Source of the DNA: Terrabacter aerolatus
GTDB taxonomy: Bacteria > Actinomycetota > Actinomycetes > Actinomycetales > Dermatophilaceae
Assembly: GCF_007991735.1 (NCBI RefSeq)
Contig: NZ_BJYX01000031.1
Location: 1 to 39,673, forward strand
Length of the DNA: 39,673 bases
Direction: 5' to 3'
The notes beneath the pieces were generated by a model. The model was not told where the DNA came from. It ran no database searches and worked only from the letters and a program-made list of their open reading frames with translations. The translations under genes and the position numbers were made by a program. This document shows positions 1 to 39,673 of this stretch, piece by piece. Numbering within the stretch: position 1 is the stretch's first letter; each line of letters starts with the position of its first letter.

Positions 1-98
1 AGGGCCGGGTCAGCAGGGCCGGGTCAGCAGGGCCGGGTCAGCAGGGCCGGGTCAGCAGGGCCGGGTCAGCAGGGCGGGGTCAGCAGGGCGGGGCGCGG
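1..98. repeat. 14-bp tandem repeat array, cut by the window edge
   Basis: Unit agggccgggtcagc is repeated five times perfectly (1-70), followed by one copy with a single change (71-84) and a decayed copy (85-98). The array starts at base 1, so its full length is unknown. It lies just past the stop codon of the small minus-strand gene ending at 104. There is no spacer structure, so it is not a CRISPR array; it looks like a GC-rich intergenic minisatellite. Confidence 0.9.
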
Positions 99-103
99 AC
101 CGT

Positions 104-352
104 TCAGCCGTCGGCGTCGGTCAGCTGACCGACGGGGACGACCTCGATGAGGAAGCCACGCAGCGCGACGAAGTCGGCGAGGGACTTCTCGTGCTCGTCA
201 CAGGCGAGCCAGACCTTGCGGCGGTCGGCCGTGTGGAGCTTGGGGTTGTTCCAGACGACGGCGTGGGCAGCAGTCGCCCGGCATCCCTTGGCGCTGCACA
301 CGTGGTCGACCTCCGGGCCGCCCAGGGGAGATGCTGGTCGAGGGTCGCTCAC
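104..352 (-). CDS. Small conserved actinobacterial protein, putative zinc-binding
   Basis: An 82-aa protein starting at a GTG that overlaps the stop of the upstream DUF3099 gene (GTGA overlap, 349-352), which indicates translational coupling. Cys19 and Cys24 (CSAKGC) and a later CDEH at 51-54 could form a CX4C...CX2H metal site. The central WNNPKLH and KVWLACDEH stretches are conserved-looking. I recall similar short proteins next to DUF3099 in other actinobacteria, but no function is established. A longer frame runs upstream to 643, but its extra residues are Arg/Pro-rich shadow sequence opposite DUF3099, so the short form is preferred. Confidence 0.7.
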   Translation of the reverse strand: MSDPRPASPLGGPEVDHVCSAKGCRATAAHAVVWNNPKLHTADRRKVWLACDEHEKSLADFVALRGFLIEVVPVGQLTDADG

Positions 353-639
353 CGCTCGAGGCGCTGCGTGTCGTCGCGGGGGACGACCGACTGGATGCTG
401 CCCGGCTGACGGGGGCTCACGGCATTCGCGAGCACGACCGCGACGTAGGGGATGAAGACCGCGGCGAGGACGGCCGTCCACCGCACCCAACCGGACGTGA
501 CGAAGACGAGGCCGAAGCACGCGACGCGGATGCCCATCATCGTGAGGTAGCGGCGGACGCGCTGGTCCTGGTCGTCCGTGGACGACGTCGAGGCCGAGGT
601 GACGGTGTGCACCACGGGTTCGTTCTTGGCTCTTGGCAC
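349..639 (-). CDS. DUF3099 family membrane protein
   Basis: A 96-aa protein. After a Ser/Thr-rich N-terminus (about residues 1-25) a basic segment DQRVRRYL leads into two close hydrophobic helices (about 31-75, MMGIRVACFGLVFV then AVLAAVFIPYVAVVLAN), the shape of DUF3099. The C-terminal 20 residues are polar. Function is unknown for the family. The GTG at 639 is chosen because a TATGGT -10 box (646-651) ends 6 nt upstream, fitting a leaderless transcript. Its stop overlaps the start of the small zinc protein. It is divergent from fabG, sharing a 130-bp intergenic region. Confidence 0.75.
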   Translation of the reverse strand: MPRAKNEPVVHTVTSASTSSTDDQDQRVRRYLTMMGIRVACFGLVFVTSGWVRWTAVLAAVFIPYVAVVLANAVSPRQPGSIQSVVPRDDTQRLER

Positions 640-645
640 CCATCC

Positions 646-651
646 ACCATA
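646..651 (-). promoter_or_regulatory. -10 box for DUF3099, leaderless type
   Basis: TATGGT on the minus strand, 6 nt before the GTG at 639; matches the TANNNT pattern seen before many starts in this window. Confidence 0.5.
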
Positions 652-730
652 AGCCTGTCCGAGCCGCGCGCCGCCGTGCTGTCTACCCTTCGGTAGTCCG
701 TTAGGTTTCGGGGCAGGGCAGCGACCCTGA

Positions 731-1489
<759 letters not shown>

Positions 1490-1496
1490 CCCCGCC

Positions 1497-1522
1497 TGAC
1501 GGCATACGCACGTATGCCGTCA
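1497..1522. repeat. Perfect 11-bp-arm inverted repeat between fabG and fabI
   Basis: Arms tgacggcatac (1497-1507) and gtatgccgtca (1512-1522) are separated by gcac. It lies 8 bp after the fabG stop and about 50 bp before the fabI start. No T tract follows, so it is a weak terminator candidate; it may be an operator or an mRNA hairpin tuning fabG-fabI expression. It is built from two head-to-head copies of the CGGCATAC word that recurs through the window. Confidence 0.8.
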
Positions 1523-1570
1523 ACGTCCTTGTGCAGCAAGCCTCCCCACCCACTCGAGAAAGTCGCAGGC

Positions 1571-2332
1571 ATGGGAATCCTTGAAGGCAAGAAGCTCCTC
1601 ATCACCGGTGTCCTCATGGACAGCTCGATCGCGTTCCACGTCGCCAAGATCGCCCAGCAGGAGGGGGCGACGGTCGTCCTGACCTCCTTCGGGCGCACGA
1701 TGAAGATCACCCAGACCATCGCCAAGCGGCTCCCCGAGACGCCGGTGGTCATCGAGCTGGACGTGTCCGACCAGGAGCACCTCGACACCCTCGCCGAACG
1801 GCTCCGCGAGCACGTCGACGGGCTCGACGGCGTGCTGCACTCGATCGGCTTCGCGCCCCAGGGTGCGTTCAACTTCCTCGAGGGCTCGTGGGAGGACGTC
1901 TCGACCGCGCTGCACATCTCTGCCTACAGCCTCAAGTCGCTCGTCGTGGCGACCCTGCCCCTGATGCCCGAAGGTGGCAGCGTCGTCGGCCTGACCTTCG
2001 ACGCGAAGTTCGCCTGGCCGGTCTACGACTGGATGGGCGTCGCCAAGGCGGCCTTCGAGTCGACCAACCGCTACCTCGCCCGCGACCTCGGGCCCCGCGA
2101 CGTGCGCTGCAACCTCGTCGCGGCCGGCCCGATCCGCACGACCGCGGCGAAGTCGATCCCTGGCTTCGAGCAGTTCGAGAAGGTCTGGGACGACCGCGCG
2201 CCGCTCGGCTGGGACGTCAACGACCCGGTGCCTGCGGCCAAGGCCTGCGCGGCGCTGCTGTCCGACTGGTTCCCCGCCACGACGGGTGAGATCGTCCACG
2301 TCGACGGCGGCGTGCACGCCATGGGGCAGTGA
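1571..2332 (+). CDS. fabI: Enoyl-ACP reductase, InhA/FabI type
   Basis: A 253-aa NADH-dependent enoyl-[acyl-carrier-protein] reductase, last step of the elongation cycle. It opens MGILEGKKLLITGVLMDSS with the InhA-style divergent nucleotide-binding loop (GVLMDSSIA) and has the FabI catalytic Tyr152-x6-Lys159 (YDWMGVAK). The ending 'TTGEIVHVDGGVHAMGQ' is also InhA-like. The start is set at ATG1571, where family similarity begins; the in-frame ATG at 1514 lies in the palindromic intergenic stretch. It is probably co-transcribed with fabG. It would be the expected target of isoniazid- or triclosan-type inhibitors (family knowledge). Confidence 0.93.
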   Translation: MGILEGKKLLITGVLMDSSIAFHVAKIAQQEGATVVLTSFGRTMKITQTIAKRLPETPVVIELDVSDQEHLDTLAERLREHVDGLDGVLHSIGFAPQGAFNFLEGSWEDVSTALHISAYSLKSLVVATLPLMPEGGSVVGLTFDAKFAWPVYDWMGVAKAAFESTNRYLARDLGPRDVRCNLVAAGPIRTTAAKSIPGFEQFEKVWDDRAPLGWDVNDPVPAAKACAALLSDWFPATTGEIVHVDGGVHAMGQ

Positions 2333-2358
2333 CGTCGCAGGCCCCGGGCCGCTCTCGC

Positions 2359-2364
2359 TAGAGT
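2359..2364 (+). promoter_or_regulatory. -10 box for the Mur ligase-TPR gene
   Basis: TAGAGT, 7 nt before ATG2372; leaderless pattern. Confidence 0.5.
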
Positions 2365-2371
2365 CCTGCCC

Positions 2372-4633
2372 ATGCCTCACGCCGGGACCGAGTCCAGCCC
2401 CCTGACGCCGACCGACCGCGAGGCCGATCCGGCACCGGTGGACGAGGTGCGCGTCGACGAGGTCAGGGTGCTCGACGGGCCCAACCTGTACTTCGCCCGG
2501 CCGACGATCAAGGTGAGCCTGCACGTCCCCGGCTACCTCGAGCTCAAGCGCACCGACGCGGAGGCCCTGGCCCGTCGCCTCGGCATGCGCTCGGCCCGCC
2601 CAGGCAAGCGCGGGACCGCCCTGCGCCAGCGCTTCGTCATGCGGGTCATCCGCACCGTCACGCGCCGGGTGGGCACCGAGATCGGTGCGGGGCGCCTGGG
2701 TGTCCGCGTGCGGGCCGGCCAGACGGTCGAGGACGTCGTGCTCGCCTTCCCGTGGGTCCACCGCACGCGCGGCCGGGTGGCCGGTGAGCAGCTCGGGGCC
2801 GTCATGGCCGGGCTGCTCGACCCGACGCGACGTGCCGAGGACGTCATCGAGGAGGCCGCAGCCGTCATCGTCGCGGCACCCGACGGCCCCGGCCCCAGCG
2901 TCATCACCCCGACGGTGCCCGTCGCGTCCGTCACCGGCACCAACGGCAAGACGACGACGACCCGCCTCATGGCGCACATGTGCATGAGTGCCGGTCTCAC
3001 CACCGCCTGGAGCTCGACCGATGGTGTGGTCGTCATGGGTGAGACCAAGGAGGAGGGCGACTTCTCCGGACCGGCCGGGGCACGTGGTGTCCTCGAGACC
3101 CCGGGACTCGACATCGGCATCCTCGAGACCGCCCGCGGCGGCATGCTGCTCAAGGGCATGGGTGTCACCGCCAACGACGTCAGCGTCGTCACCAACGTCA
3201 GCGCCGACCACCTCGGGCTCCAGGGGATCGACACCCTCGACCAGCTCGCCGAGGTCAAGGCCATCGTCACGACGGTCACCAAGCCCCAGGGTTGGGTGGT
3301 CCTCAACGGCGACGACCCGCGCGTCTGGGCCATGCGTTTCGGCATCAAGGCCAAGACGTGGGCCTTCAGCCTCGACCCCGCGTCACCGGCACTGTGGGAG
3401 TCGATCAACTCCGGCGGTCGGGGCATCACGGTGCTCGACGGGGAGATCGTCGTCCTGTCGCCCAACGGCGACCCCGACCGGCTCGTCAAGATCGTCGACG
3501 TGCCGATGACCCTGAGCGGCCTGTCGCACAACAACATCGCCAACGCCCTGGCCGGCGCGGCTGCCGCCCTCGGCCTCGGTGTCCCGCGCTCGGCCGTCGT
3601 CGAGGGCCTGCGCACCTTCGCCCCGGACCCGGAGCACAACTGGGGACGGCTCAACACGTACTCGCTGCCCCTGCCGAGCGGTGGCAAGGCCACGGTCATC
3701 ATGGACATGGCGCACAACGAGGCCGGCCTCGAGGCGCTGCTCGAGGTCTCGCGGGGCCTGGCCGCCCCGGGCGGTGCCGTGCGGCTCGGTCTCGGCTGCG
3801 CCGGTGACCGTGCCGACGAGGCCATCGTCGCCATGGGTGAGATCGCCGGCCGCGGCGCCGAAGAGGTCGCCCTCAAGGTGGCCCGACACTACCTGCGCGG
3901 ACGTGAGGCCGAGGACCTGCTCGGCCTCTTCCGCGAGGGGCTCGCCAAGGTCGGCGTGCTCGACGTCCCCGGCTACGACACCGAGCTCGAGGCCCTCGTC
4001 GCCCTCGTGCCGCACGCGCTGGACGGCGACGTCATCGCCCTCATGTGCCACGCGGAGCGCACCGAGGTGGACCGATGGGTCCGCGAGCACGGCGGCAAGG
4101 TCGACGACGCTCGCTCGATCCGCCGCAAGGTCGTGGCCGCGCGCGGTGAGCACGAGCTCGAGGCGGAGATCGCCGCGCTCTGGGAGACCCACGACGAGCC
4201 GACCCGCCTCGCCGCGGCGCAGCAGCTCGTCGACGACCACCCCGGCGACGCCCGGCTCGTCTTCGAGCTGGCCGGCGTCAAGGACGCGATGGGCGACGAG
4301 CAGGGCGCCATCGGCCTCTACGAGGAGGCACTGGCCGACGGTCTGCGCGAGCCGCACCGGCACCGCGCCCAGCTCCAGCTCGCCTCCAGCCTGCGGGTCG
4401 TGGGGCGTGCCCCCGAGGCCCAGGGCCTCGTTGCCGACGTGCTCGAGGCGCGGCCCCACAACACGGCGGCGCTCATGCTGCGCGCCCTTGTGCAGGCTGA
4501 CCTCGGCCAGGAGCGCCAGGCCGTCGCCGACCTCATCCGGGCCACGCTGGAGGCCACGACCGACGTCGACACCCAGGCCTACCGCCGCGCCCTGCGCGCC
4601 TACGCCGACGAGCTGGCCCCCGCCGCCGACTGA
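2372..4633 (+). CDS. CphA-like Mur ligase without ATP-grasp domain, fused to C-terminal TPR repeats
   Basis: A 753-aa protein. Residues about 28-185 resemble a cyanophycin-synthetase N-domain remnant (VRVLDGPNLYF compares with CphA's RIYRGPNVW). The Mur-ligase ATP site VTGTNGKTTT is at 187-196, followed by segments nearly superimposable on the CphA M domain encoded nearby: ETARGGMLLKGMG, VVTNVSADHLGLQGIDT, LAEVKAIV, then NNIANALA and the DMAHNEAG stretch. No ATP-grasp (KP..G.GRG) motif is present. From about residue 593 to the end a helical repeat region (ARLVFELAGVKDAMGDEQGA; GLYEEALADGL; LRVVGRAPEA) matches TPR_5-like proteins. It is convergent with cphA and near cphB, so a role in cyanophycin or a related peptide polymer is inferred. 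Its substrate is unknown. The TPR part is a separate small protein in other actinobacteria as I recall, so this looks like a gene fusion; a sequencing error at the junction is possible but less likely, because the frame and codon use are continuous. Confidence 0.85.
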   Translation: MPHAGTESSPLTPTDREADPAPVDEVRVDEVRVLDGPNLYFARPTIKVSLHVPGYLELKRTDAEALARRLGMRSARPGKRGTALRQRFVMRVIRTVTRRVGTEIGAGRLGVRVRAGQTVEDVVLAFPWVHRTRGRVAGEQLGAVMAGLLDPTRRAEDVIEEAAAVIVAAPDGPGPSVITPTVPVASVTGTNGKTTTTRLMAHMCMSAGLTTAWSSTDGVVVMGETKEEGDFSGPAGARGVLETPGLDIGILETARGGMLLKGMGVTANDVSVVTNVSADHLGLQGIDTLDQLAEVKAIVTTVTKPQGWVVLNGDDPRVWAMRFGIKAKTWAFSLDPASPALWESINSGGRGITVLDGEIVVLSPNGDPDRLVKIVDVPMTLSGLSHNNIANALAGAAAALGLGVPRSAVVEGLRTFAPDPEHNWGRLNTYSLPLPSGGKATVIMDMAHNEAGLEALLEVSRGLAAPGGAVRLGLGCAGDRADEAIVAMGEIAGRGAEEVALKVARHYLRGREAEDLLGLFREGLAKVGVLDVPGYDTELEALVALVPHALDGDVIALMCHAERTEVDRWVREHGGKVDDARSIRRKVVAARGEHELEAEIAALWETHDEPTRLAAAQQLVDDHPGDARLVFELAGVKDAMGDEQGAIGLYEEALADGLREPHRHRAQLQLASSLRVVGRAPEAQGLVADVLEARPHNTAALMLRALVQADLGQERQAVADLIRATLEATTDVDTQAYRRALRAYADELAPAAD

Positions 4634-4673
4634 CGCCCGGTCCCGCCCAGACGTCCCCGGCTGCGGGGACACC

Positions 4674-4859
4674 CGCCGTCACAACCCCGCCGGGGCGGAG
4701 CTGTGGTGGTCTGTGGCCGCTCGCCGCCGTCACAACCCCGCCGGGGCGGAGCTGTGGTGGTCTGGGGCCGCTCGCCGCCGTCTCGACCCCGCCGGGGCGG
4801 AGCTGTGGTGGTCTGTGGCCGTTCGCCGCCGTCTCGACCCCGCCGGGGCGGAGTTGTGG
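4674..4859. repeat. 51-bp tandem repeat, about 3.6 copies, between convergent genes
   Basis: Copies start at 4674, 4725, 4776 and 4827 (the last is partial, 33 bp). Each holds a GC palindrome core ccccgccgggg followed by cggagctgtgg. Copies 1-2 share cacaac and copies 3-4 share ctcgac at the same place, suggesting two rounds of duplication. The period is a multiple of 3, so frames stay open on both strands, but no start or ribosome site supports a gene. It fills most of the 321-bp gap between the Mur ligase-TPR gene and cphA. Likely a hairpin-forming REP-like array or transcription barrier. Confidence 0.9.
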
Positions 4860-4881
4860 ACGGGCCAGCGCGCTCGCGGGT

Positions 4882-4911
4882 GCACCAGCCCCGCCCCGGC
4901 GGACCTGGTGC
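4882..4911. terminator. Hairpin in the convergent gap near the cphA 3' end
   Basis: Arms gcaccag (4882-4888) and ctggtgc (4905-4911) enclose a second GC stem (ccgcc/ggcgg). No clear T tract on either strand. It lies 44 bp past the cphA stop and could terminate either converging transcript. Confidence 0.4.
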
Positions 4912-4954
4912 GGTCGGCCGGGGCGGGGTCGTGGGCTGGCTTGAGGCCCGGGGG

Positions 4955-7846
4955 TCAGACGGCGGTGTCGTCGGCCGGCTCGGGGTGGGCGTCCGACGGC
5001 ACGGAGCCCAGGGCCTCGCCCTCGGCCTCCTCGCCCTCGGCCTCCGCCGTCTCGGTCAAGGTGCTCGGGTCCAGGTCGGGGTCGCTCGTGGCTGCCGCCG
5101 GCGTGCCGATGCGGGCGCCGGCCTGTGCGTGCTTGGTGCGCTCCTCGAGCTCGGCCACGACGAGGGCGTGCTGGTCGACGCACATGACGACGAGGTCGCC
5201 GGGGTTGGTCCGGGCCAGCACGTGCCGCGCGGCCTCGAGCTCGTCGAGGACCACCTCGACCTGACGACAGCGGGCGCCGTCCTTCATCGCCGCGTGGGCA
5301 CCCTCTGCGACGAGAGCGGCCGTCTCTCCCGGCTTGCGGCCCCGGAGGCGCTCGTCCTCGCGGACCACGATGACGTCGAAGTGCTGTGCGGCCACGGCGC
5401 CGAGCTCGCGCATGTCGTCGTCGCGCCGATCGCCCGCGGCGCCGATCATGCCGATGCGTGACGTACGACCGAGGTCGGACTGGCCCTCCTTCTGTGCCGC
5501 GTAGCGGTCGACGAAGGCACCGAGCTCCTTCATGCCGGCAGCGTTGTGGCAGTAGTCGACGAAGACGTCCGCGTTGCCGACCTGGACGAGGTTGAGGCGA
5601 CCGGGGGAGAGGTAGTACGTCGTGGCGAAGGTGCGCAGTCCCTGGCGGATGTCGTGCAGCGGGGCACCCGCGGCGAACGCCGCACCCGCGGCCGCGAGGG
5701 CGTTCGCGACGTTGAAGCGGGCCGCGCCCCCGAACGTCGAGGGCAGCAGGTGCGTCCAGGCGAGCTGCATGCTCCGGCGACCGTGCTTGATGACGATCAT
5801 CTCGCCGCGGTCGCTCGGCTCGAGCACGACGGCGCGACCACCGCGACGGCAGTAGTCGTCGACGAACTCACGCACCTCGCTGCCCGGCTCCGACATGGTG
5901 AACCAGACGATCCCGCCGGAGCAGCGTCGGCGCATGTTGCGCACGTTGACGTCGTCGGCGTTGAGCACCGCGAAGCCGTCTCGGGGCACGGCCTCGACGA
6001 TGACGGCCTTGACGTCGGCGAGCTGCCGGAGCGTGTCGATCCCCTTGAGCCCCAGGTGATCCGGCGCGACGTTGGTGACGACCGCGATGTCGTTGCGGTC
6101 GTAGCCGAGTCCCTCGCGGAGGATGCCGCCGCGGGCCACCTCCATGACGGCGAAGTCGACGCGCGGGTTCTGCAGCACCATCCGGGCCGAGCGGGGACCG
6201 GAGGCGTCGGCCTTGATGACGAGGCGCTCGTCGATGACGACGCCATCGGTCGAGGTCATGCCGACCTTGCGCCCGAGGCCCTTGAAGATGTGGGCGATCA
6301 TGCGCGAGGTGGTCGTCTTGCCGTTGGTGCCGGTGACGGCGACGATCGGCACGCGCGACTGGGCGCCCGGCGGGAAGAGCAGGTCGACGACGGGCTTGGC
6401 GATGAACTGCGGCTCGCCCACCGTCGGGTGCGTGTGCATGCGGAAGCCGGGTGCCGCGTTGACCTCGCAGATCGCGCCGCCCGTCTCGCGGACGGGGTAG
6501 GTGATGTCGGGGCAGATGAAGTCGATGCCGGCGACGTCGAGGCCGACGATCCGCGCGGCCTCCTCGGCGATCTCGACGTTGTCCGGGTGCGCGTCGAAGG
6601 TGCGGTCGATGGAGATGCCGCCGGTCGACATGTTGCCGGTCAGGGCGAGCTTGACCATCTCGCCCTCCGGCGGCACGGACTCCAGGGTGTGGCCCTGGCC
6701 GGCCAGGACCTCGAGCGCGTTGGCGTCGACCTTGATCTTCGTCAGGACCTTCTCGTGACCGACCCCGCGGCGCGGGTCGGCGTTCGTGATCTCGACGAGC
6801 TCGCCGACGGTGTGCGACCCGTCCCCGACGACGTGCGCAGGGACGCGCTCGGCGATCGCCTGCATGCGGCCGCCGACGATGAGGCAGCGGTAGTCGCGAC
6901 CCGTGACGAACGACTCGACGATGATGGTGCCGCGCCGGGACTCGCCCTTGGCGATCTCGAAGGCCTTGGCGACCTCCTCCTCGGTCTGCAGGTTGAGGCA
7001 GACGCCGCGGCCGTGGTTGCCGTCGAGCGGCTTGACGACCACGGGGAACCCGATGCGGCGCGCGGCCTCGATCGTGCCCCGCTCCGTGCGCGCGGACTCC
7101 TGCTTCGGCACGGGAAGTCCGGCCGACCCGAGCAGCTTGGTCGTCAGGTCCTTGTCGCTGGCGATGTCGACGGCGAGCGCACCGGTCTTCGACGTCATCG
7201 TGGCCCGGATGCGCTGGGCGTGGACGCCCTGCCCGAGCTGCACGAGCGACGCGGAGTTCAGACGGATGTAGGGGATGTCGCGGGCGGCGGCCTCCTCGAG
7301 GATCGCCGCCGTGGAGGGACCGAAGGCCACGCGCTCGGCCTGTCGCAGGAACGTGTTGAACTCGGTCTCGAAGTCGAAGCCGTCCTCGGCGTCCACGAGG
7401 TGGTTGACGAGACGCACGGCGAGCTTGCCCGCCGCGACGCCCACGGTCTCGTCGGTGTAGCTGTAGACGACGTTGTAGTGCCCCGGCTTCCCGCGGACGG
7501 CGCGGGTCTTGCCGCGCCGCGAGTCGTGGCCGGCCAGCGTCTGCAGCTGCAGCGCGACGTGCTCGGCGACGTGGCCGAGCCAGGTGCCCTCTCGCAGGCG
7601 CTCGATGAAGCCGCCGCGTCGCCCGAGCGAGCAGGTGTGCCGCTCGAGCCCCGGGACGAGCTCGACGAGACGATCGGTGAAGCCGGGGAGCGAGACGGTC
7701 GGGTACTCCTCGAGGCTGCCGAGGTCGACGACGAGGTGGATCGCCTGCTGGTAGGACCACACGTTGGGTCCGCGGTAGATCCGGGTCTCGAGGATCTTCA
7801 GGTCCGGTCGCGCCGGTCCTGTGGGCGTGGGTACCTCGACGGCCAT
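4955..7846 (-). CDS. cphA: Cyanophycin synthetase
   Basis: A 963-aa enzyme that builds cyanophycin by adding Asp and then Arg, each step using ATP. Three domains are visible: an N-domain (about 1-160, with RIYRGPNVWSY), an ATP-grasp domain (about 215-495) with KPLDGNHGRG starting at Lys272 and the ICEVNAAPGFRMHTHP metal/ATP region, and a Mur-ligase-like domain (about 500-900) with GTNGKT at 506-511 and VVTNVAPDHLGLKGIDT. Both ATP sites look intact. The last ~60 residues are an acidic Glu/Ala/Asp tail not needed by typical family members (about 870-900 aa). The start is ATG7846 with a strong aggagga site 5-11 nt upstream. It lies 99 bp downstream of cphB on the same strand; the gap holds a CGGCATAC copy (7886-7892). 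Its presence implies a nitrogen/carbon storage polymer in a non-photosynthetic bacterium. Confidence 0.95.
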   Translation of the reverse strand: MAVEVPTPTGPARPDLKILETRIYRGPNVWSYQQAIHLVVDLGSLEEYPTVSLPGFTDRLVELVPGLERHTCSLGRRGGFIERLREGTWLGHVAEHVALQLQTLAGHDSRRGKTRAVRGKPGHYNVVYSYTDETVGVAAGKLAVRLVNHLVDAEDGFDFETEFNTFLRQAERVAFGPSTAAILEEAAARDIPYIRLNSASLVQLGQGVHAQRIRATMTSKTGALAVDIASDKDLTTKLLGSAGLPVPKQESARTERGTIEAARRIGFPVVVKPLDGNHGRGVCLNLQTEEEVAKAFEIAKGESRRGTIIVESFVTGRDYRCLIVGGRMQAIAERVPAHVVGDGSHTVGELVEITNADPRRGVGHEKVLTKIKVDANALEVLAGQGHTLESVPPEGEMVKLALTGNMSTGGISIDRTFDAHPDNVEIAEEAARIVGLDVAGIDFICPDITYPVRETGGAICEVNAAPGFRMHTHPTVGEPQFIAKPVVDLLFPPGAQSRVPIVAVTGTNGKTTTSRMIAHIFKGLGRKVGMTSTDGVVIDERLVIKADASGPRSARMVLQNPRVDFAVMEVARGGILREGLGYDRNDIAVVTNVAPDHLGLKGIDTLRQLADVKAVIVEAVPRDGFAVLNADDVNVRNMRRRCSGGIVWFTMSEPGSEVREFVDDYCRRGGRAVVLEPSDRGEMIVIKHGRRSMQLAWTHLLPSTFGGAARFNVANALAAAGAAFAAGAPLHDIRQGLRTFATTYYLSPGRLNLVQVGNADVFVDYCHNAAGMKELGAFVDRYAAQKEGQSDLGRTSRIGMIGAAGDRRDDDMRELGAVAAQHFDVIVVREDERLRGRKPGETAALVAEGAHAAMKDGARCRQVEVVLDELEAARHVLARTNPGDLVVMCVDQHALVVAELEERTKHAQAGARIGTPAAATSDPDLDPSTLTETAEAEGEEAEGEALGSVPSDAHPEPADDTAV

Positions 7847-7945
7847 GGAGCTCCTCCTACAGGGGTCGTGCGGGACGTGCCGTGCGGCATACCTCGTCGG
7901 CGGTCGGTCGACGGCGGGTGCGCTGCATTGCGGGGCGGACGGGAC

Positions 7946-8866
7946 TCAGTGAGCGGCGCTGCTCGTCGCCGAGCGCGCCGCACGGACCTTGGCGGGGACG
8001 ACGGCGCCCTCGATGTCCGGGTGGCGTTCGACGAAGGCGGTCAGCTCGACGTGGTCCAGGTCGAACGTACTGCCCGTGGGCAGGGAGTGCACGACCGCGC
8101 CCGAAACGAGGAGCGGGGCCCCGCGACGCGCGTCGGGTGCGTCGGTGATCGCGTTGCGGGCGTTGACGAGGAAGATCGACCCCGCGCCGATGACAGACAT
8201 GACCTTGCCGTCGCGGATCTCGGCCGCGGTGTTCTCGTCGATGCCCATGCCGAGCAGGTTCGGCGAGGCGGCGACCATCGACATGAGCCTGCCGTAGCGC
8301 CCGCGCTGGTCGAAGTGCTGGTCGATGATGACGTCCTCGACGAGGCCGAGGCCGGCGGAGATCTGGCTCGCACGCTGCTTGGGCGTCAGGCCCTCCTCGC
8401 CGAGCGAGATCATGAAGCGGCTCATGATCGACGCCCCGGCCGACGTGCCGGCCACGACGGCGCCGCGCTCGTAGGCGCGCACGATGGCGTCGCCCACGGG
8501 GGTGCCGACGATGTTCTGGGCCAGCTTGACCTGGCTGCCGCCGGTGAGGAAGACGCCGGTCGCCGTGTCGAGCGCCTCGACCATCGCCGGGTCGTCGGAG
8601 TCGCGCCGGGTCTCGGGGTGCACGACCGAGACGTCGCCGCCGCGCAGCCGGGTGAAGACGTCGCGGTAGGCCTCGGAGACCTCGCCGGCGTACGAGGAGG
8701 CCGTCGGGATGACGACGAGGTGCGACCGGCGACCGCCGGCGAGCTTGATGAAGCGCTTGAGCACGACCGACCGGCCGACCCGGTCCTCGGCGCCTCCGAT
8801 GATGAGCAACGTTCGGCGCACGGCGCCCGGGTGCGCGGGTGCGGACGATGGATCCTCGGACTGCAT
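7946..8866 (-). CDS. cphB: Cyanophycinase (peptidase S51)
   Basis: A 306-aa serine-type exopeptidase that cleaves cyanophycin to beta-Asp-Arg dipeptides. The nucleophile elbow GTSAGAS has Ser142. Other family landmarks are LIIGGAEDRVG near the N-terminus, 'FLTGGSQVKL' and 'DQHFDQRGRYGRL'. Length is normal to slightly long for the family. ATG8866 is preceded after 6 nt by TAGGCT (8873-8878), whose TAG is also the stop codon of serB, so cphB has its own leaderless promoter even though it directly follows serB. Being next to cphA, it gives the cell both synthesis and first-step degradation; an isoaspartyl dipeptidase for the second step is not in the window. Confidence 0.94.
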   Translation of the reverse strand: MQSEDPSSAPAHPGAVRRTLLIIGGAEDRVGRSVVLKRFIKLAGGRRSHLVVIPTASSYAGEVSEAYRDVFTRLRGGDVSVVHPETRRDSDDPAMVEALDTATGVFLTGGSQVKLAQNIVGTPVGDAIVRAYERGAVVAGTSAGASIMSRFMISLGEEGLTPKQRASQISAGLGLVEDVIIDQHFDQRGRYGRLMSMVAASPNLLGMGIDENTAAEIRDGKVMSVIGAGSIFLVNARNAITDAPDARRGAPLLVSGAVVHSLPTGSTFDLDHVELTAFVERHPDIEGAVVPAKVRAARSATSSAAH

Positions 8867-8872
8867 CGCGCC

Positions 8873-8878
8873 AGCCTA
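8873..8878 (-). promoter_or_regulatory. -10 box for cphB, overlapping the serB stop
   Basis: TAGGCT on minus, 6 nt before ATG8866; its first three bases are the serB stop codon (8876-8878). Confidence 0.55.
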
Positions 8879-10123
8879 GTGACCGGCGTGGGGGACCGGC
8901 GGAGCCTGGGTCGGCGTGCCGTCGTCCAGATCGGCTTCCTCGATCTCCTCGCGTGAGATGCCCAGCAGGTAGAGCACCGAGTCGAGGTAGGGCACGTTGA
9001 CCGCGGTCTGGGCCTGCTCCTGGACGACGGGCTTCGCGTTGAAGGCGACCCCGAGGCCGGCGACGTCGAGCATGTCGAGGTCGTTGGCCCCGTCGCCGAT
9101 GGCGACCGTGCGGCTCAGGGGCAGGCCCTCCTCCTCGGCGAACTCCCTCAGGGCCCGGGCCTTGCCGGCGCGGTCGACGACCTCGCCGACGACACGGCCC
9201 GTGAGACGGCCGTCCACGATCTCGAGACGGTTCGCGCGGGCGTGGTCGATGCCGAGGTCGTCGGCCAGCTCGCCGACGATCTCGATGAAGCCGCCGCTGA
9301 CGAGCCCGACGGTGAAGCCGAGCCGCTTGAGGGTGCGCACGAGGGTCCGCGCCCCGGGGGTCAGCTGCACGGCCTCGCGCACCTCGTCGAGGACGGAGGC
9401 GGGCAGCCCTGCGAGCGTCTCGACGCGGGCGCGCAGGGACTCCTCGAAGTCGAGCTCACCGGCCATGGCGCGCGCCGTCACCTCGGCGACCTCGGCCTCG
9501 CGGCCGCAGTGCGCCGCGAGCAGCTCGATGACCTCCTGCTGGATGAGCGTCGAGTCGACGTCGAGCACGACGAGTCGACGGCCGCGCCGCGCGAGCCCAC
9601 CTGGGGCGACCGCGATGTCGATCCCCTCGGACGTCGCGACGAGCGCGAGCTCGGTGCGCAGGGAGGCCACGTCGGCGCCGGAGATGTCGAACTCCACGGT
9701 CGTCACCGGGTAGCGCGAGAGGCGGCGGATGCGGTCGATGTTGGCCCCGTGGTCGGCGATGCGGGTCGTGACGAGCGAGACGGCGTCGGTGCGGAGCGGT
9801 GCGCCGAGCACGACGACTGCCGCGCGTCCCTGGCGCGACCGCGCGTTGACACCGGTGCCCTCGACGACCGTCAGGCTGAGCCCGAGTCGGTGCGCGGCGA
9901 CGGCGGCGGCGTCGCGCAGCTCGTCGACGTGCGTGCCGGGGCGCAGCAGGACGGTCAGCGTCAGGTGCCGGTTGACGACGACCTGCTGGATGTCGAGGAC
10001 CTCGGCGTCGAAGCCGGACAGCGCCCCGAGGAGAGTCCCCGTGACTCCGGGGCGGTCGTCCCCCGTGACGGTCACGCTGAGGGTCTGGATGTCCGTTCCG
10101 TCCGTGCTGTTCGCTTCGGTCAC
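8876..10123 (-). CDS. serB: Phosphoserine phosphatase with N-terminal ACT domains
   Basis: A 415-aa enzyme of the last step of serine synthesis. The N-terminal ~180 residues form two ACT-like regulatory modules (TVTGDDRPGVTGTLLGALS at about 18-36 is the ACT signature). The HAD phosphatase begins with DVDST: Asp188 nucleophile and Asp190 acid. Later motifs are VSGGF and GDGANDLDML. This is the mycobacterial SerB2 layout and length. GTG10123 follows TAGCCT by 7 nt, fitting a leaderless transcript; the cphB promoter overlaps its stop. The tail after about residue 385 is acidic then Pro-rich and probably disordered. The link to cyanophycin is only positional. Confidence 0.94.
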   Translation of the reverse strand: MTEANSTDGTDIQTLSVTVTGDDRPGVTGTLLGALSGFDAEVLDIQQVVVNRHLTLTVLLRPGTHVDELRDAAAVAAHRLGLSLTVVEGTGVNARSRQGRAAVVVLGAPLRTDAVSLVTTRIADHGANIDRIRRLSRYPVTTVEFDISGADVASLRTELALVATSEGIDIAVAPGGLARRGRRLVVLDVDSTLIQQEVIELLAAHCGREAEVAEVTARAMAGELDFEESLRARVETLAGLPASVLDEVREAVQLTPGARTLVRTLKRLGFTVGLVSGGFIEIVGELADDLGIDHARANRLEIVDGRLTGRVVGEVVDRAGKARALREFAEEEGLPLSRTVAIGDGANDLDMLDVAGLGVAFNAKPVVQEQAQTAVNVPYLDSVLYLLGISREEIEEADLDDGTPTQAPPVPHAGH

Positions 10124-10130
10124 CCGGGTC

Positions 10131-10136
10131 AGGCTA
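10131..10136 (-). promoter_or_regulatory. -10 box for serB
   Basis: TAGCCT on minus, 7 nt before GTG10123; leaderless pattern. Confidence 0.55.
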
Positions 10137-10222
10137 GTGAGGCCGTCGACGATGTCGCGTCACCTTCCGCGATGCGACCAGGTCGTATGCCGGCAGGCGA
10201 GGTCCGGGGAGGGTGCCGTCGG

Positions 10223-11089
10223 TCACGTGGTGCCGTCGACGCCTGCCGGACGGGCAGCGTTGACCTCGTCGCGCCACTGCAGCAGGTCCCGCACGCGCGC
10301 GAGGTCCGGGTCGGCGGCAGCGACGCTCGCGGTGAACAGACGGGTCCCGACGTCGTGGAGCTGCTGGGCGTTGCCGGCGTAGTCGCCCGACTGGTCGGGG
10401 TTGCGGCCGGGCACGAACGCGACCCCCGCCGACCGCTCGATCTCCAGGGGGTCGCGGTCGCGTCGGGCGCACCAGGCGTCGAGCACCCGGTGCTTGTGGG
10501 CGATCTCGTCCGGACCGCCGAAGCCGTGCCAGATGTCGGCGTGCTCGGCGACGATCCGCAGCGTCTTCTTCTCACCGCCGCCACCGATGAGGATCGGGAT
10601 GTCGCGGGTGGGCGCGGGGTTGAGCCGCGTCCACCGCTCGCGGATGACCGGCAGGTCGCGCGCCAGGTCGTCGAGGCGCCCACCTGCGGTGCCGAAGTCG
10701 TAGCCGTACTCGTCGTAGTCCAGCTGCGCCCAGCCCGAGCCGATGCCGAGGATCAGGCGTCCGTCGCTCACGTGGTCGACGGTGCGCGCCATGTCGGCGA
10801 GCAGGCTCGGGTTGCGGTAGCTGTTGCACGTCACGAGCGCGCCGATCTCGACCGACTCGGTCGACTCGGCCCATGCCCCGAGCATCGTCCAGCACTCGAA
10901 GTGCTGCCCACCCCGGTCGCCGCTCAGGGGGAAGAAGTGGTCCCAGTTGAGCAGGACGTCGACGCCCATCTCCTCGAGCGTGCTCGCGGTGCGGCGGATC
11001 TGGGCCCACGTGGCGTGCTGCGGCGGGATCTGGATGCCGACCCGCGCCGGTCGTGGGTCGGTGGCGCTCGCGGGCGTGGTGTCGGTCAT
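10223..11089 (-). CDS. LLM-class F420-dependent oxidoreductase
   Basis: A 288-aa luciferase-like TIM-barrel protein. It begins [17 protein letters not shown] and has [10 protein letters not shown], '[20 protein letters not shown]' and [15 protein letters not shown], all characteristic of actinobacterial F420-binding members. The substrate cannot be told from sequence. ATG11089 overlaps the glgC stop (ATGA, 11086-11089), so it is translated from the glgC transcript, which ties its expression to glycogen synthesis although no biochemical link is known. A second family member lies at 30134. Confidence 0.9.
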
Positions 11090-12342
11090 CGGGTGACGGT
11101 CTGGCCCTTGCCGACCACGACGATGCCGGTCTCGGTGACGTGGAAGCCCCGCGCCCGGTCGTGCTCGTGGTCGATGCCGATCTGGCAGCCCTCCGGGATG
11201 ACGACGTTCTTGTCGATGATGGCGCGGCGGATCTGCGCGTGCCGTCCCACCTCGACGCCGTCGAGCAGGACGGAGCCCTGGATGCTGGCGTACGAGTGGA
11301 CGTGCACGAGCGGCGAGAGCACCGAGGCGTAGATGTGCGCGCCCGAGACGACGACACCGGGGGAGACGGCCGAGTTGAGCGCCTCGCCGATGCGGTCACC
11401 GCTGCCGTGCACGAACTTCGCCGGCGGGTAGGGGCTGTGCTGGGTGTAGATCGGCCACTCGTAGTTGTAGAGGTTGAAGACCGGGTGGATCGAGATGAGG
11501 TCCATGTGGGCGTCGTAGTAGGACTCGATGGTGCCGACGTCGCGCCAGTAGCCGCGGTCGCGGTCGGTGGCGCCGGGCACGTCGTTGTCCTTGAAGTCGT
11601 AGACGCCGGCCTCTCGCCGGGCGACGAAGTACGGCACGATGTCGCCGCCCATGTCGTGGCTCGAGTCGGTCTCGCGGTCGCTCGTCACGGCCTCCTCGAG
11701 GGCCGAGGCGGTGAAGACGTAGTTGCCCATCGAGGCGAGGACCTCGTCGGGGTTGTCGGGCAGGCCCTTGGGGTCGCTCGGCTTCTCGAGGAACGCGGCG
11801 ATCTTGGACGGGTCGGCGTCGTCGACCTCGATGACCCCGAATTGGTTGGCGAGCGAGATCGGCTGACGGATGGCGGCGACGGTGCACGCCGCCCCCGACT
11901 CGATGTGCTGGTCGACCATGGCGCTGAAGTCCATGCGGTAGACGTGGTCGGCGCCGACGACGACGACGATGTCGGGCCGCTCGTCGTGGATGAGGTTGAG
12001 GCTCTGGTAGATCGCGTCGGCGCTGCCGAGGTACCAGTTCTTGTCGACGCGCTGCTGGGCCGGCACCGTCGTCACGTAGTTGCCGAGCAGCGTCGACATG
12101 CGCCACGTCTTGGTGACGTGCGCGTCGAGGCTGTGCGACTTGTACTGCGTCAGCACGACGACCTTGAGGTAGCCGGAGTTCACGACGTTGGACAGCGCCA
12201 GGTCGATGAGGCGGTAGATGCCGGCGAACGGCACGGCGGGTTTGGCCCGGTCGGCGGTGAGCGGCATGAGCCGTTTGCCCTCACCGCCAGCGAGCACGAT
12301 CGCGAGGACTTTCGGACCAGCTGCTGGGCTTCGTCGGGCCAT
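11086..12342 (-). CDS. glgC: Glucose-1-phosphate adenylyltransferase
   Basis: A 418-aa ADP-glucose pyrophosphorylase, first committed step of glycogen/alpha-glucan synthesis. The N-terminal nucleotide-binding loop [19 protein letters not shown] starts at residue 17; GVIEVD, '[10 protein letters not shown]', MGNYVF and 'YWRDVGT' are GlgC landmarks, and the C-terminus is a left-handed beta helix ([14 protein letters not shown]..., [15 protein letters not shown]). The start is ATG12342: TAGGGT (12350-12355) lies 7 nt upstream, and the upstream in-frame ATG at 12372 would lie beyond that promoter. It is divergent from glgM/glgA, as in M. tuberculosis Rv1213/Rv1212c. Confidence 0.95.
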
Positions 12343-12349
12343 GGACGCC

Positions 12350-12355
12350 ACCCTA
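12350..12355 (-). promoter_or_regulatory. -10 box for glgC
   Basis: TAGGGT on minus, 7 nt before ATG12342; supports the shorter start. Confidence 0.55.
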
Positions 12356-12432
12356 GGGCAGCGGTCGGTCACCCGACAGGTTCAGCACGCAAGATGGACA
12401 GAGCTTTCCGCGCCTCGGGATCGCCGTCGCAC

Positions 12433-12438
12433 TAGGGT
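12433..12438 (+). promoter_or_regulatory. -10 box for glgM/glgA
   Basis: TAGGGT, 6 nt before GTG12445; pairs with the glgC promoter in a 102-bp divergent region. Confidence 0.55.
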
Positions 12439-12444
12439 CGGAAC

Positions 12445-13647
12445 GTGCGCGTCGACATCCTCAGCAAGGAGTACCCGCCGGCCATCTACGGAGGCGCGGG
12501 TGTTCACGTGGCAGAGCTCGTCCGGGCCTTGCGCTCGCGGGGCGACATCGACGTGCAGGTGCGCTGCTTCGGCGCCCCGCGCGACGAGGAGGGAACGACG
12601 GCGTACGCCGACCTGACCGAGCTCGCGGACGGCAACGCGGCCATGCAGACCCTCGGGGTCGACGTCAGCATGGCCGGCGACTGCGTCGGCGCCGACCTCG
12701 TGCACTCGCACACGTGGTACGCCAACATGGCCGGCCACCTGGCCTCGCTGCTCGGCGGCATGCCGCACGTCGTGACGGCTCACTCCCTCGAGCCGATGCG
12801 GCCGTGGAAGGCCGAGCAGCTCGGTGGAGGCTACCGCGTCTCGTCGTGGGCCGAGCGCACCGCGTACGAGTCGGCGGCTGCCGTCGTCGCGGTCAGCGCG
12901 GGGATGCGCGAGGACATCCTCAAGAGCTACCCGTCCCTCGACCCGGCGCGGGTCCACGTGGTGCACAACGGGATCGACTCACAGCAGTGGCAGGCCGACC
13001 GCTCGGACGAGGCCGCCGCGACCGTGCGCAGGCACGGCGTCGACCCGGACCAGCGTTCCGTCGTCTTCGTCGGCCGCATCACCCGGCAGAAGGGGCTGCC
13101 CTACCTGCTGCGCGCCTGTGCCCAGCTACCGCCCGACGTGCAGCTCGTGCTCTGCGCCGGAGCCCCCGACACCCCGGAGATCCTCGCCGAGGTGGAGGGA
13201 CTGATGAACGAGCTGCGGGCGCAGCGCGAGGGCGTCGTCTGGATCCCCGACATGCTGCCCCGCAACGAGGTGGTGGCGCTCCTCAGCCACGGCACCGTCT
13301 TCGCCTGCCCCTCGGTCTACGAGCCGCTCGGCATCGTCAACCTCGAGGCCATGGCGTGCGAGCTGGCGGTCGTGGCCACGGCCACGGGCGGCATCCCCGA
13401 GGTGGTCGTCGACGGCGAGACGGGGTGGCTCGTGCCCATCGAGCAGGTCCAGGACGGCACCGGCACGCCCGTCGACCCCGACCGGTTCGTCGCCGACCTC
13501 GGCGCAGCCCTCAACGACGCGGTCTCCGACGTCGAGCGCGCCCACGCGTTCGGTCGGGCCGGCCGGCAGCGGGCCGTCGACGCGTTCTCGTGGGCCTCCA
13601 TCGGCGACCGCACGCTCGAGGTCTACCGCACCGTCCTCGACGTCTGA
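12445..13647 (+). CDS. glgA: Glycosyltransferase GlgM/GlgA (ADP-glucose dependent)
   Basis: A 400-aa GT-B enzyme. The N-terminal domain starts VDILSKEYPPAIYGGAGVHV with the glycine-rich acceptor loop; the C-terminal domain has VGRITRQKGLPYLL and the donor-site EPLGIVNLEAM with its E-x7-E pair. Actinobacterial relatives (Rv1212c) are annotated glycogen synthase but make maltose-1-phosphate from ADP-glucose and glucose-1-phosphate (GlgM); I expect the same here. The ~400-aa length fits that GT4 group and not the ~480-aa GlgA of other bacteria. Divergent from glgC, which supplies ADP-glucose. Confidence 0.92.
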   Translation: MRVDILSKEYPPAIYGGAGVHVAELVRALRSRGDIDVQVRCFGAPRDEEGTTAYADLTELADGNAAMQTLGVDVSMAGDCVGADLVHSHTWYANMAGHLASLLGGMPHVVTAHSLEPMRPWKAEQLGGGYRVSSWAERTAYESAAAVVAVSAGMREDILKSYPSLDPARVHVVHNGIDSQQWQADRSDEAAATVRRHGVDPDQRSVVFVGRITRQKGLPYLLRACAQLPPDVQLVLCAGAPDTPEILAEVEGLMNELRAQREGVVWIPDMLPRNEVVALLSHGTVFACPSVYEPLGIVNLEAMACELAVVATATGGIPEVVVDGETGWLVPIEQVQDGTGTPVDPDRFVADLGAALNDAVSDVERAHAFGRAGRQRAVDAFSWASIGDRTLEVYRTVLDV

Positions 13648-13692
13648 CGCCGCCCGGGTCGTACCCGGTCGTCGAGACCGGAGAGGAGCACC

Positions 13693-14262
13693 ATGAGGAG
13701 TCGACTGGCCCGGATCGTGCTGCGCCTCAGTGGCTGGACCGCCGTCGGGGACGTGCCCCGCACCGGCGTCCTCGTCGGCGCTCCCCACACGTCCAACTGG
13801 GACTTCGTCATGATGCTGCTGGTCATGTGGCGCGGTGGCGTGACCCCTCGGGTCCTCATCAAGAAGGAGTTCTTCCGCGGTCCGCTCGGCTGGCTCCTGC
13901 GCCGTCTGGGTGGCCTGCCCATCGACCGTGACAACCCGGGCGACGTCGTGAGGAAGCTCGTGCACGAGGCCCGCAGCGGTGAGCCGTTCCTGCTCATCCT
14001 GGCGGCGGAGGGCACTCGCGGCAGGGGTGAGTACTGGAAGTCCGGATTCTGGCGCATCGCTCGGTCGGCCCAGCTGCCCATTGCGCTGGCGTTCATCGAC
14101 GGCCCTTCTCGCACAGCCGGATTCGGTCCGACCATCCGCGCGACGTCGGATGTCGTCGCCGATATGGACCTGGTGCGGGCGTTCTACCGCGACAAGCGGG
14201 GGATCCACCCGGAGCGTCGCACGGAGCCGCGGCTCCGCGAGGAGTCGCAGGCTCGACCCTGA
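13693..14262 (+). CDS. 1-acyl-glycerol-3-phosphate acyltransferase family protein (PlsC-like)
   Basis: A 189-aa protein with the acyltransferase HX4D motif HTSNWD (His32, Asp37), a KKEFFRGPLGWLLRRLGG substrate-binding region and AAEGTRGRGEYWKSGF. Such proteins transfer acyl groups to lyso-phospholipids or other acceptors. It is short compared with canonical PlsC (about 240 aa) and has no clear N-terminal membrane segment, resembling the small 'glycerol acyltransferase' group. gagagga lies 7-13 nt before ATG13693. It is 45 bp after glgA and could be read through from it, but a functional link is not evident. Confidence 0.82.
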   Translation: MRSRLARIVLRLSGWTAVGDVPRTGVLVGAPHTSNWDFVMMLLVMWRGGVTPRVLIKKEFFRGPLGWLLRRLGGLPIDRDNPGDVVRKLVHEARSGEPFLLILAAEGTRGRGEYWKSGFWRIARSAQLPIALAFIDGPSRTAGFGPTIRATSDVVADMDLVRAFYRDKRGIHPERRTEPRLREESQARP

Positions 14263-14296
14263 CCTCCGGCCGTGTCAGGCGGGCCGCTGCCGGAGG
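14263..14296. terminator. Inverted repeat between convergent acyltransferase and PIG-L genes
   Basis: Arms cctccggc (14263-14270) and gccggagg (14289-14296) with an 18-nt loop, immediately after the acyltransferase stop. No T tract. Confidence 0.45.
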
Positions 14297-14307
14297 TGCA
14301 GCGGACG

Positions 14308-15042
14308 TCAGCCGCCGATGAGGCGACCCGTGACGGCATACGGCACCCCGACGACCTCGGACGGGCCGCCGAGGATCATCCCGAGCAGCTCGGCCGGCTT
14401 CGGGTAGTCCGGCCCGAGCGCCGCGAGGTAGGCGTCGTGGGCCGACAGCGACGCCACCGCCGCGTCGAAGTGGTCCGAGACGTCGACGACGTGGGTCGGG
14501 TCCGGGTCCGCGACGACGAGCAGGCGCGCGACCTGCCACGGCTCGTGGCCCTCGTCGACGAGGTCCGGGAAGATCCACCGGTTGCCGGCGTCGGCCTTGG
14601 CGTCGACGACGGCGAGACCCACGGCACGGTGGTCGGCCTGGTTGGCGAAGCCGCCCGGGAAGCGGTCGGCGTACGTCGAGGTGATGACGAGGTCGGGTCG
14701 GCGGATCCGGATCTCGCGCGCGATCGCGCGGCGCAGGGGGAGGCCGTACTCGACCACGCCGTCGGTGAACCCGTCGAGGAACTCCACGACGTCGACGCCG
14801 ACCTCGGCCGCCCCGGCGCGCTCCTCCTGCTCGCGCAGGGGCCCGGCCTGCTCCGGTGGCATCGTGTCGATGCCGGCCTCGCCGCGCGTGGCGAGCAGGT
14901 ACGTGACGGTCTTGCCGGCGCGGACCCACTTGTCGACGGCCGCTGCCGTGCCGTACTCGAGGTCGTCGGGGTGGGCCGCCACGCAGAGGACGGTCTCGAA
15001 GGTGCTCTCGTCCAGCGGCTTCAGCTCCGGTTGCTCCGTCAT
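14308..15042 (-). CDS. PIG-L (LmbE-like) family deacetylase
   Basis: A 244-aa zinc-dependent N-acetyl-sugar deacetylase family member. The zinc motif AHPDDLEYG places ligands His24 and Asp27 with catalytic Asp26; TRGEAGID and NQADHRAVG supply further family positions, the last including the third zinc histidine. MshB and Mca of the mycothiol pathway belong to this family but are longer (about 290-300 aa) and have different C-terminal regions, so this is probably another deacetylase. The start ATG15042 follows TAGATT by 6 nt. Convergent with the acyltransferase, divergent from the next gene. Confidence 0.88.
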   Translation of the reverse strand: MTEQPELKPLDESTFETVLCVAAHPDDLEYGTAAAVDKWVRAGKTVTYLLATRGEAGIDTMPPEQAGPLREQEERAGAAEVGVDVVEFLDGFTDGVVEYGLPLRRAIAREIRIRRPDLVITSTYADRFPGGFANQADHRAVGLAVVDAKADAGNRWIFPDLVDEGHEPWQVARLLVVADPDPTHVVDVSDHFDAAVASLSAHDAYLAALGPDYPKPAELLGMILGGPSEVVGVPYAVTGRLIGG

Positions 15043-15048
15043 GGACCA

Positions 15049-15054
15049 AATCTA
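15049..15054 (-). promoter_or_regulatory. -10 box for the PIG-L gene
   Basis: TAGATT on minus, 6 nt before ATG15042. It shares the bases at 15053-15054 with the plus-strand box TAGGGT. Confidence 0.5.
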
Positions 15055-15058
15055 GGGT
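15053..15058 (+). promoter_or_regulatory. -10 box for the gene at 15089
   Basis: TAGGGT; predicted transcript start near 15065, leaving a ~24-nt leader. The two divergent -10 boxes overlap around a central CTAG, so the polymerases should compete. Confidence 0.45.
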
Positions 15059-15088
15059 TGCTTGGCGATCTCGGGGGCGGATGTGACG

Positions 15089-15526
15089 ATGGGGAGCATG
15101 TTGACGCTCGAGCTCGCCCGCAGGCTCTCCGACGCGGGACTTCGCTGGGAGCCCGTCTCCGGGGACCGCTTCGTGGTGCCCGTCACCGGCATGGAGGACG
15201 ACGTCTTCGTCATCAGCGAGATCACCGTCGACGTCCACCACTTCGCCACCGGTGACGTCATCGGCTTCAACGGGACGACCGAGTGGGCGCTCGACAGCGT
15301 CGAGCAGGAGAAGGTCCTCTGGCTGCCTCGCGAGGACCAGCTGCGTGACCGCCTCGGCGACGCGTTCGTGTCGCTCGAGTCCCTCGAGGGTGGGTATGCC
15401 GTGTCGTGCCGCGGGCGGGACGGCGCCGTCGAGCGTCATGCCGACATCGACCCCGAGCGGGCCTACGCCCGTGCGCTGCTCGCCCGGCTCGACGAGTCCG
15501 GTCCGGAGGGTGAGCGGACCGACTGA
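15089..15526 (+). CDS. Conserved actinobacterial protein of unknown function
   Basis: A 145-aa soluble acidic protein. Recognisable conserved-looking segments are RLSDAGLRWEPVSGDRF, DDVFVISEITVDVHHF, FNGTTEWALDSVE and LWLPREDQLRDRLGD. I recall this family being labelled 'pilus assembly protein CpaE' in some genomes, but nothing here (no P-loop, no receiver domain) supports that. ATG15089 is preferred because gggggcgga (15073-15081) lies 7 nt upstream; ATG15098 would place its purines only 1 nt away. A single tyrosine codon at 15394 uses rare TAT within a CGGCATAC copy. Confidence 0.75.
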   Translation: MGSMLTLELARRLSDAGLRWEPVSGDRFVVPVTGMEDDVFVISEITVDVHHFATGDVIGFNGTTEWALDSVEQEKVLWLPREDQLRDRLGDAFVSLESLEGGYAVSCRGRDGAVERHADIDPERAYARALLARLDESGPEGERTD

Positions 15527-15573
15527 GCCCTCCGGGGAGGGGTGCGGGGAGAGGGTAACCTGTCCGTGCGGAG

Positions 15574-16338
15574 TCAGGCCGGGCGCCATCCGGCGATGGT
15601 CATGACGGCCACGTTGGTCGCGTCGGCGAGGGCCGCGTCCGCGTCGGCGGCGAGGTCGCGCAGCAGTCGCGTCCTCGTCGCGGCGGTCCCGGCATCGAGA
15701 CCCGCGGATCCGAGCGAGGTGCGGTTGGCGTTGCGGTGGGCGACCCGCGAGAGGTTCGATGCGAGCGACATGAGGCGCAGGGCCCGACCGGAGGTCTCCG
15801 CCGGGATGCCCCACAGGGCGGTGTCGAGGTCGGCCTGGGCCTCGGCCCGCGCCTCCTGGCCCCACGGGTGTCCGCCCACCTCCTCGAACCGGGCGGTGTG
15901 GTCGCGGAGCCGGGTCATGAGCTCGCGCTCGATGTCCCGGAGGTCGAGCATCTCCAGGCGGTACCGGGGCACCGGATCCGCCTCGTAGGCGGTCCAGTCC
16001 GCGCGGACGCCGACGTCACCGTCCGGCCCGAACTCCGAGAGCGTCGGCACGAGCACGCCACCGATGCCGGCCACGAAGACGCACTCGCCGGCGTCCGCGG
16101 CGTGGGCGGTGGCCGCTGCCGAGCCACGCGGCATACGACTGAGGTCCCCGGGGCGGGGGAGCGCGACGAACAGCGCTCGCTCCCCGAGGTCGCGCCACAC
16201 GTCGAGCCGGGCGAGGTCACCGGCCACGTGGTCGAGGTCCGGGAAGGCCCGGCGGAGGGCGTCGGTGGTGCCGAGGTCGCCGCGCCAGGAGGCGGTCGTC
16301 CACAGCGCCAGACGGACGGACGCGGGCAGCTCGGACAC
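15574..16338 (-). CDS. Conserved hypothetical protein (actinobacterial)
   Basis: A 254-aa protein with no membrane segment. The middle reads as beta strands (CVFVAGIGGVLVPTLSEFG; VRADWTAYEADPVPRYRLEM), the C-terminal half as helices rich in Ala, Arg and Leu (ETSGRALRLMSLASNLSRV; RLLRDLAADADAALADA). I do not recognise a catalytic motif and assign no function. GTG16338 follows TAGGAT by 6 nt. Divergent from the ABC ATPase gene, separated by only 60 bp holding both promoters. Confidence 0.75.
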   Translation of the reverse strand: MSELPASVRLALWTTASWRGDLGTTDALRRAFPDLDHVAGDLARLDVWRDLGERALFVALPRPGDLSRMPRGSAAATAHAADAGECVFVAGIGGVLVPTLSEFGPDGDVGVRADWTAYEADPVPRYRLEMLDLRDIERELMTRLRDHTARFEEVGGHPWGQEARAEAQADLDTALWGIPAETSGRALRLMSLASNLSRVAHRNANRTSLGSAGLDAGTAATRTRLLRDLAADADAALADATNVAVMTIAGWRPA

Positions 16339-16344
16339 CTCGTC

Positions 16345-16350
16345 ATCCTA
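16345..16350 (-). promoter_or_regulatory. -10 box for the hypothetical gene ending at 15574
   Basis: TAGGAT on minus, 6 nt before GTG16338. Confidence 0.5.
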
Positions 16351-16386
16351 GGGTGCGCCGCGTCGGCGTCCCGGTGGGCCTTGCCA

Positions 16387-16392
16387 TAGGGT
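16387..16392 (+). promoter_or_regulatory. -10 box for the ABC ATPase gene
   Basis: TAGGGT, 6 nt before ATG16399. Confidence 0.55.
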
Positions 16393-16398
16393 CGAGCC

Positions 16399-17184
16399 AT
16401 GAGCGATGTCCTCGCCTTCGCCGGAGTCACCGTCCGCCGCGGTGCCTCGACGCTGCTCGACGACGTCACGTGGGAGGTCGAAGAGGGCGAGCGGTGGGTC
16501 GTGTTGGGCGCCAACGGTGCCGGCAAGACGACCCTGTTGCAGATCGCCGCCGCCCGCATGCACCCGACGTCCGGCGTGGCCGGCATCCTCGGTGAGGTGC
16601 TCGGGGCCGTCGACGTGTTCGAGCTGCGTCCACGCATCGGCCTGGCGAGCTCGTCGATGGCCGAGCGGATCCCCGGTGACGAGCTCGTCGGCAACGTCGT
16701 CGTCACCGCGTCCTACGGCATCATCGGCCGCTGGCGCGAGACCTACGACCACGTCGACTACGTCCGGGCGATGGAGCTGCTCAAGGCCCTGGGTGCCGAG
16801 CACCTGGCCGACCGTGCGTACGGCACGCTGAGCGAGGGCGAGCGCAAGCGGGTGCAGATCGCCCGGGCCCTCATGACCGATCCCGAGCTGATGCTCCTCG
16901 ACGAGCCGGCTGCCGGTCTCGACCTCGGGGGCCGCGAGGACCTCGTGCGCCGGCTCGGCGACCTCGCGACCGACACGGAGGCGCCGGCGATGGTCCTCGT
17001 GACCCACCACGTCGAGGAGATCCCGCCCGGGTTCACCGACGTCCTCATGATCCGTGACGGCCGGGTCGTCGCCGCCGGACCGATCCCGATCACCCTGACG
17101 GCGGCCAACCTCAGCTCCACCTTCGGGCTCCCGCTCGTGCTCGAGCAGCACGGTGAGCGGTGGTCGGCGCGAGCCGAGTCCTGA
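16399..17184 (+). CDS. Stand-alone ABC transporter ATP-binding protein
   Basis: A 261-aa single ABC ATPase. Walker A GANGAGKTT is at residues 37-45, signature LSEGERKRVQIARAL, Walker B LMLLDEPAAGLDL, and the switch histidine in THHVEEIP. The HHVEEIPPGFTDVLMIRDG ending resembles ModF-like and iron-siderophore-type ATPases. No permease or binding protein lies nearby, so the partner is unknown; it may act with a distant permease or have a non-transport role. It is probably leaderless. Confidence 0.9.
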   Translation: MSDVLAFAGVTVRRGASTLLDDVTWEVEEGERWVVLGANGAGKTTLLQIAAARMHPTSGVAGILGEVLGAVDVFELRPRIGLASSSMAERIPGDELVGNVVVTASYGIIGRWRETYDHVDYVRAMELLKALGAEHLADRAYGTLSEGERKRVQIARALMTDPELMLLDEPAAGLDLGGREDLVRRLGDLATDTEAPAMVLVTHHVEEIPPGFTDVLMIRDGRVVAAGPIPITLTAANLSSTFGLPLVLEQHGERWSARAES

Positions 17185-17271
17185 TCGCAACCTGCCCCGG
17201 TCGCTCGATCCGTAGGTCGACGGAGGGAACTGAGGCAGAATCGAGAACGTCACTGGTGTGACGCACGGGAC

Positions 17272-17290
17272 GTCGGCGTCCATCGCCGAC
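17272..17290 (+). other. Hairpin in the nfeD leader
   Basis: Perfect arms gtcggcg (17272-17278) and cgccgac (17284-17290) with a 5-nt loop, 23 nt before the nfeD start. A second small inverted repeat cgtcac/gtgacg lies just upstream (about 17248-17263). They may shape translation of the nfeD-SPFH transcript; not a terminator by position. Confidence 0.4.
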
Positions 17291-17313
17291 TCGGACGAAG
17301 GCAGGGTGGGAAC

Positions 17314-17763
17314 GTGTTCGAGGGGCACGCCTGGATGGTCTGGCTGGGGGTGGCTCTCGTGCTGGTCGCCATCGAGACGGTGACCGTCGACTTCACCTTC
17401 CTCATGCTCGCCGGCGGTGCCGTCGGGGCCTCCGTCGCCGCAGCCTTCGGCGCGCCTCCAGCCGTCCAGGCGGTCGTCGCGGCCCTCGTGGCCGTTGCGC
17501 TGCTCGCGATCGTCCGCCCCTGGCTCAAGAAGCGTCTGGCGGCGAGCACGCCCCAGCAGCTCATGGGTGCCGCGGCCCACGTCGGCCGCTCCGCCGTCGC
17601 CATCGAGCGCGTCAACCCGGCGGGGGGCCGGGTGAAGCTCGCCGGCGAGACGTGGTCGGCCCGGACCCTCGGTGACGACATCGAGCCCGGCGAGGAGGTC
17701 GTCGTCGACTCCATCGACGGTGCCACCGCCATCGTGAGCCGCGCGCACGTCGTGGGGGCCTGA
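17314..17763 (+). CDS. NfeD family protein
   Basis: A 149-aa membrane protein. Hydrophobic helices occupy about residues 8-24, 27-46 and 49-69, followed by a ~70-residue OB-fold (VGRSAVAIERVNPAGGRVKLAGETWSAR...), the short NfeD1b-like architecture without the ClpP-like protease domain. NfeD proteins are encoded with SPFH/stomatin partners and are thought to work with them in membrane microdomain organisation or quality control. The SPFH gene follows 131 bp downstream, as expected. GTG17314 has ggcagggtggg upstream. Confidence 0.87.
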   Translation: MFEGHAWMVWLGVALVLVAIETVTVDFTFLMLAGGAVGASVAAAFGAPPAVQAVVAALVAVALLAIVRPWLKKRLAASTPQQLMGAAAHVGRSAVAIERVNPAGGRVKLAGETWSARTLGDDIEPGEEVVVDSIDGATAIVSRAHVVGA

Positions 17764-17894
17764 CGCCGCCGCGCCGACACCTCCGAACGCACCAGCCGCA
17801 CCACCGAACCACCGAGCAGACCGACCGGTCGGCTCGCACCAACCGTGCCTCCTCGGGGGAGCACGGACCACACAGGGAGAAGGTCGAGAAGGTC

Positions 17895-19100
17895 GTGGAT
17901 CCGGTTTACATCATTCCGATACTCATCGTGATCGTCGCACTCGTCGTCGTCGTGCGCACCGTGCGCATCGTGCCGCAGCAGACGGCCCAGATCGTCGAGC
18001 GGCTCGGCGGCTACAACAAGACCCTGACGGCGGGCATCCACTTCCTCATCCCGTTCGTGGACAAGGTGCGCGCCAACATCGACCTGCGCGAGCAGGTCGT
18101 CACGTTCCCGCCGCAGCCCGTCATCACCAGCGACAACCTCGTCGTCAACATCGACACCGTCATCTACTACTCGGTCACCGACGCGAAGGCCGCGGTCTAC
18201 GAGATCGCGAACTTCATCCAGGGCATCGAGCAGCTGACGGTGACGACGCTGCGCAACGTCATCGGCTCGCTCGACCTGGAGCAGGCCCTGACGAGCCGCG
18301 ACCAGATCAACGGCCAGCTCCGGGGCGTCCTCGACGAGGCCACGGGCAACTGGGGCATCCGGGTCAACCGCGTGGAGCTCAAGGCCATCGACCCGCCGCA
18401 CTCGGTGCAGGAGACGATGGAGAAGCAGATGCGCGCCGAGCGGGACCGCCGCGCCGCCATCCTCACGGCCGAGGGCTTCAAGCAGTCGGCCATCCTCACC
18501 GCCGAGGGTGAGAAGCAGAGCCAGATCCTGCGGGCCGAGGGTTCGGCCCAGGCCCGCATCCTCGAGGCACAGGGCCAGGCCCGCGCCATCCAGCAGGTCT
18601 TCGCGGCCATCCACCGCGGCAAGCCGACCCAGAAGCTGCTCGCCTACCAGTACCTCCAGGTGCTCCCGCAGCTCGCCCGCGGCGACTCCAACAAGATGTG
18701 GATCATCCCCTCGGAGCTCACGGACGCCCTCAAGGGCATCGGCAACGCGCTGGGCGGCAGCGAGCAGGGGCCGACCGGTGGCAGTGACGACGACCAGTGG
18801 GTCGACACCGGCGACGCGACCGACGACGCCTTCGCCGAGACGGTGCTGGAGGACCCGGCCAAGGCGTTGGCCGAGGCCCGCGGGCAGGCCGCGGCCGCGA
18901 GCGCCGAGTCCACCGAGCACACCGGCCCGGCGGGTCGCCAGCACACGTCGTTCCCGACGAGCGGCGACGTGCCGCCCCCGCCGGTCGCCGCACCGCCGGC
19001 CGCACCCGAGCTCCCCGCGTCGGTGAAGCCGGAGATCGCCGCGTCGGCCGGCCCCGAGGACCTGCCGGACGTCCCGCCGGAGGCACCGGCCCAGCGCTGA
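17895..19100 (+). CDS. SPFH/stomatin-family membrane protein
   Basis: A 401-aa protein anchored by one N-terminal helix (residues about 4-23, IIPILIVIVALVVVV). The SPFH domain follows (about 24-190: RIVPQQTAQIVERLGGYNKT, GIHFLIPFVDKV, 'DLREQVVTFPPQPVITSDN'). Then comes the coiled region with repeating AEG units (AILTAEG twice, ILRAEG, ILEAQGQARA; about 195-240), which drives oligomer assembly. The last ~110 residues are Pro/Ala/Glu-rich and likely disordered, longer than in the QmcA-type homologues. Partner of the upstream NfeD gene. gggagaaggtcgagaagg precedes GTG17895. Confidence 0.92.
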   Translation: MDPVYIIPILIVIVALVVVVRTVRIVPQQTAQIVERLGGYNKTLTAGIHFLIPFVDKVRANIDLREQVVTFPPQPVITSDNLVVNIDTVIYYSVTDAKAAVYEIANFIQGIEQLTVTTLRNVIGSLDLEQALTSRDQINGQLRGVLDEATGNWGIRVNRVELKAIDPPHSVQETMEKQMRAERDRRAAILTAEGFKQSAILTAEGEKQSQILRAEGSAQARILEAQGQARAIQQVFAAIHRGKPTQKLLAYQYLQVLPQLARGDSNKMWIIPSELTDALKGIGNALGGSEQGPTGGSDDDQWVDTGDATDDAFAETVLEDPAKALAEARGQAAAASAESTEHTGPAGRQHTSFPTSGDVPPPPVAAPPAAPELPASVKPEIAASAGPEDLPDVPPEAPAQR

Positions 19101-19147
19101 CGGACACCCTCGGCGAACGCCACCGACGACACCCGGCCACCCCTCTG

Positions 19148-19153
19148 TAGGGT
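19148..19153 (+). promoter_or_regulatory. -10 box for the TSUP gene
   Basis: TAGGGT, 6 nt before GTG19160. Confidence 0.5.
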
Positions 19154-19159
19154 GGCCGG

Positions 19160-19930
19160 GTGTCGTTCTGGTCCGCCGTCGCCGTCGCGATGGCCGGCAC
19201 CGGGGCCGGGATCATCAACGCGATCGTCGGCTCGGGCACGCTCATCACGTTCCCGACACTGCTCTTCTTCGGCGTGAACCCGCTCGTCGCCAACGTGTCC
19301 AACAACATCGGTCTCGTCGCCGGCGGCGTCACGGGGGCCTGGGGCTACCGGCACGAGCTCGGCGGACAGGCGCCCACGCTGCGCCGCCTGATGCCCATGT
19401 CGTTCGTCGGGTCCGTCGTCGGTGCGGGACTGCTCCTCGTCCTGCCGGCCGCGGCCTTCCGGGCCATCGTGCCGGTCCTCATCCTCGTCGCGCTCGTCCT
19501 CGTCCTCGCCGGGCCGCGCATCCAGGCGCGCGTGCACTCCCAGGGGGAGGGGGAGCCGGTGCCGCGCTGGCACACCCCCGCCATGGCCGCGGGTGTCTTC
19601 CTCGCCGGTGTCTACGGCGGCTACTTCGGCGCCGCCCAGGGCGTGCTCATCATGGGCCTGCTCAGCGCGCTGAGCCTCGAGCCGCTCCAGCGGCTCAACG
19701 GCTACAAGAACGTCCTGTCGCTCGTCGTGAACCTCGTCGCCGCCGCGGTCTTCGTGCTCTTCGCGCGCGAGCACATCGACTGGCTCGTCGTGGTGCTCAT
19801 CGGTGTCGGTGCCTTCGTCGGCGGGATCATCGGCGCCCGGGTGGGCCGCCGCATCGCGCCGAACGTCCTGCGCGGTCTCATCATCGCCATCGGCCTCGTC
19901 GCCATCGTCAAGCTCGTCTGGTTCCCCTGA
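19160..19930 (+). CDS. TSUP (TauE/SafE) family membrane transporter
   Basis: A 256-aa integral membrane protein with about eight hydrophobic helices. The family signature GAGIINAIVGSGTLITFPTL is in the first helix pair, followed by NPLVANVSNNIGLVAGG; the second half repeats the pattern with GGYFGAAQGVLIMGLL and RLNGYKNVLS. Such proteins export sulfite, sulfoacetate or similar sulfur anions; the substrate here cannot be told. GTG19160 is supported by the -10 box 6 nt upstream. No sulfur-metabolism gene is adjacent. Confidence 0.9.
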   Translation: MSFWSAVAVAMAGTGAGIINAIVGSGTLITFPTLLFFGVNPLVANVSNNIGLVAGGVTGAWGYRHELGGQAPTLRRLMPMSFVGSVVGAGLLLVLPAAAFRAIVPVLILVALVLVLAGPRIQARVHSQGEGEPVPRWHTPAMAAGVFLAGVYGGYFGAAQGVLIMGLLSALSLEPLQRLNGYKNVLSLVVNLVAAAVFVLFAREHIDWLVVVLIGVGAFVGGIIGARVGRRIAPNVLRGLIIAIGLVAIVKLVWFP

Positions 19931-19980
19931 ACCGCGTCCGACGCCGCGAGCGCGATGCCGGGGGAGGGTGCGACCCGCAC

Positions 19981-19986
19981 TAGCCT
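19981..19986 (+). promoter_or_regulatory. -10 box for the TrmH-family gene
   Basis: TAGCCT, 6 nt before GTG19993. Confidence 0.5.
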
Positions 19987-19992
19987 GTCGGC

Positions 19993-20811
19993 GTGCCGAT
20001 CGAGATCTCCGACCCCGCCGACCCGCGCGTGGCCGACTACGTGTCCCTGACCGACGTCGTGCTGCGCAGGCGCCACGAGCCCGAGAAGGGGCTCTACATC
20101 GCCGAGAGCCAGAAGGTGATCCGGCGTGCGCTGCGGGCGGGGCACCGGCCGAGGTCCTACCTCATGGCCCGACGCTGGCTCGACGACCTCTCCGACATCG
20201 TCGCCGACGCCGAGGCGCAGGGCATCCCGGTCTACTTCGGCGAGCACGACGTCATCGAGCAGCTGACCGGCTTCCACCTCCACCGTGGCGCTCTCGCCGC
20301 CATGCAGCGGCCCGTGCTCCCGAGCGTCGAGTCGCTCATCGCCGACGCGCGCCGGGTCATCGTGCTCGAGGACGTCGTGGACCACACCAACGTCGGTGCC
20401 ATCTTCAGGTCGGCCGCGGCGCTCGGCGTCGACGCGGTGCTCATCACCCCGCGCTGCGCCGACCCGCTCTACCGTCGCTCGATCCGGGTCTCGATGGGCA
20501 CCGTCTTCCAGGTGCCGTGGACGCGGATCGAACCGTGGCCGCAGGGGATCGGTCTGCTCCACGAGGCCGGGCTGACCGTGGCGGCCATGGCGCTGTCCGA
20601 CGACTCGGTGTCGCTCGACGAGCTCGAGTCGGCCCCGCCGGAGCGCCTGGCGCTCGTCGTCGGCACCGAGGGCGACGGCCTCTCGCACCGCACGGTCGCC
20701 GATGCAGACCTCACCCTGCGCATCCCGATGGCCGGGGGCGTCGACTCGCTCAACGTCGCCGCCGCCAGCGCGGTCGCGATGTGGGCCCTGCGTGCGCCGC
20801 AGCGGCCCTGA
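19993..20811 (+). CDS. TrmH/SpoU-family RNA 2'-O-methyltransferase
   Basis: A 272-aa SPOUT methyltransferase that would use S-adenosylmethionine to methylate rRNA or tRNA ribose. The N-terminal substrate-binding domain (about 1-105) has EKGLYIAESQKVIRRAL. The SpoU knot shows motif 1 VDHTNVGAIFRSAAALG, motif 2 ALVVGTEGDGLS and motif 3 'LRIPMAGGVDSLNVAAA'. The exact nucleotide target is unknown. Convergent with the DUF3037 gene. Confidence 0.92.
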   Translation: MPIEISDPADPRVADYVSLTDVVLRRRHEPEKGLYIAESQKVIRRALRAGHRPRSYLMARRWLDDLSDIVADAEAQGIPVYFGEHDVIEQLTGFHLHRGALAAMQRPVLPSVESLIADARRVIVLEDVVDHTNVGAIFRSAAALGVDAVLITPRCADPLYRRSIRVSMGTVFQVPWTRIEPWPQGIGLLHEAGLTVAAMALSDDSVSLDELESAPPERLALVVGTEGDGLSHRTVADADLTLRIPMAGGVDSLNVAAASAVAMWALRAPQRP

Positions 20812-20826
20812 CCGACCGTCGGTCGG
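20812..20826. terminator. Short hairpin between trmH-type and DUF3037 genes
   Basis: ccgacc (20812-20817), loop gtc, ggtcgg (20821-20826), directly after the TrmH stop in a 37-bp convergent gap; no T tract. Confidence 0.35.
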
Positions 20827-20848
20827 CGTCGTCAGGGACAGGGCCGCG

Positions 20849-21235
20849 TCAGGCCCGGACGGGCCGCACCAGGCGGTCCAGGAGGCGTTCGAGCTCGACG
20901 GCAGGCTCGTCGCAGAGGCCGCCGTGGACGGGTCCCGGCTGCACGACGGTCGAGCGGGGGGCGATGATCCAGCCGAAGCGCTGCCCCGGCTTGTCGAGCG
21001 TGGGCAGGCCCCGTCCGGTCTCGCCGCGGCACACGGCGCGGACCCTGTCGAGCATCGAGCGCACGCCGTCGAGGTCGCACGCGCCGCAGAGGGCCGAGGC
21101 ACGGGCCTCGTCGAGCTCCCAGGCGGCGTCGAGGAAATCGGCGTCCCGGGAGTAGAGCACGACCCCGACGTTGATGAACTCCTCGCGGTCGACGCGCGGG
21201 ACGAGGCGGAGCAGGACGTACTGGTAGGCGTTCAC
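20849..21235 (-). CDS. DUF3037 family protein
   Basis: A 128-aa protein starting NAYQYVLLRLVPRVDREEF, the DUF3037 hallmark, then VGVVLYS, and ending in a helical region with HGGLCDEPAVELERLLDRLV. GTG21235 overlaps the stop of the upstream HipA-like kinase (GTGA, 21232-21235), so the two are translationally coupled. DUF3037 and HipA-like kinase genes form a recurring pair in bacteria as I recall; no function has been shown. The upstream extension of the frame is shadow sequence inside the kinase gene. Confidence 0.85.
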   Translation of the reverse strand: MNAYQYVLLRLVPRVDREEFINVGVVLYSRDADFLDAAWELDEARASALCGACDLDGVRSMLDRVRAVCRGETGRGLPTLDKPGQRFGWIIAPRSTVVQPGPVHGGLCDEPAVELERLLDRLVRPVRA

Positions 21236-22002
21236 GCCGCCGCTCCCTCGGGCACCCACGTGAGCGGCCCGTCGAGCCGGGCTCGGAGCATCTGAACGTA
21301 TGCCGCCCGGACCGTGGACGCGTCGGCGAGGTCGGGCGTGGGCTCGATCCACTCCTCCGGCACCTCGGCGACCACCGCCTCGAGGGTGGCGGGAGTGAGC
21401 CTTGCGGCCAGCTCGTCGTGGCGGCGCGCGACGTCTCCGGCGACGTCGCGCAGCACGTGACGGCTCGCGTCGAAGGGTTGCGCGGCGAAGCGTTCCGGGG
21501 AGGGGGCGCGGCTCGGCCACGAGTGGTGGAAGTAGAGCGCTGCGCCGTGGTCGATGGCCCACGTGCGTCCGTGCCAGACGAGCAGGTTGGGGTTGGACCA
21601 CGTGCGGTCGACGTTGGCGGTCAGGGCATCGAGCCAGATGACCCGCTCGGCGAGGTCGGCCCCCGGCGGCCGTGAACCGTCGTAGCCCAGCGACCCCGGC
21701 AGGAAGTCGACGCCCAGGTTGGTCCCCACCGAGGCCGTGAGCAGGTCCTGGACCTCCTCGTCGGCCTCGTACTTCGCGATCCGCGGGTCGAGGCGGACGA
21801 CGGCCAGGTCGGGCACGGGGACGTCGATGAGTCGTGCGATCCCGGCCACGAGCACCTCGGCCACGAGGACCTTGAGGCCCTGCCCCGCGCCACGGAACTT
21901 CAGGACGTAGGTGCCGTCGTCGTCGGCCTCGACGATGCCGGGCAGCGACCCGCCCTCCTTGAGCGGCGTCACGTAGCGGGTGGCGGTCAGCTCGGGAAGC
22001 AC
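21232..22002 (-). CDS. HipA-like kinase family protein
   Basis: A 256-aa protein with a compact HipA/PI-kinase-like core. Lys35 in YVLKFRG fits an ATP lysine; NVDRTWSN (130-137) fits the catalytic loop and IDHG (150-153) the metal-binding aspartate. It is much shorter than HipA (about 440 aa) and has no HipB-type DNA-binding partner, so it should not be called a toxin. GTG22002 follows TAGGCT by 6 nt, a promoter lying in the last codons of the MFS gene. Coupled to DUF3037 downstream. Substrate unknown. Confidence 0.85.
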   Translation of the reverse strand: MLPELTATRYVTPLKEGGSLPGIVEADDDGTYVLKFRGAGQGLKVLVAEVLVAGIARLIDVPVPDLAVVRLDPRIAKYEADEEVQDLLTASVGTNLGVDFLPGSLGYDGSRPPGADLAERVIWLDALTANVDRTWSNPNLLVWHGRTWAIDHGAALYFHHSWPSRAPSPERFAAQPFDASRHVLRDVAGDVARRHDELAARLTPATLEAVVAEVPEEWIEPTPDLADASTVRAAYVQMLRARLDGPLTWVPEGAAA

Positions 22003-22006
22003 GGCG

Positions 22007-23275
22007 TCAGCCTAGTGGCCGCTCGTGGTCGAGCACCGTGGCCCGGGACCAGAGCCGCCCGAGCAGCGTCGCCGTCACGCCGTAGATCACCGCGAACGAC
22101 ACGAGCGGCCACCACGCGAGCCCGGACGCGGGCAGCACGAACGCGCCCAGGGCTGCCGCGGCGACCATGCCGGCGTTGTAGACGACGTCGTAGGCCGAGA
22201 ACGCCCGGCCGAGCAGGTGGTCGTCGACGTGCGCCTGCAGGAGGGAGTCGACGGTGATCTTGACGCACTGCGACGTGAACGACACGACGAAGCCGACGAC
22301 GACGATGCTCCACGGCGTGAGGAACGGACCGAGCACGGCACAGACGATCGCGCCGAGCGCGAGCATGCGCGCGGCATACGGCACCGCCGTGAGCCTGGGG
22401 GCGAGCCACGGGGTGATGAACGCGGCAGAGGCGAAGCCGACCGCCGAGGCGGCCGCCGCGACGCCGAAGCCTCGGGCTCCGTGGCCGGACTCGAACGGAC
22501 CCCGGAAGAGCAGCAGGGTCTGCAGCAGGAGGAAGCCGAACGGGATGCGCGTGAGGAAGACGAGGACGAGCAGCAGGCGCGCCCGGCGCGGCAGCGTGCG
22601 CACCGCCTCCGCGAGCCCGGTCACGACCGACCGCGTGATCTGGCCGACCGAGGGCGCCCCGCTCGTGTCGTCCGGTCCGATGAACGGCAGTCGGGTCGCT
22701 GCCCACGTGGCGGCCAGCACGCCCGCTGCGGCGAGGACGACGTCGAGGACGTCGCTGCCTCCGGCGGCACGGAGGCCGGTACCGATCGCGCCACCGAGGA
22801 GGTAGGCCAGCGAACCGCACGTGGGGGCAACGGAGTTCGCGCTGACGAGAGCCTCACGGGAGACGACGTGCGGCATGGCGGACGACAGGCCGGCGAGGAT
22901 GAAGCGGTTGACCGAGAAGACGAGCAGCACGAGGCCGAAGAAGGCGGGGCCCGTCCCGGAGCCGGAGACGAGGCCGGCCACGCCGAGGATCGCCGCCGCT
23001 CTGATGAGCTGGCTGACGACGATGACGCGCTTGCGTGGCCAGCGGTCCAGCAGCACCCCGACGAACGGACCCAGGGCGCTGTAGGGGAGCAGGACGATGG
23101 CGAACGCGATCGCGATCCCCTGAGCGTCGGCGGCCTTCTCGGGGTTGAAGAGGATGTGGCTGGCGAGGGCGACCTGGAAGACGCCGTCGCTGAACGACGA
23201 CGTGACGCGGCTGACGAAGAGCCGTCGGAAATCGCGCCCGCGCAGCAGGGTGAAGAGGGCACGCAGGAAGGTCAC
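22007..23275 (-). CDS. Major facilitator superfamily transporter
   Basis: A 422-aa protein with about 12 membrane helices. The segment PYSALGPFVGVLLDRWPRKR between helices 2 and 3 is the MFS drug/efflux signature (G-x3-DR-x-x-R/K type). The second half starts near residue 215. Substrate unknown, drug or metabolite efflux likely. GTG23275 follows TACGCT by 7 nt. The HipA-like gene starts 4 bp downstream, so partial co-transcription is possible. Confidence 0.88.
   Translation of the reverse strand: MTFLRALFTLLRGRDFRRLFVSRVTSSFSDGVFQVALASHILFNPEKAADAQGIAIAFAIVLLPYSALGPFVGVLLDRWPRKRVIVVSQLIRAAAILGVAGLVSGSGTGPAFFGLVLLVFSVNRFILAGLSSAMPHVVSREALVSANSVAPTCGSLAYLLGGAIGTGLRAAGGSDVLDVVLAAAGVLAATWAATRLPFIGPDDTSGAPSVGQITRSVVTGLAEAVRTLPRRARLLLVLVFLTRIPFGFLLLQTLLLFRGPFESGHGARGFGVAAAASAVGFASAAFITPWLAPRLTAVPYAARMLALGAIVCAVLGPFLTPWSIVVVGFVVSFTSQCVKITVDSLLQAHVDDHLLGRAFSAYDVVYNAGMVAAAALGAFVLPASGLAWWPLVSFAVIYGVTATLLGRLWSRATVLDHERPLG
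22009..22014 (-). promoter_or_regulatory. -10 box for the HipA-like gene, inside the MFS 3' end
   Basis: TAGGCT on minus, 6 nt before GTG22002, overlapping the MFS stop region. Confidence 0.45.
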
Positions 23276-23282
23276 GCGGCAC

Positions 23283-23288
23283 AGCGTA
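23283..23288 (-). promoter_or_regulatory. -10 box for the MFS gene
   Basis: TACGCT on minus, 7 nt before GTG23275. Confidence 0.45.
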
Positions 23289-23298
23289 CGGTCCTGAC

Positions 23299-23317
23299 GC
23301 CGACAGCCGGTGTCGGC
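23299..23317 (-). terminator. Hairpin after the ABC permease gene
   Basis: Perfect arms gccgaca (23299-23305) and tgtcggc (23311-23317), loop gccgg, 7 bp past the permease stop and just upstream of the MFS promoter. No T tract, but the position fits the end of the MarR-ABC operon. Confidence 0.5.
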
Positions 23318-23324
23318 AAGGGTG

Positions 23325-24146
23325 TCAGCGCGCGAGTCGGCCGATGAGGGCGGCGGCGCAGACGATGCCGGCCACCGCGCTGCCGACGAGGACGCCGAAG
23401 TCGACCCAGTAGCTCGTGGGCGTGCCGAGGAGCAGCCCGCGCAGGGCGGACACCTCGTAGGTCAGGGGGTTGACGTGGCTGACGACCTGGAGCCAGCCCG
23501 GCATCATCTCGACCGGGTAGAGGGCGTTGGAGGCGAAGAAGAGCGGCATGGTGATGGCCTGTCCGATGCCCATGAGGCGGTCGCGCTTGAGGGCCAGGCC
23601 CGCGATGCTCAGCGACAGGCACGAGAAGAACGCGGCTCCGAGCATGACGACGAGCACGACGCCGAGCAGCCGGAGCGGGTTCCACGTCATGGCGACGCCC
23701 ATGAGGGCCGCCACGACGACGACGATGACGGCCTGCGCCACGGAGCGGACCCCGGCTGCGAACGCCTTGCCCGCCACGAGCGCCGCCCTGGGAGTGGGCG
23801 TCACGAGCAGCTTGGTCAGCACGCCCGCGTCGCGCTCCCAGATGATCTGGATGCCGTAGAAGATCGCGATGAACAGGGCCGACTGCGCGATGACGCCCGG
23901 CGCGAGGAAGTCGAGGTACGGGATCCCCCCGGTGGGGATCGCCCGGATGTGGCTGAAGGTCGTGCCGAAGATGACGAGCCACAGGATCGGCTGGACGGCC
24001 CTCGTCACGAGCTCGCTGCGGTCGTGCCGCAGCTTCTGCAGCTCGACGAGGCAGAAGGTGCCGACGCGCGAGACGAGCAGCGCCGGCCCCGTGCGGGTGC
24101 GCAGGTCAGCCCAGACGGCGGGCGGTTCGACGAGTCGCTCGGACAC
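23325..24146 (-). CDS. ABC-2 type transporter permease (DrrB-like)
   Basis: A 273-aa membrane protein with about six helices. The central GAAFFSCLSLSIAGLALKRD and the 'AITMPLFFASNALYPVEMMP' region are the ABC-2 permease signature seen in daunorubicin-resistance-type exporters. GTG24146 has a strong gggaggg 7 nt upstream and overlaps the end of the ATPase gene by 41 bp, which indicates co-translation. Together with the ATPase it would form an exporter of a hydrophobic drug, lipid or glycolipid; the substrate is unknown. Confidence 0.9.
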   Translation of the reverse strand: MSERLVEPPAVWADLRTRTGPALLVSRVGTFCLVELQKLRHDRSELVTRAVQPILWLVIFGTTFSHIRAIPTGGIPYLDFLAPGVIAQSALFIAIFYGIQIIWERDAGVLTKLLVTPTPRAALVAGKAFAAGVRSVAQAVIVVVVAALMGVAMTWNPLRLLGVVLVVMLGAAFFSCLSLSIAGLALKRDRLMGIGQAITMPLFFASNALYPVEMMPGWLQVVSHVNPLTYEVSALRGLLLGTPTSYWVDFGVLVGSAVAGIVCAAALIGRLAR

Positions 24147-24909
24147 TGCTCAGCCCTCCCTTCTCGCCGTCGTCGAGGGCCTCGCCGGTGTGGTGGCGGA
24201 AGACGTCCTCGAGGGAGGCGCCGGTGCCTGCCGCGGCCTTGAGCTCCGTGGGGGAGCCGAGGGCGCGCAGGCGGCCGCGGTGCATGAGCGCGACGCGGTC
24301 GCACAGCTCGTCGGCCTCCTCCATGTAGTGCGTCGTGAGCAGCACGGTCATCCCGTGGTCGCGCTGCATCTGGGCCACGCGCTGCCAGACGCTGTCCCGT
24401 GCGACCGGGTCGAGACCGACGGTCGGCTCGTCGAGGACGAGGAGGGCCGGACGGTTGACGAGGGCCTGCGCGAGCTCCAGCCGGCGCACCATGCCACCGG
24501 AGTAGGTGGACGCCAGGCGTGACTCGTCGGCGCGCAGGTCGACCATCTCGAGGACCTCGTCGACGCGGGCGGACCGCTCCCGCCTCGGCACGTCGAAGAG
24601 GCGCGCGAACCACTCGACGTTCTCGCGCCCCGTCAGGGCACCCTCGATCGACAGCTGCTGGGGCACGTAGCCGAGCAGCCGGCGCACGAGCATCGCGTCG
24701 GTGCGCACCGAGCGGCCGAAGATCTCGACCTCGCCGGACTGCAGTGGCAGCAGGGTGTTGAGCAGCCGGATCGTCGTCGTCTTGCCCGCACCGTTGGGTC
24801 CGAGCAGGCCGAAGCACTCACCGGCCTCGACCTCGAGGGTGAGGTCGTCGACCGCGACGTGGCTGCCGAAGCTGTAGCCCAGCGCGCGGATGTCGATGGC
24901 GGCCGTCAC
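24106..24909 (-). CDS. ABC transporter ATP-binding protein (DrrA-like)
   Basis: A 267-aa ATPase with Walker A GPNGAGKTTTIRLLN (starting about residue 38), signature YSGGMVRRLELAQAL, Walker B ALLVLDEPTVGLDP and switch THYMEEADELCDRV. The C-terminal LEDVFRHHTGE motif is typical of DrrA-type exporters. GTG24909 overlaps the marR stop (GTGA, 24906-24909). Order marR-ATPase-permease suggests a MarR-controlled efflux operon. Confidence 0.92.
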   Translation of the reverse strand: MTAAIDIRALGYSFGSHVAVDDLTLEVEAGECFGLLGPNGAGKTTTIRLLNTLLPLQSGEVEIFGRSVRTDAMLVRRLLGYVPQQLSIEGALTGRENVEWFARLFDVPRRERSARVDEVLEMVDLRADESRLASTYSGGMVRRLELAQALVNRPALLVLDEPTVGLDPVARDSVWQRVAQMQRDHGMTVLLTTHYMEEADELCDRVALMHRGRLRALGSPTELKAAAGTGASLEDVFRHHTGEALDDGEKGGLSSVRATRRTARRLG

Positions 24910-25511
24910 GGCCCGTCGCCCCCGTCGCCCCCGTCGCCCCTGTCGTTCCCGGCCGGCTCCTGCGCGAGCCTCGCTGCCGGTGACCCGGGGCTCGGGGTGG
25001 CTCCGACGGGCTCGTCTGTCGCGGTGCGCTGGCCGGGCGCGCCCAGGCTGATCGGTGCCGTGGAGTCGGGAAGCGCTGCTGCGATGCGCGCGATGGTGCC
25101 CAGGGCATCGGCCAGCCGCTCACGTTCGACCCTGGTGAGGCCCTCCAGCGCCGTGGCCGTCGTCTGGGCGCGCCGGTCACGCCACTGCTCGAGCGCTGCG
25201 CGGGCCGACGCCGTGAGGTCGAGACGGGCCACCCGGCGGTCATTCGTGTCACGCTCCCGGACGAGCACGCCGAGGGTGAGCAGCTGGCCGACCAGGGTGG
25301 AGACGGTGTTCGCGGCGAGGCCGAGCACGCGAGCCGACTCGGCCACCGTGATGCCCGGGTTGCGACGGACCACGCGCAGCAGCTCGAGCTGGGCGGCGGA
25401 GAGCGCCAGCTCGGGCAGCGGCGCGCCGACCAGGCGCCGGGACCGTCGGCGCAGCAGCCCGATGACGTCGTAGAGGTCGTCTGCCAGCCCGGCCACGTTC
25501 TCGTCGCTCAC
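24906..25511 (-). CDS. MarR-family transcriptional regulator
   Basis: A 201-aa protein. A winged helix-turn-helix spans about residues 37-105 (LSAAQLELLRVV, 'GITVAESARVLGLAANTVST', wing RERDTNDRRVARLDLT). The last ~50 residues are Pro/Gly/Asp-rich and end in three GDG units encoded by 9-bp tandem repeats (about 24909-24943), right at the overlap with the ATPase start; this tail is unusual for MarR. It probably regulates its own operon in response to the exporter's substrate. GTG25511 follows TAATCT by 6 nt, leaderless. Confidence 0.9.
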   Translation of the reverse strand: MSDENVAGLADDLYDVIGLLRRRSRRLVGAPLPELALSAAQLELLRVVRRNPGITVAESARVLGLAANTVSTLVGQLLTLGVLVRERDTNDRRVARLDLTASARAALEQWRDRRAQTTATALEGLTRVERERLADALGTIARIAAALPDSTAPISLGAPGQRTATDEPVGATPSPGSPAARLAQEPAGNDRGDGGDGGDGP

Positions 25512-25517
25512 GATCGA

Positions 25518-25523
25518 AGATTA
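25518..25523 (-). promoter_or_regulatory. -10 box for the marR-ABC operon
   Basis: TAATCT on minus, 6 nt before GTG25511. Autorepression at this site would be expected for MarR; no obvious inverted repeat was found over it. Confidence 0.5.
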
Positions 25524-25600
25524 CGTCTGTCGCAGAGGCGTGGCCAAGAGGGGACGAACGGCGTCCGGCACGAGTCAGCGCAGGCCCGAGGGAACGAGAA

Positions 25601-25634
25601 GACCCCCGGGCTCCTGGACAGGAACCCGGGGGTC
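25601..25634 (-). terminator. Terminator of tRNA-Leu
   Basis: Perfect arms gacccccggg and cccgggggtc (25601-25610, 25625-25634), with an inner tcct/agga stem, followed on minus by ttctcgtt. It starts 4 nt after the tRNA CCA end, so it is a good factor-independent terminator. Confidence 0.85.
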
Positions 25635-25637
25635 TCA

Positions 25638-25724
25638 TGGTGTCGAGGGGGGGACTTGAACCCCCACGCCCGTTAAGGGCACTAGCACCTCAAGCTAGCG
25701 CGTCTGCCATTCCGCCACCCCGAC
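25638..25724 (-). tRNA. tRNA-Leu (anticodon GAG)
   Basis: An 87-nt class II tRNA with CCA encoded. Acceptor gtcgggg pairs with cctcgac (one G-U); the anticodon arm ctagc-ttgaggt-gctag gives GAG, reading CUC/CUU; a long variable arm (tgcccttaacgggcg) is as expected for Leu; the T arm ggggg-ttcaagt-ccccc is intact; discriminator base is A, as needed for leucine. Confidence 0.97.
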
Positions 25725-25769
25725 AAGGTGATGCAAGGGGCTCGTGGGATTCCCTTGCGGCGAGGCGAA

Positions 25770-25799
25770 ACGTTACACGGGGCCCGACCAAAAGACCAA
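25770..25799 (-). promoter_or_regulatory. Candidate tRNA-Leu promoter
   Basis: On minus, TTGGTC (25794-25799), an 18-nt spacer, then TAACGT (25770-25775); the start would be about 40 nt before the mature tRNA 5' end. It lies in the divergent region with the M20 peptidase gene. Confidence 0.4.
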
Positions 25800-25832
25800 A
25801 CGGGCTCCTGCGGGCGGCGAACGGTCGCGGCA

Positions 25833-25838
25833 TACGCT
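25833..25838 (+). promoter_or_regulatory. -10 box for the M20 peptidase gene
   Basis: TACGCT, 7 nt before ATG25846. Its first bases lie inside a CGGCATAC copy (ending at 25835). Confidence 0.45.
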
Positions 25839-25845
25839 GATCGGC

Positions 25846-27240
25846 ATGAGCCACGACGACGCCGACCGCCCCGTGACGATCACCGAGCAGCCCGGCGGGG
25901 CGCCCGCCCCGGCGCCCCGTCCCGTGTCTGGTCCCGCGCCCGAGGACGAGGTCGCGCGGCTGTGCGCCGAGCTGATCCGGATCGACTCGTCCAACTACGG
26001 CGACGGGTCGGGCCCGGGGGAGCGCCAGGCCGCCGAGTACGTCATGGAGCAGCTCGCCGAGGTCGGTCTCGAGGGCACCCTCCTCGAGAGCGAGCCGGGC
26101 CGCGCGACCGTCGTCGTGCGGCTCGAGGGCGAGGACTCGTCCCGACCCGGTCTCGCCGTGCACGGGCACCTCGACGTCGTCCCGGCCGACGCTGCGGACT
26201 GGCAGGTCGACCCCTTCGGCGCCGAGGAGCGCGACGGGTGCATCTGGGGTCGTGGCGCGGTCGACATGAAGGACATGGACGCGATGATCCTCGCGAACAT
26301 CCGCCACTTCGCCCGCACCGGAACCAAGCCCGCGCGAGACACGACGTTCGTGTTCTTCGCCGACGAGGAGGCCGGGGGCGAGCAGGGCAGCCACTGGCTC
26401 GTCGACCACCACCCGCACTTCTTCGAGGGCGTGTCCGAGGCGATCAGCGAGGTCGGCGGCTACAGCGTCACGGTGCCCACGCGTCAGGGACCGCAGCGCG
26501 CCTACCTGCTCCAGACCGCCGAGAAGGGCATCGCCTGGCTGCGCCTGCGAGCCCACGGACGCGCCGGTCACGGGTCGGTGCCCAACGACGAGAACGCCAT
26601 CGTCCGGCTCGCCGGCGCCATCGGCCGGATCGCGGGGCACGAGTGGCCGCGCGAGTACATCGCCTCGGTGCGTGAGCTGCTCGACACCCTCGGGACGATG
26701 ACCGGCCTGTCGTCGTCCGACGGGGACCTCGAGCCGCTGCTGGCGACGCTCGGCGGCGCGCAGGGCTTCGTGCGCGGCACGCTGCGCGACACGGCCAACG
26801 TCACGATGCTCGACTCGGGCTACAAGCACAACGTCATCCCGCAGACGGCCACGGCCGCGGTGGACTGCCGCTTCCTCCCCGGACACGAGGACGCGCTCAT
26901 GGCGACGATCCGTGAGCTCGCCGGCGAGCACGTCGAGGTCGAGGTGGTGCACCGCGACGTCGCACTCGAGGCGCCCTTCTCCGGTGACCTCGTCGAGTCG
27001 ATGAAGCAGGCCCTGCTGCGCGAGGACCCCGGGGCCGCCGTGCTGCCGTACTGCCTGTCCGGTGGCACCGACAACAAGGCCCTCGGGCGGCTCGGCATCA
27101 GCGGCTACGGCTTCGCGCCGCTGCGGCTGCCCGCCGACCTCGACTTCGCGCCGATGTTCCACGGCATCGACGAGCGGGTGCCCGTCGACTCGCTGCGCTT
27201 CGGCGCCCGGGTGCTCGGCGACTTCCTGCGGACCTGCTGA
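25846..27240 (+). CDS. M20/M25/M40 family metallopeptidase
   Basis: A 464-aa zinc-dependent exopeptidase/amidohydrolase. The first metal motif HGHLDVVPA has His108 and catalytic Asp110, the bridging-aspartate region GRGAVDMKDMDAM follows, and DEEAGG has general-base Glu174 and metal Glu175. A lid/dimerisation domain (about 215-355, AHGRAGHGSVPNDENAI) interrupts the catalytic domain; the last ligand lies in 'APMFHGIDERV'. Close relatives are annotated dipeptidase/carboxypeptidase. The first ~28 residues are Pro/Ala-rich. Start ATG25846 is fixed by the -10 box; the frame upstream overlaps the tRNA leader. Confidence 0.92.
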   Translation: MSHDDADRPVTITEQPGGAPAPAPRPVSGPAPEDEVARLCAELIRIDSSNYGDGSGPGERQAAEYVMEQLAEVGLEGTLLESEPGRATVVVRLEGEDSSRPGLAVHGHLDVVPADAADWQVDPFGAEERDGCIWGRGAVDMKDMDAMILANIRHFARTGTKPARDTTFVFFADEEAGGEQGSHWLVDHHPHFFEGVSEAISEVGGYSVTVPTRQGPQRAYLLQTAEKGIAWLRLRAHGRAGHGSVPNDENAIVRLAGAIGRIAGHEWPREYIASVRELLDTLGTMTGLSSSDGDLEPLLATLGGAQGFVRGTLRDTANVTMLDSGYKHNVIPQTATAAVDCRFLPGHEDALMATIRELAGEHVEVEVVHRDVALEAPFSGDLVESMKQALLREDPGAAVLPYCLSGGTDNKALGRLGISGYGFAPLRLPADLDFAPMFHGIDERVPVDSLRFGARVLGDFLRTC

Positions 27241-27271
27241 GGGCTGCTCAGTGCGGCTCAGTGCGGCTGAG

Positions 27272-27457
27272 TCAGGCCGTGCGCTGGACGCGCATGATCT
27301 TGCGCCGCAGCCACATCCGCCGCACGCCACCTTCGTAGATCACCGTGCGGGAGAGCTCCCATCGGCCGTACTCCGCGTGCTCGCGCACCGCCTGTCGCGC
27401 CTGGGCCTTCGACGTGTGGCGGTCGAACGTGAGGACCCGGTACTCGTAATCCGTCAT
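27272..27457 (-). CDS. DUF5703 family small protein
   Basis: A 61-aa basic protein: MTDYEYRVLTFDRHTSKAQA, then REHAEYGRWELSRTVIYEGG and a C-terminal RRMWLRRKIMRVQR. This is the DUF5703 pattern, common and unstudied in actinobacteria. ATG27457 has ggtgg 4-8 nt upstream and a degenerate -10 (CAGAAT) about 8 nt away. Convergent with the M20 gene. Confidence 0.8.
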   Translation of the reverse strand: MTDYEYRVLTFDRHTSKAQARQAVREHAEYGRWELSRTVIYEGGVRRMWLRRKIMRVQRTA

Positions 27458-27530
27458 CGTCCACCATTCTGACACCAACCGTGACCCCACCGAGACCGTA
27501 TGCGTCGCGTGGCGGTCAGGCGCCCGCGGT

Positions 27531-27646
27531 ACCGTCTCTGGGTCATCCGAATCGCAGGCCCGGGGCCGAGCACCACCCCGTGCGGCGCGGCGAAACGGGG
27601 GAACCGCCCGGGACCGCCCGGCGTCAAGGGCCCAGGAGGTCAACAC
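27531..27646 (+). promoter_or_regulatory. Promoter and long GC-rich leader of the lipoprotein gene
   Basis: TACCGT (27531-27536) is a possible -10, giving a leader of about 100 nt, unlike the leaderless genes around it. The leader can form stems (gcac/gtgc near 27570-27583 plus others) and ends in aggagg. Segments such as cgaatcgc and gggggaacc recall riboswitch elements, but I cannot match it to a known class. Confidence 0.3.
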
Positions 27647-28438
27647 ATGAAGTGGAACACCCGCCGCATCGCGGCAGCAGCCATCGTCCTTCCGGCGGTC
27701 CTCGGGGTCGCCGCCTGCGGCAAGAGCGCGAGCCCGGCGCCCGCGGCCGGACAGACCCAGGCCACCTCGGCCGCGACGAGCGACGCACCCGTCTCCGGGC
27801 AGCCGTACAAGGACAAGGCGTCGTTCATCAGCGCGATGAAAGCGGCCGGCAAGAACGCCACCACCGCACACGTGACCATGGCGATGGACGCCGCCGGCCA
27901 GAAGATCGCCATCACCGGTGACACCAAGGTCGACGCGAACAACCCCGCCATGAAGATGTCGATGGACATGGGCTCGTCGATGAAGCTCGACATGATCCTC
28001 GTCGACAAGAAGGTCTACATGAAGGGCTTCCCGGGGCTGCCGGCCGGCAAGTGGGCCGTCATCGACAGCAACTCGACCCTGGGCAAGCAGCTCTCGAAGT
28101 CGCTCGACCAGGCGGACCCGACGAAGATGTACGACCAGTTCGGCGCGGCCGTCCAGGACGTCAAGTTCGTCGGCGAGGACACGGTCGACGGTGACAAGAC
28201 CTGGAAGTACGACCTGACGCTCGACACCAAGGCCATGCAGGCCCAGCTGCCTGCCGACGCCAAGACGCAGATGCCGAGCACGATCGCCTACACGGCGTGG
28301 CTCGACGAGAAGAACCAGCTGCGCAAGGTCACCTTCGACCTGTCGGGTGTCAAGGCCGAGATGACGATGGGCAAGTACGGCGAGCCGGTCGACGTCACGG
28401 CGCCGCCCGCCGCTGACACCGTCAAGGCTCCCATGTGA
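27647..28438 (+). CDS. Putative lipoprotein (LppX/LprG-like)
   Basis: A 263-aa exported protein. The signal peptide MKWNTRRIAAAAIVLPAVLG ends in lipobox VAAC, so Cys25 would be lipidated. After a Ser/Pro/Ala linker, the domain (about 55-250) has beta-rich segments such as KIAITGDTKVDANN, 'ILVDKKVYMKGFPGLPAGKW', WKYDLTLDTKAM and YTAWLDEKNQLRKVTFDL, the layout of LolA/LppX-fold lipoproteins that hold lipids or report membrane state. aggagg lies 8 nt before ATG27647. Followed by a strong terminator, so it is a single-gene unit. Confidence 0.85.
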   Translation: MKWNTRRIAAAAIVLPAVLGVAACGKSASPAPAAGQTQATSAATSDAPVSGQPYKDKASFISAMKAAGKNATTAHVTMAMDAAGQKIAITGDTKVDANNPAMKMSMDMGSSMKLDMILVDKKVYMKGFPGLPAGKWAVIDSNSTLGKQLSKSLDQADPTKMYDQFGAAVQDVKFVGEDTVDGDKTWKYDLTLDTKAMQAQLPADAKTQMPSTIAYTAWLDEKNQLRKVTFDLSGVKAEMTMGKYGEPVDVTAPPAADTVKAPM

Positions 28439-28495
28439 CGAGCAGCTGACACGCCGCCGCGGCGACGGGTGAACGGCCCGCCAACCGCGCGTGAA

Positions 28496-28530
28496 CGATC
28501 CCGCAGCGAGCACGACTCGCTGCGGGATCG
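28496..28530 (+). terminator. Strong hairpin terminator after the lipoprotein gene
   Basis: Perfect 15-bp arms (28496-28510 and 28516-28530) with loop cacga, 57 bp past the stop. No T run follows directly; ttcc is nearby. Confidence 0.75.
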
Positions 28531-28588
28531 CGGCGTTCCGGGGGTGTTTGCGCCTCCGTAAAGCGTGCTCCCGTTCTCGTGGGTCGAC

Positions 28589-28594
28589 TACGGT
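28589..28594 (+). promoter_or_regulatory. -10 box for the Asp-rich protein gene
   Basis: TACGGT, 6 nt before ATG28601. Confidence 0.5.
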
Positions 28595-28600
28595 CGAGGC

Positions 28601-29116
<516 letters not shown>

Positions 29117-29122
29117 CGCGGG

Positions 29123-30058
29123 CTACGCGGAGACGTCGTCCAGGGCAGCGACGATCTCGGACGGCAGGGTCAGCTCGAGGCTCGCCAGCGCCGAGCGCAG
29201 CTGGGCCGCGGTGCGGGCGCCGACGATGGGGGCTGCCACGCCCGGACGGTCGCGCACCCACGCGAGAGCCACCTCCGCCGGCTTCGCGGCCAGACCGCGC
29301 GCCGCCATCGCCACGGCGTCCGCGACGCGGGTCGTCTGCTCGTCGAGGAACCGCTCGGCGAAGCCCGGGAAGTCGCTCGAGGCCGCGCGCGAGCCCGACG
29401 GGATGCCATTGCGGTACTTCCCCGTCAGCACACCCCGCCCCAGGGGCGACCACGGCATGAGGCCGAAGCCCAGCGACGCGGCAGCCGGGGCGACCTCGTG
29501 CTCGGGCGCACGGCATACCAAGGAGTACTCGATCTCGTTGGCGACCAGAGGGATTCGCGCAGACTCGAGCAGGCTGAAGGCGCGCGCGGACTGCCACCCG
29601 GAGTAGTTCGACACCCCGACGTAGCGCGCGCGCCCCGAGGCCGCGGCCCACTCGAGCGCCGAGAGCGTCTCGGACAGGGGCACGTCGTCGGACCACGTGT
29701 GCACGAGCCAGAGGTCGACGTGGTCGGTTCCGAGGCGACGCAACGACGACTCGAGCTGGGACATGAGTCCGCGCCGCGACACGTCGACGCGGCGCTGCCC
29801 ACCGGATCGCGAGATCCCCGCCTTGGTGCAGATGATGACGTCGTCGCGGGGGACCGTGTCGGCCAGCAGGCTGCCCAGGATCGTCTCGGCGTCGCCGCCG
29901 CCGTAGCCGTATGCCGTGTCGACGAGGTTGCCGCCCGCCTCGACGAACGCGCGCAGGTGGTCCCCGGCCTCGTGGCGGTCGACCGAGTTGCCCCACAGCA
30001 TCGTCCCGAGTGCCAGTGGGGTGACCGTGAGACCGGACGAGCCGAGACGCCTGCGCAT
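29123..30058 (-). CDS. Aldo/keto reductase
   Basis: A 311-aa NADPH-dependent oxidoreductase with a TIM barrel. It starts MRRRLGSSGLTVTPLALGTM; the active-site Asp-Tyr appears in NLVDTAYGYGGGDAE, the catalytic Lys in IICTKAG and His in 'VDLWLVHTWSDD'. PWSPLGRGVLTGKY and a late VGARTAAQL are typical of the YhdN/potassium-channel-beta-like AKR group. TACCGT lies 7 nt before ATG30058. Divergent from the LLM oxidoreductase gene with a 75-bp shared promoter region. Confidence 0.92.
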   Translation of the reverse strand: MRRRLGSSGLTVTPLALGTMLWGNSVDRHEAGDHLRAFVEAGGNLVDTAYGYGGGDAETILGSLLADTVPRDDVIICTKAGISRSGGQRRVDVSRRGLMSQLESSLRRLGTDHVDLWLVHTWSDDVPLSETLSALEWAAASGRARYVGVSNYSGWQSARAFSLLESARIPLVANEIEYSLVCRAPEHEVAPAAASLGFGLMPWSPLGRGVLTGKYRNGIPSGSRAASSDFPGFAERFLDEQTTRVADAVAMAARGLAAKPAEVALAWVRDRPGVAAPIVGARTAAQLRSALASLELTLPSEIVAALDDVSA

Positions 30059-30065
30059 GCCACGA

Positions 30066-30071
30066 ACGGTA
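30066..30071 (-). promoter_or_regulatory. -10 box for the aldo/keto reductase gene
   Basis: TACCGT on minus, 7 nt before ATG30058. Confidence 0.45.
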
Positions 30072-30120
30072 GTGGGCGACACCGCATCCCGGGCCACCGG
30101 CACGACGGGCGCGGCGCCGG

Positions 30121-30126
30121 TAGCCT
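30121..30126 (+). promoter_or_regulatory. -10 box for the second LLM oxidoreductase gene
   Basis: TAGCCT, 7 nt before ATG30134. Confidence 0.5.
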
Positions 30127-30133
30127 GCCCGAC

Positions 30134-31231
30134 ATGAGGATCGGTGTGAATCTCGGCTACTGGGGACGCGGCACGACGGGAGCGGACCAGGTGGCGGTCG
30201 CGGTGGCAGCCGACCGGCTGGGCTACGACAGCGTGTGGGTCGCCGAGGCCTACGGCTCCGACAGCCCGTCGATGCTCGCCTGGATCGGGGCCCTGACCGA
30301 GCACGTCGGTCTGGGGTCGGCGGTCATGCAGATCCCGGGTCGCACCCCGGCGATGACGGCGATGACGGCGGCGACCATCGACACGATGTCGGGCGGCCGC
30401 TTCCGGCTGGGTCTCGGCGTCTCGGGGCCCCAGGTGAGCGAGGGCTGGCACGGGGTGCCGTTCCGCAACCCGCTGGGCCGCACCCGCGACTACGTCGAGA
30501 TCGTCCGCGCCGCGATCCGGCGTGACACGGTCACCCACGCCGGCCCGCACTACCCGTTGCCGCTCCCCGGCGGCGTGGGCAAGCCGCTCAAGCTCTCGGC
30601 CCGCCCGGTGCGTCCCGACGTGCCGGTCTACCTCGCGGCGGTCGGCCCCCGCAACCTCGAGCTCACCGGTGAGATCGCCGACGGCTGGCTCGCCATCTTC
30701 TTCAGCCCCGAGCACGCCGGGGACCTGCTGGCCACCCTCGAGAAGGGCCGACGCACGGGTGGGCGTGGTCCCGCCGAGGCGCCGATGGAGGGCTTCGACG
30801 TCGTGGCGGCCACGCCGGTCGTGCTCGTCCACGACGTCGAGGCGGCGGCCGACCACGTGCGCGACTACTGCGCCCTCTACATCGGCGGCATGGGCTCGCG
30901 CGAGCAGAACTTCTACAACCAGCTCGCGTGTCGGATGGGGTTCGAGGAGGACGCCGCGCGCATCCAGGACCTCTACCTCGCCGGTCGCCACCGCCAGGCG
31001 GCGGCCGCGGTGCCGCTCGAGTTCATCGACGAGACGGCGCTGCTGGGCTCGCCGGAGCGTGTCGCCCGCCGACTCGGCCGCTACGAGGCGGCCGGGGTGA
31101 CGACGCTCGCCGTCGCCGTCGGTGGCGGCATGTCGCGGGACGAGGCCCTGGCGACGCTGCGTGTCGTGGCCGGGATCGCCGGGCTCGAGGCGCCGGGGGC
31201 GGGGTCCACCCACGACGCCTCCGGCTCCTAG
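30134..31231 (+). CDS. LLM-class F420-dependent oxidoreductase
   Basis: A 365-aa luciferase-like protein. RIGVNLGYWGRGTTGADQVA, 'ADRLGYDSVWVAEAYGSD', LGSAVMQIPGRTPAMTAMTA and GGRFRLGLGVSGPQVSEGWHG place it in the F420-binding LLM group, near the family annotated Rv3520c-like. The C-terminal part (AALYIGGMGSREQNFYNQLA; 'TLAVAVGGG') is also typical of that group. Substrate unknown. Divergent from an aldo/keto reductase, so the two may share a redox substrate; this is only positional inference. Confidence 0.92.
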   Translation: MRIGVNLGYWGRGTTGADQVAVAVAADRLGYDSVWVAEAYGSDSPSMLAWIGALTEHVGLGSAVMQIPGRTPAMTAMTAATIDTMSGGRFRLGLGVSGPQVSEGWHGVPFRNPLGRTRDYVEIVRAAIRRDTVTHAGPHYPLPLPGGVGKPLKLSARPVRPDVPVYLAAVGPRNLELTGEIADGWLAIFFSPEHAGDLLATLEKGRRTGGRGPAEAPMEGFDVVAATPVVLVHDVEAAADHVRDYCALYIGGMGSREQNFYNQLACRMGFEEDAARIQDLYLAGRHRQAAAAVPLEFIDETALLGSPERVARRLGRYEAAGVTTLAVAVGGGMSRDEALATLRVVAGIAGLEAPGAGSTHDASGS

Positions 31232-31325
31232 GAGGACCCCCGCGCGCCTGCGTCGCCCCCGGGCGTTTGCCGGGACTTCGCCTGCGCGTCGCCCCGCTGC
31301 GGGCGCTCCCGGTGGACGTTGCGGA

Positions 31326-31331
31326 TAGGGT
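31326..31331 (+). promoter_or_regulatory. -10 box of the uppP promoter
   Basis: TAGGGT; the start would be near 31338, leaving a ~78-nt leader with a small stem gggcc-gac-ggccc (31367-31379). Unlike most genes here, uppP is not leaderless. Confidence 0.4.
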
Positions 31332-31415
31332 GCGACATTGTGCCCAGCGGCCGTGGACCTCGTCAGGGGCCGACGGCCCGTCCCGTCCCTCTGCGCAGAA
31401 GGCCCACCCTGAACC

Positions 31416-32276
31416 ATGGCTGACCTCAGCTACCTCGATGCCGTCATCCTCGGCGTCGTCGAAGGCCTCACCGAGTACCTCCCCGTCTCCTCGACCGGTC
31501 ACCTGACCATCACCGAGCAGCTGCTCGGTCTCAAGGTCGACGACCTGGCCGTCACGGCCTACACCGCCGTGATCCAGCTCGGTGCGATCGCCGCCACCCT
31601 CCTCTACTTCTTCAGGGACATCGTCCGGTTCGCCGTCGCCTGGTTCCGCGGGCTCGGCAACGTCGAGGCCCGCAAGGATCCCGACTACGGCCTCGCCTGG
31701 GCCGTCGTCATCGGGTCGATCCCGGTGGGCGTCGTCGGCTTCCTCGGCCGCCACGCGATCGAGAGCACGCTGCGCAGCCTCTGGGTCGTCGCCGGTGCGC
31801 TCCTGCTGTGGAGCGTCGTCATCGTGATCGCCGAGCGCATCCACACCCGCCTCGAGGCGCGTGGGGTCCTGCGCGGCGAGCACGACGTGCGGCCCATGGA
31901 CGGACTCGTCATCGGGCTCATGCAGTGCTTCTCGCTCATTCCCGGCGTGTCCCGCTCCGGCGCGACGATCTCCGCCGGCATCGCCCGTGGCCTCGACCGC
32001 GTCACGGCCACCCGGCTCAGCTTCTTCCTCGCGATCCCGGCGCTGACCGCGGCCGGCCTCTTCCAGGCCGTCCAGGAGAAGGACGGGCTGCTGACCCTCG
32101 GGCTGGGCCCGGTCATCGTGGGCCTCGTCGTGGCCTTCGTCGTCGCCTACGCCTCGATCGCCTGGCTGCTGCGCTTCGTCGCCAGCAACAGCCTCATCCC
32201 GTTCGTCTGGTACCGCGTCGTCCTGGGCGTCGTGCTCATCGCGCTGCTCGTGGCGGGCGTCATCAACGCGACCTGA
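31416..32276 (+). CDS. uppP: Undecaprenyl-diphosphate phosphatase (BacA/UppP)
   Basis: A 286-aa membrane enzyme that dephosphorylates undecaprenyl diphosphate to recycle the cell-wall lipid carrier. The two family motifs are present: GVVEGLTEYLPVSSTGHL at residues 13-30 (Glu16 and Glu20 in the E-rich motif) and PGVSRSGAT at 176-184 (Arg180). Eight or so hydrophobic helices. Ribosome site agaagg is at a rather long distance (about 13 nt). Position upstream of the histidine phosphatase, DUF3090, SCO1664-like and mshC genes matches the mycobacterial Rv2136c neighbourhood. Confidence 0.95.
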   Translation: MADLSYLDAVILGVVEGLTEYLPVSSTGHLTITEQLLGLKVDDLAVTAYTAVIQLGAIAATLLYFFRDIVRFAVAWFRGLGNVEARKDPDYGLAWAVVIGSIPVGVVGFLGRHAIESTLRSLWVVAGALLLWSVVIVIAERIHTRLEARGVLRGEHDVRPMDGLVIGLMQCFSLIPGVSRSGATISAGIARGLDRVTATRLSFFLAIPALTAAGLFQAVQEKDGLLTLGLGPVIVGLVVAFVVAYASIAWLLRFVASNSLIPFVWYRVVLGVVLIALLVAGVINAT

Positions 32277-32319
32277 CCCGCTGAGTCGGGCGCCCGGCCG
32301 GCCGGGTCGGCTCGTCCGG

Positions 32320-32361
32320 ACGTCGATGGCCGCCTCCTGCACGGGAGGCGGCCATCGACGT
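32320..32361. terminator. Bidirectional hairpin terminator between uppP and corA
   Basis: Perfect 18-bp arms (32320-32337 and 32344-32361), loop tgcacg, 9 bp from the corA stop and 44 bp past the uppP stop. No T tracts, but the symmetry suits both converging transcripts. Confidence 0.8.
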
Positions 32362-32369
32362 GCTCAGCC

Positions 32370-33377
32370 TCAGAGCCACCCCGAGCGCTTGAAGGCACGG
32401 AAGAGGCCGAGACACGCCGCGGCCATGACCCCGAGCGCGATGAAGTAGCCGTAGTAGATCTCCCGGCCACCGACGTGCATGCTGACGGTGAGCTCGGGGA
32501 TGCTCTGGAAGTTCATCCCGTAGATGCCGGCGATCATCGTCGGCACGGCCGCGATCGCCACCCAGGCCGAGATCCGGCGCATGTCCTCGTTCTGCTTGAC
32601 CGACACGCTGGCCAGGTGGGCCGACAGGACGTCGGTCAGCAGCCGGTCGTAGGACTCGACGTGGTCGTTGACGAGGCGCAGGTGGTCGGCCACGTCCCGG
32701 AAGAAGGGGAGCATCTCCTCGCTGAGCGCCTGCCCCCGAGCGCGCTCCATGAACTGGGTCAGGGTGTCCGCGAGCGGCTGGCTCGCGCGTCGGAACTCGA
32801 GGACCTCGCGCTTGAGGCGGTAGATGGTGTTGGCCTCCCCGCCCACCTCCGAGCCGAGCACCTGCTCCTCGATGGCCTCGAGGTCCTTGCGCACCTCGCG
32901 GTCGACGACGAGGTAGTTGTCGACGACCGAGTCCATGACGGCGTGCAGCACCGTCATCGAGCCGTGCTCGAGCCGCTCGGGCTCGGTCTCGAGGCGCTGG
33001 CGCACCCCGGCGAGGGGGTTGCCCTCCCCGTGTCGCACCGTGACGACGAACCGGTCGCCGATGAAGAGCATGACCTCGCCGGTCTCGATGTCGCTCGTGG
33101 ACTCGATGTAGCGCAGCGTCTTGAGGACGACGAACACGGACGACTCGTACTTCTCGATCTTCGCCCGCTGGTGGCCGTTGACGGCGTCCTCCACCGCGAG
33201 CGGGTGGAGGTGCAGCTCCTCGTTGACGAGCTCGAACTCCTCGTCGGTCGGGTCCTTGAGCCCGATCCAGAGGAAGCCGTCCTGACTGAGGCGCAGGACG
33301 TCGAGCTCGTCGCTGAGGTCCCCGCAGCCCTGGCGACGGCCGTTGCGGTAGATGGCCTTGTCCACGATCACGCCCAC
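32370..33377 (-). CDS. corA: CorA-family magnesium/cobalt channel
   Basis: A 335-aa protein. A long cytoplasmic N-terminal domain ('FLWIGLKDPTDEEFELV', LHPLAVEDAVNGHQRAKIEKY, 'SVFVVLKTL', VDNYLVVDREVRKDLEAIE) leads into the stalk helix and two C-terminal membrane helices. The selectivity motif YGMNF has G287-M288-N289 at the end of helix 1. It ends RAFKRSGWL. This is the full CorA length. GTG33377 is used; ggtgaag is just upstream, and no -10 at leaderless spacing was seen. Carries Mg2+ into the cell. Confidence 0.94.
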   Translation of the reverse strand: MGVIVDKAIYRNGRRQGCGDLSDELDVLRLSQDGFLWIGLKDPTDEEFELVNEELHLHPLAVEDAVNGHQRAKIEKYESSVFVVLKTLRYIESTSDIETGEVMLFIGDRFVVTVRHGEGNPLAGVRQRLETEPERLEHGSMTVLHAVMDSVVDNYLVVDREVRKDLEAIEEQVLGSEVGGEANTIYRLKREVLEFRRASQPLADTLTQFMERARGQALSEEMLPFFRDVADHLRLVNDHVESYDRLLTDVLSAHLASVSVKQNEDMRRISAWVAIAAVPTMIAGIYGMNFQSIPELTVSMHVGGREIYYGYFIALGVMAAACLGLFRAFKRSGWL

Positions 33378-33456
33378 TACTTCACCACGTCCACCTGATG
33401 GCGTCCCGCACGTCGGGTCGATGCCGGTGGGGCGTGTTGGCCCGCGGGGCGCGGGT

Positions 33457-33462
33457 TAGGGT
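33457..33462 (+). promoter_or_regulatory. -10 box for the histidine phosphatase gene
   Basis: TAGGGT, 7 nt before GTG33470; it decides this start over the in-frame ATG at 33398. Confidence 0.55.
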
Positions 33463-33469
33463 GACGAGC

Positions 33470-34201
33470 GTGCCGACCGTTCTCTTCGTCCGCCACGGGC
33501 GCTCCACGTCCAACACCGCCGGGACCCTGGCGGGCTGGATGCCCGGGGTGTTCCTCGACGAGACGGGGGAGGCGCAGGCTGCTGCCGTCGGGCAACGTCT
33601 GGCGTCGGCCGTCCTGCCCGTCGTCGAGGTCGTCAGCTCGCCGCTCGACCGCTGTGTGCAGACGGCGGACCTGCTGGCCGCGCCGCTGCCGGAGCACGTC
33701 GCGCGCAGCGTCCACGTCGGTCTGGGGGAGTGCCGTTACGGCGCCTGGACCGGACGCCCGATCGCGGAGCTGGCCAAGGAGGAGCTCTGGAAGGTCGTGC
33801 AGGACCGACCCAGCGAGGCGCGCTTCCCGGACTCCACGGCATACCCCGCCGAGTCCATGGCCGAGATGCAGGACCGAGCGCTGCGCGCCGTCCGAGAGAT
33901 CGACGCACGGATCCTCGAGACGCACGGCAAGGACGCGGTCTGGGTCGCGGTCTCGCACGGGGACGTCATCAAGTCGATCCTCTCGCACGCCACGGGCGCC
34001 CACCTCGACGACTTCCAGCGGATCAACGTCGACCCGGCCTCGGTCAGCGTCGTGCGCTACACGAGCCGCAAGCCGTTCGTCCTGAGGCTCAACGACATCG
34101 GCGGAGACCTGTCGGGGCTGCGGCCTCACGAGAAGCCCGCTGCCGACGACGGCGACGCCGTCGTGGGCGGGGGCGCCGGAGCCTCCGGCGCCGTCGGATA
34201 G
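33470..34201 (+). CDS. Histidine phosphatase, MSMEG_4193 family
   Basis: A 243-aa phosphoglycerate-mutase-like phosphatase. The catalytic LFVRHGRS has phospho-acceptor His9; second-site residues are in SSPLDRCVQTADLL, GLGECRYGAWTG (acid) and AVSHGDVIKSIL. This order and the ending LRLNDIGGDLSGL fit the MSMEG_4193 family of unknown substrate (Rv2135c region). The last ~30 residues are Gly/Ala-rich. Its stop TAG is part of the -10 box of the next gene. In actinobacteria it sits with DUF3090, SCO1664-family and mshC genes; a role in mycothiol or inositol metabolism is a hypothesis only. Confidence 0.9.
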   Translation: MPTVLFVRHGRSTSNTAGTLAGWMPGVFLDETGEAQAAAVGQRLASAVLPVVEVVSSPLDRCVQTADLLAAPLPEHVARSVHVGLGECRYGAWTGRPIAELAKEELWKVVQDRPSEARFPDSTAYPAESMAEMQDRALRAVREIDARILETHGKDAVWVAVSHGDVIKSILSHATGAHLDDFQRINVDPASVSVVRYTSRKPFVLRLNDIGGDLSGLRPHEKPAADDGDAVVGGGAGASGAVG

Positions 34202-34204
34202 GGT
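34199..34204 (+). promoter_or_regulatory. -10 box for DUF3090, overlapping the upstream stop
   Basis: TAGGGT, 7 nt before ATG34212; TAG (34199-34201) is the stop of the phosphatase gene. Confidence 0.5.
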
Positions 34205-34211
34205 CGAACGC

Positions 34212-34748
34212 ATGACGGTCCAGGACTTCGATCCCGCCGACCGGTTCGTGGCCGGGACGGTCGGCCCCGCCGGACAGCGGGCCTTCTACCTCCAGGCGAG
34301 CACCGGTCCACTGGTCGTGACCGTGGGTGTCGAGAAGCAGCAGGTCTCGATCCTGGCCGACCGCATCAACGACGTGCTCGACCAGCTGGCACCCGCAGCG
34401 GCGACGGAGCCGGGGGAGCCGGGCGGCGCTCCCGAGGACACCGACCCGCTCCAGACCCCGTTCGACGAGGACTGGCGCGTGCAGACGCTGTCGCTCGCCT
34501 GGGACGAGGACGCACAGAAGCTCGTCATCGAGTGCCACGACCACGACCCCGACGAGGACGCCGACGACGAGGTGGGGCCGCTGGGGCGCAACTCGCTGCG
34601 GGTCGCGCTGACCCCGGCCGAGGCGCGCGCCTTCGCGCGGCGCAGCAGCGCCCTCGTCGCGGCCGGTCGTCCCCCGTGCCCCTTCTGTGGCAACCCGCTC
34701 GACCCCACGGGCCACATCTGCCCGCGGGCCAATGGCTACAAGCGCTGA
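34212..34748 (+). CDS. DUF3090 family protein
   Basis: A 178-aa protein. FDPADRFVAGTVGPAGQRAF and 'YLQASTGPLVVTVGVEKQQV' mark DUF3090; RVALTPAEARAFARRSSALV follows. The C-terminus has a zinc-ribbon-like CPFCGNPLDPTGHICPR (CX2C...C). The middle is acidic. Function unknown. It overlaps the SCO1664-family gene by 17 bp, so translation is coupled. Conserved partner of the flanking phosphatase and kinase-like genes. Confidence 0.9.
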   Translation: MTVQDFDPADRFVAGTVGPAGQRAFYLQASTGPLVVTVGVEKQQVSILADRINDVLDQLAPAAATEPGEPGGAPEDTDPLQTPFDEDWRVQTLSLAWDEDAQKLVIECHDHDPDEDADDEVGPLGRNSLRVALTPAEARAFARRSSALVAAGRPPCPFCGNPLDPTGHICPRANGYKR

Positions 34749-35541
34749 CCGGACTCCGTCGTCGGTCGACCTGACCGGCGAGCTCGAGGTCCTCGGCCGC
34801 ATCACCGACTCCTCCAACCTCGCCGTCCTGGCGCGGGTCTCGACGTTGCCCGGCGGTCACGTCATCTACAAGCCGGTCCGCGGTGAGCGGCCACTGTGGG
34901 ACTTCCCGGACGGCACGCTGGCCGGGCGCGAGGTGGCTGCCGAGGTGGTGTCCTCGCTCGGCGGCTGGGACGTCGTCCCGCCGACCGTGCTGCGCGACGG
35001 TCCCTTGGGCCCGGGGTCCGTGCAGGTGTGGATCGGTGACCCGTTCGACCCCGTCGCCGACGACGTGGTCGTCGACCTCGTGCCGGAAGGCCGCACCCCG
35101 ACCGGCTGGAGGGCCGTCCTCGACGGCGAGACCCCCGGAGGCTCGGCCGTCACCGTCGTGCACTCAGGTGCCGACGACGTGCGCTCGCTCGCCGTGCTCG
35201 ACGCCGTCCTCAACAACTCCGACCGCAAGGGCTCGCACTGCCTGCGCGACGCCGACGGACGCCTCTGGGCCATCGACCACGGCGTGACCTTCTCGCCCAC
35301 GCCGAAGCTGCGCACCGTGCTCTGGGGCTGGGCGGGGGAGCCCCTCGCCGAGGCCGACGTCGACCGGCTCGTGCGCCTGCGCCGCGCCCTGGAGGACGAC
35401 GCCTCCCTGGACCGCCTGCTCGCCCTGCTCCCCGACGACGATGTCGAGGCTTTGGCGATGCGGGTCGCGTCGCTGCTCGAGCGCGGCGTGCACCCCTTCC
35501 CGAGCCCGGACTGGCCGTCGGTACCGTGGCCCCCGCTGTGA
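34732..35541 (+). CDS. SCO1664-family protein, PI3/4-kinase-like fold
   Basis: A 269-aa protein. SNLAVLARV... 'VIYKPVRGERPLWDFPDG' gives a likely ATP lysine Lys47, NNSDRKGSH (161-169) a catalytic-loop-like motif, and IDHG (181-184) the metal site. As I recall, the family (TIGR03843) is noted as distantly related to phosphatidylinositol 3-/4-kinases. The start is ATG34732, inside the end of DUF3090; the in-frame ATG at 34687 adds only shadow sequence. Its substrate has not been shown. The nearby mshC handles an inositol-containing substrate, which makes an inositol-linked target worth testing. Confidence 0.88.
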   Translation: MATSADRTPSSVDLTGELEVLGRITDSSNLAVLARVSTLPGGHVIYKPVRGERPLWDFPDGTLAGREVAAEVVSSLGGWDVVPPTVLRDGPLGPGSVQVWIGDPFDPVADDVVVDLVPEGRTPTGWRAVLDGETPGGSAVTVVHSGADDVRSLAVLDAVLNNSDRKGSHCLRDADGRLWAIDHGVTFSPTPKLRTVLWGWAGEPLAEADVDRLVRLRRALEDDASLDRLLALLPDDDVEALAMRVASLLERGVHPFPSPDWPSVPWPPL

Positions 35542-35635
35542 CGTCGTCGTGACACGGTCGTGCACGGTCCTGGCGCCGCGGCGCGCCTGAGAGCCGACGA
35601 GCCCGACCCGTCCCGGGGCGAGCTCGGGGCCGGGA

Positions 35636-35641
35636 TAGAGT
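35636..35641 (+). promoter_or_regulatory. -10 box for mshC
   Basis: TAGAGT, 6 nt before GTG35648. Confidence 0.55.
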
Positions 35642-35647
35642 CTGCCC

Positions 35648-36904
35648 GTGAGAAGTTGGCCGATGCCGTTCATCCCCAAGGTCCCCGGCCGTGCACCCGA
35701 GGTGCGAGTCCGCGACACGGCATCCGGCGAGCTGGTCCCCGCCGCGCACGGCGAGGTCGTGACGCTCTACGTCTGCGGCATCACGCCCTACGACGCGACG
35801 CACATGGGGCACGCCGCGACCTACGTGACGTTCGACCTGCTGGGCAGGGTCCTGCGCGACAGCGGACACCCGGTGCGCTACGTCCAGAACATCACCGACA
35901 TCGACGACCCGCTGCTCGAGCGCGCCGATCGGGACGGGCTGGACTGGCGGGACCTCGCGACCCGCGAGATCGCGCTGTTCCGCGAGGACATGACCGCGCT
36001 CGCCGTGATCCCGCCCGACGAGTACCTGGGTGCCGTCGAGAGCATCCCGACCTTCGTCGGACCCATCGAGAAGCTCGTCGCCGACGGGTGGGCGTATGCC
36101 GTCCCGGCACCCGACGCGTCACGCGACGGTGCGCAGGACGTCTACTTCGACGTCTCCAGGGACCCGCGCTTCGGCTCGGTCAGCCACCTCGACGACGCCG
36201 GCATGATGGAGGTCTTCGCCGAGCGCGGGGGAGACCCCGACCGTGAGGGCAAGCGCAACCGGCTCGACGCCCTGCTGTGGCGTGCTCATCGTGAGGGCGA
36301 GCCGGAGTGGGACGGCGCGAGTCTCGGATCAGGTCGTCCCGGCTGGCACATCGAGTGCGCGTGCATCGCGCTCGACCACCTGGGCATTCCCGTCGACGTG
36401 CAGGGCGGCGGCAGCGACCTCATCTTCCCGCACCACGAGATGAGCTCGGCACACGGCCGGGCGCTCAGCGGCTCCGCCTCCTTCGCGGGCTCCTTCGTCC
36501 ACCAGGGCATGGTGGGCCTCGACGGCGAGAAGATGAGCAAGAGCAAGGGCAACCTCGTCCTCGTCTCGCAGCTGCGGCGCGAGGGCGTCGACCCCATGGC
36601 GATCCGGCTGGCCCTGCTGGCCCGCCACCACGCCCACGACTGGATGTGGACCCGCGACCAGCTGCACGAGGCCGAGCAGCGTCTCGCGACCTGGCGCGAG
36701 GCCCTGTCGGGCAACGGCGGACCCGTGGCCGACCAGACCGTCGACGACATCCGCGCCGCTCTGGCCGCCGACCTCGACAGCCCGCGCGCGCTCGAGGCGG
36801 TCGACCGCTGGGCGAGCCAGGCGCGGTCGCGCGGAGGAGACGACCCGGGGGCCCCCGGCGTGCTCGGACGGGCGCTCGACGCGCTCCTCGGCATTCGTCT
36901 CTGA
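35648..36904 (+). CDS. mshC: Mycothiol ligase MshC (cysteine:GlcN-Ins ligase)
   Basis: A 418-aa class I tRNA-synthetase-like enzyme that joins cysteine to GlcN-Ins in mycothiol synthesis. Zinc ligand Cys43 ([16 protein letters not shown]), HIGH-type HMGH at 52-55, and KMSKS at 295-299. The start VRSWP, the shorter length compared with CysS (about 460 aa) and the sequence [19 protein letters not shown] distinguish MshC from cysteinyl-tRNA synthetase. The C-terminal anticodon domain is reduced. GTG35648 is set by the -10 box. The downstream 115 bp to the cold-shock gene holds no clear feature. Confidence 0.94.
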
Positions 36905-37019
36905 CGGCCGAGGAGGTGCTGGGCGTCCGTGCCACCTCCGGTCGCGCGAGTGTGAAGCGGGCCGAGGAGACGCTCCTCGACACGCCTGAGCACGGCCTCC
37001 GCCTGAACCGCCGTCCTGC

Positions 37020-37973
37020 TCAGATGAGCTCGACGCGGTCGGCCTGCGGTCCGCGATCGCTCTGCCGGACGTGGTAGCGGACCCGATCGCCCTGGTACAG
37101 CTCGTCGGTGCCGCTGAGAACCGAGACGTGCACGAACAGGTCCGCGCCCCCCGCATCCGGGGTGATGAAGCCGAACCCCCGCTCCGGGTCGAAGCGTGCG
37201 ACGACGCCCTCACCGCCCCGCGTCGGGCCGTCGGATGTCTCGCGACGTCCCGGCCGAGCGGGGCTCGTCGACGTGGCGGGTGCTCCCCTCGGGGTCGAGC
37301 GGCGCGCGAGGCGGACGTCACGAGCCTGCGGGCCCTTCTCGCCGACGACGACGTCGTAGGTCACCCGGTCGCCCTCGCCCAGCTCGGGGAGACCGTCGGC
37401 CAGCGACCGGACGTGGACGAAGACATCGGGGCCTCCCGACTCGGGCGTGATGAACCCGAAACCCTTGTCGGCGTCGTACCAGGACACGGTGCCGTCGGCC
37501 CCGTCGGAGGGCGCAGCGTGCTGGGCGGCCTGGGCGGCCTGGGCTCCCAGGGGGATCAGGTGGTCAGCCTGCGGTCCTTTCTCCCCCTCGGCGACGAAGA
37601 ACGCCACCCGCTGGCCCTCCGAGAGCACGCCGCCCCCCACGATGGACGAGCTGTGCACGAAGATCTCGGGACCGTCTCCGTCGGGTGTGATGAAGCCGTA
37701 CCCCTTCGCAGGCTCGTACCAGGAGACGGTGCCGAGCACGCCCAGCGGCGTGTCGGCGCTCTGCTCGGCTGTGACCCGGACACGGCGTGCCTGCGGGCCG
37801 CGGTCTCCCTCGCCGATCTCGAACTCGACGACCTGCCCCTCCCGGAGCAGCTTCATCCCGTCCCCGCCGACGATCTCGGACGCGTGCACGTACAGGTCCT
37901 CTGCGTCGGGCCCGAGGGCGATGAAGCCGAACCCACGGTCGGCATCGAACCAGCGGACGGTTCCTTCGGTCAC
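37020..37973 (-). CDS. Protein with four tandem cold-shock domains
   Basis: A 317-aa nucleic-acid-binding protein made of four CspA-like OB folds: about residues 4-67, 81-142, 161-222 and 255-317. Each has RNP1 (RGFGFI, KGYGFI, KGFGFI, RGFGFI) and RNP2 (LYVHA, IFVHS, VFVHV, LFVHV), and each ends in a GPQA motif. Linkers are 13, 18 (Ala/Gln-rich AQAAQAAQHAA) and about 32 residues (Thr/Ser/Arg/Pro-rich). Bacterial Csp proteins normally have one ~67-residue domain. GTG37973 has aaggag 6 nt upstream. It probably binds single-stranded RNA or DNA over a longer footprint; role unknown. Confidence 0.93.
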   Translation of the reverse strand: MTEGTVRWFDADRGFGFIALGPDAEDLYVHASEIVGGDGMKLLREGQVVEFEIGEGDRGPQARRVRVTAEQSADTPLGVLGTVSWYEPAKGYGFITPDGDGPEIFVHSSSIVGGGVLSEGQRVAFFVAEGEKGPQADHLIPLGAQAAQAAQHAAPSDGADGTVSWYDADKGFGFITPESGGPDVFVHVRSLADGLPELGEGDRVTYDVVVGEKGPQARDVRLARRSTPRGAPATSTSPARPGRRETSDGPTRGGEGVVARFDPERGFGFITPDAGGADLFVHVSVLSGTDELYQGDRVRYHVRQSDRGPQADRVELI

Positions 37974-38157
37974 GGCTGACTCCTTGTCGAGTGCGGTCGG
38001 TGTCGTCCCAGTGTCCCTGACGGGGCCGGGACCAGCGCCCGGCCCCCCAGAGGGTGTTCGCGCACGCCGTTCGTGAGACGTGCCCGACCGGAACGTCCAC
38101 GGCACCCGGCGCTGCGAACACCAGCGCAGCCCGTCGGACCCGAGGACACTGTCTGTC

Positions 38158-38544
38158 ATGACAGTCGACGAGGTCGATGCCTACCTGGCGGGGGTCCAGG
38201 AGCCGAAACGGACCACGCTGGAAGCGCTACGCCGATCGATCCTGGCTGTCGCCCCGGACGCCGAGCAAGGCATGTCCTACGGCATGCCCGCCTTCCGGAT
38301 CGACGGGAAGGTGGTCGCGGGCTTCGCGGCGTTCAAGAACCATCTCGCCTACCTGCCACACAGTGGGGAGGTGCTCACCATGCTCGGCGACCGTCTCGCC
38401 GCGTACGAGTGCACCAAGGGCTCGTTGCACTTCCCGGTCGACGAACCGCTGCCCGATGACGTGGTCAGAAGCCTGGTGGACGCGAAGCTCCACGTCCTCG
38501 ACCGCCGCGGGAACGGCGGCGACCACGACCGGGCACCCGGGTAG
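38158..38544 (+). CDS. DUF1801 (YdhG-like) family protein
   Basis: A 128-aa protein: MTVDEVDAYLAGVQEPKRTT, 'LEALRRSILAVAPDAEQGMS', YGMPAFRIDGKVVAGFAAFK, then YLPHSGEVL and KGSLHFPVDEPLPDDVV, the DUF1801 pattern of small proteins with an iron-chaperone-like fold and no proven role. The start ATG38158 lies in the 12-bp palindrome ctgtcatgacag (38153-38164). Divergent from the cold-shock gene; the 184-bp gap between them holds no clear box for this gene, only a degenerate GACACT 7 nt before the start. Confidence 0.85.
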   Translation: MTVDEVDAYLAGVQEPKRTTLEALRRSILAVAPDAEQGMSYGMPAFRIDGKVVAGFAAFKNHLAYLPHSGEVLTMLGDRLAAYECTKGSLHFPVDEPLPDDVVRSLVDAKLHVLDRRGNGGDHDRAPG

Positions 38545-38659
38545 CAGCCCTGATCTGGCACTGCAGACCACGGCTGCTCCCGTTCCCCGCCGCACGTCAG
38601 GATGCGACCACGGCCTCACCGTCGGTGGTGAAAGCGCCTGTCCGCCTGAGCGTCGTGTG

Positions 38660-39499
38660 TCAGCGCTTCACGGCCGAGCGTGCGTAGGCCTGCGCGACGT
38701 TGGCCACCGTTGCGACGTACGCGTCAGAGGCGTTGTAGCGGAGCACGGCCCGCGTCCAGTCGGTGCTGTTGCGGAGGTCGAGTCCGCCCGAGCACAGGTG
38801 CCGCGCCGCCGCCCATGCTGCATCGTCGATGTCAGAGGGGTCTGCGACGCCGTCCGCGTCCGCGTCGGCGCCGAAGGTGCGCCATGATCCCGGGAGGAAC
38901 TGCATCGGACCGATCGCATGCTCCCAGCTGTCGTCACCGTGCAGGCGGGTCCCGCCGCCGTCGGGTCGGATCGCAGCCACCCCGCCCTCGCCGTCGAGTG
39001 CCGGGCCGACGATCAGCCGAGACGTGCGCCCGTTCTGCAGCAGGCGCGTTCCGCCGATCGTCCCGTGGGCGGACTCCACCTCACCGATGGCCGCCACGGT
39101 CGCCCAACCCACGTGGCACGAGGGTCGCTCCGTCGCCTCCAGGATCGAGGCCCTGCCGTAGGCGCGCAGCGCCACGACCGGGATCCCGGTGCGCTTCGCG
39201 GTGCGTGCCAACCACGTCGGGTCGGGCTCGACCACGGACCCTGTCGCGCTTGCATCGTGGCCGGTCGGCGCCGACGAGGCCTCGGCCTTGCTCGCGGCCG
39301 GCGCGACCATGGCGATGGTGTCGACGATGTCGACGAGGGACCTCGACGCGGGCGCTTCGACGACACCGTGGCCAGGGTGGCCCGCGAGCCACGCCGTGCC
39401 GAGGAGGGCGAGAGGGAGGAGCAGGACAGCCAGGTCAGCTGAGCGGCTGCGGGGCCGCCGGTGCTGGTGCTGGTGCCGGTGCCGCGAACGTCTGGGCAC
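38660..39499 (-). CDS. Lytic transglycosylase (MltB-like, SLT_2 type)
   Basis: A 279-aa exported or membrane-anchored muralytic enzyme. A basic N-terminus (HRHQHQHRRPRSR) precedes one hydrophobic helix (about 22-40), then a ~60-residue linker. The catalytic region has AIGEVESAHG with Glu142 as likely acid, followed by 'AIGPMQFLPGSWRTFGADAD', DGVADPSDIDDAAWAAARHL and 'AVLRYNASDAYVATVANVA', all family hallmarks. It would cleave peptidoglycan glycan strands. GTG39499 lies 2 bp after the stop of an open frame coming from the window edge, so it may be the second gene of an operon. The start codon is the least certain part. Confidence 0.85.
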   Translation of the reverse strand: MPRRSRHRHQHQHRRPRSRSADLAVLLLPLALLGTAWLAGHPGHGVVEAPASRSLVDIVDTIAMVAPAASKAEASSAPTGHDASATGSVVEPDPTWLARTAKRTGIPVVALRAYGRASILEATERPSCHVGWATVAAIGEVESAHGTIGGTRLLQNGRTSRLIVGPALDGEGGVAAIRPDGGGTRLHGDDSWEHAIGPMQFLPGSWRTFGADADADGVADPSDIDDAAWAAARHLCSGGLDLRNSTDWTRAVLRYNASDAYVATVANVAQAYARSAVKR

Positions 39500-39501
39500 C
39501 G

Positions 39502-39673
39502 TCAGCCGAGCCGGCCGGTGACGTCGTCGGCGGTGCGCTGGCCACGGGCCGTGACCTCGGCCAGGGTGGCCGAACGAGACCAGACATCAAGGGACGAACG
39601 TCGCATACCGCCATCTTGGTGGATGAAGTCCCCGTCGTTTGCCACGGCATTCGGATCACCGACGAATACTCGC
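39502..39673 (-). CDS. Possible 3' end of a gene running off the window, or a 34-aa leader ORF
   Basis: A minus frame is open from the window edge to a TGA at 39502-39504, 2 bp before the transglycosylase start. The last part (SATLAEVTARGQRTADDVTG) has normal GC-rich codon use; the first ~70 bp are less GC-rich than the rest. Either it is the C-terminus of an upstream gene coupled to the transglycosylase, or translation begins at ATG39606 and gives a 34-aa peptide. I do not recognise it. Confidence 0.35.
   Translation of the reverse strand, partial: RVFVGDPNAVANDGDFIHQDGGMRRSSLDVWSRSATLAEVTARGQRTADDVTGRLG

Follow-up and report, generated by a model that had tools for sequence, protein, structure and literature searches.

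According to current descriptions, a single enzyme, the synthetase CphA1, makes cyanophycin, with CphA2 taking part in some cyanobacteria. In CphA1, the G (ATP-grasp) domain adds aspartate and the Mur ligase-like M domain adds arginine (PMC9427784, PMC9262961). The N domain is reported to bind the polymer (PMC9262961), which is located between this domain and the M core (PMC9427784), and its zinc site with the motif Cx19HxxEH makes primers (PMC9262961); this site is present in most, but not all, CphA1 proteins. CphA2 is described as lacking the P-loop and the lid of the M domain (PMC9427784) and repolymerizes β-Asp-Arg (PMC9427784, PMC9262961). CphA is one of 12 Mur-domain members listed in PMC11915815. 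Among the matches listed for the open-access literature, no description of a CphA relative without the ATP-grasp domain was found, and the term "Mur ligase" is absent from the main text of a survey of cyanophycin gene clusters (PMC10206079).

Here, we analyzed a contig of Terrabacter aerolatus (NZ_BJYX01000031.1, 39,673 nucleotides; its whole length is referred to as the window) in which cphA faces a gene for a protein of this kind, here named the partner. Cyanophycin synthesis would thereby gain a third enzyme architecture and probably also a new reaction.

Locus and domain organization

The partner gene occupies positions 2372 to 4633 of the plus strand and encodes a CphA paralogue of 753 amino acids that lacks an ATP-grasp domain and consists of an N domain, an M domain, and TPR repeats. 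Opposite to it, cphA (4955 to 7846, minus strand) encodes a complete CphA1 with N, ATP-grasp, and M domains, as shown by domain search and by its score with TIGR02068 (1,161 bits; cutoff, 850); from its sequence, residues 72 to 96 form the Cx19HxxEH motif (7559 to 7633, minus strand). The next gene after cphA is cphB, encoding cyanophycinase (7946 to 8866, minus strand; TIGR02069, 226 bits). A first-pass annotation had described this cphA-cphB arrangement, the coordinates and strands, and two pairs of motif strings shared by the facing proteins, all of which we found as claimed; BLASTP aligns the two proteins with 38% identity over 358 columns (E = 2e-52). Upstream of the partner gene on the same strand (755 to 2332), in a conserved context, are two genes at 755 to 1489 and 1514 to 2332 that we take to be fabG-like and fabI-like, respectively.

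Searches of the partner against Pfam revealed Mur_ligase_M (residues 187 to 399), Mur_ligase_C (438 to 558), and TPR_5 (629 to 748; E = 4.7e-23). An ATP-grasp model was not matched at E ≤ 1e-3, in agreement with the first reading of the sequence. The M domain, comprising core and lid, covers residues 178 to 575 (2903 to 4096, plus strand; PF08245/PF02875; HMM envelope, 178 to 582). The best NCBIfam models were two cyanophycin synthetase models, both matched in their C-terminal half only; for TIGR02068, the partner scored 329.8 bits over model positions 478 to 849, below the curated cutoff of 850.

Sequence matches in the PDB were much stronger to CphA (4e-61) than to the best MurE-like chain (6e-13), and the best MurE family score was 81.6 of the 373 needed. 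A MurE or folate-type enzyme was rejected on these family scores and PDB matches. With MurE (1e8c, 2wtz, 8g6p, and the MurE of the same genome), the partner shares the Mur ligase core and lid, and MurE provided the best non-CphA families by score and the first non-CphA fold matches of both structure models described below. The partner differs from MurE in its CphA-type N domain, in the lack of any MurE family score above the cutoff, and in the lack of a DNPR-type motif, in whose place it carries YLRGR. Seven open reading frames (ORFs) with Mur_ligase_M were found in the genome, namely, the partner, CphA, four clustered on one contig (C3), and one on another (C13), which makes a displaced peptidoglycan gene unlikely.

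The partner fits neither CphA1 nor CphA2, as had been suspected from the sequence. It resembles CphA1 (TIGR02068; 7lg5, 7lgq, 7txv, 7wae) in the fold of the N domain, a complete M domain that shares its ATP and catalytic residues, a similar arrangement of N and M, and the gene neighborhood, but has no ATP-grasp G domain and no Cx19HxxEH motif, carries Y507 and H560 in its lid, and may bear TPR repeats. Like CphA2, it is a cut-down CphA relative within a cyanophycin system. CphA2 is, however, its mirror image, since it keeps the ATP-grasp domain and has lost the M P-loop and lid, while in the partner M is present and the ATP-grasp domain missing. The CphA2-like cphA' genes of betaproteobacteria also adjoin cphA, as the partner does.

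Co-occurrence with cphA

The distribution of the two genes was analyzed in three overlapping samples, consisting of the source genome and its relatives (58 genomes), the class (393 genomes), and the phylum (296 genomes). Both genes were found in 31 of the 58 genomes, and none carried only one of them. The class sample contained 27 genomes with both and seven with cphA alone (E ≤ 1e-20), and the phylum sample contained 16 with both and none with one alone (E ≤ 1e-40); in three of these 16 (G574, G584, and G603), the partner was visible only in part. Pooled over the three overlapping samples, cphA was present in 66 of 66 different genomes with the partner, and the co-occurrence assumed from the single locus is thus seen elsewhere. 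Two genomes of the class sample (G064 and G163) carry the two genes on different contigs. Within the Dermatophilaceae, the family of the window, the partner accompanies cphA in 30 of 36 sampled members.

Gene order was compared across the actinobacterial set, at 49 loci with both genes; these include a metagenome-assembled genome (MAG; L043) branching with the set and exclude locus L044 and the genomes with the genes on different contigs. Partner and cphA are convergent in all 49. Their neighbors include genes resembling fabG (47 loci), fabI (46), serB (41), and glgC (19). Relatives with the N-M layout also lie near or directly beside cphA in Nocardioides and, outside the actinobacteria, in Lysobacter, Cysteiniphilum, Plesiocystis, an Acidobacteria MAG, Shinella, and Ruegeria, so that a pair confined to actinobacteria was rejected: the two-gene arrangement recurs in the sampled actinobacteria but is not specific to them. 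In Lysobacter, Cysteiniphilum, Plesiocystis, and the Acidobacteria MAG, the partner directly adjoins cphA on the same strand. Plasmids of Shinella, Roseateles, and Ruegeria show the order cphB-cphA-"Mur ligase family protein", again on one strand. The partner group is therefore spread over at least four phyla (actinobacteria, proteobacteria, Myxococcota, and Acidobacteriota), and two arrangements, convergent and same strand, keep the same neighbor.

The plasmid genes share the N-M layout and the side of the tree with the window partner and differ from it in having no TPR repeats, in their orientation relative to cphA, and in the sequence of the N domain. "Mur ligase family protein" is the only name that NCBI gives to these plasmid-borne relatives. 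The Roseateles record carries the mark UNVERIFIED_ORG; the protein in it shares 94% identity with that of Shinella.

Phylogeny

In an unrooted M-domain tree of 88 rows (IQ-TREE, LG+C20), a branch with support of 100/99 separated 23 partners from the 65 other CphA-type rows, and the split was recovered in 200 of 200 bootstrap trees. A tree of 75 rows gave the same split. In a quick-search tree with three very long Mur/FolC-type outgroup rows, the partners formed a grade below CphA and not one clade. This tree left out 24 near-copy CphA loci, partners beyond a list of 29, and rows of fewer than 290 model positions; for the 75- and 88-row trees, another 24 name prefixes were removed along with the three Mur rows. 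The partners adjoin CphA in these trees, and together with the PDB matches, this argues against a place with MurE or FPGS, with only three Mur/FolC-type rows as the outgroup.

Partner and CphA distances were strongly correlated (r = 0.88 over 17 pairs), and none of 5,000 permutations reached this value; for the seven non-actinobacterial pairs, two of which are near-copies, r was 0.75, with 20 of 5,000 permutations as high. Mapped onto the CphA tree, presence of the partner required three changes, compared to a mean of 16.1 and a minimum of 11 in 1,000 shuffles, where "absent" means that the partner was not found in the stretch fetched. Nine CphA rows of uncertain state, such as those on contigs ending near cphA, were left out here. 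The partner is thus inherited together with cphA. Among actinobacteria, this co-inheritance is partly vertical. The CphAs of sampled partner-bearing genomes fall into one CphA clade (99/93 in the 75-row tree), which also holds L091, G085, and G307, in which the partner was not detected.

The N-M layout also occurs in Duganella (L110) and Legionella adelaidensis (L219), where the proteins branch with the CphAs of the same locus or genus; the layout has therefore also arisen elsewhere, outside the partner group. Such cases show that CphA can give rise to an N-M protein, and the window gene might likewise be a decayed or recently truncated cphA copy without special function. We consider this highly improbable, since the partners stand on their own side of the 100/99 branch, occur in at least four phyla with open reading frames, and keep fixed residues in 57 of 57 sequences; they are not recently broken cphA genes. 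Either the partner line has lost the ATP-grasp domain or the domain was inserted later into an older, partner-like layout; a shared linker, described below, fits both.

M domain

In TeCphA1, K499, T500, T522, E558, R731, and H748 are reported as contacts of ATP or magnesium (PMC9427784), and the exchanges D585A and H586A killed the M activity of SuCphA1 (PMC9262961). The matching residues of the partner are K193, T194, T216, E252, R426, and H448 as well as D279 and H280, of which the first two belong to the P-loop TGTNGKT (residues 188 to 194; 2933 to 2953, plus strand) and the last two align with D585-H586 (3206 to 3211, plus strand). All eight were found in 57 of 57 partners, a set from which the short Duganella protein was excluded, and also in the three plasmid-borne partners. 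A loss of Mur catalytic residues, which the first-pass annotation had named as a point to check, was hence not observed in these sequences. At least 90% of the rows carry one identical residue in both the 57 partners and 133 CphA rows at 59 columns (rows of fewer than 360 model positions left out). From the kept residues, the M domain of the partner is predicted to be active. The catalytic M residues of the 133 CphA rows, including those of the partner genomes, are almost all kept as well.

Four positions set the partners apart from CphA. G236 was found in 57 of 57 partners and is Ser in 129 of 133 CphA rows; N423, also in all 57, is Asn in only seven CphA rows; Y507, in all 57 and in the three plasmid-borne partners, is mixed in CphA; and H560, in 56 of 57, is Asp or Glu in 127 of 133 CphA rows. 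The plasmid-borne partners share all four, except that Ruegeria, like the MAG L043, has Leu in place of H560. Two of these positions lie in lid loops. The loop with Y507-L-R-G-R511 (3890 to 3904, plus strand) aligns with DNPR of the MurE of the same genome and has a one-residue insertion relative to CphA, and the loop with H560 (4049 to 4051, plus strand) aligns with GKGHE. In MurE, the DNPR and GKGHE loops choose the amino acid. Since the corresponding loops of the partner differ from those of CphA, we infer that its donor pocket is remodeled.

The lid also holds residues common to CphA (R509, R511, and E538), which are compatible with arginine as the donor. The partner could thus add arginine like the M domain of CphA. 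It would then serve CphA in trans, as a helper or for repair, by attaching arginine to Asp side chains that CphA has left bare or by relieving the M step, which is the slower one. The full set of catalytic residues in 57 of 57 partners agrees with such a role, and so do the M residues almost all kept in the 133 CphA rows. However, the fixed G236, N423, and Y507, the nearly fixed H560, and the loop insertion are more change than a helper needs, and we regard this explanation as somewhat unlikely.

N-terminal region

Residues 26 to 177 of the partner (2447 to 2902, plus strand) were assigned to a divergent CphA-type N domain by hhalign and by AlphaFold2 modeling with Foldseek searches. The GPN motif that had been noted near the N terminus (GPNLYF, residues 36 to 41; 2477 to 2494, plus strand) opens this domain. 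N regions of 53 partners of the actinobacterial set matched 78 CphA N domains with a probability of 94% in hhalign (E = 1.6e-7; 139 columns), while one reversed and eight column-shuffled controls reached 14.4% at most. The sequence signal comes mainly from the GPN block, without which the match was weak (3.6%; E = 0.012). The GPN loop should, by position, presumably be the counterpart of the hydrophobic loop with residues 14 and 17 of SuCphA1. In SuCphA1, these residues are described as part of a loop that contacts the M domain (PMC9262961).

When N regions of four partners from other phyla were compared alone, they matched all CphA N domains at 27%, non-actinobacterial CphA at 11%, and the actinobacterial partners at 63% over only 26 columns. 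Six rows from other phyla together with the linker matched CphA at 78% (E = 1.7e-5; reversed control, 0.1%), and this match extends to the linker just ahead of the CphA ATP-grasp domain.

The structure models gave a consistent picture. For residues 26 to 753 of the window partner, AlphaFold2 yielded a model with a pLDDT of 93.8 and a pTM of 0.82, and the first nine Foldseek matches in the PDB were cyanophycin synthetase chains. Aligned with the 877-residue chain 7wae_A (893 columns for the 728-residue model; query TM score, 0.65; root mean square deviation [RMSD], 6.1 Å), N and M are both placed and the ATP-grasp domain appears as a gap. The model of the Acidobacteria partner (pLDDT, 84.3, lower in the N domain; pTM, 0.88) again matched nine CphA chains first (7wae_A: TM score, 0.77; RMSD, 9.2 Å). 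Modeling against CphA structures, as had been proposed, thus returned CphA1 chains first for both proteins, across N and M. The RMSD values to 7wae_A are large for both models.

An HxxEH zinc motif was found in none of the 57 partners, compared to Cx19HxxEH in 57 of 60 CphA rows of the actinobacterial set and 99 of all 133 CphA rows (rows of fewer than 330 model positions left out). A zinc-peptidase role of the partner N domain is therefore unlikely. N-domain charge was also considered as a sign of polymer binding and was dropped because the two partner types have opposite signs (mean of +6.3 for 53 actinobacterial partners and −13 for four from other phyla, with about −5 for CphA).

TPR repeats

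The TPR repeats of the window protein (PF12688, residues 629 to 748; 4256 to 4615, plus strand) are real, as the first reading had it, but are not general in the family. Among 56 partner ORFs, counted in addition to the one in the window, 26 have a C-terminal tail of 159 to 178 residues at the place of the TPR repeats, 28 have at most 22 residues after the M domain, and two have tails of 56 and 64 residues. TPR repeats as a defining part of the partner family were rejected on this count; the tail is an optional add-on.

In those proteins that have it, the tail could dock CphA or the granule, and the partner might then be a pseudoenzyme or granule scaffold in the family of the window. Tails of this length in 26 of the 56 ORFs would suit such a role, but the 28 ORFs that end shortly after the M domain and the eight catalytic and ATP residues kept in all 57 partners make it quite improbable.

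Proposed function

In our main reading, to which we assign a probability of roughly one half, the partner is a separate M-type ligase, and cyanophycin or a precursor would receive from it an amino acid that is perhaps not arginine. A complete CphA with kept M catalytic residues is always present alongside, so that the partner replaces no obviously lost step; for this reason, it would probably add something that CphA does not, or add it at a place where CphA does not. With an N domain packed on a complete Mur ligase domain, and with neither the Asp-adding ATP-grasp domain nor the primer-making zinc site, the partner would use ATP to convert a carboxylate to an acyl phosphate, in the manner of Mur ligases and the M domain of CphA. 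The amino acid would then be joined to the acyl phosphate under release of ADP and phosphate. The acceptor would most likely be cyanophycin or a cyanophycin-like β-aspartyl chain, bound where the N domain faces the M core, as the N domain and the linkage to cphA suggest. Polymerization would be left to CphA, as N and M alone should be unable to extend the backbone. More tentatively, the lid and the putatively remodeled pocket point to a donor that probably differs from arginine simply supplied in the CphA manner, and a modified, capped, or mixed cyanophycin might result.

Alternatively, the partner could be active as a ligase yet act on a small molecule close to the pathway instead of on the polymer, e.g., in making or recycling β-aspartyl dipeptides. 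The source genome gave no match to IaaA (PF01112) or to AstE/AspA-type proteins (PF04952, PF24827) and only a sub-cutoff match to IadA; PF01112 is also missing in 30 of 31 pair-bearing relatives, and IadA was found in none of the 58 relatives at E ≤ 1e-20. Dipeptide handling is thus unexplained in the source genome and in the 30 relatives without PF01112, which a ligase of this kind might account for. On the other hand, PF01112 is present in three of 54 pair-bearing genomes of the relatives and class samples, so the two are not mutually exclusive, and the partner keeps a CphA-type N domain, described as polymer-binding in CphA1 (PMC9262961). We therefore consider a small-molecule ligase unlikely. 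Table 2 of PMC10206079 reports IadA/IaaA, with other queries, in all 35 Actinomycetota cphA1 genomes; with this disagreement and the three exceptions among 54, a missing isoaspartyl dipeptidase is a weak clue to function.

That many bacteria carry a second, CphA-like enzyme that has evolved along with CphA suggests a still undescribed way of making or modifying cyanophycin in them. It is possible, as a tentative extension, that the partner represents a dedicated third family of the CphA kind, which has reached at least four phyla in company with a single CphA lineage and adds a different amino acid to side chains or to the ends of the chain; this would yield a new storage polymer.

Such genes may be miscounted in surveys that take them for a second cphA copy. 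For two MAGs of Tetrasphaera, two cphA copies near cphB were reported, the shorter of which was less expressed (PMC10687191), and this shorter copy is possibly a partner gene counted as cphA. The copies are described there as lying in series, in contrast to the convergent genes found here, and the orders do not agree. The Tetrasphaera cphA clusters are reported to hold serB, glgC, and glgA (PMC10687191).

Domain variants of CphA at other loci

Besides the partner, the CphA paralogue of N domain, M domain and TPR repeats that has no ATP-grasp domain, other departures from the full-length architecture were found in the genomes compared. A mirror-image gene, which retains the N and ATP-grasp regions and has a partial M domain without GTNGK, occurs in loci L060, L066, L067, L072, L080, L082, L085, L087, L088, L096, L097, L108 and L111-L115. 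In this it resembles CphA2. These loci are betaproteobacterial ones and some others, and in them the mirror-image gene precedes cphA.

Two proteins that are N-M by layout, from Duganella sp. sic0402 (L110:11220-13322, minus strand) and a Legionella adelaidensis plasmid (L219:3323-5191, plus strand), were both placed outside the partner group. The Legionella protein retains HxxEH, part of the CphA1 N-domain zinc-site motif, and no full cphA was found beside its gene in the plasmid stretch read.

CphA-type genes were also present on three plasmid records of Deinococcus deserti and two of D. taeanensis. The Deinococcus plasmid genes of L213-L215, annotated as "Mur ligase family protein," group with CphA in the tree, and their ATP-grasp region may be damaged. 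Single stretches holding two full-length cphA genes were seen in a Bacteroidetes MAG (L093) and a Schlesneria MAG (L094).

Cyanophycin breakdown genes

Known beta-Asp-Arg dipeptidases look absent from T. aerolatus and its relatives. A family-model search of its genome gave no match to PF01112 (IaaA) or to PF04952 and PF24827 (AstE/AspA type), and a TIGR01975 (IadA) match was present but only below the cut-off. PF01112 was missing from 30 of 31 pair-bearing relatives (those with both partner and cphA), and TIGR01975 at E ≤ 1e-20 from all 58 genomes. PMC10206079 reports IadA/IaaA in 35/35 Actinomycetota cphA1 genomes, searched there with other queries.

Other features of the window

Between the convergent partner and cphA stops lies a tandem repeat (positions 4673-4859) of a G+C-rich 51-base unit in 3.7 copies with 95% matches. 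tRNA and Rfam searches both identified a tRNA-Leu (gag) at 25638-25724 (minus strand), the sole tRNA of the window and its sole Rfam match over threshold.
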